NCBI RefSeq assembly: GCF_000014285.2
Contig: NC_008343.2
Location: 1,390,501 to 1,454,500, forward strand
Reading direction: 5' to 3'
DNA from: Granulibacter bethesdensis CGDNIH1
GTDB taxonomy: Bacteria > Pseudomonadota > Alphaproteobacteria > Acetobacterales > Acetobacteraceae
DNA: 64,000 bases
The position numbers and the translations under genes were made by a program. The notes under the pieces were generated by a model. That model was not told the origin of the DNA. It did not search any database and was given only the letters and a program-made list of their open reading frames with translations. Of the stretch, positions 1 to 64,000 are shown piece after piece; the stretch's first letter is position 1, and every line of letters starts with the position of its first letter.

Positions 1-599
1 TTCACCAAAGCCGGCACCTGCATCTCGGTAAAGCCATGCTCCGTACTGTGCAAATCGAGCATATACTGGCCCAGAGCCCGTTCCAGCCGTGCCAGAGCAC
101 CGCGCAGCACGACAAAACGTGCGCCTGAAAGTCTTGCTGCGGCATCGAACAGCATCATGCCCAGCGCCTCACCCAGTTCGAAATGCTGGCGTGCGGAGAA
201 GGGGAGGGAAATCGGCTCGCCCACCTGTTTCAGAATGACGTTGGCACTCTCATCGGGGCCGGTGGGAACTTCGGCATCCAGAGTATTGGGAAGACGCTCC
301 AACAGGCTTTTCTGCTCCGCATCCAGCGATGCGCTCCGTGCCTCCAGCGCCTCCATCTCATCACGCAGGGCGACAGCGGTCGCCTCCAGCATGGAAGTAT
401 CAATCCCCTGACGCTTGCCCTGCCCTATCTCTTTGGCCAATGCGTTGCGGCGCGCCTGATAGTCCTGCAACCGGGTCTGGGCCATGCGGCGATCGGCATC
501 CAGCGCCAGCAGGCTGGAGGCAGAGGCAGGCAGGCCACGGCGGCCCAGCGCCGCATCGAAAGCGGCGGGATCGGCGCGTAAAGCGCGAATATCGTGCAT
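1..599 (-). CDS. serS: Seryl-tRNA synthetase (N-terminal part; cut by window edge)
   Basis: Charges tRNA-Ser with serine in the cytoplasm. The visible 199 or so residues begin [11 protein letters not shown] and form the long N-terminal antiparallel coiled-coil arm (roughly residues 30-105, rich in Ala, Glu, Gln and Arg) that binds the long variable arm of tRNA-Ser. The frame then enters the start of the class II catalytic core (the segment [20 protein letters not shown] is typical). The frame stays open to base 1, so the C-terminal catalytic part with motifs 2 and 3 lies outside the window. It follows tatC in the same direction, an arrangement common in alphaproteobacteria. Identity is secure from the arm and the N-terminal signature; only the missing part is unseen. 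Confidence 0.93.
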
Positions 600-713
600 C
601 TTGCCTCCAAATGGTCGTGCCGCTCCGGATGGCTTTCTCGCCTGCTGCCGGGTGCGGTTATCACTGAGTAAAATCCGGGTATCGGTGCTTATAGCGGAGA
701 GCCTGTCCCGCCG

Positions 714-1529
714 CTAATCCCCGTCCTCATCGGTTTCTCTGTTCTCCGATACATCCGGTTTCGGGGCCACAATCCGTGCGGCGATGATCGAGACCTCATA
801 CAGCGCCACCAGCGGTAAAGCGAGGCCGATCATCGTAATGGCATCGGGCGGTGCCAGTACTGCCGCAATTGCAAACATGGCAACGATTGCATAACGCCGC
901 TTGGCAGCCAGGGACTGTGCACTGACCAGTCCGACCCTGGCCAGCAGGGACAGCCCGACCGGCAACTGGAACGCAACGCCAAAGGCGAGGATCAGCTTCA
1001 TCACCAGTGCCAGATACTCACCGATTTTCGGCTGCAACTCGATCGGAATGCCGCCCCCGCCATCAGGCGTAGAAAAATGCAGAAAGAACCGCCATGCAGC
1101 CGGGAAAATGGCGAAATAGGCCAAGGATGCGCCCATCACGAACAGCACGGGTGTCGCAATCAGAAAGGGAAGAAAAGCCCGTTTCTCGCTGCGATACAGG
1201 CCGGGTGCAACGAACATCCAGACCTGTGAGGCGATGATCGGAAAGGAAAGAAAGGCGGCACCGAAAATACCGACCTTCATGTAAGTGAAAAACCCCTCGG
1301 TCAGGGCCGTATAGATAAAGCGCGGATTGGCCACCCCCCGATCCTTGAGCGCATCCGCCAGCGGCTTGGCCAACCAGAAATAGATCGTGTCGGAAAACCA
1401 GTAGCACAGCGCGAAACACAGCCCGAATGCCGCCACAGACCAGAGCAGCCTGCGACGCAGTTCCAGCAGATGCTCCAATAACGGCATCGGCTTGTCATCA
1501 ATCATGTCGTCTTGTGTGTGCGCTGCCAC
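714..1529 (-). CDS. tatC: Sec-independent protein translocase TatC
   Basis: Core receptor of the twin-arginine translocase, which binds the RR signal peptide at the inner membrane. The 271-residue protein has six hydrophobic segments and the typical N-terminal motif LLEHLLELRRRLLWS, followed by the conserved FxxPL-like periplasmic loop region and FLPFLIATPVLFVMGA. The frame opens with GTG at 1529; an in-frame ATG at 1505 is the alternative, and neither has a strong ribosome site. It lies 85 bases after tatB and before serS, all on the minus strand. The acidic C-terminal tail (ETDEDGD) is normal for the family. The family call is secure; only the exact start is uncertain. Confidence 0.95.
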   Translation of the reverse strand: MAAHTQDDMIDDKPMPLLEHLLELRRRLLWSVAAFGLCFALCYWFSDTIYFWLAKPLADALKDRGVANPRFIYTALTEGFFTYMKVGIFGAAFLSFPIIASQVWMFVAPGLYRSEKRAFLPFLIATPVLFVMGASLAYFAIFPAAWRFFLHFSTPDGGGGIPIELQPKIGEYLALVMKLILAFGVAFQLPVGLSLLARVGLVSAQSLAAKRRYAIVAMFAIAAVLAPPDAITMIGLALPLVALYEVSIIAARIVAPKPDVSENRETDEDGD

Positions 1530-1613
1530 CAGACTTCAACTTTCACTACAGAATATCATCACACTCACGGACATAACCGGAGCCGGTCTGCGGAGCCATA
1601 TGTTGTTCAACCC

Positions 1614-2147
1614 TTACCCCTGATCGGCAGGCGGGATGAAGGCGGGAGCACGGCGGGCGGAGCGGAATGCCTCCCCCGGCGGAATAAAAGCCGGCGCCGT
1701 CGCTGCACGACGGGCGGTTTCCGAAGAAACGGTTTTCTCCCTCGTCCATTCCGATGCCATATGACTCTCATCCATGACCGACAGGGAATGGAATGGCCGT
1801 TCCTCGACCATATGGGCCTCATCACCCCCCATGATCATCGGAGCAGGCGATGGTGCCATCGGATTGTTATCAAAGGTGGAGCGCATCGACCCATCCGGGT
1901 CCAGCGTGCGGCTCAACTGCTGACGGAGATTAACGCCGCGCAGATCGTTGAAGGTCTCCCGCACATCGCCGAGATCGGCCTCCTTCATCATCTGATCCAT
2001 CTGCCCCTGAAACTCGGCAGCCATGGAACGCGCCTTGCGCACCATGCGTGCGACACCGCGCACGGCGCCCGGAATATCCTTCGGGCCAATGACCACCAGC
2101 GCGACGACACCGATCACGGCGATCTCGGACCATGCAAAATCAAACAT
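1614..2147 (-). CDS. tatB: Sec-independent protein translocase TatB
   Basis: TatB partners TatC in the substrate receptor complex. The protein shows the expected short N-terminal membrane helix (FDFAWSEIAVIGVVALVVIGP), a Gly-Pro hinge, then an amphipathic helix (DIPGAVRGVARMVRKARSMA) and a long polar tail, 177 residues in all. The FDFAWSEI start and the length favour TatB over TatA. The tail carries two near copies of APAFIPP about 20 residues apart. The ATG overlaps the end of scpB by 8 bases, so translation is probably coupled. No tatA is found on either side, although many alphaproteobacteria carry tatA immediately upstream of tatB. Confidence 0.93.
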   Translation of the reverse strand: MFDFAWSEIAVIGVVALVVIGPKDIPGAVRGVARMVRKARSMAAEFQGQMDQMMKEADLGDVRETFNDLRGVNLRQQLSRTLDPDGSMRSTFDNNPMAPSPAPMIMGGDEAHMVEERPFHSLSVMDESHMASEWTREKTVSSETARRAATAPAFIPPGEAFRSARRAPAFIPPADQG

Positions 2148-2793
2148 CGCCCGATGATCCTTCCACCCGGATTTCTACAGGCGTACTCTCTACAGAATTT
2201 TTTTCATCCTCAGGCATCATCTCGGACTCTGCATCAGAGAAAATACCTGGATGGGGCGATAGTCTTTCCTGTCCGGTACCATCGGTCAGCAATTCCTCCC
2301 GCTTCGGCAGATCGGTCAGGGATGCCAGGCCGAACTGCTCCAAAAAGCGTGGCGTAGTGCCCCACAGGCTGGGCCGTCCCGGCACTTCCTTGCGCCCGCG
2401 CGGAGTGATCAGCCCGGCTTCCAGCAATGTATCCAGCGTGGACTGACTGAGGGTGGCACCACGGATTTCCTCGACCTCGCCCCGTGTAACAGGCTGATGA
2501 TAAGCAATGACGGCCAGCGTTTCCATCGCAACACGTGGCAACCGCCTTGGCACCTCCACTACCCGACGCAGAGCATTGGCAAGATCCGGTGCCGTGCGGA
2601 ACTGCCATCCCCCGGCAATGTCGTGCAGCTCAATCCCTCGCCCGGTATAACGCTGACGCAGCAATGGCAGAATCATCTCCGCATCCGCTCCGACCGGCAA
2701 GGCATGGGCCAGCGCGGTGACTGAAACCGGGCCGGCACTGGCGAAGATCACGGCTTCCGCAAGCCTGAGATAATGCTCCAACTCATCGTTCAT
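2140..2793 (-). CDS. scpB: Segregation and condensation protein B
   Basis: ScpB is the kite-type dimeric subunit of the SMC-ScpA-ScpB condensin that organises the chromosome for segregation. The 217-residue protein has the two winged-helix modules of the family: residues about 1-85 (LRLAEAVIFASAGPVS onwards) and about 90-165, with the hallmark RVAMETLAVIAYHQPVTRGE and IRGATLSQSTLDTLLEAGLI, and the conserved GRPSLWGTT. The C-terminal 45 residues are acidic and low in complexity. It overlaps scpA by 4 bases upstream and tatB by 8 downstream, so the three are almost certainly cotranscribed. Confidence 0.95.
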   Translation of the reverse strand: MNDELEHYLRLAEAVIFASAGPVSVTALAHALPVGADAEMILPLLRQRYTGRGIELHDIAGGWQFRTAPDLANALRRVVEVPRRLPRVAMETLAVIAYHQPVTRGEVEEIRGATLSQSTLDTLLEAGLITPRGRKEVPGRPSLWGTTPRFLEQFGLASLTDLPKREELLTDGTGQERLSPHPGIFSDAESEMMPEDEKNSVESTPVEIRVEGSSGDV

Positions 2794-3590
2794 GACTGGT
2801 TGCTTTCCGCCTCTTCCGGAGTGTCTTCAGCCATTTGCCCATCACCACGCAAGAGGATCGGCCCGAATGGCGCCTCCTGCCGCAGGCGTACCGTGCCATG
2901 CCGCGCCATTTCCAGCCCGGCAATCAAGGTGCTGGCCAGAGCGGCCTTTCGTTCCAGCGGACTCAGCAGCTCCTGCGGTATAAATTGCTCCAGACTGGTC
3001 CAGTCCGGCAGGCTTCCCACCAGCTTTTCCAAACGGCCCAGCGCATCCTTGACACTCCAGAAGGACACTGGTTTAGGCCGGTAAATGCGCCGCCTGCCGC
3101 CACGGCGCCTTGCCGAGAGATAGGCACCCACCAACCCGGCCACATCCAGTTTCAGCCGGGAGCGATCATAGTCTGTAAAATTCTCCGGCGTGCCACGGAT
3201 GAACACCTCTTGTCCGACCTGTGGACGGGCGGCAAGCCATGCCGCCAGACGCTGCATGGTTTGCAGATGGGCCAAACGCTCTGCCAGAGCCTCCCCCGCC
3301 AGTTCGCCTTCCTCCGCCTCGGCAGGAGACGCTGGAAGAAGAAGGCGGGATTTCAGCCAGGTCAGCCAGGCCGCCATGACCAGCCAATCGGCTGCCAGTT
3401 CCAGCCGGACCACACGTACGCCTTCGACCACTGCCAGAAACTGCTCGACCAGAGACAGGATCGAGATCGTTGCCAGATCCACTTTTTGCCCGCGTGCCAG
3501 TTCCAGCAGCAGATCGAGCGGCCCCTCGAACCCCTCCAGCCGCAGCAGCAGCGCGCCATCCTGCGGTTCCGGCATCTCAGCCACCATCAT
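2790..3590 (-). CDS. scpA: Segregation and condensation protein A
   Basis: ScpA is the kleisin that bridges the heads of the SMC dimer. The hallmark N-terminal sequence LRLEGFEGPLDLLLELARGQ followed by KVDLATISILSLVEQFL is plain, then a variable linker and a C-terminal winged helix (RKAALASTLIAGLEMARHG). I place the start at the ATG at 3590 (266 residues), inside the end of the preceding protease gene. ATGs at 3587 and 3575 are also possible, and the frame itself opens further upstream at 3617. It overlaps scpB by 4 bases. The family is certain; the start is uncertain by up to five codons. Confidence 0.94.
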   Translation of the reverse strand: MMVAEMPEPQDGALLLRLEGFEGPLDLLLELARGQKVDLATISILSLVEQFLAVVEGVRVVRLELAADWLVMAAWLTWLKSRLLLPASPAEAEEGELAGEALAERLAHLQTMQRLAAWLAARPQVGQEVFIRGTPENFTDYDRSRLKLDVAGLVGAYLSARRRGGRRRIYRPKPVSFWSVKDALGRLEKLVGSLPDWTSLEQFIPQELLSPLERKAALASTLIAGLEMARHGTVRLRQEAPFGPILLRGDGQMAEDTPEEAESNQS

Positions 3591-4272
3591 GGCCCGCCAG
3601 ACGCAGGACGAGACCAACCGCAGGCCGCAGCATCCGGTCCATCAGCCACCGGACCGGATCAAGGTCCATTCCCAGTTGATGCCCGAGCCATGGCAACAGC
3701 ATCACGATCATGAGGACCGGCAGAACGCCGTAGCGATCAAGTCTGACCCAGTGCATCGCCACCCGTGCCGGCAACACGGCGGCAACGATCCGGCTACCAT
3801 CCAGCGGAGGGATCGGGATCAGATTGAACAGGCCAAGCGCAAGATTAAACAGGATGAAATCGAACAGCCCATCCATCATCCACTGACTGGCCTGCGCAGG
3901 CATAAATGGCAGCAGGTGCAGCCCCAGCGCGCCCAGCCATGCCAGCAGGAAATTCATCCCCGGCCCTGCCGCCGCAACCACCCCCATCCCCTGCAAAGGG
4001 TGGCGGAACCGCATCACATTGACCGGCACCGGCTTCGCCCAGCCGAAAATGAACCCCGGATGACCGGTGGCAATCAACTGCCCGAGCACCATAAGACCAG
4101 GAACGATGATGCTGCCCATTGGATCGATATGCCGCAACGGGTTGAGCGATAACCGGCCTTGCTCCCGCGCCGTGGGGTCACCCAGCGCAAAGGCTGCAAA
4201 CCCATGCGCGGCCTCATGCAATGTGATGGCAAAAACCGCCGGGATCAGCGAAAGCAGAAGATGCGATAGCAT
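3577..4272 (-). CDS. Site-2 protease family (M50) membrane zinc protease
   Basis: A 231-residue polytopic membrane protein with the zinc-binding HExxH motif at residues 19-23 (HEAAHG) in the first transmembrane segment, and the second conserved motif NLIPIPPLDGSR near residues 150-160 supplying the third ligand, Asp. This is the compact M50 architecture without a PDZ domain, unlike RseP, and resembles the YwhC/SpoIVFB-like branch. It probably cleaves a membrane-embedded substrate, but the target cannot be inferred. It sits between nagZ and scpA in a cluster often seen in alphaproteobacteria, and its end overlaps the scpA start, suggesting coupled translation. Confidence 0.9.
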   Translation of the reverse strand: MLSHLLLSLIPAVFAITLHEAAHGFAAFALGDPTAREQGRLSLNPLRHIDPMGSIIVPGLMVLGQLIATGHPGFIFGWAKPVPVNVMRFRHPLQGMGVVAAAGPGMNFLLAWLGALGLHLLPFMPAQASQWMMDGLFDFILFNLALGLFNLIPIPPLDGSRIVAAVLPARVAMHWVRLDRYGVLPVLMIVMLLPWLGHQLGMDLDPVRWLMDRMLRPAVGLVLRLAGHDGG

Positions 4273-4296
4273 TGGGTGTAATCCGTCCGGCTGAAA

Positions 4297-5343
4297 TCAG
4301 GCCGGGTGATGGCCTTCAGTCGGGTCTTTGGCGCGGATACCATCTTCCAGCAAGCCCAGGCGCTCTCTTTCCTGCGCCAGAGACTCCCCATCCCCGATAC
4401 TAATGGAAGCAACAGGACGGGCAGCCAGCAGGGTATGAGCCTGATCCGTCAGTAACGGACAGCCTTCCAGAACCGCCTGTGTCTCCGCCTGCACACCGGT
4501 GCAATGCAGCACCACGTCGCATCCGGCTGCCAGCGTCTGACGGGTGAGAGAAACAGGATCACCACTCAGTGCCTTCATGGCGATATCGTCGGAAACCAGC
4601 AGACCATTAAAACCGATGCGTTGCCGGATGATCTGCCCGATCACCACGGGAGATAAGGTGGCCGGGCGGAGCCGGTCCCACGCTTCGTAGAGAATATGCG
4701 CTGTCATCGCCCAGACGGGAAGGCCCGCAAAACGCGCGGCATTACGGGTGAAAGGCTCCAGCTCGGCAGGAAGTTCATCAGGGACGACCGGCAATTCCAG
4801 ATGACTATCCGCATGCGCCCGGCCATGACCCGGCACGTGCTTCATCACAGGGCGCACGCCAGCCGCCAGCAGCCCTTCCATCACCGCGCCGCCCAACAGC
4901 GTGACCGTGCCGGGATCGGTGCCGTATGCGCGATCCCCCACAATGTCATGGGCGCCCGGTACCAGCAGATCGAGCACCGGGGCACAAACCACATCAAACC
5001 CTGCCCCCATGCAGTCCAGCCCGATCAGCGCCCCGGTCAACCAGGCGGCCCGCAGCCCGGCCTTCTTATCTGCTTCATACAGACGGCCAATGACAGCAGC
5101 AGGCGGATGGGATCGCCAGTGAGGAGGCCGCAGCCGCGCCACACGCCCACCTTCCTGATCCACCAGCAAGGCCGCCTCCGAAGGCAGAATGGAACGCAGC
5201 CTTGCCGTCAGGGCCTTCAGCTGGGCAGGATCGCTGATATTGCGACGAAACAGGATGACACCCGCGGGACGCTGCGTGTGCAGCATGGCCTCCTCGGCCG
5301 ACGTAAGGGTCGGGCCGGACAGGCCGATGATCGCAGCTTTCAT
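4297..5343 (-). CDS. nagZ: Beta-N-acetylhexosaminidase (glycoside hydrolase family 3)
   Basis: NagZ removes N-acetylglucosamine from anhydro-muropeptides in the cytoplasm during peptidoglycan recycling. The 348-residue single-domain protein has LVDQEGGRVARL near residue 62, the family loop KHVPGHGRAHADSH near 168-181 that carries the catalytic His-Asp pair, and SDDIAM near 247 that carries the nucleophile Asp. There is no signal peptide, consistent with cytoplasmic action. It lies 9 bases from the SPOR-domain gene upstream and 24 from the M50 protease gene downstream, so the block is an operon. In some bacteria NagZ products control beta-lactamase induction, but no ampR or ampC is present here. 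Confidence 0.95.
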   Translation of the reverse strand: MKAAIIGLSGPTLTSAEEAMLHTQRPAGVILFRRNISDPAQLKALTARLRSILPSEAALLVDQEGGRVARLRPPHWRSHPPAAVIGRLYEADKKAGLRAAWLTGALIGLDCMGAGFDVVCAPVLDLLVPGAHDIVGDRAYGTDPGTVTLLGGAVMEGLLAAGVRPVMKHVPGHGRAHADSHLELPVVPDELPAELEPFTRNAARFAGLPVWAMTAHILYEAWDRLRPATLSPVVIGQIIRQRIGFNGLLVSDDIAMKALSGDPVSLTRQTLAAGCDVVLHCTGVQAETQAVLEGCPLLTDQAHTLLAARPVASISIGDGESLAQERERLGLLEDGIRAKDPTEGHHPA

Positions 5344-5352
5344 ATCCCTGCC

Positions 5353-6411
5353 TCAGAATGTGGCGACCGAGCAGCCGCCACCTTTGGCCCTGACTTCGGC
5401 ACAGAATGATTTTGCTGCCGCAACGTCGGCAAAGCCTCCGGTACGGAGACGCCAGTAGGTTTTACCATCACGCTCGGTCTTACTGATGCTCGGCTGGCGA
5501 TGTCCCAGCAGGTCCGGCATCCGGCGGGACAGACGGTTCCATTCACTATGCGCCGCATCCTCGCTGTTCAGCGCGGCAAGCTGTACCGTCACATGACCGT
5601 TTGAAGCAGGCGCGACGGACGGAGCAGGTTTTGCCGCGGCCTGAGGAGCCGTTTTTGATGGAGCGGCAGATGGCGGGGCAGACGGCGTTTCATCATCCGC
5701 ATCTTCGGTGGTAACCGGCGGTTTGGGGGAGGACGGTAGTTTTTGTTCCGTGGCCTTGCCCGTTACAGCAGGCGAGTCTACCGCTGCTTTGGCACCGGGT
5801 GATGTAGAACCCTGTATGACGGGCTCCTCAGTCGTTTCGGAACCACTGGGGGGCAAAGGCTGCGGTGCAGAAGGCGGAGCCAGACGGCCCGGCATGGGGG
5901 CTTCCGGCTTGGGGGCCAGAGATTCCGGCGCATCATCACTCGCACCGGAGAGAATGGCATCATCGGCACCGGATATCTGCATACCGCCGGGATTGGCTGG
6001 CTTTACGCGCAATGGACGATTATCGGCCTCGATCACCGGAACAGGGCCTCCTGTCCCTTGCACCAGTGACCACAGGCCGATGAAACCGACCAGCGCCACA
6101 CCGATAGCACCTGCCGCCATCGCCAGCTTGCGCGTGGCGGGATCAAGCGCTCCGCCACCGGTCACACGGCGGCTGGAACGGTAGGCGGTTTCTTCCTCCA
6201 CCCCCGGCAGCAGATCGTCGGTCGGGCGGGTGCGTAGATCCTCCCGCTGAAGGTCGATCCGGGGCATACGGAAACCCTCCGGACCGCCCATGGCCTCACC
6301 ATCATCGCTATAGACGTGGTTTGGATCAAAACGCGGCGCTTGCCGAACTCTCGGTCGATCAGATGCCAGACCGCGAGGATCTGGATTTTCGTTGGGAGTA
6401 TGATCCGGCAT
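5353..6411 (-). CDS. SPOR-domain membrane protein
   Basis: A 352-residue protein with a cytoplasmic N-terminal region of about 90 residues, one transmembrane helix (about 93-115, AMAAGAIGVALVGFIGLWSL), a long Pro/Ala/Ser-rich periplasmic linker, and a C-terminal SPOR domain (about 275-352: VTVQLAALNSEDAAHSEWNR through the Gly-rich end). SPOR domains bind denuded septal peptidoglycan glycans, so a role at the division site is likely. Two cysteines near the C-terminus (SFCAEVRAKGGGC) could form a disulfide. It sits between argS and nagZ. It is FtsN-like in architecture, but I cannot assign it as the FtsN orthologue from sequence reading alone. Confidence 0.85.
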   Translation of the reverse strand: MPDHTPNENPDPRGLASDRPRVRQAPRFDPNHVYSDDGEAMGGPEGFRMPRIDLQREDLRTRPTDDLLPGVEEETAYRSSRRVTGGGALDPATRKLAMAAGAIGVALVGFIGLWSLVQGTGGPVPVIEADNRPLRVKPANPGGMQISGADDAILSGASDDAPESLAPKPEAPMPGRLAPPSAPQPLPPSGSETTEEPVIQGSTSPGAKAAVDSPAVTGKATEQKLPSSPKPPVTTEDADDETPSAPPSAAPSKTAPQAAAKPAPSVAPASNGHVTVQLAALNSEDAAHSEWNRLSRRMPDLLGHRQPSISKTERDGKTYWRLRTGGFADVAAAKSFCAEVRAKGGGCSVATF

Positions 6412-6458
6412 CGTCGCCTGTTCCGTTCATTCGCCGCACGCTGCGGAGGAAGCTCCCC

Positions 6459-8234
6459 TCAGCGCATTTCATTCACCGGTGCCACACCCATGACGGCCAG
6501 CCCCGACCGGATGACAATGGCGGCAGCTTCGACCAAAGCAAGCCGTGCCGTTGTCTCTGTCGTACGGTCCTGCTGGATAAAGCGCAAGGTTGCATCGTCA
6601 CGGCCCTTGTTCCAGAGCATATGAAAATCGCCTGCCAACTCATAGAGAAAAAACGCAATTCTATGAGGCTCTCTGGCCTGTGCAGCGGCCTCGACAATCC
6701 GTGGCCACCCGGCCAGACGGCGGATCAGGGTCAGTTCGGCATCGGAGGTCAGGCTGTCCAGCGCGGCATGACGTAATGCCTCCGGTTGCGTGGTCAGCCC
6801 CTGCTCCGCCGCCATGCGCAGAACCGAGCAGCAGCGAGCATGCGCGTATTGCACATAGAAAACCGGGTTTTCCCGTGTCTGGGCCAGAGCCTGATCCAGA
6901 TCGAACTCCATCTGCGCATCGCTTTTGCGGGTCAGCATGGTGAAGCGTACGGCATCACGGCCCACTTCCTCCAGCAGATCGCGCAGCGTGACATAGGTTC
7001 CGGCGCGTTTGCTCATCCGCACGGGCTGCCCGTCCCGAACCACATGGACAATCTGGCACAACACGGCCTCATAGATCGCCTGCGGGGCAATGGCGCGCAT
7101 GGCTGCCTTCACACGTGGCACATAGCCCCCATGATCGGCCCCCAGCACGTCCACAACGATATCCGCACGGGTGGCCTTGTCGGCGTGATAGGCGATATCA
7201 TTGGCAAAATACGTGTTGGTGCCATCTGATTTTCTTAGCGGACGATCCACGTCATCGCCGAAGGAGGTCGAGCGGAACAAGGTCTGTTCACGCGGCTCCC
7301 AGTCATCCGGAGTCTTGCCTTTCGGCGGCTCCAGCACACCCTCATAGATCAGCCCGTCCTGCTGCAACCGCTCAATCGCGGCATCCGCAGCGCCAGACTG
7401 CAACAAAGCAAGCTCCGAGGAGAACACATCCGGGTGAACGCCGAGCAGATCCAGATCCTCGCGGATCGACGCCATCATTTGCGCCACGGTGAATTCCCGC
7501 ACGGTATTCAGCCACAATGCAGAGTCAGCCACGGTGGTGCCGGGACCGGCCAGCGTATCGCCATGAAGCCTGGCGAGTTCTTCCCCGACCGGAACCAGAT
7601 AATCACCGCGATATTGCAGCCCACACGGAACCTGTGCCGCATACTCATCCTCGGTCAGGGTCGTGCCGAGCGCCTGCAGGTAACGCCAGTAAGCTGCCCA
7701 TGCCAATGCGATCACCTGGGCGCCCGCATCGTTGATGTAATATTCCTTCGTCACCGTGTAGCCCGCCTTGCCCATCAGATTGGCAAGTGCATCCCCCACC
7801 ACGGCCCCACGGCAATGACCGATATGCATCGGCCCAGTCGGGTTAGCGGATACATATTCGATGTTGACCCGCTTTCCGTATCCGGCACTGCCGTCACCAT
7901 AACGGATACCGGCCTCCAGAATGGCCGGAATCCGCATCCGCCACGCTTCGGCCCGCAGATGCATGTTCACGAAGCCCGGACCCGCCGGTTCGGCACGCTC
8001 GATTTCCGTAACCCCGGCCAATGCAGCCGACAGGGCCTGCGCCAAATCACGGGGCGGTTTTCCAGCCGGTTTTGCCGCGATCATCGCTGCATTGGTGGCC
8101 ATGTCGCCATGCAGAGGATCACGAGTGGGCGTGACCTCCACCCGTGCCGTCAGCTCCGCGGGAAGATCAGGTACAACGCGGGCCAGCGCTTCCAGAACAT
8201 GGGTACGGATCAGGGCGTAGATGTCATCGGCCAT
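6459..8234 (-). CDS. argS: Arginyl-tRNA synthetase
   Basis: Class I synthetase that charges tRNA-Arg. The 591-residue protein has the N-terminal Add-1 domain (about 1-110), the HIGH signature in NPTGPMHIGHCRG near residue 135, the KMSK-like loop in VRMSKRAGTYVTLRDL near 365, and a C-terminal DALR anticodon-binding domain beginning with VQYAHARCCSVLR. Many ArgRS enzymes lack a canonical KMSK, so RMSK is within the norm. It lies 61 bases downstream of dgt and 47 upstream of the SPOR gene. The length matches the family. Confidence 0.97.
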   Translation of the reverse strand: MADDIYALIRTHVLEALARVVPDLPAELTARVEVTPTRDPLHGDMATNAAMIAAKPAGKPPRDLAQALSAALAGVTEIERAEPAGPGFVNMHLRAEAWRMRIPAILEAGIRYGDGSAGYGKRVNIEYVSANPTGPMHIGHCRGAVVGDALANLMGKAGYTVTKEYYINDAGAQVIALAWAAYWRYLQALGTTLTEDEYAAQVPCGLQYRGDYLVPVGEELARLHGDTLAGPGTTVADSALWLNTVREFTVAQMMASIREDLDLLGVHPDVFSSELALLQSGAADAAIERLQQDGLIYEGVLEPPKGKTPDDWEPREQTLFRSTSFGDDVDRPLRKSDGTNTYFANDIAYHADKATRADIVVDVLGADHGGYVPRVKAAMRAIAPQAIYEAVLCQIVHVVRDGQPVRMSKRAGTYVTLRDLLEEVGRDAVRFTMLTRKSDAQMEFDLDQALAQTRENPVFYVQYAHARCCSVLRMAAEQGLTTQPEALRHAALDSLTSDAELTLIRRLAGWPRIVEAAAQAREPHRIAFFLYELAGDFHMLWNKGRDDATLRFIQQDRTTETTARLALVEAAAIVIRSGLAVMGVAPVNEMR

Positions 8235-8294
8235 GGAATTGGGTATCTCGATCAGTGTACGTTTGGGCAGGCAATATTGGTATGGGGAGCTGTC

Positions 8295-9539
8295 TCAGCC
8301 GGGAACGGACAGATCCGTCAAGCGCCGATGTTCTTCAGCAGCGAAACGATCCGTCATACCGGCAATGTAATCACAGACCGTGCGGGCAGCCCGTTCAGAA
8401 CCGGTGGAGCCGCCTCCCCGCACCCGCCACTCGCCGGGTAACAGGGTCGGGTCGTCATGCAGGATGCGGAACAGATCAGCCGTAACCCTGCGCGCCTTCA
8501 CGGTCATGCGATTGACTCGCCAGTGGCGATACATACGGGCGAACAGGAATTCCTTGATGACCCTGTTGGCTTCCGCCATGCGGGGGCTGAAGGCAACCAC
8601 AGCCTCATTGGCGCGGCGGATATCACTGGCACTGGCTGGATTGAGCTGAGCAATCCGGCCACGTGTCTCCGTGATCATATCCCGCACAAGCGTATCAATC
8701 ACGCGCCGAATCGTCTCATGCCGCAGACGGGGTGGCGGCACATCCAGGCTGGTCTTCCTGGCAGCCTCCAATGCCTCCCCCACCACCGGCAGATGGGCGA
8801 TGTCATCGAACCCGAACAACTGGGCACGAATACCATCATCCAGATCGTGGGAGTGGTAGGCTATATCATCCGACATGGCGGCAATCTGCGCCTCGACCGA
8901 GGCATAGCTATCCAGTTCGAGATCATACAGCGCATTGTATTCCGCGACATAAGGTGGGGGCCGATGCAGCGGACCATTATGCTTTGCCAGACCTTCCAGG
9001 GTTTCCCATGTCAGGTTCAGCCCATCAAAGGGAGCGTAACGGTTTTCCAGCCTCGTCACGACCCGCAGGGACTGGGCATTGTGATCGAAGCCGCCGAACG
9101 GCTTCATTCCTACCTGTAGAGCGTCCTCCCCGGCATGGCCGAAAGGGGGATGGCCGAGGTCATGGGCAAGAGCCAGCGTCTCCGCCAAATCTTCATCGAC
9201 ATCCAGAGCACGCGCCATGGACCGCGCAATCTGTGCCACCTCCAGACTGTGGGTTAGCCGGGTGCGGAAGAAATCGCCCTCGTGATTGACGAAAACCTGC
9301 GTCTTATATTGCAGCTTGCGAAAGGCGGCGCTGTGGATGATCCGGTCCCGATCACGTTGCCACGGACTGCGCATCTGGCTTTCCGGCTCGGGGTAGAGCC
9401 TGCCCCGCGCGGTTTCCAGCCTTACGGCCCATGGCGCCAGACCGCTACGCTGGAAAGCGCGACTTTCCGGCGGATAGAGCCAGTCCGCTGCCCGGGGTTG
9501 AATGGCGGATAACAGATGATCCGGTCCAGTTTCGTTCAT
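8295..9539 (-). CDS. dgt: dGTPase-like HD-domain deoxynucleoside triphosphohydrolase
   Basis: Predicted to hydrolyse dGTP (or other dNTPs) to the deoxynucleoside and triphosphate, controlling dNTP pools. The 414-residue protein carries the HD metal site: [20 protein letters not shown] near residue 95, [18 protein letters not shown] near 125-142, the [19 protein letters not shown] segment, and [18 protein letters not shown] near 225. This is the short 'dGTPase-like' type 2 form usual in alphaproteobacteria. It is the first gene of the minus-strand cluster that runs to serS and is divergent from erpA, with about 106 bases between the start codons. Substrate range is inferred from the family. 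Confidence 0.93.
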
Positions 9540-9611
9540 AACTCAACGGATTAGCACTGCTACCAGCCACCGCACCAGCACCCGATCAATGCAGCACCGA
9601 TGGAAAGCGTC

Positions 9612-9639
9612 TTGCAGTCCGGGTTTCTTCGCTTATTTT
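9612..9639 (+). promoter_or_regulatory. Candidate erpA promoter giving a leaderless mRNA
   Basis: TTGCAG at 9612-9617 and TATTTT at 9634-9639 are separated by 16 bases. A start site 7 bases past the -10 box would fall on the ATG at 9646. Hexamer matching by eye only. Confidence 0.35.
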
Positions 9640-9645
9640 CATGGG

Positions 9646-10008
9646 ATGGACGCACTCGAAACCTCTCCTGACATTTCTTCCTCCGGCTCGGCAGTGGGGT
9701 TCGGCGTATCGGCCTCAGCCGCCGCACGCATTGCCGAAATTGCACAAGGGCAAGCCCTGCGCGTTTCCGTGCTGGCAGGGGGATGCAGCGGTTTCCAATA
9801 TCAGTTTGCTCTGGATGGGCAGCGGGCCGATGATGATGTCGTTATCGAGCGCGACGGAGCAGTCGTTCTGGTCGATCCGGCGAGTCTGGAATTTTTGGCC
9901 GGTGCAGAACTCGATTACAAGGATGCGCTGATGGGCAGTCATTTCACTATCCGAAACCCGAATGCGACCGCCTCCTGCGGCTGCGGCACCAGCTTCTCGG
10001 TTGAATGA
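9646..10008 (+). CDS. erpA: Iron-sulfur cluster insertion protein (ErpA/IscA family)
   Basis: A-type carrier that delivers Fe-S clusters to apoproteins such as the complex I subunits also encoded here. The 120-residue protein shows the HesB core: [13 protein letters not shown], then [18 protein letters not shown] with the first conserved Cys, [19 protein letters not shown], and the C-terminal [10 protein letters not shown] with the paired Cys ligands. I use the ATG at 9646 (MDALETSP); the frame opens upstream at 9589, but that stretch has no family similarity. No ribosome site precedes 9646 and a plausible promoter ends there, so the message may be leaderless. ErpA rather than IscA is inferred from the lack of isc neighbours. 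Confidence 0.88.
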
Positions 10009-10057
10009 TCATCTGATAGCCAGATCGACACCGTCTTTCAAAAAAGTAGCATTGCCC

Positions 10058-10831
10058 GTGAAAATCGCCACCTGGAATGTGAACTCCATCAGGCAGCGAG
10101 AGGGTCATGTACTGTCCTGGCTGGAGCGGAATCAGCCGGACATCCTGTTGTTGCAGGAAATCAAATGCGAAACCGCTGCCTTTCCGGCACAGGCTTTTGC
10201 CAAACTGGGATATCAGGCCGAGGCAGTCGGGCAAAAAGCCTATAATGGGGTGGCTGTGCTGTCCCGCGTGCCGTTTGAGGTCACACAGCGCACCCTCCCG
10301 GGCCTTCCCCCCGACGATGCACAGGCGCGCTATATCGAGATCAGAGCGCTGAACACCATCATCGGCAATCTCTACCTGCCAAACGGCAATAGTGGGGGGG
10401 AAGCCGGATACGCCTACAAGCTTGGCTGGATGGAGCATCTTGCACAGCATGCCGCCAGCTTGCTGGCTGCCGGCGAGGACCTCATTCTTGCGGGAGATTA
10501 CAATGTCTGCCCGACCGAGGAGGATTACGCCCCCGGCGCCCTGCCTCCGGAGGATGCCTTGCTGCGGCCAGAAACAAGGGCGCGATTCCGGTCATTACTC
10601 TGGCTGGGCCTGACCGATGCCGTGCGGGCAATGCGGCCATCGGGACAGATTTATACATTCTGGGATTATCAGGCGGGTGCGTGGCCGCGTGACCGGGGGC
10701 TGCGTATCGACCACGCCCTGTTATCAAGCCGCATGGCAGAGCGACTGATCGAAGCCCTTCCTGACCGGATGGAGCGTGATCAGCCGCAGCCTTCGGACCA
10801 TGTTCCGGTCATAATATCGTTCGAGCCTTGA
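10058..10831 (+). CDS. xthA: Exodeoxyribonuclease III (AP endonuclease family)
   Basis: Cuts DNA at abasic sites and degrades 3' ends in base-excision repair. The protein begins with the diagnostic KIATWNVNSIRQR, followed by ILLLQEIKCE (metal-binding Glu), NLYLPNGN, LAGDYNVCPTEEDY, GLTDAVRAM, IYTFWDYQAGAWPRDRGLRIDHAL and the terminal SDHVPV carrying the catalytic Asp-His pair. The start is GTG at 10058 (257 residues), since family similarity begins exactly there; a TTG at 10052 is a poorer alternative. It follows erpA by 49 bases on the same strand and is probably cotranscribed with it. Confidence 0.95.
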   Translation: MKIATWNVNSIRQREGHVLSWLERNQPDILLLQEIKCETAAFPAQAFAKLGYQAEAVGQKAYNGVAVLSRVPFEVTQRTLPGLPPDDAQARYIEIRALNTIIGNLYLPNGNSGGEAGYAYKLGWMEHLAQHAASLLAAGEDLILAGDYNVCPTEEDYAPGALPPEDALLRPETRARFRSLLWLGLTDAVRAMRPSGQIYTFWDYQAGAWPRDRGLRIDHALLSSRMAERLIEALPDRMERDQPQPSDHVPVIISFEP

Positions 10832-10903
10832 GCTTTTATCCGCAAGCCGCCACAACGCTATGACTGAACAATGACCTGATCAGCGGCCGGGCCAATCGGG
10901 ATG

Positions 10904-10931
10904 CCTCTCAACAGGCTGTCAGGCAGAGAGG
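10904..10931 (+). promoter_or_regulatory. Hairpin overlapping the ribosome-binding region of the sugar-transporter gene
   Basis: CCTCTC at 10904-10909 is complementary to GAGAGG at 10926-10931, which is the 5' part of the purine-rich ribosome site (GAGAGGGGAAG) of the gene starting at 10942. The stem is only 6 bp, so an effect on translation is possible but unproven. Confidence 0.3.
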
Positions 10932-10941
10932 GGAAGCGGAT

Positions 10942-12288
10942 ATGAATTTCACATTCATGGTGATCGTGGCAGCTCTCGGCGGCCTTTTGTTCGGCTATGA
11001 CACAGGTGTCATTTCCGGCGCGCTACCTTTCCTTCGTGAAGACTTCAACCTTGATTCCTGGAACGAAAGTCTGGTCGCTGCCATCACTCTTGCAGGTGCC
11101 ACTTTGGGGGCTATGGCGGGGGGAAATCTGGCCGACCGGTTTGGTCGGCGCCTGATGATCTTGCTTACATCCATACTGTTTATTGTCGGTGCCGTTCTCT
11201 CGGCCTTCGCCGGGAGCATTCTGGTTCTGACGGCTGGCCGCCTGATCGTCGGGCTGGCCATTGGCGTGTCATCACTCATCACCCCGCTCTATCTGTCGGA
11301 AATTGCCCCTGCCTCACGGAGAGGCGGAATGGTGTCGATGAACCAGTTTTTCATCACACTCGGTATTCTGGTGGCGTTTCTGGTGGATTACGCCTTTTCC
11401 TTTTCCCGTGCATGGTCGTGGATGCTGGGCCTTGGCGCTGTACCAGGCATAATCCTGTTTCTGGGAATGCTTGCTTTGCCGGAAAGCCCACGCTGGCTGC
11501 TGAAAAACGGCCATGTTGATCAGGCTGCGGATGCATTGCGGCAGTTGATGGGGAAGGAGCAGGCAGAAGGAGAGTTCAAAAGTCTGAATCATTTCATGCA
11601 GACAGAGTTAGCGTCCGAGAGAACTGCCAATGGAGTTTCCATTTTCAATGATCGACGTTACCGCCTGCCTCTGGTGATCGGGGTTGGTCTGGCCGTGCTG
11701 CAACAGGTCACCGGCATCAACACAGTCATCTATTTCGGCCCACAGATTTTCAGTGCGGCGGGTATTGGCGATCATTCCGCCTCCATTCTTGCCAATGTGC
11801 TGATCGGCGTCGTCAACGTCGGTATGACAATTATTGCCATGCGCCTGATGGACCGGGCCGGACGACGCTCCCTGCTCATCAATGGTCTGCTCGGCATGAC
11901 GATTGGCCTGCTACTACTTGCTTTCGGTTTCTGGATCGGCACATCCGGCCCAGGAGGAGCTTCCGCCTGGATCGCCATTGCCGCCTTGTCGATCTACATT
12001 GCCGCTTTCGCCATTGGAATGGGGCCGGTTTTCTGGCTGATCATCAGCGAGATATTTCCCCTCCATGCGCGAGGGCGCGGCATGGCGGTGGCGACAGTCG
12101 CCAACTGGGGTTCCAACGCCATTGTCGCCTATACTTTCCTGCCAATGCTCAACAGTGTGGGGATCATCTCTACCTTTCTGATTTTTGCCCTCATGTCGGT
12201 GGTATCCATTTTCTTCACGATCCGCTTCGTGCCGGAAACGACCGGGCAAACCCTGGAGGACATTGAGCGGAGTATGAGTGCTTCCTGA
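10942..12288 (+). CDS. Sugar porter family MFS transporter (proton symporter type)
   Basis: A 448-residue, 12-helix major facilitator of the sugar porter branch (GalP/XylE/AraE-like), likely importing a hexose or pentose with protons. Seen directly: GGLLFGYDTGVISGALPFL near residue 13, NLADRFGRRLMI between helices 2 and 3, PESPRWL near residue 180 at the end of helix 6, QQVTGINTVIYFGPQIF in helix 7 (the sugar-binding QQ..N pattern), DRAGRRSLL, and the terminal PETTGQTLEDIE. The ATG has a good purine-rich site (GGGGAAG) upstream. It follows xthA by 110 bases with no clear terminator between. The specific sugar cannot be told from sequence. Confidence 0.92.
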   Translation: MNFTFMVIVAALGGLLFGYDTGVISGALPFLREDFNLDSWNESLVAAITLAGATLGAMAGGNLADRFGRRLMILLTSILFIVGAVLSAFAGSILVLTAGRLIVGLAIGVSSLITPLYLSEIAPASRRGGMVSMNQFFITLGILVAFLVDYAFSFSRAWSWMLGLGAVPGIILFLGMLALPESPRWLLKNGHVDQAADALRQLMGKEQAEGEFKSLNHFMQTELASERTANGVSIFNDRRYRLPLVIGVGLAVLQQVTGINTVIYFGPQIFSAAGIGDHSASILANVLIGVVNVGMTIIAMRLMDRAGRRSLLINGLLGMTIGLLLLAFGFWIGTSGPGGASAWIAIAALSIYIAAFAIGMGPVFWLIISEIFPLHARGRGMAVATVANWGSNAIVAYTFLPMLNSVGIISTFLIFALMSVVSIFFTIRFVPETTGQTLEDIERSMSAS

Positions 12289-12300
12289 TCCTTCCGTATT

Positions 12301-12335
12301 GTGCAGCGCACAAATTTGCGCTGCACTGATATCAG
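12301..12335. repeat. Two abutting palindromes between the MFS genes
   Basis: A perfect 10-bp inverted repeat (GTGCAGCGCA at 12301-12310 and TGCGCTGCAC at 12317-12326, 6-base loop) runs into the perfect palindrome CTGATATCAG at 12326-12335. There is no T-run after either, so a standard intrinsic terminator is unlikely. An operator or an mRNA stabilising or processing hairpin fits better. Confidence 0.55.
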
Positions 12336-12359
12336 GATGGGTAAGGGGATCTGATCGAC

Positions 12360-13535
12360 GTGCGTTTTTCTTTGCTGGCTCTTGCTGTTGCCTCCTTCGG
12401 TATCGGAACAACCGAGTTCGTCATCATGGGCCTGCTGCCGGATGTGGCAAAAAGCCTGGATGTCAGCATCCCCAAGGCCGGGCTGCTGGTGACGGGATAT
12501 GCCCTTGCCGTCACCTTCGGTTCGCCATTGTTGGCAATTGCCACCGCTCGTCTGCCAAGGCGCTCAACGCTGATGGGCCTGATGGGGATATTCATCCTCG
12601 GCAATATTTTGTGCGGCCTTGCCGGCAATTACACCCTGCTGATGCTGGCACGGATTTTCACGGCGTTGGCCCATGGGGCATTTTTCGGCATCGGCTCTGT
12701 CGTTGCTTCCCAGATCGTGCCGCGTCATCAGCGGGCACAAGCTGTCGCCATGATGTTTTCCGGCCTGACACTGGCCAATGTACTGGGCGTACCACTTGGT
12801 ACCCTGCTTGGACAATGGGCCGGATGGCGCGCTACTTTCTGGGTCGTCTCAGCCATTGGCGTCATAGCCTTTACAGCTCTGGCTATATGGGTTCCCGCTG
12901 TTCCGGCAGAGCGGGGCGTCAACATGCTGGCAGAGTTCAAAACCCTCCGGCGACCACAGGTGCTGCTGACCATGCTGATCAGCGTGATCTGCTCCGTCAG
13001 CCTGTTCACGGTCTATACCTACATTACCCCTCTGCTTGAGCAGGTCACCGGTTTTTCAGACCGTACCGTCACCATCGCCCTGCTCCTGTTCGGCGTCGGG
13101 TTGACAGGGGGGAATTATATTGGCGGTCGGCTGGCGGACTGGAAGCTGATGCCTTCCGTCGTCGGATTACTGATCGCCCTGATCCTGGTGTTGCTTCTGT
13201 TCACCGGGACAGTCCTCAACCCTGCCCTGGCCATTGCAACCATGATCGTATGGGGCGCCATCGCGTTCGCTTTGGTCTCTCCCCTGCAATTAAGAGTGGT
13301 TGATCAGGCCGTGGACGCCCGTAATCTGGCATCTACCCTCAATCAGGGAGCCTTCAATCTGGGCAATGCAACCGGGGCGTGGCTGGGAGGGGTGATGCTG
13401 TCATGGGGATTCGGGTACCGGACCCTGCCTCCTCTGGCCGCCGCTATTGCGTTACTGGCTCTGGGCTTGACGCTGTATGCGATCAGGGTGGAGCACGCCA
13501 ATACGGCCCACACCCGGCCCTGCGGCCAGCGCTGA
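12360..13535 (+). CDS. MFS efflux transporter, AraJ/DHA1-like
   Basis: A 391-residue, 12-helix major facilitator of the drug-proton antiporter 1 branch. The beginning LALAVASFGIGTTEFVIMGLLPDVA is diagnostic of the AraJ/YdhP/NepI group, and helices 2-3 lack a canonical DRxGRR loop (ATARLPRRSTLM instead), as in that group. The start is GTG at 12360, preceded by the ribosome site AAGGGGAT at good spacing. Members export arabinose-like sugars, nucleosides or drugs; the substrate here is unknown. The gene follows a sugar importer on the same strand, which could indicate a sugar-overflow valve, but that is speculation. Confidence 0.88.
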   Translation: MRFSLLALAVASFGIGTTEFVIMGLLPDVAKSLDVSIPKAGLLVTGYALAVTFGSPLLAIATARLPRRSTLMGLMGIFILGNILCGLAGNYTLLMLARIFTALAHGAFFGIGSVVASQIVPRHQRAQAVAMMFSGLTLANVLGVPLGTLLGQWAGWRATFWVVSAIGVIAFTALAIWVPAVPAERGVNMLAEFKTLRRPQVLLTMLISVICSVSLFTVYTYITPLLEQVTGFSDRTVTIALLLFGVGLTGGNYIGGRLADWKLMPSVVGLLIALILVLLLFTGTVLNPALAIATMIVWGAIAFALVSPLQLRVVDQAVDARNLASTLNQGAFNLGNATGAWLGGVMLSWGFGYRTLPPLAAAIALLALGLTLYAIRVEHANTAHTRPCGQR

Positions 13536-13601
13536 GACGCATTGCGACAGAAAACGTTGCACAAACGGAGAAATACCGTTAACCGCGTCCATTCAAGTCA
13601 A

Positions 13602-13623
13602 TTTACTATTTTTCTCGAGTAAA
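13602..13623. repeat. Inverted repeat upstream of the ABC importer operon
   Basis: TTTACT at 13602-13607 and AGTAAA at 13618-13623 are 10 bases apart in an AT-rich stretch 18-39 bases before the binding-protein start. The placement suits an operator or a promoter element. Confidence 0.35.
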
Positions 13624-13640
13624 ATGTAAATTCCACAAAA

Positions 13641-14717
13641 ATGGATGTCAGAAAAATGCATTACCTGAAGCCCATCAAACGCAGAAGCCTTCTTCAGGCT
13701 GCCGGTATGGCGCTTCCTGTCGGGTTGCTGGTCCGAACTGGCTGGGCCGCTACTGAGCAGGCGATACCTGACGCTGGAGCACACCAGCACGCCAGCACCG
13801 GCTCTCCAGCATTCGCATTGCCAGAGCCGAAAAAATTGCGTGTGACCTGGAATGCGAATTCAGTATGCACAGTCAGCGTTCCGGCAGCAGCGGAGCGCGG
13901 TATTTTCAAAAAGTATAATCTTGATGTGGAGCTGATTAATTTCGGTGGCTCGACAGATCAGTTGCTGGAAGCGATTGCTACCGGGAAAGCCGATGCCGGT
14001 GTCGGCATGACCCTGCGCTGGCTGAAGCCGCTGGAGCAGGGATTCGATGTGCGCATTACCAGTGGTATTCATGGCGGCTGCATGCGTCTGCTGGCACCGA
14101 AGGATTCAACCATCCGCAGCGTCGCCGATCTGCGCGGGCAGACAATCGGCACCAGTGATCTGGCTGCCCCCGACAAAAACTTTTTCACTATTCTGGCATA
14201 TCAGCAGGGTGTTCCAGCAGATTCCATCGACTGGCGTGCTTATCCCGCCGATCTGCTCAGCGTGGCGCTCAAGAAAGGTGAAGTGAAGGCAATTTCCCTT
14301 AACGATCCGCTGGCCTGGCTGATCAAGGAGCGGGAGGGTCTGGTGGAGATCGCTACCAACCTGACCTCTCCCTATCAACACAGCGTCTGCTGCATTCTTG
14401 GTATCCGTGGCAGCATGGTGCGTGATGACAGGGCAGCAGCAAGAGCACTGACAGCCGCCCTGCGGGAAAGTCAGGAATGGGCTGCCGCTCATCCAGCCGA
14501 GGCTGCCGCGATTTATGCAGCCCATTCCGGCAAGGTGAAAGCAGAACAGGTCGAAAGCATGTTGCGCTCTCACACCCAGCATCATATGCCGAGCGGACAG
14601 GCACTGGAGCAGGAAATCATCACCTATGCCGCCGCACTGCGTGATATCGGTGTCATTCGCAGCCGTACCGATCCAGAGCGTTTTGCAAAACAAATTACAG
14701 CAGATGTTCTGTCATGA
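13641..14717 (+). CDS. NitT/TauT-family ABC transporter substrate-binding protein
   Basis: Periplasmic binding protein of 358 residues. The N-terminus has a twin-arginine-like signal (KRRSLLQAAGMALPVGLLV, residues about 13-35, ending near TGWAA), which fits export through the Tat system whose tatB and tatC genes lie elsewhere in this window. The mature part has the NMT1/SsuA fold signatures: LRVTWNANSVCTVSVPAAAERGIFKKY, LDVELINFGGSTDQLLEAIATGKADAGVGMTLRWLKPL and LRGQTIGTSDLAAPDKNFF. These bind alkanesulfonates, nitrate, taurine or thiamine precursors in relatives; the ligand is not predictable here. The first ATG at 13641 lacks a ribosome site, and ATG 13656 is an alternative start. It forms an operon with the next two genes (ATGA overlap). 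Confidence 0.87.
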   Translation: MDVRKMHYLKPIKRRSLLQAAGMALPVGLLVRTGWAATEQAIPDAGAHQHASTGSPAFALPEPKKLRVTWNANSVCTVSVPAAAERGIFKKYNLDVELINFGGSTDQLLEAIATGKADAGVGMTLRWLKPLEQGFDVRITSGIHGGCMRLLAPKDSTIRSVADLRGQTIGTSDLAAPDKNFFTILAYQQGVPADSIDWRAYPADLLSVALKKGEVKAISLNDPLAWLIKEREGLVEIATNLTSPYQHSVCCILGIRGSMVRDDRAAARALTAALRESQEWAAAHPAEAAAIYAAHSGKVKAEQVESMLRSHTQHHMPSGQALEQEIITYAAALRDIGVIRSRTDPERFAKQITADVLS

Positions 14718-15706
14718 CAGGTTCCGCTTCCGCCTTTTCCAGCCAGCCCGGCATTCTTTTGGGTCGCAGCCGTGCTGCATTCTGGGTCATTGGCCTGATT
14801 GCTGCCTTGCTGTGGGGGATCGATGGTGCCCTGATCCAGCTCTGGCCAGATGCGAATGATCTTGGCCGGAGCGACTGGCTGGCTGCCGGTGCCACGGGGG
14901 TAGCAGCGTTTCTGCTGCTTCTGTCCCTGAGCAACCGGGTTCCAGCCAGACTGCGCTATATCGGCCCATGGCTTGTGGTGTTGGCACTGCTGCTGGGAGC
15001 ATGGGAACTCATCACGGCAAAACTCAACCTGCTGCCACGCCCGTTTTTTGCTGCTCCCCAGTCTATTCTGGAAGTCTACACTGATGATTGGCCGCGGCTG
15101 GGTAACAGCATCGGACATTCCCTGATCCTGCTCGGTCTTGGCTACGGTCTTGGCGCTGCAACCGGTTTCGTAACCGGGGTCGCCATCGGCTGGTCACGGG
15201 CCGTAGGATACTGGGCGCATCCGGTGCTGCGCCTTCTCGGCCCATTGCCTGCTACAGCATGGCTGCCACTGGCATTTTTCTTTTTTCCATCCAGCTTCAG
15301 CGCCAGCATTTTTCTGATTGCCCTTGCCTCAGGCTTCCCGGTGGCCGTGCTCACCTGGTCAGGCGTTTCCAGCGTCGCCGCCGCCTATTACGATATCGCC
15401 CGCACACTGGGCGCAAAACCGCGTTTTCTGGTGCTGAAAGTAGCCATACCGGCAGCAATGCCCTCCGTATTCGTCGGCTTGTTTATGGGGCTTGGCGCAT
15501 CTTTTTCGGTACTGGTCGTTGCTGAAATGATGGGAGTAAAGGCGGGCCTGGGCTGGTATCTGACCTGGGCACAGGGCTGGGCGGCCTATGCCAACATGTA
15601 TGCGGCGTTGCTGCTGATGGCGCTGATGTGCTCCGGGTTGATCGCCCTGCTGTTCCGGCTGCGTGACAGGGTGCTCAGCTGGCAGAAAGGATTGGTGAAA
15701 TGGTAA
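14714..15706 (+). CDS. NitT/TauT-family ABC transporter permease
   Basis: Inner-membrane permease of 330 residues, longer than the usual 250-280. The extra N-terminal 80 or so residues hold two more predicted helices (FWVIGLIAALLWGIDGALI and LAAGATGVAAFLLLLSLS) before the standard core that starts near WLVVLALLLGAWELI. The coupling EAA loop is YYDIARTLGAKPRFLVLKVAIPAAMPSVFVGL around residues 215-250. Its start overlaps the binding-protein stop (ATGA) and its end overlaps the ATPase start by 7 bases, so the three genes are translationally coupled. The N-terminal extension is the odd feature. Confidence 0.9.
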   Translation: MTGSASAFSSQPGILLGRSRAAFWVIGLIAALLWGIDGALIQLWPDANDLGRSDWLAAGATGVAAFLLLLSLSNRVPARLRYIGPWLVVLALLLGAWELITAKLNLLPRPFFAAPQSILEVYTDDWPRLGNSIGHSLILLGLGYGLGAATGFVTGVAIGWSRAVGYWAHPVLRLLGPLPATAWLPLAFFFFPSSFSASIFLIALASGFPVAVLTWSGVSSVAAAYYDIARTLGAKPRFLVLKVAIPAAMPSVFVGLFMGLGASFSVLVVAEMMGVKAGLGWYLTWAQGWAAYANMYAALLLMALMCSGLIALLFRLRDRVLSWQKGLVKW

Positions 15707-16485
15707 ATCCTGCCCTGAAATCTGCTTCGGCAGGTCTGGATTTACGGATTGAAGCCGTCTCCCATGCTTTCCCCGGTAAGGCCGGTCCGCTGCCGGTTCT
15801 GCAGGATGTTCAGCTGAATCTGGAACCGGGCAGTTTCGTCGCCCTGCTCGGTCCGAGCGGATGCGGAAAATCTACCTTGCTGCGTCTCGTCGCCGGGCTG
15901 GAACCACCGGTACAGGGTCGTATCCTGGCTGATGGCACCCCGATAACCGGACCTGATCCCAGCCGGGTAGTCGTGTTTCAGGATCCCACCCTCTATCCAT
16001 GGCGCACTGTTGAAGCCAATGTCGGGCTGGGGCCGGAGGCGCGTGGAACCCTGCATCAGGATCGACACCGTATCCGCGATGCGCTGCAACGTGTGGGGCT
16101 GGCGGAATTTGCGGATTCGTATCCGCATCAGCTTTCCGGCGGGATGGCACAGCGCGCAGCGCTGGCAAGGGCGCTGGTCAACGATCCGCGTTTGCTGATC
16201 CTGGATGAACCGCTTGGCAAACTGGACAGTCTCACGCGCCTGACCATGCAGGGGGAAATCCAGCGCCTGTGGCAGAATGCAGGGTTCACGGTCCTGCTCG
16301 TCACCCATGACATTGAAGAAGCTCTGCTGCTTTCCGAGCGCGTGATCGTGTTCAGTGATCGGCCAGCAACAGTGTTGGCGGATCTTATAGTAGATCGGCC
16401 CTATCCCCGCCATCGGGATGATGCACAGCTGGTCTCGCTCAGAAAAGAAATTCTCGGATTGCTGGGGATGGAACGGTCCTGGTAA
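15700..16485 (+). CDS. NitT/TauT-family ABC transporter ATP-binding protein
   Basis: A 261-residue ABC ATPase that powers the preceding permease. Walker A is GPSGCGKSTLLR near residue 51, the Q-loop is in VVVFQDPTLYPWRTVEANV, the signature is LSGGMAQRAALARAL near 147, Walker B is LLILDEPLGKLD near 170, and the switch His is in VLLVTHDIEEALLLSERVIV. This matches the SsuB/TauB/NrtD branch. It ends only 15 bases from the convergent stop of the metal-efflux outer-membrane gene, with no convincing terminator between them, so converging transcripts probably overlap. Confidence 0.93.
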   Translation: MVNPALKSASAGLDLRIEAVSHAFPGKAGPLPVLQDVQLNLEPGSFVALLGPSGCGKSTLLRLVAGLEPPVQGRILADGTPITGPDPSRVVVFQDPTLYPWRTVEANVGLGPEARGTLHQDRHRIRDALQRVGLAEFADSYPHQLSGGMAQRAALARALVNDPRLLILDEPLGKLDSLTRLTMQGEIQRLWQNAGFTVLLVTHDIEEALLLSERVIVFSDRPATVLADLIVDRPYPRHRDDAQLVSLRKEILGLLGMERSW

Positions 16486-16500
16486 CCGTCCCTTCTCCCC

Positions 16501-17928
16501 TTACCGGGAAGATGGAGCAGGCTCAGGTAGCTTCTGATGGGCCACAACGGGCGTCACCATAGCCGCAGACAGACCGGGCAATACACCCATAGCTTGATTG
16601 AGACGCGCGCGAGCACGGCCAAGCTCGACCTCCGCCCGTGCATCGGCCTCCAATGCGTCGGACAGAAGCCGCCTGACCTGATAAAGATTATAGAGCGTGG
16701 TCTCACCTGCCTCGAATGAAAGACGCGCACTGGCGAGCTGCTTTCTGGCGACATCCAGACGCTCCCGCGCAATCCCTGCGGAGATTTTAGCCCGTTCCAA
16801 CACGTTCTCCGCCCTGCGAATGGCCAGGCCGAGAACGCGGCGGTGCTGGGTCCATTCCACCGTTGCCCGGGTCAACCCCGCCTGGGCCGCCGCCCGGCGT
16901 GGTATGTTGCGGGCTTCGGTGGCCAACGGAACCCTCAGCCGGAACCCGAATGAGGTTCCTTCCTCCGACATGACACCGCCCTGCTGTGATGAATACAGGC
17001 TCACCTCGGGATTTTCACGCAAGGTCGTATTCACATAGCGTATCTGGGCACGTGCCGCCTCGATACCCGCCAGAGCAAGCTGGATCAGCGGGTGATCATC
17101 CAGCTTTCTGTCGGTTGCAACCGGCTCTGAAGCAACCAGTGGTTCATCACCGCCGGTGATGGTGCTGTAAACAGAACGGAGCCTTTCCGCTTCCATCCGC
17201 GCGCGGGACAGGTCCAGGTCGGCCGCAAGGGTCTCATTTTCACCGAACAATGTATCCTGTGACGAAAGATCACCGAAATGGGCGCGGCGTTCGACATCTT
17301 TCTGGATAGCCTGCGCAGTTTCCAGACGCTGTTCCGCAACATGGACATTCAGCATGGCCAGGACAGCATCCCACCACGTCTCACGTAGCTCCCCTGCCAG
17401 TTGCAGGGCGCGCTCCGTCGCGCGGCGTTCGGCCTGCAACAGATCGGCGTCTACCTGTTGACCAAACGCCTGACGCTGCCCGGGCAACCAGAGCGGAGCG
17501 CCCAACTCCACATCCGTCTGCCACACCTTGCGGGGACCTCGCGTATCCATACGGCCGCCAATGCCGACAGATGGAGATCCCGCAATAGGTATGCTGGTGG
17601 TTGCATGTCTGGCATCAACTGCCAGCACCTCGGCCTGTAAGGAGATATATTCAGGATCGAGCGACAGCGCACGCAGCAGATGACGCGCAAATACGGTTTC
17701 GGAAATGATGGCAGGCTGACTGTCCGACACTGATTTCGGAACCGGTTTTTGAAGAGTGCTCCGATGATGAGAGCTTTCCGAGCCGGATTTTCCAGTCTGA
17801 TCTTCTGCCGCCTGCGCCGTTTCAGAAATGCCCCCCAGATCGACTCCCAGAGCACCCATCAATGTGGCAGCCGAGATAAGGGCAACAGTCAGAGGGCTGA
17901 CCGAGAAGTGGTACTTCCTGAATATCAT
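16501..17928 (-). CDS. Outer-membrane factor of a heavy-metal RND efflux system (CzcC/CusC-type, TolC family)
   Basis: A 475-residue outer-membrane channel subunit. An N-terminal signal peptide is visible (residues about 10-40, LTVALISAATLMGALGVDL, ending near AQAAE). The rest has the two tandem OEP repeats rich in long Ala/Arg/Glu/Leu helices, for example ARHATTSIPIAGSPSVGIGG and the second-half helices ending in GRARARLNQAMGVLPG. It is the last gene of the operon and overlaps the RND pump by 4 bases. Together the three form a channel from inner membrane to exterior for metal ions. There is no lipobox Cys, so it is not a lipoprotein like CusC. Confidence 0.88.
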   Translation of the reverse strand: MIFRKYHFSVSPLTVALISAATLMGALGVDLGGISETAQAAEDQTGKSGSESSHHRSTLQKPVPKSVSDSQPAIISETVFARHLLRALSLDPEYISLQAEVLAVDARHATTSIPIAGSPSVGIGGRMDTRGPRKVWQTDVELGAPLWLPGQRQAFGQQVDADLLQAERRATERALQLAGELRETWWDAVLAMLNVHVAEQRLETAQAIQKDVERRAHFGDLSSQDTLFGENETLAADLDLSRARMEAERLRSVYSTITGGDEPLVASEPVATDRKLDDHPLIQLALAGIEAARAQIRYVNTTLRENPEVSLYSSQQGGVMSEEGTSFGFRLRVPLATEARNIPRRAAAQAGLTRATVEWTQHRRVLGLAIRRAENVLERAKISAGIARERLDVARKQLASARLSFEAGETTLYNLYQVRRLLSDALEADARAEVELGRARARLNQAMGVLPGLSAAMVTPVVAHQKLPEPAPSSR

Positions 17929-20900
17929 TCGGGATTCTCCGAAGCACCTTTCTTTGCACCTGCCCCCGCCCCCGCTGCCGCCGCCCGTGCAGCTTTGGGC
18001 AAGGCAAAACGGTCGTAAAGAATGGGCAGCAGCACCAGCGTCAATGTCGTAGCCGTCACCAGACCACCGATGACCACAACGGCAAGAGGACGCTGAATTT
18101 CCGATCCAGGCCCTTCCGCATAGAGGAAAGGCACCAGACCAAATGCAGCAATGGTCGCCGTCAGGGAAACCGGGGTCATGCGGCGTTTCGTTCCCTCAAG
18201 CACGGCAGTGCGCAGAGGCAACCTCAACTCATATTGCAGCCGGTTAATATAGCTGATCAGAACGACACCATTCAGAACCGCGATACCGATCAAAGCAATA
18301 AACCCGACCGATGCAGGAACCGAGAGAAACTCCCCCGAAATCCAGAGTCCGATGATACCGCCAATCGCGGCAAAAGGCACATTGCAGAAGACCAGTGTTG
18401 CCTGCCGCACGGAACCGAATGTCAGATAGAGCAACAGGAAAATCAGCCCAAGGGCAATCGGCACCACCATAGCCAGTCTTGCTGATGCACGTTGCTGATT
18501 TTCAAACTGGCCACCCCATTCAAGTCGGTAGGCTGGAGGAATGGATACTTTCTTTCCGACAGCCTCCTGCGCTTCGGCCACGAATCCGACCAGATCCCGC
18601 CCATGCACATTGGCGAGCACGGTCTGAAAACGTTGCGCCTGTTCACGAACAACCTGCACAGGGCCTTCTGTTTCCTTGATCTGCGCCACCTGTGAAAGCT
18701 GCACGGTACTGCCAGCCCGGCCCGGCAGAGCGATCTGAACCCGTCCGAAATCGGCCACCGACTGCCTCAGACTTTGCTCACCCCGCACGACAAGCGGAAT
18801 CCTGACTTCTCCCGGCTCCAGAACCTCACCGACATCGGTGCCATCCACCCATACTCTCAGGGCACGCTGAACGTCTTTCAGATCAAGCCCGAAGCGGCCC
18901 GCTGCCAACCTGTCCACAGTCACCGACAGATATTTCATACCTTCATTACGCAGCGCGTACACATCCGATGCACCGGGAATATTGCTGATGACGGCGGCAA
19001 TATCCTTACCGATCCGGTTGAGCTCATTCAGATCGGAGCCGAAAATCTTGACCACCACGTCACCACGAGCGCCAATCACCATTTCCTGCACACGCATCTC
19101 GATCGGCTGTGCAATCTGATAGGAAATACCGGGGATTTGCTCCATCACCCCTCGTATCTGCTCAATCAACCAGTCAGGATCCGGCTTGCGCCATTTATCC
19201 CGCGGGGCCAGCGTCAGAAACATATCGGTATCGTTCAACCCCACCGGGTCAATGCCCAGCTCATCAGCGCCGGTGCGGGCATGAATACCAACCACCTCCG
19301 GCACCTGCGCCATCAAGATCTTTTCAATCCGGTTATCCAGTTCTGCCGCCTCCAGAACAGAAATGGATGGATGCGTGCGCACACTCAGAACCGGATTTCC
19401 TTCATCCATGCTCGGCACAAAAGTGGAACCGATCCCGCCAAATGCCAGAAAAGCCCCAACGACACCGCAGCCAACCACGCCCACGACATAAAGCGGGCGG
19501 TCAATGATCCATTCCAGAAACGGATCGTAAAATCGATGCAGCCATCGCACCAGCAAGGGATCCACGGGATGACCATGCGCATCCTTTTTGCCTCCACCCC
19601 GTAAAACCATGGCAGAAAGTACCGGAACCACTGTCAGAGACAGCAGCAATGCGGCACACAACGCAAACGTGATGGTGAGTGCCACCGGAGAGAACATCTT
19701 GCCTTCCAGCCCCTGCAAAGCCAGCAGTGGCATGAAGACGGTTACAATGATGATGACACCTGATACCAGCGGCACGACCACTTCACGCGTGGATTCCGCC
19801 ACCAGTCGCAGACGCTGCGGAAAAGTCGGCGGCCTGACAGCTTCCGTGAAACGGTGCGATGCGTTTTCCACCACCACGACGGCACAATCCACCAGCAGAC
19901 CAATGGCGATTGCCAGGCCACCCAGCGACATGATGTTTGCGGACAGACCCCAAAGCCGCATGACCCCAAAAGTTACCAGCACGGCCAGCGGCAGAATAAT
20001 CGACACGACCAAAGCCGGGCGCAGACCGCCGAGAAACAGCAAAAGCAGCACGACAACCAGCGTTACGGCTTCCAGCAGCACGCGCTGCACCGTCCAGACA
20101 GCCTTGCCGATCAGTTCGCTACGGTCATAATAAATCTCGATATGCGCGCCTTTGGGCAGCAGAGGCTTGATTTCCTCCAGCTTGGCTTTCACACCATCAA
20201 CGACCGTACGGGCATTGGCACCTGCAAGACCAAGCACGGTTGCCCATACCGCTTCTCCCTTCGCATTGGCCACCACGACGCCATTGCGAGGCAGGGAGCC
20301 ATATCGAACCTCTGCTACATCCTCGACACGGATAATGCCATTGGGGCGCGAAGCCAGAACAATGGAGCGCAGATCATTCAATGTCTCGATCCGACCGGAA
20401 ACACTGACCAGCAAGGCTTCCTCGCCATCCTCGATCCGTCCGGCACCATCATTTCCGTTATTGGCCTCGATCGTATCGAGCAATTGCTTGACAGTAATGC
20501 CATGTGCCGCCAATGCCGCCGTGTTCGGCACAACCTCATAGGTGCGTGACAGGCCACCCATGGAGTTCAGATCGGCCACACCCGGTAAACCACGGATACG
20601 CGGACGGATGACCCAGTCAATCAGATGACGCTGCTGCTGAAGATCAAGACCACCGCCGGTGATCGTAAACATCAGCATTTCGCCCAGCGGCGTAACAATC
20701 GGCGCCAGTCCACCCGACACGCCTGGCGGCAATTGCGCTTTAATGTCCGATAGTCTCTCTGCTACCTGCTGCCGCGCCCAATAAACATCCACCCCATCGG
20801 CAAACTCAAAGGTCAATAATGCGACCGAGTAACGTGTGGTCGAACGCATCATCACCAGATAAGGAATCCCCTTGATTCCAAGCTCGATCGGAACGGTGAC

Positions 20901-21092
20901 GCGCTGCTCCAGCTCCTCCGGCGTCAAACCGGAGGCTTTCATCGACACGATCACCTGTGTCGGTGAGACATCCGGAAACGCATCAATGGGCAGGTTTTGA
21001 TAGGCATTGGCACCCCATACGGCCAGAGCCACCGCCAGAAGCAGAACAATCAGGCGCTGTTTCAGCGCAACTTCAACCAGTCTGGCGAGCAT
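17925..21092 (-). CDS. Heavy-metal efflux RND pump (CusA/CzcA family)
   Basis: A 1055-residue, 12-helix proton-driven RND transporter of the HME family. The N-terminus LVEVALKQRLIVLLLAVALAVWGANAYQNLPIDAFPDVSP is characteristic. The helix-4 proton-relay region reads GLAIAIGLLVDCAVVVVENA: the Asp and Glu of the family are present, but the first Asp seen in CzcA (DFG..VDGA) is an Ala, as in the monovalent-cation CusA branch. Two large periplasmic loops and the C-terminal RRMTPVSLTATIAAFGLVPF are normal. The C-terminal tail is a run of Ala/Gly (AARAAAAGAGAGAKKG). The substrate could be Cu/Ag or a divalent metal; the Ala favours Cu/Ag only weakly. Confidence 0.93.
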   Translation of the reverse strand: MLARLVEVALKQRLIVLLLAVALAVWGANAYQNLPIDAFPDVSPTQVIVSMKASGLTPEELEQRVTVPIELGIKGIPYLVMMRSTTRYSVALLTFEFADGVDVYWARQQVAERLSDIKAQLPPGVSGGLAPIVTPLGEMLMFTITGGGLDLQQQRHLIDWVIRPRIRGLPGVADLNSMGGLSRTYEVVPNTAALAAHGITVKQLLDTIEANNGNDGAGRIEDGEEALLVSVSGRIETLNDLRSIVLASRPNGIIRVEDVAEVRYGSLPRNGVVVANAKGEAVWATVLGLAGANARTVVDGVKAKLEEIKPLLPKGAHIEIYYDRSELIGKAVWTVQRVLLEAVTLVVVLLLLFLGGLRPALVVSIILPLAVLVTFGVMRLWGLSANIMSLGGLAIAIGLLVDCAVVVVENASHRFTEAVRPPTFPQRLRLVAESTREVVVPLVSGVIIIVTVFMPLLALQGLEGKMFSPVALTITFALCAALLLSLTVVPVLSAMVLRGGGKKDAHGHPVDPLLVRWLHRFYDPFLEWIIDRPLYVVGVVGCGVVGAFLAFGGIGSTFVPSMDEGNPVLSVRTHPSISVLEAAELDNRIEKILMAQVPEVVGIHARTGADELGIDPVGLNDTDMFLTLAPRDKWRKPDPDWLIEQIRGVMEQIPGISYQIAQPIEMRVQEMVIGARGDVVVKIFGSDLNELNRIGKDIAAVISNIPGASDVYALRNEGMKYLSVTVDRLAAGRFGLDLKDVQRALRVWVDGTDVGEVLEPGEVRIPLVVRGEQSLRQSVADFGRVQIALPGRAGSTVQLSQVAQIKETEGPVQVVREQAQRFQTVLANVHGRDLVGFVAEAQEAVGKKVSIPPAYRLEWGGQFENQQRASARLAMVVPIALGLIFLLLYLTFGSVRQATLVFCNVPFAAIGGIIGLWISGEFLSVPASVGFIALIGIAVLNGVVLISYINRLQYELRLPLRTAVLEGTKRRMTPVSLTATIAAFGLVPFLYAEGPGSEIQRPLAVVVIGGLVTATTLTLVLLPILYDRFALPKAARAAAAGAGAGAKKGASENPE

Positions 21093-21096
21093 CGGA

Positions 21097-22227
21097 TCAG
21101 CTACCGTCCGCTTTGGTCAGCTCCGCCAACAAAGGCAACATGCCCTCGACAGCGACGTTATCCTGCACTGACAGATGACCGCGGATCGATGTGTAAGTGG
21201 ATGTTTCGCCTATAACTGTAACCGGCTGGGCACGAAACCCACCCTCCGTCTGCACAAATACCCAGTTGTGATTGTGATGCCTGATGACGGCCCCTACTGG
21301 CACGCGCCATTGCGGCATGCCTGATTGCTCAAGCTGGACGGACACCGTGACAGCCTGACCAGGCCGCAGCCCTTCGGTACCCTGCGTTATTTCCGCCGTC
21401 GCCGATGTAGCCTGCGTGGTTGGATCGACACTGCGTCCGACGCGAATAACCTGACCCTGCCCGCCAAAAGTCGATACGGACACTTTGTTCCCCGGCGCCA
21501 GAGAAGCAGCCCGGGCCAGCGGGACCTGCAGATGCACCCACAAAGGATTAAGGTGAGCAATGGTGAAAAGAGGTGCCGCCTGTGCCACTCTTTCACCAGC
21601 CATACTCTGCCGCTGCAAAACGGTACCGGAAACCGGTGCGATAATCGTCAAGGTCGGAGAAATTGTGCGGTTTTTTTTCAGGACTGCAATATTCGCCGCA
21701 TCCATCCCCAGCAAAGACAACATCTGCAATCGCTCATCAAGACGGGAACGAGCAAAAGATGCTTCAGCGCGGGTCGTCAACAAGCGGCGCTCGGGAATAA
21801 TATGCTCCCTGAACATGGCCTCATCGCGCGTCAACCGTTCCTCAGCCAATGTGGCACCAGCCTCGGCTTCAAGATAAAGGCGTTGTGCCTCCACCAGCTC
21901 CGTACTGCGGAGAATAGCGATCGGCTGACCCTGCTGTACCATTTCATCCGGATCGATCAGAACTGTTTCTATCAGACCTCCGGCAGGTGCTGCGACCACT
22001 CTTACCTGACGAGGAGGAGCCTGTACAACGCCCTGAAGAGTTGCCTCGGTCATCCCGGTCTCGGGAGTGACCTTTGCGACTTCTATACCGGCCGCCTGAA
22101 TCTCCCCCTTCCCAAGTTTGAGAAGAATGGGTTTCCGATCACTCTCGGCAGCGTAAAGAGTGGTGACCAAAATAAGTAATGGCAGCAGAGTGACAAGAAA
22201 TAAAGGTTTTCTAGACCAGCCAGACAT
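21097..22227 (-). CDS. Membrane fusion protein of the heavy-metal RND system (CzcB/CusB-type)
   Basis: Periplasmic adaptor of 376 residues from the ATG at 22227 (MSGWSRKPLFL); the frame extends 20 codons upstream without similarity. A signal or anchor segment (LFLVTLLPLLILVTTLYAA) is followed by the barrel-lipoyl-hairpin order of the family: VRVVAAPAGGLIETVLIDPDE (lipoyl half 1), a helical hairpin about residues 120-200, TIIAPVSGTVLQRQSMAGE (lipoyl half 2), then beta-barrel and membrane-proximal domains. The His-rich IRHHNHNWVFV near residue 325 could contact metal. It lies 4 bases from the pump gene and is first in the operon, with an inverted repeat 58 bases upstream as a candidate operator. 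Confidence 0.9.
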   Translation of the reverse strand: MSGWSRKPLFLVTLLPLLILVTTLYAAESDRKPILLKLGKGEIQAAGIEVAKVTPETGMTEATLQGVVQAPPRQVRVVAAPAGGLIETVLIDPDEMVQQGQPIAILRSTELVEAQRLYLEAEAGATLAEERLTRDEAMFREHIIPERRLLTTRAEASFARSRLDERLQMLSLLGMDAANIAVLKKNRTISPTLTIIAPVSGTVLQRQSMAGERVAQAAPLFTIAHLNPLWVHLQVPLARAASLAPGNKVSVSTFGGQGQVIRVGRSVDPTTQATSATAEITQGTEGLRPGQAVTVSVQLEQSGMPQWRVPVGAVIRHHNHNWVFVQTEGGFRAQPVTVIGETSTYTSIRGHLSVQDNVAVEGMLPLLAELTKADGS

Positions 22228-22284
22228 AAAGCAAGACACACAGTGGGATAAACAGGACCGGAATGTCACGCAGTATTGCTCCTG

Positions 22285-22298
22285 CATATTTTAATATG
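22285..22298. promoter_or_regulatory. Inverted repeat upstream of the metal-efflux operon
   Basis: CATATT at 22285-22290 and AATATG at 22293-22298 form a 6-2-6 inverted repeat in the leader/promoter region of the efflux operon. Position and symmetry suit a metal-sensing repressor or activator, but no regulator gene is nearby. Confidence 0.35.
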
Positions 22299-22528
22299 GC
22301 CATAGAAATTTCCGGCCAGTCCAGTATGTATGATCGCAGAGCTTTTAGAGAGGCAATGAGCGTTGCTCTGAATAGTCTGAATCAGTTTTTCTGCCGTTCA
22401 GTATATATTGTGTGCAACGCAACATCAACATGAAGGGATCAGCAGGAGAGGAATAATACACACTGCCAGTAAGCTGTTCTCCCTGTCTATCGACATAACC
22501 TGAAACAGTCCGCTGCGAACAGGGCAAT
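22299..22528. other. Rest of the gap between metal-efflux and cyo operons
   Basis: The whole gap between coding regions is 22228-22577. Besides the inverted repeat at 22285-22298 and the cyo terminator at 22529-22557, I see no further structure. The stretch must hold the promoter of the efflux operon, but no convincing -35/-10 pair stands out. Confidence 0.5.
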
Positions 22529-22557
22529 AAAAAACCCCGCCTGGAAGCGGGGTTTTT
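22529..22557 (-). terminator. Intrinsic terminator after cyoD
   Basis: Stem CCCCGC (22535-22540) with GCGGGG (22547-22552), 6-base loop, flanked by six A on the left and five T on the right. It could stop transcription in both directions but lies 21 bases after the cyoD stop. Confidence 0.88.
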
Positions 22558-22577
22558 CTGGATAATCAGTGCATTGT

Positions 22578-22958
22578 TCAATGCACTGCAGGCTGCGTTA
22601 CCAGAGAAGGCGTGGCCGGTCCATGATCCATCCGGCTTGTCAGATTGTACATGATCCAGATCGAGCCTGAAACGAGGATCAGCAGCACGACCACGGAAAA
22701 CACAAATGCCGTCACGTTCCAGCGCTGTTCGGAGGAAGCATTCATGTGCAGGAAAAACACCAGATGCACCAGAATCTGAATAACAGCCAAAGCGGCAACA
22801 CCCGGAAGGATCAGATGCTCTGGCACCAGTTTGTAAGCGACGATCAGAAATGCCGCCGCCGTCAGGATCACCGAAAGAATGAAGCCGATGATATACGAGC
22901 CGACGCTGCCATGGCTTGAACCATGGTCAGACGCACCATGCGCATGTGCGGTGGCCAT
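22578..22958 (-). CDS. cyoD: Cytochrome o ubiquinol oxidase subunit IV
   Basis: Small 126-residue subunit with three membrane helices (SYIIGFILSVILTAAAFLIV, then HLILPGVAALAVIQILVHLVFFLHM, and a last helix VTAFVFSVVVLLILVSGSIW) that helps assemble the bo3 oxidase. The motif VHLVFFLHMNAS is typical of CyoD. It directly abuts cyoC (no gap) and is the last gene of the operon, followed by a strong terminator. Unlike the E. coli operon, cyoE (haem O synthase) does not follow. Confidence 0.93.
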   Translation of the reverse strand: MATAHAHGASDHGSSHGSVGSYIIGFILSVILTAAAFLIVAYKLVPEHLILPGVAALAVIQILVHLVFFLHMNASSEQRWNVTAFVFSVVVLLILVSGSIWIMYNLTSRMDHGPATPSLVTQPAVH

Positions 22959-23582
22959 TTACAGAACTCCCGCCAGATAGACGAAGCTGAAGACGCAGAT
23001 CCAGACAATGTCCAGAAAGTGCCAGAACAGGCTGAGGCAGGTCAGACGGCTCATATAAGCCGGCGTCAGCCCTTTTTTCAGCACACCAAGCTGAAACACC
23101 AGCACCGCCATCCATAACAGGCCGCAAGTTACGTGCAGCCCATGCGTTCCAACCAAGGTGAAGAAGGCGGACAGGAATGCACTGCGATCCGGACCGGCCC
23201 CTTCGGCGATCAGATGAGAAAACTCCTTGACTTCCATCAGAAGGAAGCCAAGGCCGAACAGGAAAGTTACTCCCAGCCACTGCAGCGTTCCGCCCAGCCG
23301 ATGCTTGTGCGCCTGCAGCATCGCGAAACCATAAGTGATGCTGCTGAACAGCAGCAGGGCGGTTTCGATTGCGACGTCCTTGAGATCGAAAATCTCCTGG
23401 CCTGTCGGGCCGCCCGCAAACTGCGAGCGGGCGACGGCAAAGGCTGCGAACAGGCCGGAGAACAGAATGCAGTCCGTCATCAGGTAGAGCCAGAAACCGA
23501 AAACGGTCTTCCCATGCTCGTCGTGATGCGCGTGCTCAGGACTGGCCGGAGGATCCTGAATGGCCAGCGGTTCAGTCAGCAT
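22959..23582 (-). CDS. cyoC: Cytochrome o ubiquinol oxidase subunit III
   Basis: A 207-residue, five-helix subunit of the haem-copper quinol oxidase. The core reads [40 protein letters not shown], typical of CyoC, and ends [24 protein letters not shown] start it at the ATG at 23582 ([10 protein letters not shown]), which has GGAGA 7 bases upstream. The frame is open to 23639, but that part lies inside cyoB. The chosen start overlaps the cyoB stop by 11 bases, pointing to translational coupling. Confidence 0.94.
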
Positions 23583-25563
23583 GCTGAAGGTCTCCCTGCA
23601 CCGATTTGCGGAGATTGGCGTCCTCAATCCGGGCGACATCTGCAGCCGGCACGTAATAGTCGATATCGTCGTTACAGGTTCTGATAATCAGGGTCAGCAT
23701 ACCGCCAATAACACCCAGAATAGCCATCCACCAGATCTGCCACACCATGCCAAAGCCAAAGAGGAAGGCAAATACGCCGATGATGAAGCCCGCAGGTGTA
23801 TTCCGCGGCATATGAATGTCTTCATAATGCGGCCGCGCCAGACGACGCTGAGCCTGGAAGGTTTCGCTCCACAGCGGCTCTGCATCATCCACTTCCGGAA
23901 CAATGGCAAAGTTGTAGAACGGGGGCGGAGAAGCAGTCGCCCATTCCAGGGTCGGACCATTCCACGGATCACCGGTCAGATCGGCGTTACGCTTGCGATC
24001 ACGCAGGCTGACGACGAACTGCATCAGCTGACATCCGATGCCGGCAAAAATAACCACAGCACCGATGAAGGCGATGATCATCCAGGGCGTCCAGGCAGGA
24101 TTGTCGTAGTGGTTCATACGGCGGGTAGCGCCCATGAAGCCCAGCACGTAAAGCGGCATAAAGGCCAGATAGAAGCCGACCAACCAGCACCAGAAAGCAC
24201 GCTTGCCCCAGGTTTCGTCCAGCTTGAAGCCGAACATTTTCGGGAACCAGTAATTATATCCGGCCACATAGCCAAACAACACGCCACCAATGATCACGTT
24301 GTGGAAATGCGCGATCAGGAACAGGCTGTTATGGAGCAGGAAGTCCGCACCGGGCACTGCCATCAACACGCCTGTCATACCACCGATGACGAAGGTGCAG
24401 ATAAAGCCGATCGTCCACAGCATCGGAGCCGTAAAACGCACCCGCCCGCCATACATGGTGAACACCCAGTTGAACACTTTCACCCCGGTCGGGATGGAAA
24501 TGATCATGGTGGTGATGCCGAAGAAAGCATTCACGTCAGGGCCTGCACCCATGGTGAAGAAGTGATGCAGCCAGACAATAAAGGAAAGAATGGTAATCGC
24601 CACGGTGGCGTAAACCATCGAGGTATAGCCGAACAGCTTCTTGCTGGAGAACGTTGCGGTGATTTCAGAGAAAATGCCGAACGCCGGCAGAACAAGAATG
24701 TACACCTCGGGATGACCCCAGGCCCAGATGAGATTGACGTACATCATCTGGTTACCACCACCATCGGTGGTGAAGAAATGCATGCCCAGATAACGATCGA
24801 GACTGAGCAGAGCCAGCGTCACCGTCAGGATCGGGAAGGCTGCCATGATCAGCACGTTGGCACAAAGGCTGGTCCAGCTGAAAATCGGCATTTTCATGAA
24901 CGTCATGCCCGGCCCACGCATACGCAGGATGGTGACGAAGAAGTTTACGCCGCTCAGCAATGTGCCGATGCCGGAAATCTGAAGCGCCCAGATATAGTAA
25001 TCGACGCCGACATCCGGGCTGTACTGAAGTTCAGAGAGCGGCGGATAGGCCAGCCATCCAGCCCGGGAAAATTCGCCGATCGCGAGAGACACATTGATCA
25101 ACACGGCAGACACGGCGGTCAGCCAGAAGCTCAATGAGTTCAGGAACGGAAATGCCACGTCCCGTGCGCCAATCTGCAGCGGCACAACCACGTTCATCAG
25201 CCCGATCACAAAAGGCATCGCCATGAAGAAAATCATGATGGTGCCGTGGGCGGAGAAAACCTGGTCGTAATGTTCCGGCGGCAGATAGCCGGGTTTGTCG
25301 CCGGATGCCAGAGCAAGCTGGGAGCGCATCATGATCGCATCGGCAAAACCGCGCAGCAGCATGATATGGGCCAGCACGAGGTACATCACGCCGATACGCT
25401 TGTGATCGACAGATGTCAGCCATTCAGTCCAGAGGTATTTCCACTTCCCGAAATAGGTAATGGCCCCCAGCACCGCGAGAGCAGCCAGAATCATGCCACT
25501 CACAGCGCCCATGACGATCGGCACATCGAACGGGATGGCCGATAACGTTAATTTGCCAAGCAT
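23572..25563 (-). CDS. cyoB: Cytochrome o ubiquinol oxidase subunit I
   Basis: Catalytic subunit (663 residues, about 15 helices) that holds the low-spin haem and the haem-CuB centre, reduces oxygen and pumps protons. It shows the haem-copper oxidase core: [21 protein letters not shown] (haem b ligand His), [21 protein letters not shown] (CuB His and the cross-linked Tyr region), WLHHFFTMG (CuB His pair), and [17 protein letters not shown] with the high- and low-spin haem ligands. N- and C-terminal extra helices distinguish quinol oxidases from cytochrome c oxidases. It lies 20 bases downstream of cyoA. Confidence 0.97.
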
Positions 25564-25583
25564 TGTTTGTCCTCGTTAGCCCG

Positions 25584-26453
25584 TCACATACCCTCGTGGG
25601 ACATGCTCATGTGGGACTGATAGCCATGGATGATATGGCTGAAGAGACCGTGCTCCACCTTGGAGTAGTAAGCGACAGGATTTTTCTCGCTCGGCTTGGC
25701 AAGCTCGGAATAGGTCTTCAGATCGAGTGTGCTGGCTGACTGCCGCGCCTTCTGCACCCAGTCGTCGAAGCCCTTCTGATCCGTAGCGATCACCTTGAAG
25801 CGCATGTCCGAGAAACCATCGCCGTTAAAATTCGCAGCCAGCCCGTCATAGATGCCTGCACGATCGGCAATCAGGTGAAGCTTGGTTTCCATTCCGGTCA
25901 TGGCATAGATTTGGCTGCCCAGCTGCGGAATGAAGAAGTCATTCATGACGGAATCAGATGTGATGGAGAACTCAACCGGTGTGTTCAGCGGCATTGCCAT
26001 CTGATTGACCGTTGCAATCCCCTGTTCGGGATAGATGAACATCCACTTCCAGTCGAGGGCGACGACCTCAATCTTCAAAGGCTTGCCGGCGACATCAAGC
26101 GGCTTGTAGGGATCAAGCTCATGCGTTGTGCGCCAGGTGATCGCTGCCAACACGATGATGATTGCACAGGGAACCGACCAGACGATGATTTCAAGCACCG
26201 TCGAATGGTGCCAGTTCGGACGGTAGATCGCGTTTCTGTTGGAGGCGCGATATTTCCAGGCAAACAGGAATGTCATAAAAATGACAGGAACCACGACCAG
26301 CAGCATCAGTGCGGTAGAAACCAGGATCAGATTCTTTTCCGCCCGTCCGATAGCACCGGCAGGATCCATCAGATCCAGCTTGCATCCCATCAACAGAAGG
26401 GCGGGAAGCAAGCCGATACAGGCTGAGATACGCGAAGACCTTCTTCGGCTCAT
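25584..26453 (-). CDS. cyoA: Cytochrome o ubiquinol oxidase subunit II (lipoprotein)
   Basis: A 289-residue subunit with a lipoprotein signal (LLPALLLMGC, lipidated Cys at residue 24 from the ATG at 26453), two transmembrane helices and a periplasmic cupredoxin domain. The CuA-binding Cys/His/Met set of cytochrome c oxidases is absent in the region FFIPQLGSQIYAMTGMETKL to DMRFKV, so electrons come from quinol. The frame opens 23 codons earlier, but the ATG at 26453 gives the lipobox at the right distance and follows a purine-rich AAGAGAG. First gene of the operon. Confidence 0.95.
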   Translation of the reverse strand: MSRRRSSRISACIGLLPALLLMGCKLDLMDPAGAIGRAEKNLILVSTALMLLVVVPVIFMTFLFAWKYRASNRNAIYRPNWHHSTVLEIIVWSVPCAIIIVLAAITWRTTHELDPYKPLDVAGKPLKIEVVALDWKWMFIYPEQGIATVNQMAMPLNTPVEFSITSDSVMNDFFIPQLGSQIYAMTGMETKLHLIADRAGIYDGLAANFNGDGFSDMRFKVIATDQKGFDDWVQKARQSASTLDLKTYSELAKPSEKNPVAYYSKVEHGLFSHIIHGYQSHMSMSHEGM

Positions 26454-26885
26454 TGGCACTCTCTTAACTCTTCTGCATGCGCAACCGCGCCGGCGCAGCG
26501 ACAGCTGAAGCCACTCTATCATAAAGGCACGACATTATTCAGGCCATGGGCGTCAACTTTCCGGAACTGACGCGCCACAGCCCATCATCTTATCACTAAA
26601 AGGGCAGACAGGTGGACATAAGCGTCGTCCATCGGCATTTCTCCCTCGTTCGTCAACCCGGACAATTTGTCACAGGGCATGCAAACACAATCCTTTTGAC
26701 TGGGACATAGAAGTCAGAGCAGCCATTATCCGGCTGAACGGTCATCACTGCCAAGCCTATCGTGTCAGAGTATTGCCGTCAGCGGCCCTCATTTAAACCA
26801 TCTCCCGATGGCTCGCCCATTATATTCTCATTCTTCCAGCGGCTTCAGAGTTTCCTCCGCCCCCTGTATCGGGCAAATCACATAG
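26454..26885. other. Gap upstream of the cyo operon, with a possible 15-codon leader ORF
   Basis: No full-size gene is present. A 15-codon ORF on the minus strand (26585-26632, MDDAYVHLSALLVIR) has a good ribosome site (GGGAG, 9 bases before ATG). A TATGAT hexamer (minus strand, 26518-26523) lies about 65 bases before cyoA, but no matching -35 is at proper distance. TTGACG hexamers occur on the minus strand further up without a good -10. The cyo promoter must be in this stretch, but I cannot place it with confidence. Confidence 0.4.
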
Positions 26886-26913
26886 AAAAGCCCGCCCCAT
26901 TTTTTGGGACGGG
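26886..26913 (-). terminator. Intrinsic terminator after tsf
   Basis: On the minus strand the transcript folds GCCCGTCCCA (26913-26904) with TGGGGCGGGC (26899-26890) and is followed by TTTTC. The single non-Watson-Crick position is a G-U wobble in minus-strand RNA but an A-C mismatch in plus-strand RNA, which assigns it to tsf. Confidence 0.85.
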
Positions 26914-26980
26914 CCATGATAGATACCAAGAAAGGCTGAAAAATCAGCTTCTCAGGGTTGGATAGTCAGGTTTTCGGTCA

Positions 26981-27895
26981 TCAAGCCAGCCCGGCCGCAG
27001 CGGCGACTTCGGCGGCGAAATCGCTTTCAGGCCCCTTCTCGACACCTTCGCCGAGCTGGAAGCGGGCAAAGCCGGTCAGTTTGGCGCCGGCATTCTTCAC
27101 GATGGCTTTTACGCGGCTTTCACCATCATGCACCCAGACCTGCTCCAGCAGCACGACTTCCTCGTAATACTTACGGATACGGCCTTCGACCATCTTCTCG
27201 ATAATGGCTTCCGGCTTGCCGGAGGCACGGGCCTGCTCGGTCAACACGGCCTTCTCGCGCTCCAGAGCGGCCGGATCGACGTTATCGGTGTCCAGAGAAT
27301 GTGGGTTGGCGGCTGCAACCTGCATACCGACCTGGCGGCCCAGCGTTTCCAGAGCGGAAATCTCTGAAGCGCTTTCCACTGCCACCAGCACGCCGATCTT
27401 ACCAAGCCCCGGCTTCACGGGGCTGTGGATGTAGGAGGCGACAACACCCTGCGGCACCGACAGAACGCGGGCGCGACGAATGTTCATATTTTCGCCAATC
27501 GTCGCCACCAGATGTGTCAGCTGCTCGGCAACGGTGCGCTCAGTACCGGGATAGGGCGCGGCCTTGATGGCTTCCACGTCTTCACCAACCGTCAGCGCAA
27601 CCCTGGCGGTTTCGGTCACGAACGCCTGAAACAGCTCGTTACGAGCCACAAAATCGGTCTCGGCATTGACTTCGACCATAGCGGCAGTCTGGGGAGCACT
27701 CGCAACACCGACCAGACCTTCAGCCGCAACGCGACCGGACTTTTTGGCGGCGGCGGACAGGCCCTTCTTGCGCAGCCAGTCAATGGCTGCTTCCAGATCA
27801 CCATTGGTTTCTGACAGCGCCTTCTTGCAGTCCATCATGCCAGCGCCGGTCGTCTCGCGCAGCTCTTTGACGAGGGCGGCGGTAATCTCGGCCAT
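26981..27895 (-). CDS. tsf: Translation elongation factor Ts
   Basis: EF-Ts exchanges GDP for GTP on EF-Tu. The 304-residue protein begins [33 protein letters not shown], the standard UBA-like N-terminal domain. The [13 protein letters not shown] segment contacts EF-Tu, two dimerisation subdomains follow, and the C-terminal [16 protein letters not shown] is typical. Length is normal for the long form. It follows rpsB by 219 bases, the usual rpsB-tsf pairing, and is followed by a strong terminator. Confidence 0.98.
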
Positions 27896-27924
27896 GGGAA
27901 ACTCCTCAAGCAGAAATGAATCAG

Positions 27925-27939
27925 GGGGGCGATGCCCCC
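27925..27939 (-). promoter_or_regulatory. GC-rich hairpin in the tsf leader
   Basis: GGGGGC (27925-27930) pairs with GCCCCC (27934-27939) around a 3-base loop, about 30 bases before the tsf start. No T-run follows on the minus strand, so it is not a clear terminator. It may set the ratio of S2 to EF-Ts by partial termination or RNA processing. Confidence 0.4.
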
Positions 27940-28114
27940 TTTAAAGCCCGTTCGTCCCATCATTCCTGCATGATATTATCGTGTCACCGATGCAGGGAGC
28001 CACGCTGATCATTCATTCAGCAGGCAAGGAATGGAACGCCGGACAAAGATGACCCCGCCCGGAAACGACCTTTTACAGGGTGTTGCCGGACGGAGATTGC
28101 CTTGAAGTCAGGTT

Positions 28115-28891
28115 TCAGGCGGTGGCCTGTTCCGCTTCCGGCTCAGGCAGGATTTCCGGAGCCAACTCCTCGGCGGCACCGAGGTCACGGCCGGAAGCGA
28201 TCATCTCGGCGCTGATACCATCCAGCACAGCACTGGCAACCAGATCGCAATACATGGTGATGGCGCGGATGGCATCATCATTGCCCGGAATCGGATAGGT
28301 TACGCCGGACGGATCGGAGTTGCTGTCCAGAACCGCCACAACCGGAATGCCCAGCTTGTTGGCTTCTTCGACCGCCAGCTTTTCCTTGTTGGTGTCGATG
28401 ATGAAAAGGATGTCCGGCAGGCCGCCCATATCCTTGATGCCGCCCAGCGCGCGTTCCAGCTTTTCGCGGTCACGCGTAATGTCCAGCACTTCTTTTTTGG
28501 TCAGGCCGGTCGTGTCACCCGCCAGCATCTCGTCGATCTGACGCAGACGCTTGATGCTGCCTGTGATCGTTTTCCAGTTGGTGAGCATGCCGCCCAGCCA
28601 ACGGTGGTTAACGTAATACTGACCGCAACGCTGTGCAGATTCAGCGACGTATTCAGCCGCGGCGCGCTTGGTGCCGACGAACAGAACGCGTCCACCGCCC
28701 GCAACCACGTCGCGGATGGCGCGCAGGGAGCGGTCAAGCAGGGGAACGGTCTGCTGCAGGTCGAGAATATGAACCTGATTGCGCACACCGAAAATAAACG
28801 GCGCCATGCGGGGGTTCCACCGACGGGTGTGGTGGCCGAAATGGACGCCGGCTTCCAGCAGCTGGCGCAGGGTGAATTCGGGCATCGCCAT
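28115..28891 (-). CDS. rpsB: 30S ribosomal protein S2
   Basis: S2 binds late to the 30S subunit and is needed for S1 recruitment. The 258-residue protein begins [29 protein letters not shown], with the classic HFGH(Q/H)TRRWNP motif, then [30 protein letters not shown] and [31 protein letters not shown]. The C-terminal tail is acidic. The ATG at 28891 has AAGGAG 7 bases upstream. The leader upstream can form an H-type pseudoknot (28909-28963), described separately. Confidence 0.98.
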
Positions 28892-28908
28892 AAGCGTGCT
28901 CCTTTCGT

Positions 28909-28963
28909 CTTCTGGTTACACCTCCGCGGGGCTCAAGGCTTTTGGCACCAGAAGCGCCCCGCG
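28909..28963 (-). promoter_or_regulatory. Predicted H-type pseudoknot in the rpsB leader
   Basis: In minus-strand RNA, CGCGGGGC (28963-28956) pairs with GCCCCGCG (28932-28925), 8 bp, leaving a 23-base loop. Within that loop CTTCTGGT (28954-28947) is perfectly complementary to ACCAGAAG (28916-28909), which lies between the stem and the ribosome site (28899-28904). The two 8-bp helices interlock as an H-type pseudoknot ending 5 bases from the Shine-Dalgarno sequence. E. coli S2 is known to repress its own operon through a leader structure; whether this one does the same is inference. Confidence 0.6.
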
Positions 28964-29009
28964 TGCGAATTTGCCCATGCAGGGGACAGAATCACCTGCG
29001 GACCGGGCG

Positions 29010-29038
29010 GATATGGCGGAAGATGCCGTCCCTTGCAA
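29010..29038 (-). promoter_or_regulatory. Candidate rpsB-tsf promoter
   Basis: Minus strand TTGCAA (29038-29033) and CATATC (29015-29010) with a 17-base spacer, just after the dnaE stop. It would give a leader of about 110 bases that includes the pseudoknot. The -10 match is modest. Confidence 0.35.
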
Positions 29039-29063
29039 GCACCTCGTTGCAGGGCTGCGATGT

Positions 29064-32000
29064 TCAGACCTCCTCTACCCGCTCCACGCCCGGGATGAGT
29101 TTCAGGGCCTGCCCCAGACGAGGGGTGACATTGAAACCACCCGGAAGCTCGATTTCCATCTCCTGATCCTCATTGAGACGTGGAATCAGGACGACATGCC
29201 CCTTCCCCTTCGTATCCGGACGGGACAGCACCGCACGGATCTGCCCGATATCGGCATTGTCTTTCAGCCAGACGCGCATCATCCCGGCTGTGCCCCCCGC
29301 CGCATCATCGAGAGGCATAATGTCCTGAGCCGTAATGCGGATCGAATCCTCCCCTTCGGCCTTGATATCAGCAGTCACCAGCACACAGGCACCGATCCGC
29401 AGCGCGTCGCGGGAACGGGAAAGAACCTCACTGAACACCGTAATTTCATAGCTGCCGCCAGCATCGGACAGACGCACCCAGGCCATGCGGCTGCCGGTGC
29501 GGGTGGTACGCTCTTTCGCATTCACCACGCAGCCGGCCAGACGAACACGCTGATCGCCATGGCGCGCCGCATGTTCCTCGATCCGGTTGCTCGGAAGCAC
29601 CCTCAGCTTCTGCAACGTCACCGTATAGACGTCCAGCGGATGGGCGGTGAGATGAAAGCCGATGGCCTCGGCCTCGAAGCTCAGCCGCTCCATATCCGGC
29701 CAGTCGGGGCAGGATGGCAGACGCAATGGCTCCGGCGTACCGGCCCCCGCAAACAGCCCGATCTGGCCGGAGTTTTTTTCCTCCGATGCAGCCTGCGCCC
29801 GGCGCAGGATCATGTCCGCCGCGCCATGCACCGCAGCCCGGTTGGGTACCAAGGAGTCGAAGGCACCTGCCCGCGCCAGATTTTCGATCTGCATGCGATT
29901 GAGCTGGCGTGGGTCAACCCTGGCTGCGAAATCCGCCAGATCGGTGAAGGCTTGTTCGCCACGCGCAGCGACCACTGCCTCCATCGCGGACAGACCGACC
30001 CTCTTGATCGCGGCCAGAGCATAGCGGATGGCAAGCCTGCCATCCTCCCTCTGCTCGACCCTGAAATCTGCTGCCGAGCAGTTGATATCCGGGGGCAACA
30101 CCGAAATACCCAGCCTGGTCGCTTCCTGCCGCAAGGCTGCGAGCTTGTCCGTATTATTGATCGCCAGACTCATGCAGGCAGCCAGAAACGGCTCCGGATA
30201 ATTGGCCTTCATATAGGCCGTCTGGTAGGCAACCAGCGCGTAGGCGGCAGCGTGAGATTTATTGAAGCCGTAATCGGCGAACTTGACCATCAGGTCGAAA
30301 ATCTCGCCTGATTTGGCATCCGGGATGCCGCGTTTGGAGGCTCCCTCGGCAAAGATGGAACGATGGGTTTCCATCTCCGCACGGATTTTCTTGCCCATGG
30401 CACGGCGCAGGCTGTCCGCCGCCCCCAGCGAGTAGCCCGCCAGTTTCTGGGCGATCTGCATGACCTGTTCCTGATAGACCATGATGCCGTAGGTCTCGCC
30501 GAGAATATCGCGAATATCTTCGTGCGGCGGCTCCCAGGCTTCGCCATGTTTGCGCTGGCAGTAGGCGGGGATATTCGCCATCGGGCCAGGGCGATACAGC
30601 GCGACCGCGGCAATCAGATCCTCGAAACGGTCTGGGCGCATCTGCCGCAGCACATCCCGCATGCCCTGACTTTCAAACTGGAATACACCACCCGCATCGC
30701 CACGCTGGAGCATCTGATAGGTACGTTCGTCATCCAGTGGCACATGCGCCAGATCGACACTCACCCCCAGACCGGCCAGAAATTTTACGGCCCGTTGCAG
30801 GATGGTCAGAGTCGTCAGGCCGAGGAAGTCGAATTTCACCAGCCCGGCATTCTCGACATGCTTCATCGAGAACTGCGTGACGAGAAAATCGGATTTCGGA
30901 TCGCGGTAAAGCGGCACCAGCTCCACCAGCGGCCGGTCTCCGATCACTACACCGGCGGCATGGGTACTGGCATGGCGGTACAGCCCCTCGATCTGCAAAG
31001 CGATTTCAAGCAGGCGTTTGACCGCTTCGTCGCTCTCCCGCATCTGTTGCAGACGAGGCTCTCCGTCGATGGCTTCCTGCAAGGTCGGCGGCTTGGCGGG
31101 ATTGTTCGGGATCAGCTCCGCGACCTTGTTGACCTGACCGAAGGGCATCCCCAGCACACGACCGACATCGCGCACGGCGGCTTTTGCCTGCAGCTTACCG
31201 AAGGTGATGATCTGCGCCACGCGGTCACCACCATACTCACCACGTACATAGCTGATGACTTCGTCACGCCGGTCCTGGCAGAAATCGATATCGAAATCCG
31301 GCATGGAGATACGATCCGGATTCAGGAACCGCTCGAACAGGAGATTGAACCGCAGCGGGTCCAGATCGGTGATCGTCAGCGCCCATGCCACCACTGAACC
31401 GGCACCTGATCCGCGCCCCGGCCCCACCGGAATATCGTTCGCCTTGGCCCACTGGATGAAGTCGGCGACGATCAGGAAATAACCGGGGAACCCCATGCGG
31501 GCGATGACATCCAGCTCGTAATCCAGCCTTTCGCGATAGCGGGCACGATCCTCCGGCCCTGCCCCGACATCTTCCATTCGCCGCTCAAGGCCTTCAACGG
31601 CCATAGCGCGGACGGTCTCATCCTCCGTCTGCCCTTCATGTACTTTCGGGCAGACCGGCAGCAGTGGTTTACGAGTCTCCGCCATCACCACACAGCTACG
31701 GGCAATCGCGATTGTGTTGTCGCAAGCCTCCGGCAGATCGGAAAACAGGGCGCGCATCATTTCCGGTGGTTTGAACCAATGGTCCGGTGTGACGCGGCGG
31801 CGATCCGTCTCCGACAGCACCCGTCCTTCGGCGATACAGAGCAGCGCATCATGCGCCTCATACATGTCCGGCTGAGCGAAATAGCAGTCATTGGTGGCCA
31901 CCAAGGGCAAGCCAGCCGCATCCGCCAGAGCAATCAGGCCCGGCTCGATCGCTTTCTCGAGTCTCAGACCATGCCGATGCAGCTCGATCACCGTGCGATC

Positions 32001-32495
32001 AGGAAAAGCCTCCTTCAGTACGGCCAGTAACCGTTCGGCCTCCCCCTTCTGCCCCTCCGCCAATAGACGGGCCAGCGGTCCTGAGGTGCCCCCAGTCAGC
32101 AGCATCACCCCCTCCGCATGCGCCAGAATCGTCTCCAACGGCAGTTGCGGCTTCGCCCCCGGCTCGCCCTGAAGAAAACCCAGCGATGATAAACGCTGGA
32201 TATTCGCCAGACCCGCCTCATCCCGCGCCAGCAAAACCAGTTGATCAGGCGGCAGACGTTGTTGTTGCTCAGGCCGGGCCAGACCGATCTGACAGCCAAT
32301 GATCGGCTGCACTCCCTTTCCGGCACAGGCCTGACTGAACTCCAGAATGCCGAACAGATTGCCGCTATCCGTCATCGCGACAGCAGGCATGGCCATTTGC
32401 CGCGCCAAAGCCGGGATTTTATCGGTCTTGATCGCACCTTCGCTCAAAGAATAAGCGGAATGAACCCGCAGATGGACGAAATTCGCGTGCGCCAT
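29064..32495 (-). CDS. dnaE: DNA polymerase III alpha subunit
   Basis: Replicative polymerase catalytic subunit of 1143 residues. It begins with the PHP domain (FVHLRVHSAYSLSEGAIK), followed by the polymerase palm with the catalytic aspartates in RISMPDFDIDFCQDRRDEVI near residue 395, the fingers region FQFESQGMRDVLRQMRPDRFEDLIA, the tandem helix-hairpin-helix, an OB fold (VRLAGCVVNAKERTTRTGSRMAWVRLSD) near residue 975, and a C-terminal domain. Length and order match DnaE1, not the error-prone DnaE2. It stands alone between rpsB downstream and the divergent repeat-protein gene upstream. Confidence 0.98.
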   Translation of the reverse strand: MAHANFVHLRVHSAYSLSEGAIKTDKIPALARQMAMPAVAMTDSGNLFGILEFSQACAGKGVQPIIGCQIGLARPEQQQRLPPDQLVLLARDEAGLANIQRLSSLGFLQGEPGAKPQLPLETILAHAEGVMLLTGGTSGPLARLLAEGQKGEAERLLAVLKEAFPDRTVIELHRHGLRLEKAIEPGLIALADAAGLPLVATNDCYFAQPDMYEAHDALLCIAEGRVLSETDRRRVTPDHWFKPPEMMRALFSDLPEACDNTIAIARSCVVMAETRKPLLPVCPKVHEGQTEDETVRAMAVEGLERRMEDVGAGPEDRARYRERLDYELDVIARMGFPGYFLIVADFIQWAKANDIPVGPGRGSGAGSVVAWALTITDLDPLRFNLLFERFLNPDRISMPDFDIDFCQDRRDEVISYVRGEYGGDRVAQIITFGKLQAKAAVRDVGRVLGMPFGQVNKVAELIPNNPAKPPTLQEAIDGEPRLQQMRESDEAVKRLLEIALQIEGLYRHASTHAAGVVIGDRPLVELVPLYRDPKSDFLVTQFSMKHVENAGLVKFDFLGLTTLTILQRAVKFLAGLGVSVDLAHVPLDDERTYQMLQRGDAGGVFQFESQGMRDVLRQMRPDRFEDLIAAVALYRPGPMANIPAYCQRKHGEAWEPPHEDIRDILGETYGIMVYQEQVMQIAQKLAGYSLGAADSLRRAMGKKIRAEMETHRSIFAEGASKRGIPDAKSGEIFDLMVKFADYGFNKSHAAAYALVAYQTAYMKANYPEPFLAACMSLAINNTDKLAALRQEATRLGISVLPPDINCSAADFRVEQREDGRLAIRYALAAIKRVGLSAMEAVVAARGEQAFTDLADFAARVDPRQLNRMQIENLARAGAFDSLVPNRAAVHGAADMILRRAQAASEEKNSGQIGLFAGAGTPEPLRLPSCPDWPDMERLSFEAEAIGFHLTAHPLDVYTVTLQKLRVLPSNRIEEHAARHGDQRVRLAGCVVNAKERTTRTGSRMAWVRLSDAGGSYEITVFSEVLSRSRDALRIGACVLVTADIKAEGEDSIRITAQDIMPLDDAAGGTAGMMRVWLKDNADIGQIRAVLSRPDTKGKGHVVLIPRLNEDQEMEIELPGGFNVTPRLGQALKLIPGVERVEEV

Positions 32496-32593
32496 GTGCC
32501 CCGATCAAACCTCTTGAACCATCGCAACAAGCCGGAATTACCCGAAAAGGTCGGAAAATAACCAGAAAATCGACGGTTTTGATAAAATCATCC

Positions 32594-32616
32594 GTTTCAC
32601 CGTCTTGGAGTGAAAC
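32594..32616. repeat. Inverted repeat between dnaE and the small repeat-protein gene
   Basis: GTTTCAC (32594-32600) and GTGAAAC (32610-32616) form a perfect 7-9-7 inverted repeat in the divergent intergenic region, suited to a dimeric regulator of either gene. Confidence 0.4.
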
Positions 32617-32705
32617 AGACAGTCGTTTACAGTCCCGCCGCTGACGATTCATCGCCAGTGCGGCGCGATGCGTCGCGTGACAGACCTGCCATGCGGAGCC
32701 CGCTG

Positions 32706-33251
32706 ATGGACACTACCCTTGATCGTAACCGCGTTCTAGCCGCTCATGGACATCATGAGGGGCTGTTGTTCGCGCTCAACGCCATTGAAGCAACCCCTTC
32801 CTATGGTGGCCATTACCTTCAGCTTGGCAATCTGCTGGCGTCCCTCGGCGACCATTCCTCAGCTTCTTCAGCTCTGGGCCGCGCTGAAAGCCTGCTCGGG
32901 GCCGATGTAAGCGGTGTGCATGAAGGTCTTCTGTTTGCCCGGAACGCTATCAAGGCATCTCCGGATTATGCTGGCGGCTATGTCCGTCTGGGCAATCTGC
33001 TGCATGCGCTCGGTCAGAAGGCGGAAGCCACCGAAGCCTTCAGGACCGCGCTCCGGATTGATCCGAAAGGTCTCGATGCGCAGCGTTTCCTCAATCTGGC
33101 AGAAGGTAAGGTCTCTTCGGCCGCGAAGCCAATTGCTCAGGGCACTGCCTCCCATGCTGCCCCGTCCCGTCCGGCACCGCATCGTCCTGCAACACCGGCA
33201 CCGAAGGAAGGATTCTTCCGTCGTTTGCTGCGTGGCCTGTTCGGCGGCTGA
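32706..33251 (+). CDS. Small TPR-like repeat protein, function unknown
   Basis: A 181-residue protein that I do not recognise as a named family. Two copies of a 55-residue unit are plain: HEGLLFALNAIEATPSYGG at residue 17 and HEGLLFARNAIKASPDYAG at residue 72, each followed by LGNLL..LG, a TPR-like helix pair. A Pro/Ala-rich linker (about 140-167) then leads to a basic amphipathic end, EGFFRRLLRGLFGG, which could bind membrane or a partner. I take the ATG at 32706, which has GGAG 7 bases upstream; the frame also offers ATG 32691 and GTG 32610. It is divergent from dnaE and convergent with lolD, with a shared terminator. A cytoplasmic scaffold or assembly role is only a guess. Confidence 0.75.
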   Translation: MDTTLDRNRVLAAHGHHEGLLFALNAIEATPSYGGHYLQLGNLLASLGDHSSASSALGRAESLLGADVSGVHEGLLFARNAIKASPDYAGGYVRLGNLLHALGQKAEATEAFRTALRIDPKGLDAQRFLNLAEGKVSSAAKPIAQGTASHAAPSRPAPHRPATPAPKEGFFRRLLRGLFGG

Positions 33252-33276
33252 AGCAGGTTTATAGACAGATCAGCAG

Positions 33277-33304
33277 AAAAACCGGCTCATGAGCCGGTTT
33301 TTTT
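33277..33304. terminator. Bidirectional intrinsic terminator between the repeat-protein gene and lolD
   Basis: ACCGGCTC (33281-33288) pairs with GAGCCGGT (33291-33298), flanked by A-tract and T-tract. It sits 26 bases past the plus-strand stop and 25 past the lolD stop, so it serves both convergent genes. Confidence 0.9.
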
Positions 33305-33328
33305 ATATCGTTTTGAAAACACCTCTGT

Positions 33329-34018
33329 TCAGGCAGGAACGATTTGCCCCTCACGGATGGTGACCTGACGATCCATCCGGCCTGCAAGATCAGGATTATG
33401 TGTGGCAATCAGGGCCGCCACGTTCTGATTCCGGACGGCACTCAGTAAAGCCGAAAACACGGTCTCGGCGGTATGAATATCGAGATTTCCGGTCGGCTCA
33501 TCGGCCAGCAGCACGGCAGGGCCGTTCGCCAGCGCCCGTGCGATGGCAACACGCTGTTGCTCCCCCCCCGACAGCATACCCGGCAGATGCGAGGCGCGAT
33601 GCTGCAAGCCAAATGCACTCAGAAGAGTCAGAGCATGCTGCTCCGCCTGCCTGCGTGTTCTGCCCGCAATCATTTGCGGCAGAACGACGTTTTCCAGTGC
33701 GGAAAACTCCCCAAGCAAATGATGGAATTGATACACGAAGCCCAGATGATCGCGCCGCAGCGCGGTTCTGGCCGTATCGGACAGACCGCCGGCATCATGG
33801 CTGCCAATCCAGACCCTGCCCTCATCCGGTTTTTCAAGCAAACCGGCCAGATGCAGCAAAGTCGACTTGCCCGTACCCGAGGGCGCTACCAGCGCCACGA
33901 TTTCACCCGGTCGCAGCTCCAGATCGGCATGATCGAGGACCACCAGTTCCTGGTCACCACTGCGATAACGACGTGCGACCTGCTCCAGCCGCAGGGCACA
34001 GGAAGGGTAATCACTCAT
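33329..34018 (-). CDS. lolD: Lipoprotein-releasing ABC transporter ATPase
   Basis: A 229-residue ATPase that drives extraction of outer-membrane lipoproteins from the inner membrane. Walker A is [20 protein letters not shown] near residue 44, the signature is [15 protein letters not shown] near 150, Walker B is [13 protein letters not shown], and the switch His is in [13 protein letters not shown]. Walker A has Ala-Pro in place of the usual Gly-Pro, a conservative change. It overlaps the permease gene by 8 bases. The E/D pattern and the DEPTGNLD motif place it in the LolD/MacB branch, and the paired permease settles LolD. Confidence 0.94.
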
Positions 34019-35264
34019 GACGCAAAGCCTCGACAGGATCGGTGCGGGCCGCGCGCCAACTGGGATAGAGTGTCGCCAGCACCGAAAGGATCAGGGCGAG
34101 CAGCACGGTTTTGATCACCTCCGCCCAATCCACCGTATCCGGCAAAGCAGTCAGCATGAAAACCGATGAATCAAACACCTGCCCGCCACTGATATTTTCA
34201 ATCCAGTGCTGAATGGCAACGATGTTCCGGCAGATCGCAATGCCGATGACTGTGCCGATTACCGTACCGCTGATGCCGATAAAGGCGCCACACATCAGAA
34301 AAATGCGCATGACGGCCCCGCTTGATGCCCCCATGGTGCGCAGAATGGCAATGTCGCGGCGCTTGTCCTTGACCAGCATGATCAGGGAGGAAATCACGTT
34401 GAACGCCGCCACCAGAATGATCAGTCCCAGCACGATGAACATCGTGTCCTGCTGCACCCTCAGCACACCAAGCAGCAGATCATTGCTGTGCCGCCAGTCC
34501 CGTGCAAACGCTTTCTGGCCGTTCAGGGCCTGACGCAGGTCAGGCACGATCGCATCCACCTGATCAGGCTGATGCACACGGATTTCGATCCCGGTCGCAC
34601 CATCCGGCTTCTGGAAGAAAATCTGTGCCGCATGCAAAGGCAAAAATACGACGCCGCTGTCGTACTGGCTCAGCCCGGCCGAGAACACCGCTACCACCCG
34701 ATAGGTCGCAACCCGTGGAATGACCCCGATGGCCGTCGCCGCCCCTTCTTTCGCGAGCAGAGTCACCGGATCACCGGGACGGAGCCGGAATCTCTGCGCC
34801 AGCCCCGCCCCTATCGCAATGGCGTCATCGCCTTTCAGATCATCCAGCGATCCCATGACGATATGGCCGCCAATCGCGGGCATGGCGGCAATGTCTTTCG
34901 GCTCCATCCCCCGCACCAGCACACCGGTTGAACCACCAGCATCCGTGCTCAGCAGAACCTGTCCCTGAATCATGGGCATGGCTGAGGCCACCTGCGGCAG
35001 CGCCTTCAACCGCGAGACAATCGCCTGATAATCATGCAGTTGCTCGCCCGCATAAGCCTCGATCTCCGCATGCCCGTTCACGCCAAGCATGCGGTTCACG
35101 ATATCCTGACGAAAACCACTCATCACGCTGGACACGACGATCAGCGTCGCCACCCCCAAGGCAATGCCGATCAGTGAGAACAACGCAATCACCGATACGA
35201 AGCGCTCTCCCTTGCGGGCACGCAAATACCGTGCGGCAACAGCCCGTTCAAAGGCGTTGAACAA
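34011..35264 (-). CDS. Lipoprotein-releasing ABC transporter permease (LolC/LolE family)
   Basis: A 417-residue permease with the MacB-like fold: one N-terminal helix preceded by [44 protein letters not shown], a large periplasmic domain (about 60-260), and three C-terminal helices ([37 protein letters not shown], and the last before [19 protein letters not shown]). The MSGFR motif after helix 1 is a LolC/E hallmark. Only one permease gene is present, so it may act as a homodimer, as reported for single-permease Lol systems. It lies 2 bases after proS and overlaps lolD. Confidence 0.92.
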
Positions 35265-35266
35265 GA

Positions 35267-36589
35267 TCAGACAGACTCCCGAATACGCGCCAGAGCATCC
35301 TCGACCGTCAATTCCACCCGCTCACCGGTGCGGCGACGCTTCAGTTCGACACGCCCGGCAGCCGCTCCACGCGGGCCGATCACCACCTGCCACGGATGCC
35401 CCATCAGATCGGCATCGGCGAATTTCACCCCCGCACGTTCGTCACGGTCATCATACAGGGCATGGCGCACACCGATCCGTCGATACACATCTTCGGCCAT
35501 GGCATCGCAGGCCGCATCACCGTTTTTCAGGTTCAGCACCGCAGCCCTGAACGGCGCGATGCTGTCCGGCCAGATGATGCCTGCCTCATCATGGCTCGCC
35601 TCGATCACTGCCGCGACCATGCGACTGACACCAATCCCGTAGCTGCCCATTTCAGGATGCAGCTTCTGCCCGTCACGACCTGCAACCGTCATATTCAAGG
35701 CTTTGGAGTATTTAGTGCCGAAATAGAAAATATGCCCGACCTCAATCCCCCGCCCGGTACGACGACGCGCTTCCGGCAAGGCCTCATAGGCTGCTGTATC
35801 GTGCTTCTCGTCAGTAGCAGCGTAATGGCCTGTGATCGTCTGGAAAAAACGCTCCAGATCCGCATCGGAATCGACATTGAAAGACGCACCGGACCAGTCG
35901 ATTTCCTCGAACGCTGCGTCGTAAAAGACCTCGCTCTCCCCGGTGGGAGCAAGAATAATGAATTCATGACTCAGATCGCCACCGATCGGGCCTGTATCGG
36001 CCAGCATCGGAATCGCCTTGACGCCCAGACGCTGGAATGTGCGCATATAAGACAGCATGATACGACGATAGCTGCGCACCGCTCCCGCATAATCGAGATC
36101 AAAGCTGTAGCCGTCCTTCATCAGGAACTCACGGCCACGCATCACACCGAAGCGGGGGCGAATTTCGTCGCGGAACTTCCACTGAATCTGGTAGGCCATC
36201 TGCGGCAGTTCACGATAGCTCTTGACCGAATGGCGGTAGATATCGGTGATCACTTCCTCATTGGTCGGCCCGTAGAGCAGATCACGCTCATGCCGGTCCT
36301 TCAGCCGCAGCATTTCGGGGCCGTACGCATCGTAACGACCGCTTTCCCGCCAAAGATCAGCCGACTGGATGGTCGGCATCAGCACTTCCTGAGCGCCGAT
36401 CCCGGCCTGCTCATCGCGCACGATATTGGCAATGGCGTTCAGCACGCGCAGCCCGGCCGGCAGCCAGGCATAAATACCGGCGGCTTCCTGCTGGATCAGA
36501 CCAGCACGTAACATCAACCGGTGCGAGGCAATCTGGGCCTCGGCGGGTGTTTCCTTGAGGGTGGGAATCAGGGCACGGGAAAGGCGCAT
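35267..36589 (-). CDS. proS: Prolyl-tRNA synthetase (short alphaproteobacterial form)
   Basis: Class II synthetase that charges tRNA-Pro. The 440-residue protein begins [32 protein letters not shown], with motif 2 around [26 protein letters not shown] and motif 3 around [15 protein letters not shown]. The length and the direct run from motif 2 to motif 3 show that the editing insertion domain of the E. coli type is missing or minimal, as in alphaproteobacteria. I use the ATG at 36589; a GTG at 36604 is an alternative, and the frame is open upstream to 36766 through a terminator hairpin, so earlier starts are unlikely. The strong hairpin 79 bases upstream raises the question of how it is transcribed. 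Confidence 0.95.
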
Positions 36590-36667
36590 GGGTTCATCCG
36601 TCACAAAAAGCCTGCGGACCCTACAATTCCCTCGTTCCTGCCGCCAGTCTCCGCAGAGGCCGCACAT

Positions 36668-36702
36668 AAAAAAAAGGCCCGCGCGCATCAGCGCAGCGGG
36701 CC
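36668..36702 (-). terminator. Very strong intrinsic terminator between the DUF1467 gene and proS
   Basis: GGCCCGC (36676-36682) pairs with GCGGGCC (36696-36702), extended by GCGC/GCGC around an ATCA loop with one bulged base, and followed on the minus strand by eight T (36675-36668). It ends the transcript from upstream or a small RNA, and lies 79 bases before the proS start. Confidence 0.9.
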
Positions 36703-36792
36703 AAAGTTTAGGGAGGAAACGCCAGTCACACGGCAGAAAGAGGAACACCCTCTCTCTGGGGCCCATTATCGGTGCACCGCGCAGGGATGGCC
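36668..36792 (-). ncRNA. Candidate structured small RNA or proS leader with an anti-Shine-Dalgarno loop
   Basis: Upstream of the terminator the minus-strand transcript folds a 10-bp hairpin: CAGAGAGAGG (36758-36749) with CCTCTTTCTG (36743-36734). Its one non-canonical position is a G-U wobble only in minus-strand RNA. Next comes GTTTCCTCCCTAAAC (36720-36706), a weak 4-bp stem that presents CCTCCCT, an anti-Shine-Dalgarno sequence, in its loop. A third imperfect pairing (GCCAT near 36791 with ATGGGC near 36766) lies at the 5' side. The 5' end and promoter are not visible; an AT-rich stretch at 36797-36885 precedes it. It resembles in layout the CCUCCUCCC-loop small RNAs of alphaproteobacteria, but this is inference. 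Confidence 0.5.
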
Positions 36793-36885
36793 AGCAATTT
36801 TCTCTCTTTTTTGACTGAAAAATAAGCGTTTAAAACAGAAAAAGCCTATTTTTTAACTATCTGAATATGAATAGAAGTCATTTGA

Positions 36886-37158
36886 TTAATCTTTGGGCAG
36901 CGCAAGCCATCCACTTCGGAAACTGAGGTAGTCGCTGTTAATGACAGTCATGAAAATGCCCCACACCACGATGGAGATCAGGGTCGTCAGCAAAGCTTTT
37001 TTCAGAATTTGCGGATTTTCGGGTGTACCGCGCCACCCGCTGACATCATCAGCCTCCTGTCTGGTGCGGGTACCCAGCGGCAGAATGGCAAAAAGCAGGG
37101 TCCACCAGATCAACGCATACAGCACGATCGCCGTGAACCAGCCGATATGACGAAACAT
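36886..37158 (-). CDS. DUF1467 family membrane protein
   Basis: A 90-residue protein with two membrane helices (WFTAIVLYALIWWTLLFAILPLG at residues about 7-29 and ALLTTLISIVVWGIFMTVI at about 55-73) separated by the conserved TRTRQEADDVSGWRGTPENP loop, a clear DUF1467 pattern. The function is unknown. It is a routine neighbour of proS and the rnj gene in alphaproteobacteria. It lies 20 bases after rnj and is followed by an AT-rich gap and the structured region before proS. Confidence 0.85.
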   Translation of the reverse strand: MFRHIGWFTAIVLYALIWWTLLFAILPLGTRTRQEADDVSGWRGTPENPQILKKALLTTLISIVVWGIFMTVINSDYLSFRSGWLALPKD

Positions 37159-37178
37159 CTGATGCCCCTGCCCTTTTT

Positions 37179-38837
37179 TCAGATACGCAGCAGATGTACG
37201 TCTACCAGCGGACGCTTTTGCAATTTGCGTCCCAGAGCGCGACGCAAGGCACTACGGGCGGCCTCCGTCAGCAATGCATCGTCATGCCGCAGGGAAGCCG
37301 GCAGACTATCCATAGAGGCCGCAAACTCGTTGATCACCCTGGCCGCTTCCGCTTCCTGCGAATCGAACAGCCCCGGTGCGCTGAGCTTGGGACGGCCCAT
37401 CAGATGGCCATCCTCATCGACCGCAATACTCGCCAGCACCACGCCATTATAAAGCATCCGCCGCCGTGCCGAGAGCACGCCACCATTGAGTGGCAAAAGC
37501 CTGCCGCCATCCAGCACCAGACGACCTACCGGAGCACTGTCCACGATTTCAGGACGCCCGGAGCCGAAGCTGAGAATATCGCCATCTTCCAGCATCACCG
37601 GTTCGGCCTGCATTTCCGCTGCCAGATCAGCCTGCGCCGCCAGATGACGCCATTCGCCATGCACCGGGACAGAGTAACGCGGGCGTACCAACTGATAGAG
37701 ACGCCGCAATTCCTCCCGCGCCGGATGGCCGGAGACATGCACGGTTGCTTCGGAATCAGTGATCAGATGCACGCCACGGCGCACCAGATTATCCTGAACG
37801 GTATTCACTGCCCGCTCATTACCGGGAATGACACGGCTGGAAAACACCACCGTATCCCCTTCCCCAAGGGCAATATTGGGATGCGTATCCGCGGCAATCC
37901 GGGCCAGTGCAGAACGAGGTTCACCCTGGCTACCTGTAACGATCATCAGCAGATTATCATCGGGCACCGACAGCGCATCATCCTCGGACAGGAACTGCTG
38001 CACATCCCGCAGATAACCGCAGTCACGGGCCGCCGTATTCAGATTGCGCAGAGAACGGCCCACCAGCGCCACGCTGCGTCCGGCTTCCTCTGCCGCCATG
38101 GCGATGCTTTCCACCCGCGCGACATTGCTGGCAAAACAGGTCACCGCCACACGGCCGCTCAAACCGGCAATCGCATCTCGCAAGCCACGGCGCACATCGG
38201 ATTCGGAGCCGCTATGTCCCTCCACCATTGCATTGGTGGAATCGCAGACGATCGCCAGCACGCCTTCATCCCCCAGCGCGCGCAACCCTTCCTCATCGGT
38301 CGGCGGACCGACCAGAGGATCGGGATCGAGTTTCCAGTCACCGGTATGCAGGATCGCGCCATGCGGCGTGTCGATGGCAATCGCCAGAGATTCCGGTGTG
38401 GAATGCGCCATGCGGAATGTACGCAGGGAGAACGGCCCGATGCTCAGCGCTCCGCCGAGGGGCAGAGGAAGAATTCTCACTTCATTCTGTAATTGCGCTT
38501 CGGACAGCTTGCGCCTCAGCACCATCGCGGCAAACGGGGATGCATAGACAGGGCAGCGTAGTTGAGGCCACAACCATGCCACCGCACCGATATGGTCCTC
38601 ATGCGCATGCGTGATCACCAGCCCGGTCAGCCGATCCCGCCGCTCCGCAATGAAAGAGGGATCGGCCATCATCACATCGACTTCCGGCAGCTCCGTGCCG
38701 CCAAAGCCGATGCCGCAGTCAATCGCCAGCCAATGCTCACCCGCCGGGCTGCGCGACCGGTAAAGATTCAGGTTCATGCCGATCTCGCCCGTCCCCCCCA
38801 GGGGCAGGAAAGCAATCTCCGTATGTGTGTCGGTCAT
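37179..38837 (-). CDS. rnj: Ribonuclease J
   Basis: Metallo-beta-lactamase/beta-CASP nuclease with 5' exo- and endonuclease activity in RNA maturation and decay. The 552-residue protein has PLGGTGEIGMNLNLY at its start, the zinc motif THAHEDHIGAV (residues 76-86), LHTGDWKLDPDPLVG, SDVRRGLRDAI and the beta-CASP motifs IVTGSQGEPRSALARIA and SRVIPGNERAVNTVQDNLVRRGV, then PVHGEWRHLAAQADLA. The C-terminal domain is present. It lies 53 bases downstream of coaX. With RNase J and RNA hairpins adjacent, local processing is conceivable but not shown. Confidence 0.95.
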   Translation of the reverse strand: MTDTHTEIAFLPLGGTGEIGMNLNLYRSRSPAGEHWLAIDCGIGFGGTELPEVDVMMADPSFIAERRDRLTGLVITHAHEDHIGAVAWLWPQLRCPVYASPFAAMVLRRKLSEAQLQNEVRILPLPLGGALSIGPFSLRTFRMAHSTPESLAIAIDTPHGAILHTGDWKLDPDPLVGPPTDEEGLRALGDEGVLAIVCDSTNAMVEGHSGSESDVRRGLRDAIAGLSGRVAVTCFASNVARVESIAMAAEEAGRSVALVGRSLRNLNTAARDCGYLRDVQQFLSEDDALSVPDDNLLMIVTGSQGEPRSALARIAADTHPNIALGEGDTVVFSSRVIPGNERAVNTVQDNLVRRGVHLITDSEATVHVSGHPAREELRRLYQLVRPRYSVPVHGEWRHLAAQADLAAEMQAEPVMLEDGDILSFGSGRPEIVDSAPVGRLVLDGGRLLPLNGGVLSARRRMLYNGVVLASIAVDEDGHLMGRPKLSAPGLFDSQEAEAARVINEFAASMDSLPASLRHDDALLTEAARSALRRALGRKLQKRPLVDVHLLRI

Positions 38838-38890
38838 CTCATCCTTTCAGTATCGCGGATGGATGACCAGGCGGGAAACAATGCCCCCGT

Positions 38891-39700
38891 TCAGTCACCA
38901 TCCACCATTCTCGCTCTGTCTCGGTTTAAAAAAGGTGTGGGGTTGCGAAGAGCCAGAAGTCGCAGCCCCTCCAATGTCAAATCGGGATCAATCCGGCTGA
39001 TAACCTGAGTGCCTTCCGAGAACAGCGGCGCCAGCCCGCCTGTCGCGACCACTTTCAGCTTCGCGCCAAATTCGGACTCTATGCGGGCTGTCATGCCCTC
39101 GATCATGCCAATATAGCCCCAGTATATGCCCGACTGCATGGCGGCAACCGTACCCTTGCCGATCACCGATTGCGGTCGCCCGATCCCAATACGCGGCAGA
39201 CGTGCTGCCGCCTGATGCAACGCTTCAAGCGACAGATTGATCCCCGGTGCGATCACACCGCCGCAATATGCGCCCCTTTTATCCACGACATCAAAAGTCG
39301 TTGCCGTGCCGAAGTCGATCACCACCAGCGGGCCGCCATAAGTCTGATGCGCTGCCATTGCATTGAGCAGACGATCCGCGCCGACTTCTTCCGGGTGATC
39401 GACCTGAATGTCGAACCCCCAGTCCAGTGAAGCCCTGGCCACCAGCGGCTCCACCTCGAACCAGTCCCGGCACAGTCGACGCAGATGATACAGGGCGGCA
39501 GGCACAACAGTGCCGATGACGGCCGCATGCACATCGGCAGGAGTCAACCGCGCATGGGTCAACAACGTCAGCAACCAGACGGCATATTCATCGCTGGTCC
39601 GCTGATGATTGGTTGCAATGCGCCATGTCCCGCGCCAACCTTTTTCATCATGGACCGCAAAAACGATATTCGTGTTACCCGCGTCTATTACCAGAAGCAT
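38891..39700 (-). CDS. coaX: Type III pantothenate kinase
   Basis: Phosphorylates pantothenate in the first step of coenzyme A synthesis; type III enzymes need a monovalent cation and are not inhibited by CoA. The 269-residue protein has the ASKHA phosphate-1 motif [14 protein letters not shown] at residues 3-16, [11 protein letters not shown] near 103-113, the motif [14 protein letters not shown], and [15 protein letters not shown]. The ATG has AAGGGA upstream. It lies 62 bases from birA and 53 from rnj in the nuo-birA-coaX-rnj train conserved in alphaproteobacteria. Confidence 0.95.
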
Positions 39701-39762
39701 GCACCATCCCTTAGCAGGAAGCGATGCGAAGCACGACCTCCTGTTTCACAGTCCGGTCATCT

Positions 39763-40548
39763 TTATCCGGTCTGGTCATAAGCGGCAGAGAGCAGAATCT
39801 CACCGGTGTGCACCACCCGGCATTCTCCGCCGCAATCAAGCAGAAGTGCACCATCTTCACCAATGCCGGTGAAAAGACCGTCCAGCACCTCACCCTGACA
39901 ACGAACAGTCAGCCTCGTTCCGGGTGGATGCGCGGCCCGCCGCCAGGCATCCCTGATTTCAAGCGGGGCCGCATGCCGCCAGGCTGAAAGTCGTGTCACA
40001 ATTTTCTGGGCCAGAACCTGCGGCATGGGAACCCTGTCGCTGATATCGGCAAGGCAAGCCGTCATCCGTCCGGGAACTACAGGAGCAGAGGCGACATTCA
40101 CCCCGATTCCGATCACGAGCCATTCCGGCTCTGCGGCAGCTATCGCCGCATCAATCAGGATACCACCCAGCTTGCGGTCGCCGACCATGATGTCATTGGG
40201 CCATTTCAGGAACACTGCCTGAGGATCATCCACGTAAGGCCATATCGCATCGAACACAGCCAGGCCGGCCACGAACGCCCAGTGTCCGGCTTCCCGTGCA
40301 CTGAGAAAAGCCGGCCCCTGTCCGGGCCTGATCAGCAGGGAAAGCGCAAGATTCCCTTCAGGCTCTGTCCAGGCACGTCCTCTCGTCGCGCGGGGCAAAG
40401 TTTGACGAAGAGCCAGCACAGCCAGACCATCCGGCTCCCCCTGCGATGCCCTTGCCACCAGATAATCGGACGTGGAAGGCAGTGAGGCATGAACCTCCAG
40501 ACGCCAGGGGTGGGGAAGAGTATCTCCTTCCCCATCTGTCAGACTCAC
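39763..40548 (-). CDS. birA: Biotin--[acetyl-CoA-carboxylase] ligase (no DNA-binding domain)
   Basis: Attaches biotin to the carboxyl carrier protein. The 261-residue protein has the catalytic loop TRGRAWTEPEGNLALSLLIRPG (variant of GRGRRGRxW), the FLKWPNDIMVGDRKLGGILIDAA motif, and VIGIGVNVA, followed by a C-terminal SH3-like cap with RLTVRCQGEVLDGLFTGIGEDGALLL. There is no N-terminal helix-turn-helix, so it is a monofunctional ligase rather than a biotin repressor. The ATG overlaps the nuoN stop by 4 bases, so it is translated as part of the nuo operon. Confidence 0.94.
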   Translation of the reverse strand: MSLTDGEGDTLPHPWRLEVHASLPSTSDYLVARASQGEPDGLAVLALRQTLPRATRGRAWTEPEGNLALSLLIRPGQGPAFLSAREAGHWAFVAGLAVFDAIWPYVDDPQAVFLKWPNDIMVGDRKLGGILIDAAIAAAEPEWLVIGIGVNVASAPVVPGRMTACLADISDRVPMPQVLAQKIVTRLSAWRHAAPLEIRDAWRRAAHPPGTRLTVRCQGEVLDGLFTGIGEDGALLLDCGGECRVVHTGEILLSAAYDQTG

Positions 40549-41981
40549 CGGAGCAAAGCCTTGGCCGCCAGATCAGCCGCCGCAAGGATCGGGGCCGGGA
40601 ACAGGAAGAACAGGGCCGTGAATATCGCACTGCCAACCGCGACTACAGAAACCGAGGTCGGCCAGGCTTCGAACGGGCCTTCCGACGCATCATCAAAATA
40701 CATCACCTTGACGACGCGCAGATAATAATAGGCTCCGATCACGCTGGTCAGCACACCGATCACCGCCAGCCCCCACAGCAGGGGCTCCCCCGCCTGAACG
40801 GCCGCCAGAAACACGTAGAGCTTGCCGAAGAAACCGGACATTGGCGGAATCCCGGCCATGCTGAACATGAAAATGGCCAGCAACAGGGCCAAAGCCGGAT
40901 CGGTTCTTCCCGCGCCTGCCAGATCGCTGACTTTCTCCAGCTGCCGTCCACGCCGACGCATGGCGAGAATACAGGCAAACGTACCGGTATTCATAAACAC
41001 GTAGGTAACCAGATAGATCAACAAACCGCGGATACCAGCCTGCGATCCGGCTGCCAGCCCCACCAGTGCATATCCCATATGGCCGATTGAGGAATAAGCC
41101 ATCAGCCGCTTGATGCTCGTCTGGCCGATAGCAGCCAGCGCCCCCCACACCATGGAAACCACGGAGATAAGCGCTACAACATGCTGCCATTGCACCAACA
41201 CGCCATGGAAAGGTGTGACCAGAGTCCGCAGCATCATCGCAATCGCGGCGACCTTGGGCGCAGTGCCCATGAAAGCCGTCACCGGGGTTGGCGACCCCTC
41301 ATATACGTCCGGCGTCCACATATGGAACGGGGCCGCTGAAATCTTGAACGCAAGCCCCGCGATCACGAACACCACCCCGACCGTCAGCCCAGGCGACGTG
41401 CCCGCCGGATGTGCCAATGCTTCACGCAGGGCGGAGAAATCCATGGTCCCCGCAAATCCATAGATCAGCGAAATTCCGTACAGCAGCAGGCCGGATGCCA
41501 GCGAACCAAGCACGAAATATTTCAACCCCGCTTCAGCAGAGCGAAGTTCATCCCGCGCAAACGCCGCCAGCACGTAGATGGCCAGGGACATCAACTCCAG
41601 CCCCATATACAGGGTCATGAAGTTGGAAGCCGACACCATCACCATCATGCCAACGGTGGAAAACAGCGTCAGAACCGGGAACTCGAACCTCTCCATCCCA
41701 TGATGGCGGTTATAATCCAGCGACAGCACGACAGCGATCGATGCACCGGACAGGATCAGCAGCTTGACCATGACCGCAAACGGATCGGCCACGAACTGTC
41801 CCTGAAACCCGAGGCCAAGCGCGCCGGAAACAGTCAGCAGCCCCGTGACCAGAAATGCACCGAGCGTCAGCATCGCGCAAAGGAACGTATCCTCGCGCCG
41901 GTTCCGTGCCACACCGACCAGCAGAATGACCAGTCCGCACAGGGCCAGAACGATCTCCGGAGAAGCGAGAGTCCAGTTCAT
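40545..41981 (-). CDS. nuoN: NADH-quinone oxidoreductase subunit N
   Basis: Antiporter-like membrane subunit of complex I with about 14 helices (478 residues). It carries the Mrp-antiporter core: LYMGLELMSLAIYVLAAF with the key Glu in helix 5, KYFVLGSLASGLLLYGISLIYG with the helix-7 Lys, AAPFHMWTPDVYEGSPTPVTAFMGTAPKVAA, and KRLMAYSSIGHMGYALVGL. It is the last nuo gene, and birA follows with a 4-base overlap. Start ATG at 41981, 41 bases after nuoM. Confidence 0.96.
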   Translation of the reverse strand: MNWTLASPEIVLALCGLVILLVGVARNRREDTFLCAMLTLGAFLVTGLLTVSGALGLGFQGQFVADPFAVMVKLLILSGASIAVVLSLDYNRHHGMERFEFPVLTLFSTVGMMVMVSASNFMTLYMGLELMSLAIYVLAAFARDELRSAEAGLKYFVLGSLASGLLLYGISLIYGFAGTMDFSALREALAHPAGTSPGLTVGVVFVIAGLAFKISAAPFHMWTPDVYEGSPTPVTAFMGTAPKVAAIAMMLRTLVTPFHGVLVQWQHVVALISVVSMVWGALAAIGQTSIKRLMAYSSIGHMGYALVGLAAGSQAGIRGLLIYLVTYVFMNTGTFACILAMRRRGRQLEKVSDLAGAGRTDPALALLLAIFMFSMAGIPPMSGFFGKLYVFLAAVQAGEPLLWGLAVIGVLTSVIGAYYYLRVVKVMYFDDASEGPFEAWPTSVSVVAVGSAIFTALFFLFPAPILAAADLAAKALLR

Positions 41982-42022
41982 GAGTATAGGGCCATTCCGT
42001 TGGGCAAAGTTTTATCCCCGCG

Positions 42023-43543
42023 TCAGGGAGTGACTGACGCCAGCTGATGCATCTGGCTGATCGCCGCCTGATGCTGTTGCACCAGATCATTCACCGTCGC
42101 ATCAAAGAAATGCGTGAAGCTGGATGGATAGACGCCCATCCACAGAGTCAGCAGCACCAGCGGCACGAACACGACGATTTCCCGCGTGTTGAGATCGAAC
42201 ATGGAGCGTAGCTCGCCAAGGGTCATCCGGCCGAGGATTACACGGCGATACAGCCACAGTGAATAGACCGCGCCGAGTATCATGCCGGTGCTGCCCAGCA
42301 GGGCAATCCAGATGCTGACCTTGAAAGCACCGATCAAAACCAGAATTTCACCGACAAACCCGCCGGTTCCCGGCAAGCCAATGGTTGCCATGGTGAACAC
42401 AAGGAAGACCGCCGCATAGGCCGGCATCCGCTCGACCAGCCCGCCATAACGGTTGATCTCCAGCGTGTGCAGCCGGTCGTATACGACACCCACGCACAGA
42501 AACAACGCGGCGGAAACCACACCATGGGACAGCATCTGGAACAGCGCGCCACTTAATCCCTGCTGGTTCACGGTAAAGATGCCGATGGTCACAACGCCCA
42601 TATGCGCAATGGATGAATAAGCGATCAGCTTTTTCATATTCTCCTGCGCGAAGGCGACGATGGAGGTGTAAATCACCGCCATGACCGACAGGGCAAACAT
42701 CAGCGGGGCGAAATACTCCACTGCATCAGGCAGCATGGGTACCGAGAAACGCAGGAAGCCGTATCCTCCCATTTTCAGCAATACCCCGGCCAGAATAACG
42801 GACCCGGCGGTCGGTGCCTCCACATGCGCATCAGGCAGCCAGGTGTGAACCGGCCACATCGGTACTTTCACGGCAAAAGATGCCAGAAAAGCCAGGAACA
42901 GCCAGAACTGCATATGCACCGGGAAGCGGGTATGCAGCAGGGTTGGAATATCCGTTGTCCCGGCATAGTGCCACATGGTCAGCAGCGCCAGCAGCATCAA
43001 CACCGAACCGGCCAGCGTGTAGAGGAAGAATTTCAGCGCCGCATAAACCCGGCGCGCATGCCCCCAGATGCCGATGATCAGATACATCGGAATCAGCACG
43101 GCTTCGAAGAAAATATAGAACAGCAGGAAGTCGGTGGCCGAGAACATTCCCACCATCATGGTTTCCAGCACCAGGAAGGCGATCATGAACTCCCGCACAC
43201 GGGTATGGATCGCATCCCAGCTTGCCAGAATACAAATAGGCGTCAGGAAGGTGGAAAGCAGCACGAACAGAACGCTGATTCCATCGACACCGACGCTGTA
43301 GCGCACACCGAATTCGGGCAGCCACTGCACGGATTCAACAAACTGCATACCCGGCTGGGCCGGGTCGAACCGGACCCACAGAACCAGGCTGAAGGCAAAC
43401 ACCACCAGCGAGGTCCATAGCGCCGTCCAGCGCGCATTGTTTGCCACAACTTCCTCATCCCCGCGGATCGTCATCAGAATGACGACCCCGAGTAGCGGCA
43501 GGAAGGTCAGCAGAGACAGTACGGGAAAGCCCGCCTGATTCAT
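42023..43543 (-). CDS. nuoM: NADH-quinone oxidoreductase subunit M
   Basis: Antiporter-like proton channel subunit of complex I, 506 residues from the ATG at 43543 ([12 protein letters not shown]). The frame opens 14 codons earlier inside nuoL. Motifs are [20 protein letters not shown] (helix-5 Glu), [18 protein letters not shown] (helix-7 Lys), [28 protein letters not shown], and [18 protein letters not shown]. Start is 4 bases after the nuoL stop, so translation is probably coupled. Confidence 0.96.
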
Positions 43544-43547
43544 GACA

Positions 43548-45482
43548 TCACCTGAAGATGAGGAAAATGGAAACCAGAGCCACAAGGCCGATCAGCATGG
43601 CAAAGGCATAAACCGCGATGGACCCCGTCTGAAGCTTCACAACCCTGGAGGAGCCATCGACAGTCAGGCTGGCAAGACCGTTCGGAATGCCATCAATGAT
43701 GGTGGCATCACCAACCGTCCAGAGCAGCCGGGCAAAGCACTGATAAGGACGCACGATCAGGACAGCGTAGATCTCATCGAAATACCATTTATTGGCGAAC
43801 AAACGGTAAATCGCCGGGAACATTGCCGCCAGACGTGCAGGTGCGCCGGGATTGAACATATACATCCAATAGGCCAGCGCGATACCGAGCACACCGAGAA
43901 TGGTCGGCAGGATCGAGGCAAGGAACGGAATATGATGCATCTCATGCATCACATGATTATCCGGCCCATTGAACACAGCCCCACGCCAGAAGGCGCTCAT
44001 GCCCTCGCCGATGAACCAGTGCTCCAGCAGCATGCCACCGGCAATAGCGCCGATGGACAGCAGCGCGAGCGGCGCCAGCATTACCAGCGGGCTTTCATGC
44101 ACATGTTCCATGGTGTGGTGGTCGGCACGCGGCTTGCCATGGAACGTCATGATCGTCAGACGCCAGGAGTAGAACGCGGTCAGGAAGGCCGCGAGCGTAC
44201 CGCAAACATAGCCGTAAAATCCTACACCACCCTGTGCCCAGGCGGCTTCCAGAATGGCGTCTTTGGAATAGAACCCGGCGAAAGGCGGAATACCCGCCAG
44301 CGCCAGATTACCAATCCACATCGCCGCATAGGTGAACGGGATCATTTTCCAGATACCGCCCATTTTGCGCATGTCCTGCTCGTCGGACATGGCATGGATC
44401 ACGCTGCCTGCTCCAAGGAACAGAAGCGCCTTGAAGAAAGCATGGGTGATCAGATGGAACACCGATACTTCATAGGCACCCACCCCAGCCGCCACGAACA
44501 TGTAGCCGAGCTGCGAACAGGTGGAATAGGCGATGACTTTCTTGATGTCGTTCTGGGCGCAACCGATGGTGGCAGCAAACAGGGCGGTGGTGCCGCCGAT
44601 CAGCACGATAAAAGTCTTTGCATCCGGCGCGAATTCCAGCAGTGGCGACATACGCGCCATCAGGAATACTCCGGCCGTCACCATCGTTGCGGCATGGATC
44701 AGCGCAGAAACCGGGGTCGGGCCTTCCATCGCATCCGGCAACCACACATGCAGACCGATCTGCGCGCTTTTGCCCATCGCGCCGATAAACAGCAGGAAGC
44801 CGATCACCTCGAAGGTGCGCAGTTCGGTTCCGAACAGGTGATAATGGTCATTCACATGCTGGGAAACGGTTCCGAAAATCGCCGAGAACTCGATGGAGCC
44901 AAAGGTCCAGAACACCAGCGCGATGCCGACGGCGAAAAACAGGTCGCCCACGCGATTGACGATGAAGGCCTTCATGGCCGCAGCATTCGCGCTGTCCTTG
45001 TAGTACCAGTATCCAATCAGCAGATAGCTGGCCAGACCAACGCCTTCCCACCCGAAAAACAGCTGGAGCAGATTATCCGCTGTCACCAGCATCAACATCG
45101 CGAAGGTGAACAGGGAGAGATAGGAGAAGAACCGATAATTCGGCAGGCTGTCATGCGCCATATAGCCAGTGCTGTAGACATGGATCAGCGTGGCGACAAA
45201 CGTCACCATCGCGACCATGACAGCGGATAGCGTGTCATAGCGAAGCGCCCAGTTGACATGCAGATCCCCGGCCTGAATCCAGTCGGACACCCTCATCACA
45301 TCCGGCAGGCTTCCCGGCGGTGAGGAAAGCAGCGTGTAGAGAGACAGCGAACCACAGATCGCTGCGGCAATCATCAGCGCGATTGTCACCACCTGCGCGG
45401 CACGATCCCCCATCACCCGTCCGAACAGACCGGCGATCACGGACCCCAGCAGGGGGGCAAAGACTGCGACGGCGTAGATCAT
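43548..45482 (-). CDS. nuoL: NADH-quinone oxidoreductase subunit L
   Basis: Largest membrane subunit of complex I (644 residues), distal proton pump with the long lateral helix at its C-terminus. Motifs are [19 protein letters not shown] (helix-5 Glu), [18 protein letters not shown] (Arg/Lys site), [35 protein letters not shown], and [21 protein letters not shown]. The C-terminal 100 residues, including [24 protein letters not shown] and a final helix, match the amphipathic arm. It lies 3 bases after nuoK. Confidence 0.97.
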
Positions 45483-45485
45483 CGC

Positions 45486-45806
45486 TCAGCCCTTCATCAG
45501 ATTCACGTCTTCGACCTGGATCGAACCGCGATTACGGAAATAAATGACCAGAATGGCAAGACCGATAGCCGCCTCTGCGGCAGCCACGGTCAGGATGAAC
45601 ATCGCAAAGACCTGCCCGGCAAGATCGCCCAGCGAAGCAGAGAACGCTACCATGTTCAGGTTAACAGCAAGCAGGATCAGCTCGATCGACATCAGCATGA
45701 CGATGACGTTTTTACGGTTCAGAAAGATGCCGAAAATGCCCAGCACGAGCAGAACCGCGGCCACGGCCAGATAATGGCCCAGCCCCACAGTCATAAAGGA
45801 ATTCAT
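45486..45806 (-). CDS. nuoK: NADH-quinone oxidoreductase subunit K
   Basis: Three-helix, 106-residue subunit of the proton path. The two conserved membrane glutamates are seen in [19 protein letters not shown] (about residue 40) and [20 protein letters not shown] (about residue 76). The start overlaps the nuoJ stop by 4 bases. An in-frame ATG four codons later (45794) is a possible start. Confidence 0.95.
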
Positions 45807-46546
45807 ACACGATCCTCCGCTGCGTGGTGAGCATTCTGCGGCAAATGAGTGCTGGCACCGTGATCATCCTGACCGATCTGGCCATGGTTCGGTGCGGGCT
45901 TTGATAAGGCAGGCGGCAGGGGACGCAGAAAATCTTCCGGATGGATGCCCTGCCCGACCGGAGCATTCACCAGTTGCAGCGTGTCCTCAATCCGGCGATT
46001 GACCTGCTCGGCAATGTTCTGATGCCGTGATGTCTTGCGATCACGCAAGGTCAGCACGATGGCACCGATCATGGCGACCAGCAGGATCAGCCCTGCCATC
46101 TGAAACAACATCACGTAATGCGTATAAACGATCTGACCCAGCGCCACAGTATTTTGTACGTGATCAGGACGCGGGGAAAAACGCAGAGCGCTCGCTCCCG
46201 GTGCGACCTGCCATCCCCCCAGAACCATCGCCAGTTCCACGAGCAGCACACCACCAATCGCCGCACCAACCGGCGCGTAACGCTGCCACCCATCCCGCAC
46301 TTCCGCGAAATTGATGTTCAGCATCATCACCACGAACAGGAACAGCACCGCGACTGCGCCCACATAGACAATGACCAGAATCATCGCCAGAAACTCGGCC
46401 CCCGTCAGCAGAAACAGGCCCGCCGCGTTAAAAAACGCCAAAATCAGGAACAGCACCGCATGCACCGGATTGCGGGCGCTGACGACCATCGCCCCTGATA
46501 CGATCAGGATGGCAGAGAAAACATAGAATGCTATCGCGGCGATCAT
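45803..46546 (-). CDS. nuoJ: NADH-quinone oxidoreductase subunit J
   Basis: Five-helix subunit of 247 residues from the ATG at 46546 ([22 protein letters not shown]). Typical motifs are [33 protein letters not shown] and [21 protein letters not shown], which holds the pi-bulge helix-3 region. The C-terminal 60 residues after the last helix form a His/Pro-rich cytoplasmic tail that is longer than in many homologues. The frame opens 11 codons upstream, overlapping nuoI, but the ATG at 46546 lies 8 bases past the nuoI stop and begins with the family sequence. Confidence 0.93.
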
Positions 46547-46553
46547 GATCGTC

Positions 46554-47042
46554 TCACCGGTACGGCGCGTCGAGTTCAAGGCGACGGGCGATTTCCGGTT
46601 CCCACCGGTCGCCGTTCGCCAGAAGACGATCCTTGTTGTACATCAGCTCCTCGCGCGTTTCGGTGGCGAATTCCAGATTCGGCCCTTCCACGATCGCGTC
46701 CACCGGGCAGGCTTCTTCACACAGACCGCAATAGATGCACTTGGTCATGTCGATGTCATAGCGTGTGGTGCGGCGTGAGCCATCGGCACGAGGCTCGGCC
46801 TCGATCGTGATCGCCAGAGCCGGGCAGACAGCCTCACACAGCTTGCAGGCGATGCAGCGCTCCTCCCCGTTCGCATAACGCCGCAGCGCATGCTCGCCCT
46901 TGAAGCGCGGGCTGATCGGGTTTTTTTCGTACGGATAATTGATGGTCGCCTTCGGCTTGAAGAAATACTTCAATGTCAGGGCCATGCCCGAAACGATTTC
47001 CGTCAGCAGAAAACTGCGCGCGGTGCGGTCCAGCAACGCCAT
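46554..47042 (-). CDS. nuoI: NADH-quinone oxidoreductase subunit I
   Basis: Ferredoxin-like subunit (162 residues) that carries clusters N6a and N6b in the peripheral arm. The two 4Fe-4S motifs are [21 protein letters not shown] at about residue 63 and [20 protein letters not shown] at about residue 102. The N-terminus has the amphipathic membrane-contact stretch [20 protein letters not shown]. It is 48 bases downstream of nuoH and 7 bases before nuoJ. Confidence 0.97.
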
Positions 47043-47090
47043 GTCAGCCCCTTTCCCTCAACACGCAATCACTCATACACACGGTCATCG

Positions 47091-48119
47091 TCAATTCACC
47101 GTCGGCAGCCAGCCTGCCAGCTCCAGCACGCAGGCGGTCAGCAGCAGCCACACCAGAGAAAATGGCAAAAACACTTTCCAGCCCAGACGCATCAGCTGGT
47201 CATAGCGATAGCGGGGCACAGTGCCGCGGACCCAGAAAAACACGAACATCAGCGCACAGACTTTCAGCACGAACCAGATCGGCCCTGGCACCCAGTTCAG
47301 CGGCACGATGTCGAAAGGCGGCAGCCACCCGCCCAGGAACAGCAGGGTAGTCATCGCACAGATCATGAACATGTTGGCGTATTCGCCGAGAAAAAACAGC
47401 GCATAAGCCATGGCGCTGTATTCCACCATATGTCCGGCGACGATTTCGCTTTCGCCTTCGACGATATCGAATGGAGAGCGATTGGTTTCTGCCAGCCCGG
47501 AGATGAAGAAAATCACCGCCATCGGCAGCATCGGCAGCACGAACCAGACATGTTTCTGTGCCAGAACGACATCGTTCAGATTGAGTGATCCAACACAAAG
47601 CAGGATCGCAACCATGACGAAGCCAATTGAAACTTCGTAGCTGACCATCTGTGCGGCAGCACGCAGCGCACCCAGAAAGGCGTATTTGGAATTCGAGGCC
47701 CAGCCCGCGATAATCACGCCATAAACACCGAGCGAACTGATCGCAAACAGATACAGCACACCGACATTGATATTGGCCACGGCCCAGCCATCATTCACCG
47801 GGACGACAGCCCAGGCGATCATCGCCAGAATAAAGGTCAGCAGCGGGGCGAGAATAAACAGAACCTTGTTGGCGCCATCCGGAATAATCGTCTCCTTCAG
47901 GAGCATTTTTCCAGCATCGGCGAAGGCCTGCAACATCCCCCATGGACCAACTACATTGGGGCCTTTACGCAGGCCGATCGCGGCCAGAACCTTACGCTCG
48001 AATACGGTGGCGTAGGCCACCATCAGCATCAACGGGACCAGAATGGCCAATGCCTGCAAGGCCGTGATGATCAACAGGCCGAGATTGGTATTGAACAGAA
48101 AATCGTGCATTCCGCTCAC
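47091..48119 (-). CDS. nuoH: NADH-quinone oxidoreductase subunit H
   Basis: Eight-helix subunit (342 residues) forming the quinone chamber with NuoB and NuoD. The loop motif [29 protein letters not shown] and [40 protein letters not shown] are diagnostic. The end [26 protein letters not shown] is normal. The ATG overlaps the nuoG stop by 4 bases. Confidence 0.97.
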
Positions 48120-50173
48120 TCCGCCGCACTCGGCAAGGCTGCCTGAGCAGTCTCATAGACCCGTACACACTCCGCCATGGTCGGGCTGGCACGGCTGACA
48201 GGGTCAGTCTGCCAGTAGCTGCTGATGGCATAGCTAACAGGGGCCGTGCTGATTGTTCCCTGAGCGGAAGGTCCGGAAGGATCGGTGCAGCCACGCACTG
48301 GCAGATCATCGATCACGGCAAAAGCCGGATTGACCTCGATCAGCCGCGCCCGAACGGCCTCAATCGTATCGTAGGGCAGCGGACGGTCGATCACGGCACT
48401 GAAAGCCCTCAGGATGCGCCAGTCATCCTTGGCATCCTTCAACGGATGCACGGCACGGTTGGCCTGCTGCACCCGGCCCTCTGTGTTCACATAAGTACCG
48501 TCTTTTTCAGTATAGGCCGCGCCGGGCAGGATCACATCAGCCCGTGCCGCGCTTTTATCGCCATGCGACCCCTGATAGACCACGAATGTATTTGCCCCGA
48601 TCCGGGCCGTGTCGAACTCGTCCGCACCCAGCAGCCAGAGCAGATCGACGCCACCATCCAACAGACGCGGCAATCCGTTTTCTCCGCCCGGCGGCACTGC
48701 GCCAAGCATCAACGCACCAGCACGTGATGCGGCAGTGTGCAGCACGTTGAAGCCATGCCAGCCAGCATTCAACGCCCCTACCTGATCGGCCAATGCCCAG
48801 CTTGCCGCCAGAATGGCAGCCCCATCAGGACGTGCCAGCGCCCCCTGCCCGACAATGATCATCGGCTTTTTTGCCGCGCGCAGGGTTTCGACGAATGCGA
48901 AATCCCCCGCTGATAGCGCCGACAGATCGGTCCCCAGCCAATCGACCTGATAAGTCAGGTCAAGCGATGCGCCGAAGGAAGCAATGGGAAGCTGGGTCGC
49001 CAGCCAGTGTTTGCGAATGCGTGCATTCAGAACCGGCGCCTCATGACGAGGATCGGTGCCAATCAACAGGATGGCATCAGCTTCTTCAATGCCGGCAATG
49101 GTCGAATTGAACAGGAAGAAATCACCACGGGACGCATCCAGCGCCGCACCATCCTGCCGACATTCGATCAGGGATGATCCTGCACCGGCCATCAGATCTT
49201 TCAATGCCACGATGCTTTCCGCATCGGCCAGATCACCGATCAGCGCGCCGATCCGTGCTCCATCCAGACCCTGCATACGGCTGGCAATAGCCTGAAAAGC
49301 CTCCTGCCAGTTGGCCTGCCGAAGAGTGCCGTTCTCCCGCACCCATGGCGTATCCAGACGACGACGACGCAGGCCATCCACCGCAAAACGGGATTTATCG
49401 GCCAGCCATTCCTCGTTCACATCCTCATTGATACGCGGCAACACCCGCATCACTTCCGGACCACGGGCGCACAGCACGATATTGGCCCCGACCGCATCCA
49501 TGACATCGATGCTGTCAGTCCTGTTCAGCTCCCAAGGACGAGCCGTAAAGGCGTACGGTTTCGAGGTCAGGGCACCAACCGGGCAGATATCGATCAGGTT
49601 ACCGGACAGCTCACTGGTCAGCGCTTTTTCAACATAGGTGCCGATCTCGACATTCTCCCCGCGGGAGGTAGCCCCCAGTTCCGGAACTCCGGCAATTTCC
49701 TGCGCAAAACGGACACAGCGTGTGCACTGGATGCAGCGCGTCATCACGGTTTTCACCAGCGGTCCAAGGTACTTGTCCTTCACCGCCCGCTTGTTTTCCT
49801 CAAAGCGGGAGTGATCCCGCCCGTAAGCAACGGATTGATCCTGAAGATCGCACTCTCCGCCCTGGTCACAGATCGGGCAATCGAGCGGATGGTTGATAAG
49901 CAGAAACTCCATCACACCGCGACGGCCACGACGGACCATCTCGCTGTCGGTTTTTACCACCATCCCATCAGCAACCGGCATCGCACAGGACGCCACCGGC
50001 TTCGGCGGCCCCTTTTCGATCTCGACCAGACACATCCGGCAGTTACCGGCCACAGACAGCCGGTCATGGTAACAGAAGCGCGGGATTTCCTTGCCGGCCA
50101 TCTCGCAGGCCTGCAAAACGTTGAACCCGGATGGAACCTCAAGCTCGGTGCCGTCGATTGTGACTTTCACCAT
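48116..50173 (-). CDS. nuoG: NADH-quinone oxidoreductase subunit G
   Basis: The 685-residue subunit holding clusters N1b, N4 and N5. The N-terminal ferredoxin domain has [18 protein letters not shown] and later [11 protein letters not shown]; the His-Cys4 region has [20 protein letters not shown]; and [20 protein letters not shown] supplies a 4Fe-4S site followed by [16 protein letters not shown]. The C-terminal molybdopterin-oxidoreductase-like domain is present but shorter than in E. coli (about 900 residues), the usual alphaproteobacterial size. It lies 5 bases downstream of nuoF. Confidence 0.96.
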
Positions 50174-50178
50174 GCTGA

Positions 50179-51495
50179 TTACTCCGCCGCCGCGGGAAGG
50201 TTGGGAACCGGCGCCCGACCGGGAACACGCTGTTTATAGGCGCGGATACGATCCTCGATGACCGGGCGGAAATGACGGATCAGCCCCTGAACCGGCCATG
50301 CGGCCGCATCGCCCAGCGCACAGATCGTATGACCCTCGACCTGTCGCGTCACCTGCTCCAGCATGTCGATCTCCTCGAGATCAGCGCGGCCTTCGACCAT
50401 GCGGTTCATGATCCTCATCATCCAACCCGTGCCTTCACGGCAGGGAGTGCACTGACCACAACTTTCATGCTTGTAGAAATGGCTGAGCCGAGCGATCGCC
50501 TTGATCACGTCGGTGGATTTGTCCATCACAATGACCGCAGCCGTGCCCAGCCCGCTGCGCTGTTCCCGCAGGCTGTCGAAATCCATCAGCACATCGTCGC
50601 AGATGCTCTTCGGCAGCAGCGGAACCGATGATCCACCGGGAATAACCGCCAGCAGATTATCCCAGCCGCCACGCACGCCCCCCGCATAACGCTCCAACAG
50701 CTCCCGCAGGGGAATGCCGAGTTCTTCCTCAACATTGCACGGCTTGTTCACATGGCCGGAGATGGAAAAGAGTTTTGTACCGCTATTCTTGGGCCGCCCC
50801 AGAGAGGCAAACCAGGCTCCGCCACGCCGAAGGATCGTCGGGCAAACAGCAATGCTTTCGACGTTATTCACCGTCGTCGGGCATCCATAAAGACCGACAC
50901 CAGCCGGGAAAGGCGGCTTCAGGCGTGGCATACCCTTCTTGCCTTCGATGCTTTCGATCAGCGCGGTTTCCTCACCGCAGATATAAGCACCAGCCCCGCG
51001 ATGGACGTACAGGTCGAAATCCCAGCCGCTGCCGCAGGCGTTTTTGCCGATCAGGCCAGCCTCATAAGCCTGATCAATAGCAGCCTGCAAGTGACAGGAT
51101 TCATTGTAAAATTCACCGCGCACATAAATATAAGCCGTATGCGCCCCCATCGCAAAGGCGGCGATCAAGCAGCCTTCAACCAGTTTATGAGGATCATGCC
51201 GCAGGATATCGCGATCCTTGCAGGTTCCCGGCTCGCTCTCATCGGCATTAACGACGAGGTAATGCGGACGGCCATCGGATTCCTTGGGCATGAAGCTCCA
51301 CTTCATACCGGTGGGGAAACCCGCGCCACCACGACCACGCAGACCGCTGATCTTGATGTCCTCGATAATGGCGTCGCGGCCTCGCGCCAGAATGGCTGCC
51401 GTGCCATCCCAGTCCCCGCGCGCCAGAGCGCCCTTCAGCCCCCAATCATGCTCGCCGTACAAATTCGTGAAGATGCGGTCGCGATCGTTCAGCAT
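50179..51495 (-). CDS. nuoF: NADH-quinone oxidoreductase subunit F (NADH/FMN-binding)
   Basis: Entry point for NADH electrons. The 438-residue subunit has the FMN/NADH loop [20 protein letters not shown] near residue 50, the glycine-rich [20 protein letters not shown] near 165-184, and the N3 cluster motif [19 protein letters not shown] near 340 with the fourth Cys in [16 protein letters not shown]. It is preceded by an unusual 139-base gap after nuoE, whereas most neighbouring nuo genes here overlap or nearly touch. Confidence 0.97.
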
Positions 51496-51634
51496 CGCCT
51501 GCCCTCAGCCGATAGAAGCCGGCGGTGTGGAACCGGCCCCATTTTACATACGACATACAATCCAGTTTCCGGCTGGAGAGAATGTCGGTCCTCACTCGCC
51601 GCGAAGCGGCAGATCAGTGTTCCATTCCGTGCGG
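51496..51634 (-). other. Intra-operon gap between nuoE and nuoF with hairpins
   Basis: The 139 bases hold no ORF. The minus-strand RNA can form GCCGC-TTC-GCGGC (51611-51599) and GCCGG...CCGGC closer to nuoF, with no T-run. An RNA-processing or stabilising element, or an internal promoter, is possible. Confidence 0.35.
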
Positions 51635-52318
51635 TCACTCCCCTGCTGCGGGCGGTGTATGATTGCCCTGCATCAGGGCTGAAGGCACGTCACGCAACGT
51701 TGTCGGGCCACCCTCCGGCGCGGAGTTCTGACGACCCGACATAGAGCCAGGTGTCGGGCGCTCCCCGCGGCGCAAGGCCTCCAGCAGAACGAGGGTCCGG
51801 GGACCATCCATATCCTCGTAATAATCGTCATCCACCTGCAGGATCGGTGCATTGACGCAGGCGCCAAGACATTCGACCTCCGTCATGGTGAACATGCCAT
51901 CCTCACTGGTTTCGCCCCAGCCCTGGATACCCGTCGCCGAACGGCAGGCCGCTACGACCTCATCCGAGCCACGCAGCCAGCACGGTGTGGTCGTGCAGAG
52001 CTGAAGATGATGACGCCCCACCGGCCGGGTATTGTACATGAAGTAGAAAGTCGCTACCTCATAAACCCGGATCGGCGCCATCCCAAGACGGCGCGCGATC
52101 TCATCCATCGCCGCACGGGGAATCCATGCACTGCCGGTCTCACGCCCCATCTGCCGCTGTGCCAGATCCAGCAGTGGCATTACCGCGCTCGCCCTGCGGG
52201 CTGGCGGGTACTTGGCCAGGATGATCTCTATGCGTTGCTCGCTCTGCACATCGAACGAGAATTCCGCAGGCTGCCAGGGCTCGCGCCCGACATCACTGCC
52301 TCCGTTGACGTCCGCCAT
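51635..52318 (-). CDS. nuoE: NADH-quinone oxidoreductase subunit E
   Basis: The 227-residue thioredoxin-like subunit with the 2Fe-2S cluster N1a. Its ligands are visible as LCTTTPCWLRG (first two Cys, about residue 107-112) and VECLGACVNAPIL (second two Cys, about residue 149-153). The N-terminal helical part includes LDLAQRQMGRETGSAWIP. The C-terminal 40 residues beyond the fold are Ser/Pro-rich and variable. Its ATG overlaps the nuoD stop by one base (TGATG). Confidence 0.96.
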   Translation of the reverse strand: MADVNGGSDVGREPWQPAEFSFDVQSEQRIEIILAKYPPARRASAVMPLLDLAQRQMGRETGSAWIPRAAMDEIARRLGMAPIRVYEVATFYFMYNTRPVGRHHLQLCTTTPCWLRGSDEVVAACRSATGIQGWGETSEDGMFTMTEVECLGACVNAPILQVDDDYYEDMDGPRTLVLLEALRRGERPTPGSMSGRQNSAPEGGPTTLRDVPSALMQGNHTPPAAGE

Positions 52319-53520
52319 CAGCGGTCCACCTCACCGAACACAAGATCAAGCGAGCCAATGATCACCACCGCATCCGCCAGCATATGGCGATGGGCCATGA
52401 CATCGATCGCCTGCAAATGAGCAAAACCGGTCGGGCGGATTTTGCAGCGATAAGGGCGGTTGCTGCCATCCGAGACCAGATACACACCGAACTCCCCTTT
52501 CGGGCTCTCCACCGCCGTATAAGTGGCTCCCTCTGGAACGTGATAGCCTTCCGTATAAAGCTTGAAGTGATGGATCAGAGCTTCCATCGACCGCTTCATC
52601 TCGGCGCGAGGGGGTGGCGTGATCTTGTGATCCTGCACCTTGATCGGGCCGGGGCGGATTTTCCCCAGGCACTGCTTTACGATGCGCACGCTTTGCCGCA
52701 TCTCCTCGACCCGCACCAGATAGCGGTCATAGCAGTCGCCATTACGACCGACCGGAACCTCGAAATCAACGTCGGCATATTTGTCGTAGGGCTGGGACTT
52801 GCGCAGATCCCACGGAATGCCGCTGGCACGGATACAGGGACCGCTGAAACCCCAGGCCAGTGCCTGTTCCGGCGTCATACGACCGATATCAACCACCCGC
52901 TGCTTCCAGATGCGGTTATCGCTCAGCAGACCGGCCATATCATCGATAAAGGCCGGGAATTTTTCGGTCCAGTCGGCAATGCGGTCGGTCAGACCTGCCG
53001 GCAGATCCTTTGCCACCCCACCGGGACGGAAATAATTGGCATGGAATCGGGCGCCTGATACCGCCTCGTGGAATTCCAGCAGCTTTTCACGCTCTTCGTG
53101 TCCCCACAGCACTGGCGTCATCGCACCGCCATCGAGCGCATAAGTGGTGAGGTTGAGCAAATGGTTCAGGATGCGCGTGATTTCCGCAAACATCGTGCGG
53201 ATCCACTGTGCACGCTCTGGTGCGGTGATTCCCAGCAGCTTCTCTGTTGCTAAAGCGAAGGCATGCTCCTCGCACATTGGCGAGACGTAATCGAGCCGGT
53301 CGAAATAAGGCAGGGCCTGAAGATAGGATTTGTATTCGATCAGCTTCTCGGTACCACGATGCAGCAGGCCGATATGCGGATCGGCACGCTCCACCACCTC
53401 GCCATCCAATTCCAGCACCAGACGCAGCACGCCATGGGCGGCAGGATGTTGCGGGCCAAAATTGATAGCGTGGCTATCGATTTCAACAACACGGCCCTGC
53501 TTCTGGACGGTCTCGCTCAT
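52318..53520 (-). CDS. nuoD: NADH-quinone oxidoreductase subunit D
   Basis: The 49-kDa-type subunit (400 residues) that forms the quinone pocket. It has [23 protein letters not shown] with the quinone-contacting His, [40 protein letters not shown] with the conserved Tyr/His region, [13 protein letters not shown], and the invariant end [11 protein letters not shown]. It overlaps nuoC by 4 bases and nuoE by one. NuoC and NuoD are separate here, not fused as in E. coli. Confidence 0.98.
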
Positions 53521-54152
53521 CGCTTCGCCTCCTCCGTCACGACCGGTTGCGGCGGAGTGATGCCGATGGATGCTTTTTCATCACCGGGCAGAGTCGTCAT
53601 TCCTTCCCACGGAGACAGGAAGTCGAAATTACGAAAATCCTGAGTCAGCTTCACCGGCTCATACACGACCTGCCGTCGTTCTTCATCCCAGCGGAGTTCG
53701 ACATAACCGGTCAGCGGGAAGTCTTTCCGCAGCGGATGCCCCTCAAACCCATAATCCGTCAGGATACGCCGGTGGTCGGGCTGGCCGGAGAACAGGATGC
53801 CGAACAGATCCCAGGTCTCACGCTCGAACCAGGTCGCCACGGGCCAGATTGTGTGGACCGAAGGCACCGGCACGCCATCATCCGTTCCCACGATCATGCG
53901 GATTCGATGATTCAGGGATATTGAAAGCAGATTATAGACAACATCAAAGCGCGGAGAGCGTGAAGGCCAGTCGACCCCGCATACATCCATCAGCTGCTGG
54001 CACAAGAAACGCGGATCATCCCGTAAGGTCAGTGCCACTGCCTCAAGCTGATCGCGTGTAACCTCGACGACCACCTCATTTTTTTCCAGCTGCGCACGTG
54101 TCACGCCATGAATGGCAGAGAGAGAATCCAGCAATTGAGATTGATCAGCCAC
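53517..54152 (-). CDS. nuoC: NADH-quinone oxidoreductase subunit C
   Basis: The 30-kDa-type subunit, 211 residues. I start it at a GTG at 54152 ([16 protein letters not shown]), which overlaps the nuoB stop by 8 bases. The frame stays open to 54320, but that upstream part runs antisense-free within nuoB and has no family similarity. Motifs are [64 protein letters not shown], the family signature, and a terminal segment continuing 40 residues. The family is certain and the GTG start is well supported by context. Confidence 0.94.
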
Positions 54153-54729
54153 GGAGAATGGTTCCCGTCCGGCGAATTTTCTTCTGAAGCTGCATGATGC
54201 CATACACCAGAGCCTCCGCAGTCGGCGGACAGCCCGGCACATAGACATCGACAGGCACGATCCGGTCGCAGCCCCGCACCACTGAGTAGGAATAGTGGTA
54301 ATAGCCGCCACCATTGGCACAGGAACCCATGCTGATCACCCAGCGCGGTTCGGGCATCTGATCATAGACCCTACGCAGGGCGGGGGCCATTTTATTTGTC
54401 AGGGTTCCTGCCACAATCATCACGTCGCTCTGGCGGGGGGAAGCGCGAGGAATAACCCCGAAGCGATCCAGATCATAACGCGGCATGTAGGCGTGGATCA
54501 TTTCCACTGCACAGCAAGCCAGACCGAAGGTCATCGGCCAGAGACTGCCTGTGCGCGCCCAATTCACCAGCTTGTCGAGATTGGCGACCACAAAGCCCTT
54601 ATCCGCCATCTCTCCCGTGATACCACGCAGCACGGCCTCCTGCCCCGGCCCGGGCGGCAAAGCCTCCCTGTTCCAGAGCATCGCCTCATCTGCTGTCGGA
54701 GCATGGGCGGAAGGATACTGGCTCTGCAT
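54145..54729 (-). CDS. nuoB: NADH-quinone oxidoreductase subunit B
   Basis: The 194-residue subunit that holds the terminal 4Fe-4S cluster N2, which reduces quinone. Ligands are in [15 protein letters not shown] (tandem Cys), [19 protein letters not shown] and [17 protein letters not shown]. The [23 protein letters not shown] stretch is typical. It lies 6 bases after nuoA and overlaps nuoC. Confidence 0.98.
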
Positions 54730-54735
54730 GATGCT

Positions 54736-55101
54736 TTACTCCCACTCCAGCGCGCCTTTGCGCCATTCATAGATGAAGCCGACAGTCAGAACGCCCAGAA
54801 AGCCCATCATGGAGAAAAAGCCGAACATGCCAATCCGGGAAAGGCTGACTGCCCATGGGAACAGAAATGCCACTTCCAGATCGAAAATGATGAACAGAAT
54901 CGCCACAAGATAATACCGCACATCGAAGCGACTGCGAGCATCATCAAAGGCATCGAAGCCGCACTCATAAGGCGCAAGCTTTTCAGCATAGGGTTTCTGC
55001 CGTGCCGCCAGATAGGAACCACCGACCATGGCGCAGGCAATGACCGTAGCAATCCCGATAAAAACCAGAATCGGAAAATATTCTGTCAGCACAGGCTGCA
55101 T
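54736..55101 (-). CDS. nuoA: NADH-quinone oxidoreductase subunit A
   Basis: Three-helix, 121-residue subunit, first gene of the complex I operon. The loop [44 protein letters not shown] is diagnostic, including the conserved Cys of the switch loop near the quinone site. The operon promoter must lie in the 223 bases between this start and the tRNA-Asp gene, but I find no strong hexamer pair. That gap contains a hairpin with ATCCCC (55247-55252) and GGGGAT (55266-55271). Confidence 0.97.
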
Positions 55102-55324
55102 AGGACATCATCCCTTCCGAAGGCCGTGGAAGCGTGGCCATCGAGATTTCTCAGTGTTGGAGGCAATACGGAAACACCACTGCCTCGATAGAAAAGGTTT
55201 ATCGCACCGCGCCACACATCGCAACGGAGCAAACCTAACTAACACCATCCCCGTCCAGATAAGAGGGGGATCAAAAGATTAAGTTATTTTTTAATTTTGC
55301 TGAAAGCTCGCCATCAAACGAAAA

Positions 55325-55401
<77 letters not shown>

Positions 55402-55418
55402 GCAACAGCGAGGGGCGC

Positions 55419-55447
55419 TTCCTACGCTTTGATGGCCCCATCGTCAA
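55419..55447 (-). promoter_or_regulatory. Promoter of tRNA-Asp copy 1
   Basis: Minus strand TTGACG (55447-55442), 17-base spacer, TAGGAA (55424-55419), 18 bases before the tRNA. The same hexamers and spacing precede copy 2 although the spacer sequence differs, which supports function. Confidence 0.75.
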
Positions 55448-55536
55448 GCGCATGGACACAGAAAATATGTATGCCACGATGGCGTCCTCCTCTTCACCCC
55501 ATGAATAAGAGTTATGACTGCGCGTAACCCCTGAAC

Positions 55537-56304
55537 TCACCCCTTGCGGTTGATGGAACGCAGCGCACGCCGACAGATTCTGGCCGTAGCAAGACCCGCA
55601 CTTTCAGCGCTCCATTGCGCACACAGGGACCGAACCCAGTCAGGCTGGTCCTTGCTGGCATCATTGAGCCAATTTCCAACAGAATCCTGCACATAAGGTG
55701 CCGGATCGGCACGCAATGGCTGAAGAACAGGCAATGCCTTTCCGGGACATTGCCGCAAAGCACGGAGATGGGAGCACCACACCCCACGCGGCCGGGTGGC
55801 TTCACTGGCAAAGCGTCGCAGGCGTTCGGAAGAGTCCGTCGTCCACCCGGCCAATAATGCAAGAGCATGATCAAGGTCTGCGGCGATATGAGGCCGGACC
55901 GCCATCCATGCCCATTCCCGAACACCGAAATGATGATCATCGGCAAAGGGTCGAATCATCGCTAAACGCTCCGCAAGAGTTTGTCCTGCTGCCACGCCCA
56001 CCATGAAACACGCCCAACCGCGCACAGTGTCCGAGGAATGGTTCCGCAGAATATCCAGCCCAGCCATGCCGTTATGCTCAAAGATCAGACTGGCCGCCAA
56101 TGCCATGCGGCGCAAAATTCCTTCTTCTTCCTCACGCTGCATTTTCAGAATGGCATCAGGCCCAATAGCAGGAAACACTTGGGACAGCAGGGAGGCAAAA
56201 TTAACACTCAAACACTCGGAGAGCGTCGTGGCTTCAATGGTACCTGCATTCAGCAAAGCGAGGCGGGCAGGCTCAATCACTGCAACACGCGGCACGGCGC
56301 TCAC
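55537..56304 (-). CDS. DNA alkylation repair family protein (AlkC/AlkD-like HEAT repeats)
   Basis: A 255-residue all-helical protein. The HEAT-like repeats include RNHSSDTVRGWACFMVGV, FADDHHFGVREWAWMAVRPHI, and the family stretch SERLRRFASEATRPRGVWCSHL followed by LQPLRADPAPYVQDSVGNWLNDASKDQPDWV, which I recognise from the AlkC-type DNA alkylation repair proteins (flipping-free glycosylase fold). It probably excises N3- or N7-alkylpurines, but catalytic competence cannot be judged. It lies between two identical tRNA-Asp genes and starts 23 bases after the terminator of copy 2, so it may have its own promoter in that short space. Confidence 0.75.
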   Translation of the reverse strand: MSAVPRVAVIEPARLALLNAGTIEATTLSECLSVNFASLLSQVFPAIGPDAILKMQREEEEGILRRMALAASLIFEHNGMAGLDILRNHSSDTVRGWACFMVGVAAGQTLAERLAMIRPFADDHHFGVREWAWMAVRPHIAADLDHALALLAGWTTDSSERLRRFASEATRPRGVWCSHLRALRQCPGKALPVLQPLRADPAPYVQDSVGNWLNDASKDQPDWVRSLCAQWSAESAGLATARICRRALRSINRKG

Positions 56305-56327
56305 CCTTCAATAGCCAAAGGCACATC

Positions 56328-56366
56328 AAAAAAGCCCGCAAAGATGGCATGACCATCCTGACGGGC
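56328..56366 (-). terminator. Intrinsic terminator after tRNA-Asp copy 2
   Basis: Minus-strand RNA folds GCCCG (56366-56362) with CGGGC (56338-56334) and an inner GATGG/CCATC helix (56357-56353 with 56347-56343), then six T. It lies 30 bases past the tRNA end. Confidence 0.8.
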
Positions 56367-56396
56367 ACCAGATCCTATCAAGAAAAAATGAGAAAC

Positions 56397-56473
<77 letters not shown>

Positions 56474-56489
56474 GCAACAGCGAGGCCGG

Positions 56490-56518
56490 TTCCTACAGGC
56501 TGCCGATGCTGCCGTCAA
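56490..56518 (-). promoter_or_regulatory. Promoter of tRNA-Asp copy 2
   Basis: Minus strand TTGACG (56518-56513), 17-base spacer, TAGGAA (56495-56490). Matches the promoter of copy 1 exactly in hexamers and spacing. Confidence 0.75.
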
Positions 56519-56585
56519 ACCCTTCCGGATCAAAGTTCTGGGGATAACTCCAGATAATCCGGATGCAGACAGCACCATAAACCTA

Positions 56586-56660
56586 TGGTGGGCGGTGACG
56601 GGATCGAACCGCCGACCCTCTCGGTGTAAACGAGACGCTCTACCTCTGAGCTAACCGCCC
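56586..56660 (-). tRNA. tRNA-Val (TAC)
   Basis: A 75-base gene with encoded CCA. The anticodon loop is TTTACAC (anticodon TAC), the acceptor GGGCGGT pairs with ACCGCCC-type end, and the T-loop is GGTTCGATCCC. A candidate promoter, TAGACC-N17-TATAGG, lies at 56677-56705 on the minus strand. Confidence 0.96.
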
Positions 56661-56676
56661 TGACCTCAGTGAGCGC

Positions 56677-56705
56677 CCTATAAACCGATGCACGCGCACG
56701 GTCTA
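56677..56705 (-). promoter_or_regulatory. Candidate tRNA-Val promoter
   Basis: Minus strand TAGACC (56705-56700) and TATAGG (56682-56677), 17 bases apart, 16 bases before the tRNA 5' end. Confidence 0.5.
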
Positions 56706-56747
56706 CTGCTTCGACAGCAGGAAACGGAAATCGGCCAGGTAAAATCC

Positions 56748-57041
56748 TTATTCCCCTGAAGAATCCTGCTCGTTCAAAGCATCTTTCAGTGTTTTTCCAG
56801 CCTTGAAACGTACCGACAAGGCAGGCGGAATCGCTATTTCTTCTCCGGTGCGTGGATTCCGCCCGACAGATGCCTTGCGGGAGGCTACGGAAAACGAGCC
56901 AAACCCCACCAGCCGGACTTCCTCATGACGCTTCAAAGCAGACTCGATGCTGCCCAGAACCGCATCAACCGCCTGTGCGGCCCGGCTACGCGGAAGCTCA
57001 AGCTCATCGGCAACTGCCGTGATCAATTCCATTTTGTTCAA
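56748..57041 (-). CDS. hup: DNA-binding protein HU
   Basis: A 97-residue nucleoid protein that bends DNA as a dimer. It starts with a TTG codon at 57041, giving MNKMELITAVADEL, the exact HU beginning; AGGGG lies 8 bases upstream of it. The dimer helices are followed by VRLVGFGSFSVASRKASVGRNPRTGEEIAIP, which includes the beta-arm tip RNPRTG, and SVRFKAGKTLKDALN. It is separated from lon by a strong terminator, with its own promoter at 57083-57111. HU rather than IHF is clear from length and arm sequence. Confidence 0.95.
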   Translation of the reverse strand: MNKMELITAVADELELPRSRAAQAVDAVLGSIESALKRHEEVRLVGFGSFSVASRKASVGRNPRTGEEIAIPPALSVRFKAGKTLKDALNEQDSSGE

Positions 57042-57082
57042 CGTCAGTCCCCTGCCCCGCGTGACGATAAAAGCCGGTCGGC

Positions 57083-57111
57083 AATTAAAGGATCCGCTTT
57101 TATGCCGTCAA
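57083..57111 (-). promoter_or_regulatory. hup promoter
   Basis: Minus strand TTGACG (57111-57106), 17-base spacer, TTAATT (57088-57083), giving a leader of about 35 bases before the TTG start of hup. Confidence 0.65.
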
Positions 57112-57176
57112 CGTAACAGAGAGTCGCCAAAGTGCAAAAAGTGAAAATTCATCCCTCTGCCTGATCCTCAGATATA

Positions 57177-57206
57177 AAAAAGGGGAGCGGTGCTCCACTC
57201 CCCTTT
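57177..57206 (-). terminator. Intrinsic terminator after lon
   Basis: AAAAGGGGAG and CTCCCCTTTT form a 10-bp stem around a 10-base loop that contains an alternative GGAGC/GCTCC pairing, with A- and T-tracts on both sides. It lies 22 bases past the lon stop. Confidence 0.85.
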
Positions 57207-57228
57207 TCCGAAACCAACAAGCCGTCAA

Positions 57229-59661
57229 TCAATGCGGCAGAGAGGTTTCACTGACCTGACCGGATTTTTTGGTCACGGATTCCTCCATGCTCTCATCCCA
57301 GGTTATCGCCTCCGGCTTCCTCACCAGAGCCTGCCCGATCACCTCATCGACATGGGAAACCGGAACGATCCGAAGGTTTTTCTTCACGTTATCCGGGATT
57401 TCAGCCAGATCCTTCTCATTGTCCTTCGGAATAAAGACAGTGGACAATCCGGCCCGCAGCGCCGCCAGAAGCTTCTCCTTCAACCCGCCGATCGGCAAAA
57501 CACGGCCACGCAGGGTGATCTCGCCGGTCATGGCGATGTCACGGCGCACCGGGATGCCAGTCAGCACGCTGACGAGACTGGTCGCCATTGCAATCCCCGC
57601 CGAGGGGCCATCCTTGGGCGTCGCCCCTTCAGGCACATGGACGTGGATATCACGTTTCTCAAACACAGTCGGCTTGATGCCGAAGCTGGCGGAACGGCTT
57701 CGGACATAGCTGAGCGCTGCGGATACGCTCTCCTGCATCACATCACCCAGTTTACCGGTATGCTTGATGGCGCCTTTACCGGGCAGCAAAACACTCTCAA
57801 TGGTGAGAATTTCGCCACCAACCTCGGTCCAGGCCAGACCGGCAACCACACCGATCATGTCCTCAGCCTCAATCTCGCCATAGCGGAATTTCTGAACGCC
57901 AGCGTATTTCTCAAGATTCTTCCGGTTAATCGCCACCTTCTTGGCTTTTTTGGTAACGATTTCCTTCACCGCCTTACGGGCCAGACCGGCAATTTCGCGC
58001 TCAAGATTACGAACGCCGGCTTCCCGCGTGTAGTAGCGGATCAGGTCGCGGATCGCGTCCTCAGTAACTGACCATTCCTCCGGCTTCAGGCTATGAGCCT
58101 CGGTCTGCTTCTGAAGCAGATGGCGCTTGGCGATCTCTACTTTCTCATCCTCGGTATAGCCGGGGATACGGATGATCTCCATGCGGTCCAGCAAAGGCTG
58201 CGGCATACGCAGGCTGTTGGCCGTTGTGACGAACATCACGTCGGACAGGTCGTAATCGACCTCCAGATAATGATCGGCAAAAGTTCCATTCTGCTCCGGG
58301 TCCAGCACCTCCAGCAGCGCCGAGGACGGATCACCACGCCAGTCGGATCCAAGCTTGTCGATCTCATCCAGCAGGAAGAGCGGGTTCGAGGTCTTGGCCT
58401 TTTTCATGCCCTGAATGACCTTGCCGGGCATGGAACCGATATAGGTCCGCCGATGACCGCGCACCTCGGCCTCGTCTCTCACGCCACCCAGTGACATGCG
58501 GACAAAATTACGCCCCGTCGCCTTGGCAATCGACTTGCCAAGAGAGGTTTTGCCAACACCGGGCGGCCCCACCAGACAGAGGATCGGACCACGCAGCTTG
58601 TCAGAACGGGACTGCACCGCAAGATATTCAAGGATACGCTCCTTGACCTTTTCCAGCCCGTAATGGTCGGCATCAAGCACCTTTTCGGCTTCCTCGACGT
58701 CGTTACGGACCTTGCTGCGCTTCTTCCACGGAATACCCAGCATCCAGTCCAGATAATTCCGGACCACGGTCGCTTCGGCGCTCATCGGGCTCATGCTGCG
58801 GAGCTTTTTCAGCTCGCTCAGACATTTCTCGGTGGCTTCCTTGGTCAGACGGGTCTTTTTGATGCGCTCTTCCAGCTCGGCGATTTCGTCCTTGCCGTCT
58901 TCGCCTTCACCCAGTTCCTTCTGAATGGCCTTCATCTGCTCATTCAGGTAATATTCGCGCTGGGTCTTTTCCATCTGGCGCTTCACGCGATTGCGGATGC
59001 GCTTCTCAACCTGAAGAACGCCGATCTCGCTTTCCATATGCGCAAAGACACGTTCCAGGCGCTCAGAGATGGGAACGATCTCCAGCAATTCCTGCTTCTC
59101 GGCGATTTTCAGGCTCAGATGACTGGCCACCGTATCGGCAAGCTTGCTGGGTTCCTCGATCTGATTGACTGAGACCAGAACCTCCGGTGCAATTTTTTTG
59201 TTGAGCTTGATATACTGCTCAAACTGCCCGACCACGGTGCGGCCCAGTGCCTCCAGTTCCTTGTCCGTCTCCCCGGTATCAGCCAGAATCTCGGTTTTAG
59301 CCTCAAAATAGGCCTCCGTCTCGCCGAAACCCGTAATACGGGCGCGTCGGCTGCCCTCCACCAACACCTTAACGGTACCATCAGGCAGCTTCAGCAACTG
59401 CAGAATCGTGGAAACAGTACCGATCCGGTAAATATCATCAATACCGGGATCATCCTGCGAGGCGTTTTTCTGGGCGACCAGCAGAATCTGCTTGTCGTCC
59501 TTCATGACAGCTTCCAACGCGCGAACAGATTTTTCCCGCCCGACGAAAAGGGGCACAATCATATGGGGAAAAACGACAATATCACGCAGGGGCAGGACGG
59601 GCAGCATCTCGCCCTCAGTGCCGGAACCCTGTGTTTCGTTCTGTGGTGTGGCGTCCGTCAT
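57229..59661 (-). CDS. lon: ATP-dependent protease La
   Basis: An 810-residue AAA+ serine protease for misfolded and regulatory proteins. The N-terminal domain starts [26 protein letters not shown], a coiled coil follows (about 180-290), Walker A is [20 protein letters not shown] near residue 363, and Walker B is [20 protein letters not shown]. The proteolytic domain has the catalytic Ser in [17 protein letters not shown] near 687 and the Lys in [14 protein letters not shown] near 730. A purine-rich AAAGGAAG precedes the ATG. The palindrome GACGGCACCGTC (59724-59735) lies about 65 bases upstream. Confidence 0.98.
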
Positions 59662-59834
59662 AGGGGACTTCCTTTCAACGACAGCCTGCCGCCTCTATGC
59701 CCCGTTACAAGGCACATAGCAGCGACGGCACCGTCCAGAAAAACCGTCATCATCAGACTTCTCTGGCGGTTCATGGGGCTTCCCCCGGAATGGGCAGAAG
59801 CAGACTCGAGTCAGCAGCGCTTGCTTCGGAAAGA

Positions 59835-59870
59835 GGAATTGGCAGCATCATGAGGGCTGATTCCAATTCC
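59835..59870 (-). terminator. Probable terminator hairpin after clpX
   Basis: GGAATTGG (59835-59842) and CCAATTCC (59863-59870) form an 8-bp stem, with an inner CAGC/GCTG helix. The following minus-strand TCTTTCC is only weakly U-rich, so efficiency is uncertain. It separates clpX from lon. Confidence 0.5.
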
Positions 59871-59894
59871 GAAACATAAATGAGGATTGCGCAA

Positions 59895-61151
59895 TCAGGC
59901 GCTCTCCTCCGCGCGTTCTTCTGGTCCGTATGTCATCAGCGGTGCGGCACGACCCTCGGCCACTTCACCGTTGATGACCACTTCTTCGACGTTTTCCATC
60001 CCCGGCAGATCATACATGGTGCCGAGCAGGATGCCTTCCAGGATGGACCGCAGGCCGCGCGCACCGGTTTTACGGGCGATAGCGCGATTAGCCACGGATT
60101 TCAGGGCATCATCGGTGAAGGAAAGGCTCACTCCCTCCATCTCGAACAGACGACCATATTGCTTCACCAGAGCATTTTTCGGCTTGGTGAGGATTTCAAT
60201 CAGGGCGGCCTCATCAAGGTCTTCCAGCGTCGCCACCACCGGGAGACGACCGATGAATTCCGGAATCAGACCGAAACGCAACAGATCCTCCGGCTCGACC
60301 TCCCTCAGGATTTCACCGGTGCGGCGTTCATCCGGGTCGCGGACCTCGGCACCATAGCCAATACCGCCCCCCTTTCCGCGGCTACCGATGATCTTTTCCA
60401 GCCCGGCGAAGGCGCCCCCGCAGATGAAAAGGATATTGGTGGTATCGACCTGCAGAAACTCCTGCTGAGGATGCTTGCGCCCCCCCTGTGGCGGAACCGA
60501 AGCAACCGTGCCTTCCATAATCTTCAGCAGGGCCTGCTGAACCCCTTCACCGCTGACATCACGCGTGATGGAAGGGTTGTCCGATTTACGGCTGATCTTG
60601 TCGACCTCGTCGATATAGACGATGCCGCGCTGCGCACGTTCAACGTTGTAATCGGCCGCCTGCAAAAGCTTCAGGATGATGTTTTCGACATCTTCACCTA
60701 CATAGCCGGCCTCGGTCAGTGTCGTGGCATCGGCCATGGTGAACGGCACGTCCAGAATGCGGGCCAGAGTCTGGGCCAGCAATGTCTTACCGGACCCGGT
60801 GGGACCGATCAGCATGATGTTGGACTTGCCGATTTCTATATCGTTGTTCTTCTGGCCATGCGCCAACCGCTTGTAGTGGTTGTGCACGGCAACGGAGAGA
60901 ACCTTCTTGGCATGAGCCTGACCGATGACGTAGTCATCGAGAACCTTGCAGATTTCTTTCGGGGTCGGCACACCGTCCCGGGACTTGACCAGATGGGTCT
61001 TATTTTCCTCGCGGATGATGTCCATGCAGAGTTCAACGCATTCATCGCAGATGAACACGGTCGGACCGGCTATCAGTTTTCTCACTTCATGCTGCGACTT
61101 GCCGCAGAAGGAGCAATAGAGAGTATTTTTCGAATCGCCGGACTTAGTCAT
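59895..61151 (-). CDS. clpX: ATP-dependent Clp protease ATP-binding subunit ClpX
   Basis: AAA+ unfoldase that feeds substrates to ClpP. The protein (418 residues from the ATG at 61151, MTKSGDSKN, preceded by AGGAG) has the N-terminal zinc finger [20 protein letters not shown] with the second Cys pair in [10 protein letters not shown], Walker [19 protein letters not shown] near 120, the pore-loop [10 protein letters not shown], Walker [31 protein letters not shown], and the [13 protein letters not shown] sensor 2. The GTG at 61157 is an alternative start. A GTCCCA/TGGGAC hairpin (61162-61176) ends immediately before the ribosome site. It is 274 bases downstream of clpP. Confidence 0.97.
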
Positions 61152-61424
61152 GAGCACTCCTGTCCCAACATGGGACTTAACCCTGTTAGCCTAGCCGCGC
61201 ATTTCAGCGGGAACAAGCGCTGCAGGGAACATTCTGACGGGTCTGACCTTCTATATGGTACGCCCGCACTCATCAGTGGCATTAAAAGAAATTTACGTAT
61301 GCTTGCGGCACAGCTGGTCGTATCCGGTATTGCCGCATTCTGTCGCTAGATGGAAACCGGATGGCCAAGTGCAAGACCAAGCCATCACGGTTCTTTGACA
61401 AAGTTTGGCAACAGCCGGCTTTAT

Positions 61425-62072
61425 TCAGCTTTTGCTGCTATCAGGGGTAGAAGAGACAGGACGACGCTCGACCACCTGATCGACCAGACCGAAATCACGC
61501 GCTTCCTCGGCTGACATATAGGTATCACGCTCCAGCTTGCGCTCGATTGCCTCGATCGACTGGCCGGTATGGCGGTTGTAGATCTCGTTCAACCGCTTGC
61601 GCAGCGTCAGGATCTCCCGGGCCTGAATTTCAATATCCGTTGCCTGACCCTGCGCACCGCCAGAAGGCTGGTGCACCATCACGCGCGCATTCGGGAGGGC
61701 AAAACGCTTGTCTTTCTCACCGGCGCAGAGCAGCAGCGATCCCATTGATGCCGCCTGACCGATGCAGACGGTGCTGACCGGGCTGCGGATGTACTGCATG
61801 GTGTCGTAAATCGCCAACCCGGCACTCACAACGCCACCTGGACTGTTGATGTAAAAGGAAATTTCCTTTTGCGGGTTCTCGCTCTCCAGAAACAGAAGCT
61901 GGGCGCAGATCAGAGCACTGACCTGATCATAGACGGCACCGGTCAGAAAAATAATCCGTTCCTTCAGCAAACGGGAATAGATATCAAAGGACCGCTCCCC
62001 CCGTGCAGTCTGCTCGACCACCATCGGCACCAGAGTGTTGCTGTAGACCTCAACGGGATCGCGATCCCTCAT
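61425..62072 (-). CDS. clpP: ATP-dependent Clp protease proteolytic subunit ClpP
   Basis: Tetradecameric serine protease chamber. From the ATG at 62072 ([16 protein letters not shown]) it is 215 residues, the normal length, with AAGGA 8 bases upstream; the frame is open to 62171 but that part lacks similarity. The catalytic Ser is at residue 109 ([11 protein letters not shown]), His at 134 (VMVHQPSGG), and Asp in the helix after [32 protein letters not shown] is typical. A heat-shock-like sequence lies upstream at 62249-62272. Confidence 0.96.
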
Positions 62073-62330
62073 GTTCCGTATCCTTGCATAGACAGAGCCT
62101 GCATCCACCGGGGATGTGTTCCGGTTCAAACGCATGACTCCATGGCTGAGCGACACCGCTGCTTCAGTCAAGTTGAACCGATTCTGATGCTGCCGCCAAG
62201 ACAGGGGCGCATCATTCAGATCAAAATAAAATATTTTCTTTTAAAATCATATTGATGCGACGCTTTTTCAAGAGCGGTGTCCAGATAGGATAATGGCCAT
62301 CTCCGAAACAGTATCCCGGCATCCACAAAA
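62073..62330. other. clpP upstream gap
   Basis: No gene. An AT-rich patch at 62221-62255 and the heat-shock-like element lie here, and the terminator of tig is at 62331-62369. The remaining sequence shows nothing further that I can interpret. Confidence 0.5.
62249..62272 (-). promoter_or_regulatory. Candidate heat-shock-type promoter upstream of clpP
   Basis: Minus strand CTTGAAAAAG (62272-62263) resembles a sigma-32 -35 element, followed after a short spacer by CATCAATAT. The -10 match to alphaproteobacterial RpoH consensus is imperfect. Confidence 0.3.
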
Positions 62331-62369
62331 AATGGCGTGGCCGGATTCCACCGGCCACGCCATTTTTTT
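62331..62369 (-). terminator. Intrinsic terminator after tig
   Basis: A perfect 14-bp stem, AATGGCGTGGCCGG (62331-62344) with CCGGCCACGCCATT (62351-62364), 6-base loop, flanked by an A-run on the left and T-run on the right. It can act in both directions. Confidence 0.92.
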
Positions 62370-62419
62370 ATTCTTCGATCCCCCTCTGCCATCGGGCAAC
62401 GAGGGAATGACGGGATTAA

Positions 62420-63754
62420 TCAGGCGATCCCGGCAACATCCTCATCTGCATTCAGCTCTTCGATACTGACAAACTTGTCATCGACCTTGGCCGTTTCCAG
62501 AACAAAATCAACGACCTTTTCCTCGAAGATCGGGCCGCGCAGGCTGTCGATCGCCTGCGGGTTCTGGCGGAAAAAGTCCAGAACGGCCTGTTCCTGGCCG
62601 GGATAACGGCTGGCTTCGGCACGCATAGCGCGGATCAGCTCGTCATTGCCGACCTGAACACCGTTCACGCGACCAATCTCGGCCAGCAGCAGGCCCAGAC
62701 GCACACGGCGTTCTGCGATCTTGCGGTAATCGGCCCGCAGCGTGTCCTCATCCTTGCCCTTGTCGTCCTCGTCCAGCCGATCAGCCTTGCGGTCGGCATC
62801 GACGCGCTGCCAGATCTGGTTGAATTCGTTTTCCACCAGAGTCGGCGGCACTTCAAAAGCAGCCTGATCCGCCAGAGCATCCAGCAGGGCACGCTTCACG
62901 CGCAGACGGCTGACCTGATCATATTCGTTCTGGATCTGCTGGGTGACGATCTCACGCAGCTTTTCCAGACTGTCGAGGCCCAGCTTCGTGGCGAAGGCAT
63001 CATCAATCACCGGAGCAACAGCCTTTTTCAGGGCCTTGGCGGTGATTTCGAACTGGGCGGGCTTACCAGCCAGCTCCGGCACGCCATATTCTTCCGGGAA
63101 GGTCACGTCGATCACGCGGGTTTCACCCACGGACAGGCCTTCCATCTGCTCGGAAAAACCGGGAATAAAGCCGGTTCCTGCGATCTCGACATCCATATCG
63201 GTGCCGGTGCCGCCCTGGAACGCCACACCATCGGTCTTGCCGACGAAATCCACGGTCAGGAAGTCGCCTTTCTGCGCCGGACGCACTTCCTCGACCGGCT
63301 CCAGATTACGCTGGCGCTGAGCGATCTCCTCCAGAGCCTTGTCGACCGCTTCAGCGCTGGGTTCAGCCTTGAGGCGGGTCAGGGACACGGAACCCAGATC
63401 AGGCAACGTAATATCAGGCAGCAATTCCAGCTCGACCTTGAATTCGACATCCTGATCGAGATCGACGCGCACCAGCTCCACCTTCGGCTGAAGGGCGGGG
63501 CGCAGGCCGCGCTCGCTGACCATGGTCTGGGTCGCTTCATTGACGGTTTCTTCCAGCACTTCCGTCTCGACAGAACGGCCATAGCGCTGACGGACCAGCG
63601 TCATCGGAACCTTGCCAGGGCGGAAGCCGGGAAGCTTCAGAGTCTTGGCCAGCTCGGCCAGACGGCGCGTCCGGCGCTCCTCGATATCAGTGGCCGGCAC
63701 CTGAACGGTGAATCCGCGCTTCAAGCCCTCGGAAAGGGTTTCGGTAACCTGCAT
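62420..63754 (-). CDS. tig: Trigger factor (ribosome-associated chaperone)
   Basis: Binds nascent chains at the ribosomal exit and has peptidyl-prolyl isomerase activity. The 444-residue protein begins MQVTETLSEGLKRGFTVQVPA, with the ribosome-binding signature LPGFRPGKVPMTLVRQRYG near residue 42, the FKBP-type PPIase domain (about 155-245, QKGDFLTVDFVGKTDGVAFQGG), and the long C-terminal helical arms ending in ETAKVDDKFVSIEELNADED. It is first in the tig-clpP-clpX-lon order common to bacteria. tRNA-Leu lies just upstream on the same strand. Confidence 0.97.
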   Translation of the reverse strand: MQVTETLSEGLKRGFTVQVPATDIEERRTRRLAELAKTLKLPGFRPGKVPMTLVRQRYGRSVETEVLEETVNEATQTMVSERGLRPALQPKVELVRVDLDQDVEFKVELELLPDITLPDLGSVSLTRLKAEPSAEAVDKALEEIAQRQRNLEPVEEVRPAQKGDFLTVDFVGKTDGVAFQGGTGTDMDVEIAGTGFIPGFSEQMEGLSVGETRVIDVTFPEEYGVPELAGKPAQFEITAKALKKAVAPVIDDAFATKLGLDSLEKLREIVTQQIQNEYDQVSRLRVKRALLDALADQAAFEVPPTLVENEFNQIWQRVDADRKADRLDEDDKGKDEDTLRADYRKIAERRVRLGLLLAEIGRVNGVQVGNDELIRAMRAEASRYPGQEQAVLDFFRQNPQAIDSLRGPIFEEKVVDFVLETAKVDDKFVSIEELNADEDVAGIA

Positions 63755-63822
63755 CGACCGGGAGTCCTACCCTAAAAAATTGACGCCAGCCCGGTATGCA
63801 CCGTTACGTAGCGGTGATCGGC

Positions 63823-63907
<85 letters not shown>

Positions 63908-63913
63908 GCCGTA

Positions 63914-63938
63914 CCCGTACACCGGGTGGCCCGTACAC
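63914..63938. repeat. Short direct repeat upstream of tRNA-Leu
   Basis: CCCGTACAC occurs at 63914-63922 and 63930-63938, 16 bases apart, immediately upstream of the tRNA-Leu 5' end. It may be a promoter or regulatory element, or chance. Confidence 0.3.
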
Positions 63939-64000
63939 AAAGCAGCATGCGGGCCAAGAAGCGGCGGCTTTAGCGCAGGCCGTGCAAACCCGCAATGCCA

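What the first reader, a model, noticed from the sequence alone, without database searches (positions are those of the whole stretch)
36668..36792. Possible small RNA with an anti-Shine-Dalgarno loop between the DUF1467 gene and proS
On the minus strand a 10-bp hairpin (36758-36734), whose only irregular pair is a G-U wobble on that strand alone, is followed by GTTTCCTCCCTAAAC with CCTCCCT in the loop, and then by a very strong terminator with eight T. This matches the general design of trans-acting small RNAs, and alphaproteobacteria have known families with CCUCC-type loops. No known family is claimed. The upstream 90 bases are AT-rich, as promoter regions often are.
Basis: partly seen in the sequence, partly recalled or inferred. 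Interest (0 to 1): 0.65.

Follow-up and report, generated by a model that had tools for sequence, protein, structure and literature searches.

The report
Second αR8 (MmgR-type) small RNA gene
This looks like a real small regulatory RNA gene of a known alphaproteobacterial family (αR8, also called MmgR or suhB RNA), sitting at a second, conserved site next to proS, and it probably blocks translation of nutrient-uptake genes by pairing with their ribosome-binding sites.

Summary
The genome has two copies over the cut-off. One is at the usual αR8 site beside N-formylglutamate amidohydrolase. The window copy is at a second site, RNase J - DUF1467 - sRNA - proS, which recurs across Acetobacteraceae: 89 of 150 sampled genomes match a model of this copy at 62 bits or more. 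The CCUCCC stretch is nearly invariant but predicted unpaired, not in a loop. Promoter-like boxes suggest a start at the hairpin. The RNA persists where proS or DUF1467 is away, so it is unlikely to be a proS leader. Across relatives, genes whose start region matches the seed over 11 bases are often solute-binding proteins (13 of 31, against 2 of 29 controls), which suggests a nutrient-uptake regulon. No transcript or target was measured. New member of a known kind; this second-site lineage was not found in the papers I could search, but two key papers were not held.

The parts
36668..36758 (-). Predicted sRNA transcript (91 nt), αR8/RF00519 family
   Evidence: cmscan RF00519 49.5 bits at 36661-36741; subfamily model R1 108.5 bits over 36668-36758, a sequence that was among the 10 the model was built from; 5' end inferred from promoter spacing, 3' end from the terminator
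36765..36793 (-). Promoter-like boxes: -35 TGGCCA (36793-36788), 17-base spacer, -10 GATAAT (36770-36765)
   Evidence: 2 such sites in 1501 bases against 0.9 expected, so weak alone; boxes conserved in position upstream of 90 homologues, where TGGAC or TTGTC and AATCAT or CACCAT are frequent
36734..36758 (-). 5' hairpin, 10 bp with one G-U pair, 5-base loop
   Evidence: hairpin of at least 6 bp in 88 of 90 homologues folded one by one; 8 of 9 modelled pairs show changes on both sides
36721..36734 (-). Second small stem-loop GCC-GUGUGACU-GGC with a nearly invariant loop
   Evidence: each loop base identical in 86-90 of 90 homologues; its three pairs vary on one side only, so covariation neither supports nor refutes it
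36706..36720 (-). Seed GUUUCCUCCCUAAAC, anti-Shine-Dalgarno
   Evidence: each base identical in 83-90 of 90; CCUCCCU predicted unpaired
36668..36702 (-). Intrinsic terminator: hairpin 36702-36676 and eight U
   Evidence: 10 of 11 modelled pairs show changes on both sides
35267..36589 (-). proS, prolyl-tRNA synthetase (downstream neighbour)
   Evidence: Pfam PF00587, PF03129; homologues align from the residue encoded at 36589
36886..37158 (-). DUF1467 gene (upstream neighbour)
   Evidence: Pfam PF07330
37179..38837 (-). RNase J gene (further upstream)
   Evidence: Pfam PF22505 and others

Best explanation
It is a stand-alone, Hfq-type trans-acting small RNA of the αR8 (MmgR/suhB, RF00519) family, transcribed leftwards from its own promoter as about 91 nt (36758 to 36668). 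The 5' hairpin and the terminator hairpin protect the ends, and the U tail is the likely Hfq site. The single-stranded GUUUCCUCCCUAAAC between them pairs with the Shine-Dalgarno region of target mRNAs and blocks ribosome loading. Likely targets, as a class, are mRNAs of periplasmic solute-binding proteins and catabolic enzymes. Shown here by computation: family match, structure, conservation, covariation, conserved promoter-like boxes, synteny. Inferred: transcription, Hfq binding, repression and targets.
For: RF00519 over its gathering score. Two copies in the genome share the same 15-base seed. 90 homologues with 95.5% of cells paired and 18 of 23 pairs changed on both sides, against 33-59% paired when slid (the alignment was fitted to the model). 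Separate folds: hairpin in 88 of 90. Seed nearly invariant. Conserved promoter-like boxes. Synteny with RNase J, DUF1467 and proS. Persistence when proS or DUF1467 is away. hfq present, PF17209 E = 4.6e-32. In Caulobacter the family member SisA represses CCNA_03574 by pairing of the conserved 10-mer upstream of the start codon, with compensatory mutations (PMC12559287, passages read). Seed-matched start sites lie before solute-binding proteins in 13 of 31 cases against 2 of 29 controls, Fisher p = 0.002.
Against: No RNA-seq, northern or Hfq data for this organism. In its own genome the seed complement with up to 3 mismatches is no commoner than the reversed control (54 against 61 sites, the 54 including the two sRNA genes), and only one site is an 11-base match before an ATG, a T2SS protein G gene, which congener G002 lacks by that pattern; so no target of this RNA in this organism is established. 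The paralogues share the seed, so the target enrichment cannot be assigned to the window copy. The control for the enrichment differs in spacing and in requiring ATGA. Four copies (L226, L232, L235, L236) keep the seed but show no U-run in the stretch printed (read by eye), so the design is not kept everywhere.
Confidence: 0.87

Rival explanations
1. A cis-acting leader or attenuator of proS: the hairpins sense something and the terminator controls read-through into proS.
For: The element is upstream of proS on the same strand in 81 of 90 cases, mostly within a few hundred bases, and ends in a strong terminator.
Against: In 7 of 90 proS is more than 1.1 kb away; five of these seven were inspected (L138, L210, L214, L224, L076) and all five have an acyltransferase-like gene in between, named by reading the translation. 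In 9 of 90 no proS was found downstream (some of these stretches are cut by contig ends); the five inspected (L147, L222, L209, L192, L075) have other genes there. Family members occur at unrelated sites. The longest conserved stretch is an anti-SD seed.
Confidence: 0.04
2. A 3'-UTR-derived RNA processed from the DUF1467 mRNA rather than a gene with its own promoter.
For: DUF1467 lies upstream on the same strand in 79 of 90, 127 bases away in the window; the 5' hairpin could mark a processing end.
Against: In 7 of 90 the RNA lies between RNase J and proS with no DUF1467 hit, and promoter-like boxes are conserved at a fixed distance from its 5' end.
Confidence: 0.08
3. Only a transcription terminator of the DUF1467 operon plus a chance CCTCCC.
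For: A terminator is expected here.
Against: Near-invariant 30-base core and a covarying 5' hairpin in 90 homologues; RF00519 match.
Confidence: 0.01

Closest known systems
MmgR of Sinorhizobium meliloti (RF00519, αR8)
   Same: Same Rfam family, core and terminator; 77-nt Hfq-dependent RNA (PMC8401924, passages read).
   Different: Here 91 nt predicted, with a longer covarying 5' hairpin and a GUGUGAC loop. PMC12559287 says MmgR is the sole αR8 RNA of S. meliloti, while PMC2873474 speaks of four suhB paralogues there; this genome has two copies over the cut-off.
SisA-D of Caulobacter crescentus (αR8)
   Same: Multi-copy family with a shared anti-SD 10-mer; SisA acts with Hfq and represses TonB receptors, transporters and metabolic genes (PMC12559287, passages read).
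   Different: SisA lies beside N-formylglutamate amidohydrolase; the window copy lies at RNase J-DUF1467-proS. A CrfA-like sponge was not sought as such; no other perfect complement of the 15-base seed exists in this genome.
Betaproteobacteria toxic small RNAs (RF02278)
   Same: CCUCC stretch before a strong terminator.
   Different: 23.3 bits against a gathering score of 50: not a member.
Rhodobacter CCUCCUCCC-motif sRNAs (recalled, no call)
   Same: Anti-SD-like CCUCC motifs in an alphaproteobacterium (recalled).
   Different: No comparison was made here.

Membership tests
RF00519 suhB/MmgR (αR8) | Covariance-model score at or above the curated gathering score | tested here: met
   49.5 bits against 41, full model 1-77
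RF00519 suhB/MmgR (αR8) | Conserved single-stranded CUCCCUA-type core with anti-SD character | tested here: met
   GUUUCCUCCCUAAAC at 36720-36706; CCUCCCU predicted unpaired
RF00519 suhB/MmgR (αR8) | Small stem before the core and a GC-rich terminator with U-run after it | tested here: met
RF00519 suhB/MmgR (αR8) | Usual position beside N-formylglutamate amidohydrolase (typical, not defining) | tested here: not met
   This copy is beside DUF1467 and proS; the paralogue at C1:1040518 is beside PF05013 FGase
RF00519 suhB/MmgR (αR8) | Expressed as a short transcript that binds Hfq | not testable with these tools
   An hfq gene is present; no expression data
RF00519 suhB/MmgR (αR8) | Represses targets by pairing at the Shine-Dalgarno region | tested here: inconclusive
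   Seed-matched start sites favour solute-binding proteins across relatives, but not visibly in the own genome, and no target was tested
RF02278 Betaproteobacteria toxic sRNA | Score at or above gathering score | tested here: not met
   23.3 against 50 bits
RF00512 Leu_leader | Score at or above gathering score | tested here: not met
   18.2 against 50 bits

The most novel reading that the evidence does not exclude
αR8 RNAs form at least two old, separately inherited lineages fixed at two sites: one beside FGase, one between DUF1467 and proS. The second, in Acetobacteraceae, has gained a nearly invariant GUGUGAC loop beside the anti-SD seed that acts as a second pairing or protein-binding module, giving it a target set of its own within a nutrient-uptake regulon. 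A group of mostly small-genome relatives (acetic acid bacteria by my guess) lost it together with DUF1467.
Probability: 0.35. Interest if true: 0.5.

Novelty: new member of a known kind. Interest (0 to 1): 0.33.

Why it matters
It turns an anonymous intergenic hairpin into a member of a family whose pairing mechanism was shown recently in Caulobacter (PMC12559287), and gives a testable regulon (solute-binding proteins) and a natural comparison: two paralogues with the same seed and different 5' parts in one small genome. The conserved second site gives a way to follow duplication and loss of a regulatory RNA by synteny.

Tried and rejected
proS leader, DUF1467 3'-UTR product and bare terminator were considered and are less likely (rivals). 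The first multiple alignment (A1, 23 rows) put the 5' arm out of register because loop lengths differ, so the model was built from the 10 rows with a 5-base loop (A2) and hairpins were checked by separate folds. Target search in the own genome with up to 3 mismatches gave nothing above the reversed control; 42 of those 54 sites, two of them the sRNA genes themselves, were looked at and gave no convincing set. A same-core control pattern gave only 5 sites, too few, so a looser control was used. A sponge like CrfA was looked for only as a perfect seed complement: none besides the two sRNA genes.

Literature: searches;'s 1,574 papers 15 were listed and none opened; 'Granulibacter bethesdensis' with sRNA gave 1 review, not opened; Acidiphilium with sRNA 3 papers, none opened; mmgR with proS 1 unrelated paper. 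Passages were read in PMC12559287, PMC8401924 and PMC2873474. The two key αR8 papers of Lagares and co-workers (2016, 2017) are not held, so whether they list this locus is unknown. Rfam's own full membership list was not seen either.

Rows dropped before counts: the 37 listed seed-site matches are 36 distinct sites (one site is listed twice); all 36 were fetched (30, 6). Four are antisense reads of sRNA genes (L413, L428, L431, L432) and L412 has no reading frame, leaving 31. Of the control, 50 loci were fetched out of a longer, cut list; 21 had frames under 100 aa, leaving 29. Without a Pfam hit: 4 of 31 and 4 of 29. Also dropping one of the orthologues L420/L421 and four control starts that I judged to lie inside genes (L485, L488, L497, L500) gives 13 of 26 against 2 of 21, p = 0.004.

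Full report
Observation. The CCUCCCU stretch itself is predicted unpaired; the GUUU/AAAC mini-stem has pair probabilities of about 0.2.

Family. A scan of the whole window against Rfam gives four tRNAs and one other match: RF00519 (suhB, 'Makes More Granules Regulator'), 36661-36741 minus, 49.5 bits against a gathering score of 41. Weak matches to RF02278 and RF00512 are far below their cut-offs. RF00519 is the αR8 family, whose studied members are MmgR of Sinorhizobium meliloti and SisA-D of Caulobacter (PMC12559287 and PMC8401924, passages read). A suhB RNA was first found opposite the suhB gene of Agrobacterium (PMC2873474, passages read).

Copies. The own genome (2,708,434 bases, one contig; by size it could be Granulibacter, which is recalled and untested) has two matches over the cut-off. 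One is at C1:1040518-1040592 beside N-formylglutamate amidohydrolase (PF05013), the site that PMC12559287 gives as usual. The other is the window copy. Both carry the same 15-base seed, and no other site in the genome matches its complement with fewer than two mismatches. Among 60 relatives, 37 have a match over the cut-off and 41 at E <= 0.01. PMC12559287 says that the family is in all Alphaproteobacteria except Rickettsiales; the 19 relatives without a match do not fit that simply, though several have small genomes and the search used stricter filters.

A second conserved site. Loci around the family's matches show that the window copy has positional counterparts: RNase J, DUF1467, sRNA, proS in the same order. 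A covariance model of this type (R1, 10 sequences including the window's) was searched in 150 Acetobacteraceae genomes: 121 match at E <= 0.001, and 90 matches in 89 genomes score 62 bits or more, by my count of the listing. Five matches score 51-56 bits: L227, L228, L229 and L231 have proS downstream and look like diverged copies of the same site, and L230 has the sequence of the other type, without FGase in the stretch fetched. Below 50 bits come mostly copies of the other type, with some decayed copies of this one among them (L232, L235, L236). In a class sample of 190 genomes, at least three of them of the own family, no match outside the family exceeds 50.5 bits. In a sample of 120 genomes of the order, 41 match at E <= 1e-8, all of the same family; every genome listed, matching or not, is of that family, so this adds no other family. 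These searches used stricter filters that can lose weak matches. An exact 23-base core is found in at least 117 stretches of DNA (the scan stopped at its limit; 80 were listed), with record titles such as Roseomonas, Acidiphilium, Acidocella, Belnapia and Elioraea; a Solirubrobacterales and two Asaia metagenome bins do not fit and may be mislabelled.

Synteny of the 90: proS downstream in 81, DUF1467 upstream in 79, RNase J upstream in 82, all three in 67. Some misses are contig ends. In 7 of 90 proS is more than 1.1 kb away; the five of these inspected all have an acyltransferase-like gene in between. In 9 of 90 no proS was found; the five of these inspected have other genes downstream, among them methyltransferase-like (L147), glucose-6-phosphate dehydrogenase-like (L222), accA-like (L192) and, on the other strand, DUF445-like (L209) genes. 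Names come from reading the translations, not from a search. So the RNA does not depend on proS. It also remains in 7 of 90 where RNase J and proS are found but DUF1467 is not.

Structure. On the model-fitted alignment of the 90 (A3), 95.5% of cells pair, 18 of 23 pairs show changes on both sides, and sliding the partners drops pairing to 33-59%. Because that alignment leans towards the structure, each 5' region was also folded alone: 88 of 90 give a hairpin of at least 6 bp (L215 was missed by the anchor pattern, and L223 folds a hairpin with a longer tail). From 36734 to 36705 each base is identical in 83-90 of 90, including the GUGUGACU loop (86-90). The three pairs of the small GCC/GGC stem vary on one side only, and the GUUU/AAAC mini-stem was not tested by covariation because its bases hardly vary.

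Promoter. A TGGCCA-17-GATAAT pair lies upstream (2 such sites against 0.9 expected in shuffles, so alone it is weak). Upstream of the 90 homologues, TGGAC or TTGTC and AATCAT or CACCAT recur at these positions (A at -11 in 69, T at -7 in 66, T at -41 in 74 of 90), while no column from -30 to -13 passes 43 of 90. The spacing suggests a start at the first bases of the hairpin.

History. Of the 29 family genomes without an R1 match, 18 were followed. All 18 have RNase J within the 1.5 kb upstream of proS, none shows DUF1467 there, and one (L238, genome G068) has a degenerate relic of 19.5 bits. Seven of the 18 were also in the RF00519 search: six had no match at E <= 0.01 and one (G032) a weak one of 27 bits. 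G068 has a copy of the other type elsewhere. Of 40 αR8 loci from genomes outside the family (39 taken from the upper part's list, some rows skipped, and L114), 22 have FGase nearby and 5 (L114, L167, L170, L176, L402) have DUF1467, RNase J or proS. These five have TGGCG before the seed and, by eye, a 5' hairpin; none of the 34 other loci whose seed was located has TGGCG there (one, L163, was not located). This suggests that the second site is older than the family.

Mechanism. In Caulobacter, SisA uses the family's 10-mer with anti-SD character to repress targets, shown by compensatory mutations for one target, and its target set is rich in TonB receptors and transporters (PMC12559287). In 40 relatives, AGGGAGGAAAC 1-9 bases before ATG is listed 37 times (36 distinct sites) and its reversed control never; any Shine-Dalgarno-like pattern would show such an excess. 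Of the 31 usable genes behind these sites, 13 are solute-binding proteins (TctC, DctP, SBP and Peripla_BP families), two of the 13 from outside the family (L439, L440). Of 29 control genes behind CTGGAGGA, 5-9 bases, ATGA, 2 are. Fisher p = 0.002. The seed sites pair more strongly with the sRNA by design (-22.0 against -12.6 kcal/mol). In the 18 genomes above the pattern is listed 5 times in about 50 Mb, one of them an sRNA gene of G068, against 28 distinct non-self sites in about 100 Mb of 22 family genomes not among those 18: p = 0.013 (0.009 counted one site twice; sizes summed by me from rounded values). The 18 may simply have fewer such genes, so this is only suggestive. In the own genome the one such site is before a T2SS protein G gene; congener G001 has it, G002 does not, and the looser search of the own genome shows no excess. 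Targets of the window RNA are therefore open.

Verdict. Very probably a real αR8 sRNA gene at a second conserved locus: a new member of a known kind. Expression, Hfq binding and targets are inferred.

Noticed in passing
window 35267-36766 (-): The longest proS reading frame starts at 36766 and runs through the sRNA; homologues align from 36589. Automatic annotation could choose the long form and hide the sRNA.
   Followed up: partly
own genome C1:1358517-1358594 (+), locus L003 1501-1578: A third, sub-threshold RF00519 match (25 bits) with a CCUUCCUC stretch and a GC-rich hairpin, between a uvrA-like gene and a sigma-54-type response-regulator-like gene (names by reading the translation); both congeners have a match of similar score.
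   Followed up: no
L086, L122, L123, L125 (match regions): Four sub-threshold RF00519 matches share the words TCTCCCAGACGTGAAGCCTCCCTG and a terminator-like end, possibly another CCUCCC small RNA family in Acetobacteraceae.
   Followed up: no
L226, L232, L235, L236: Copies, three of them with proS downstream in the stretch fetched, that keep the seed but show no U-run in the printed stretch: decaying genes or read-through versions.
   Followed up: no
G088 (places on C1 and C3): One genome has eight matches to model R1: one at 70 bits and seven at nearly equal scores of 43-46 bits, as if recently multiplied.
   Followed up: no
L265: A three-mismatch seed complement lies upstream of a PII-like (GlnB) gene (named by reading the translation) in the own genome, of interest because mmgR is nitrogen-regulated in S. 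meliloti; it may be chance.
   Followed up: no
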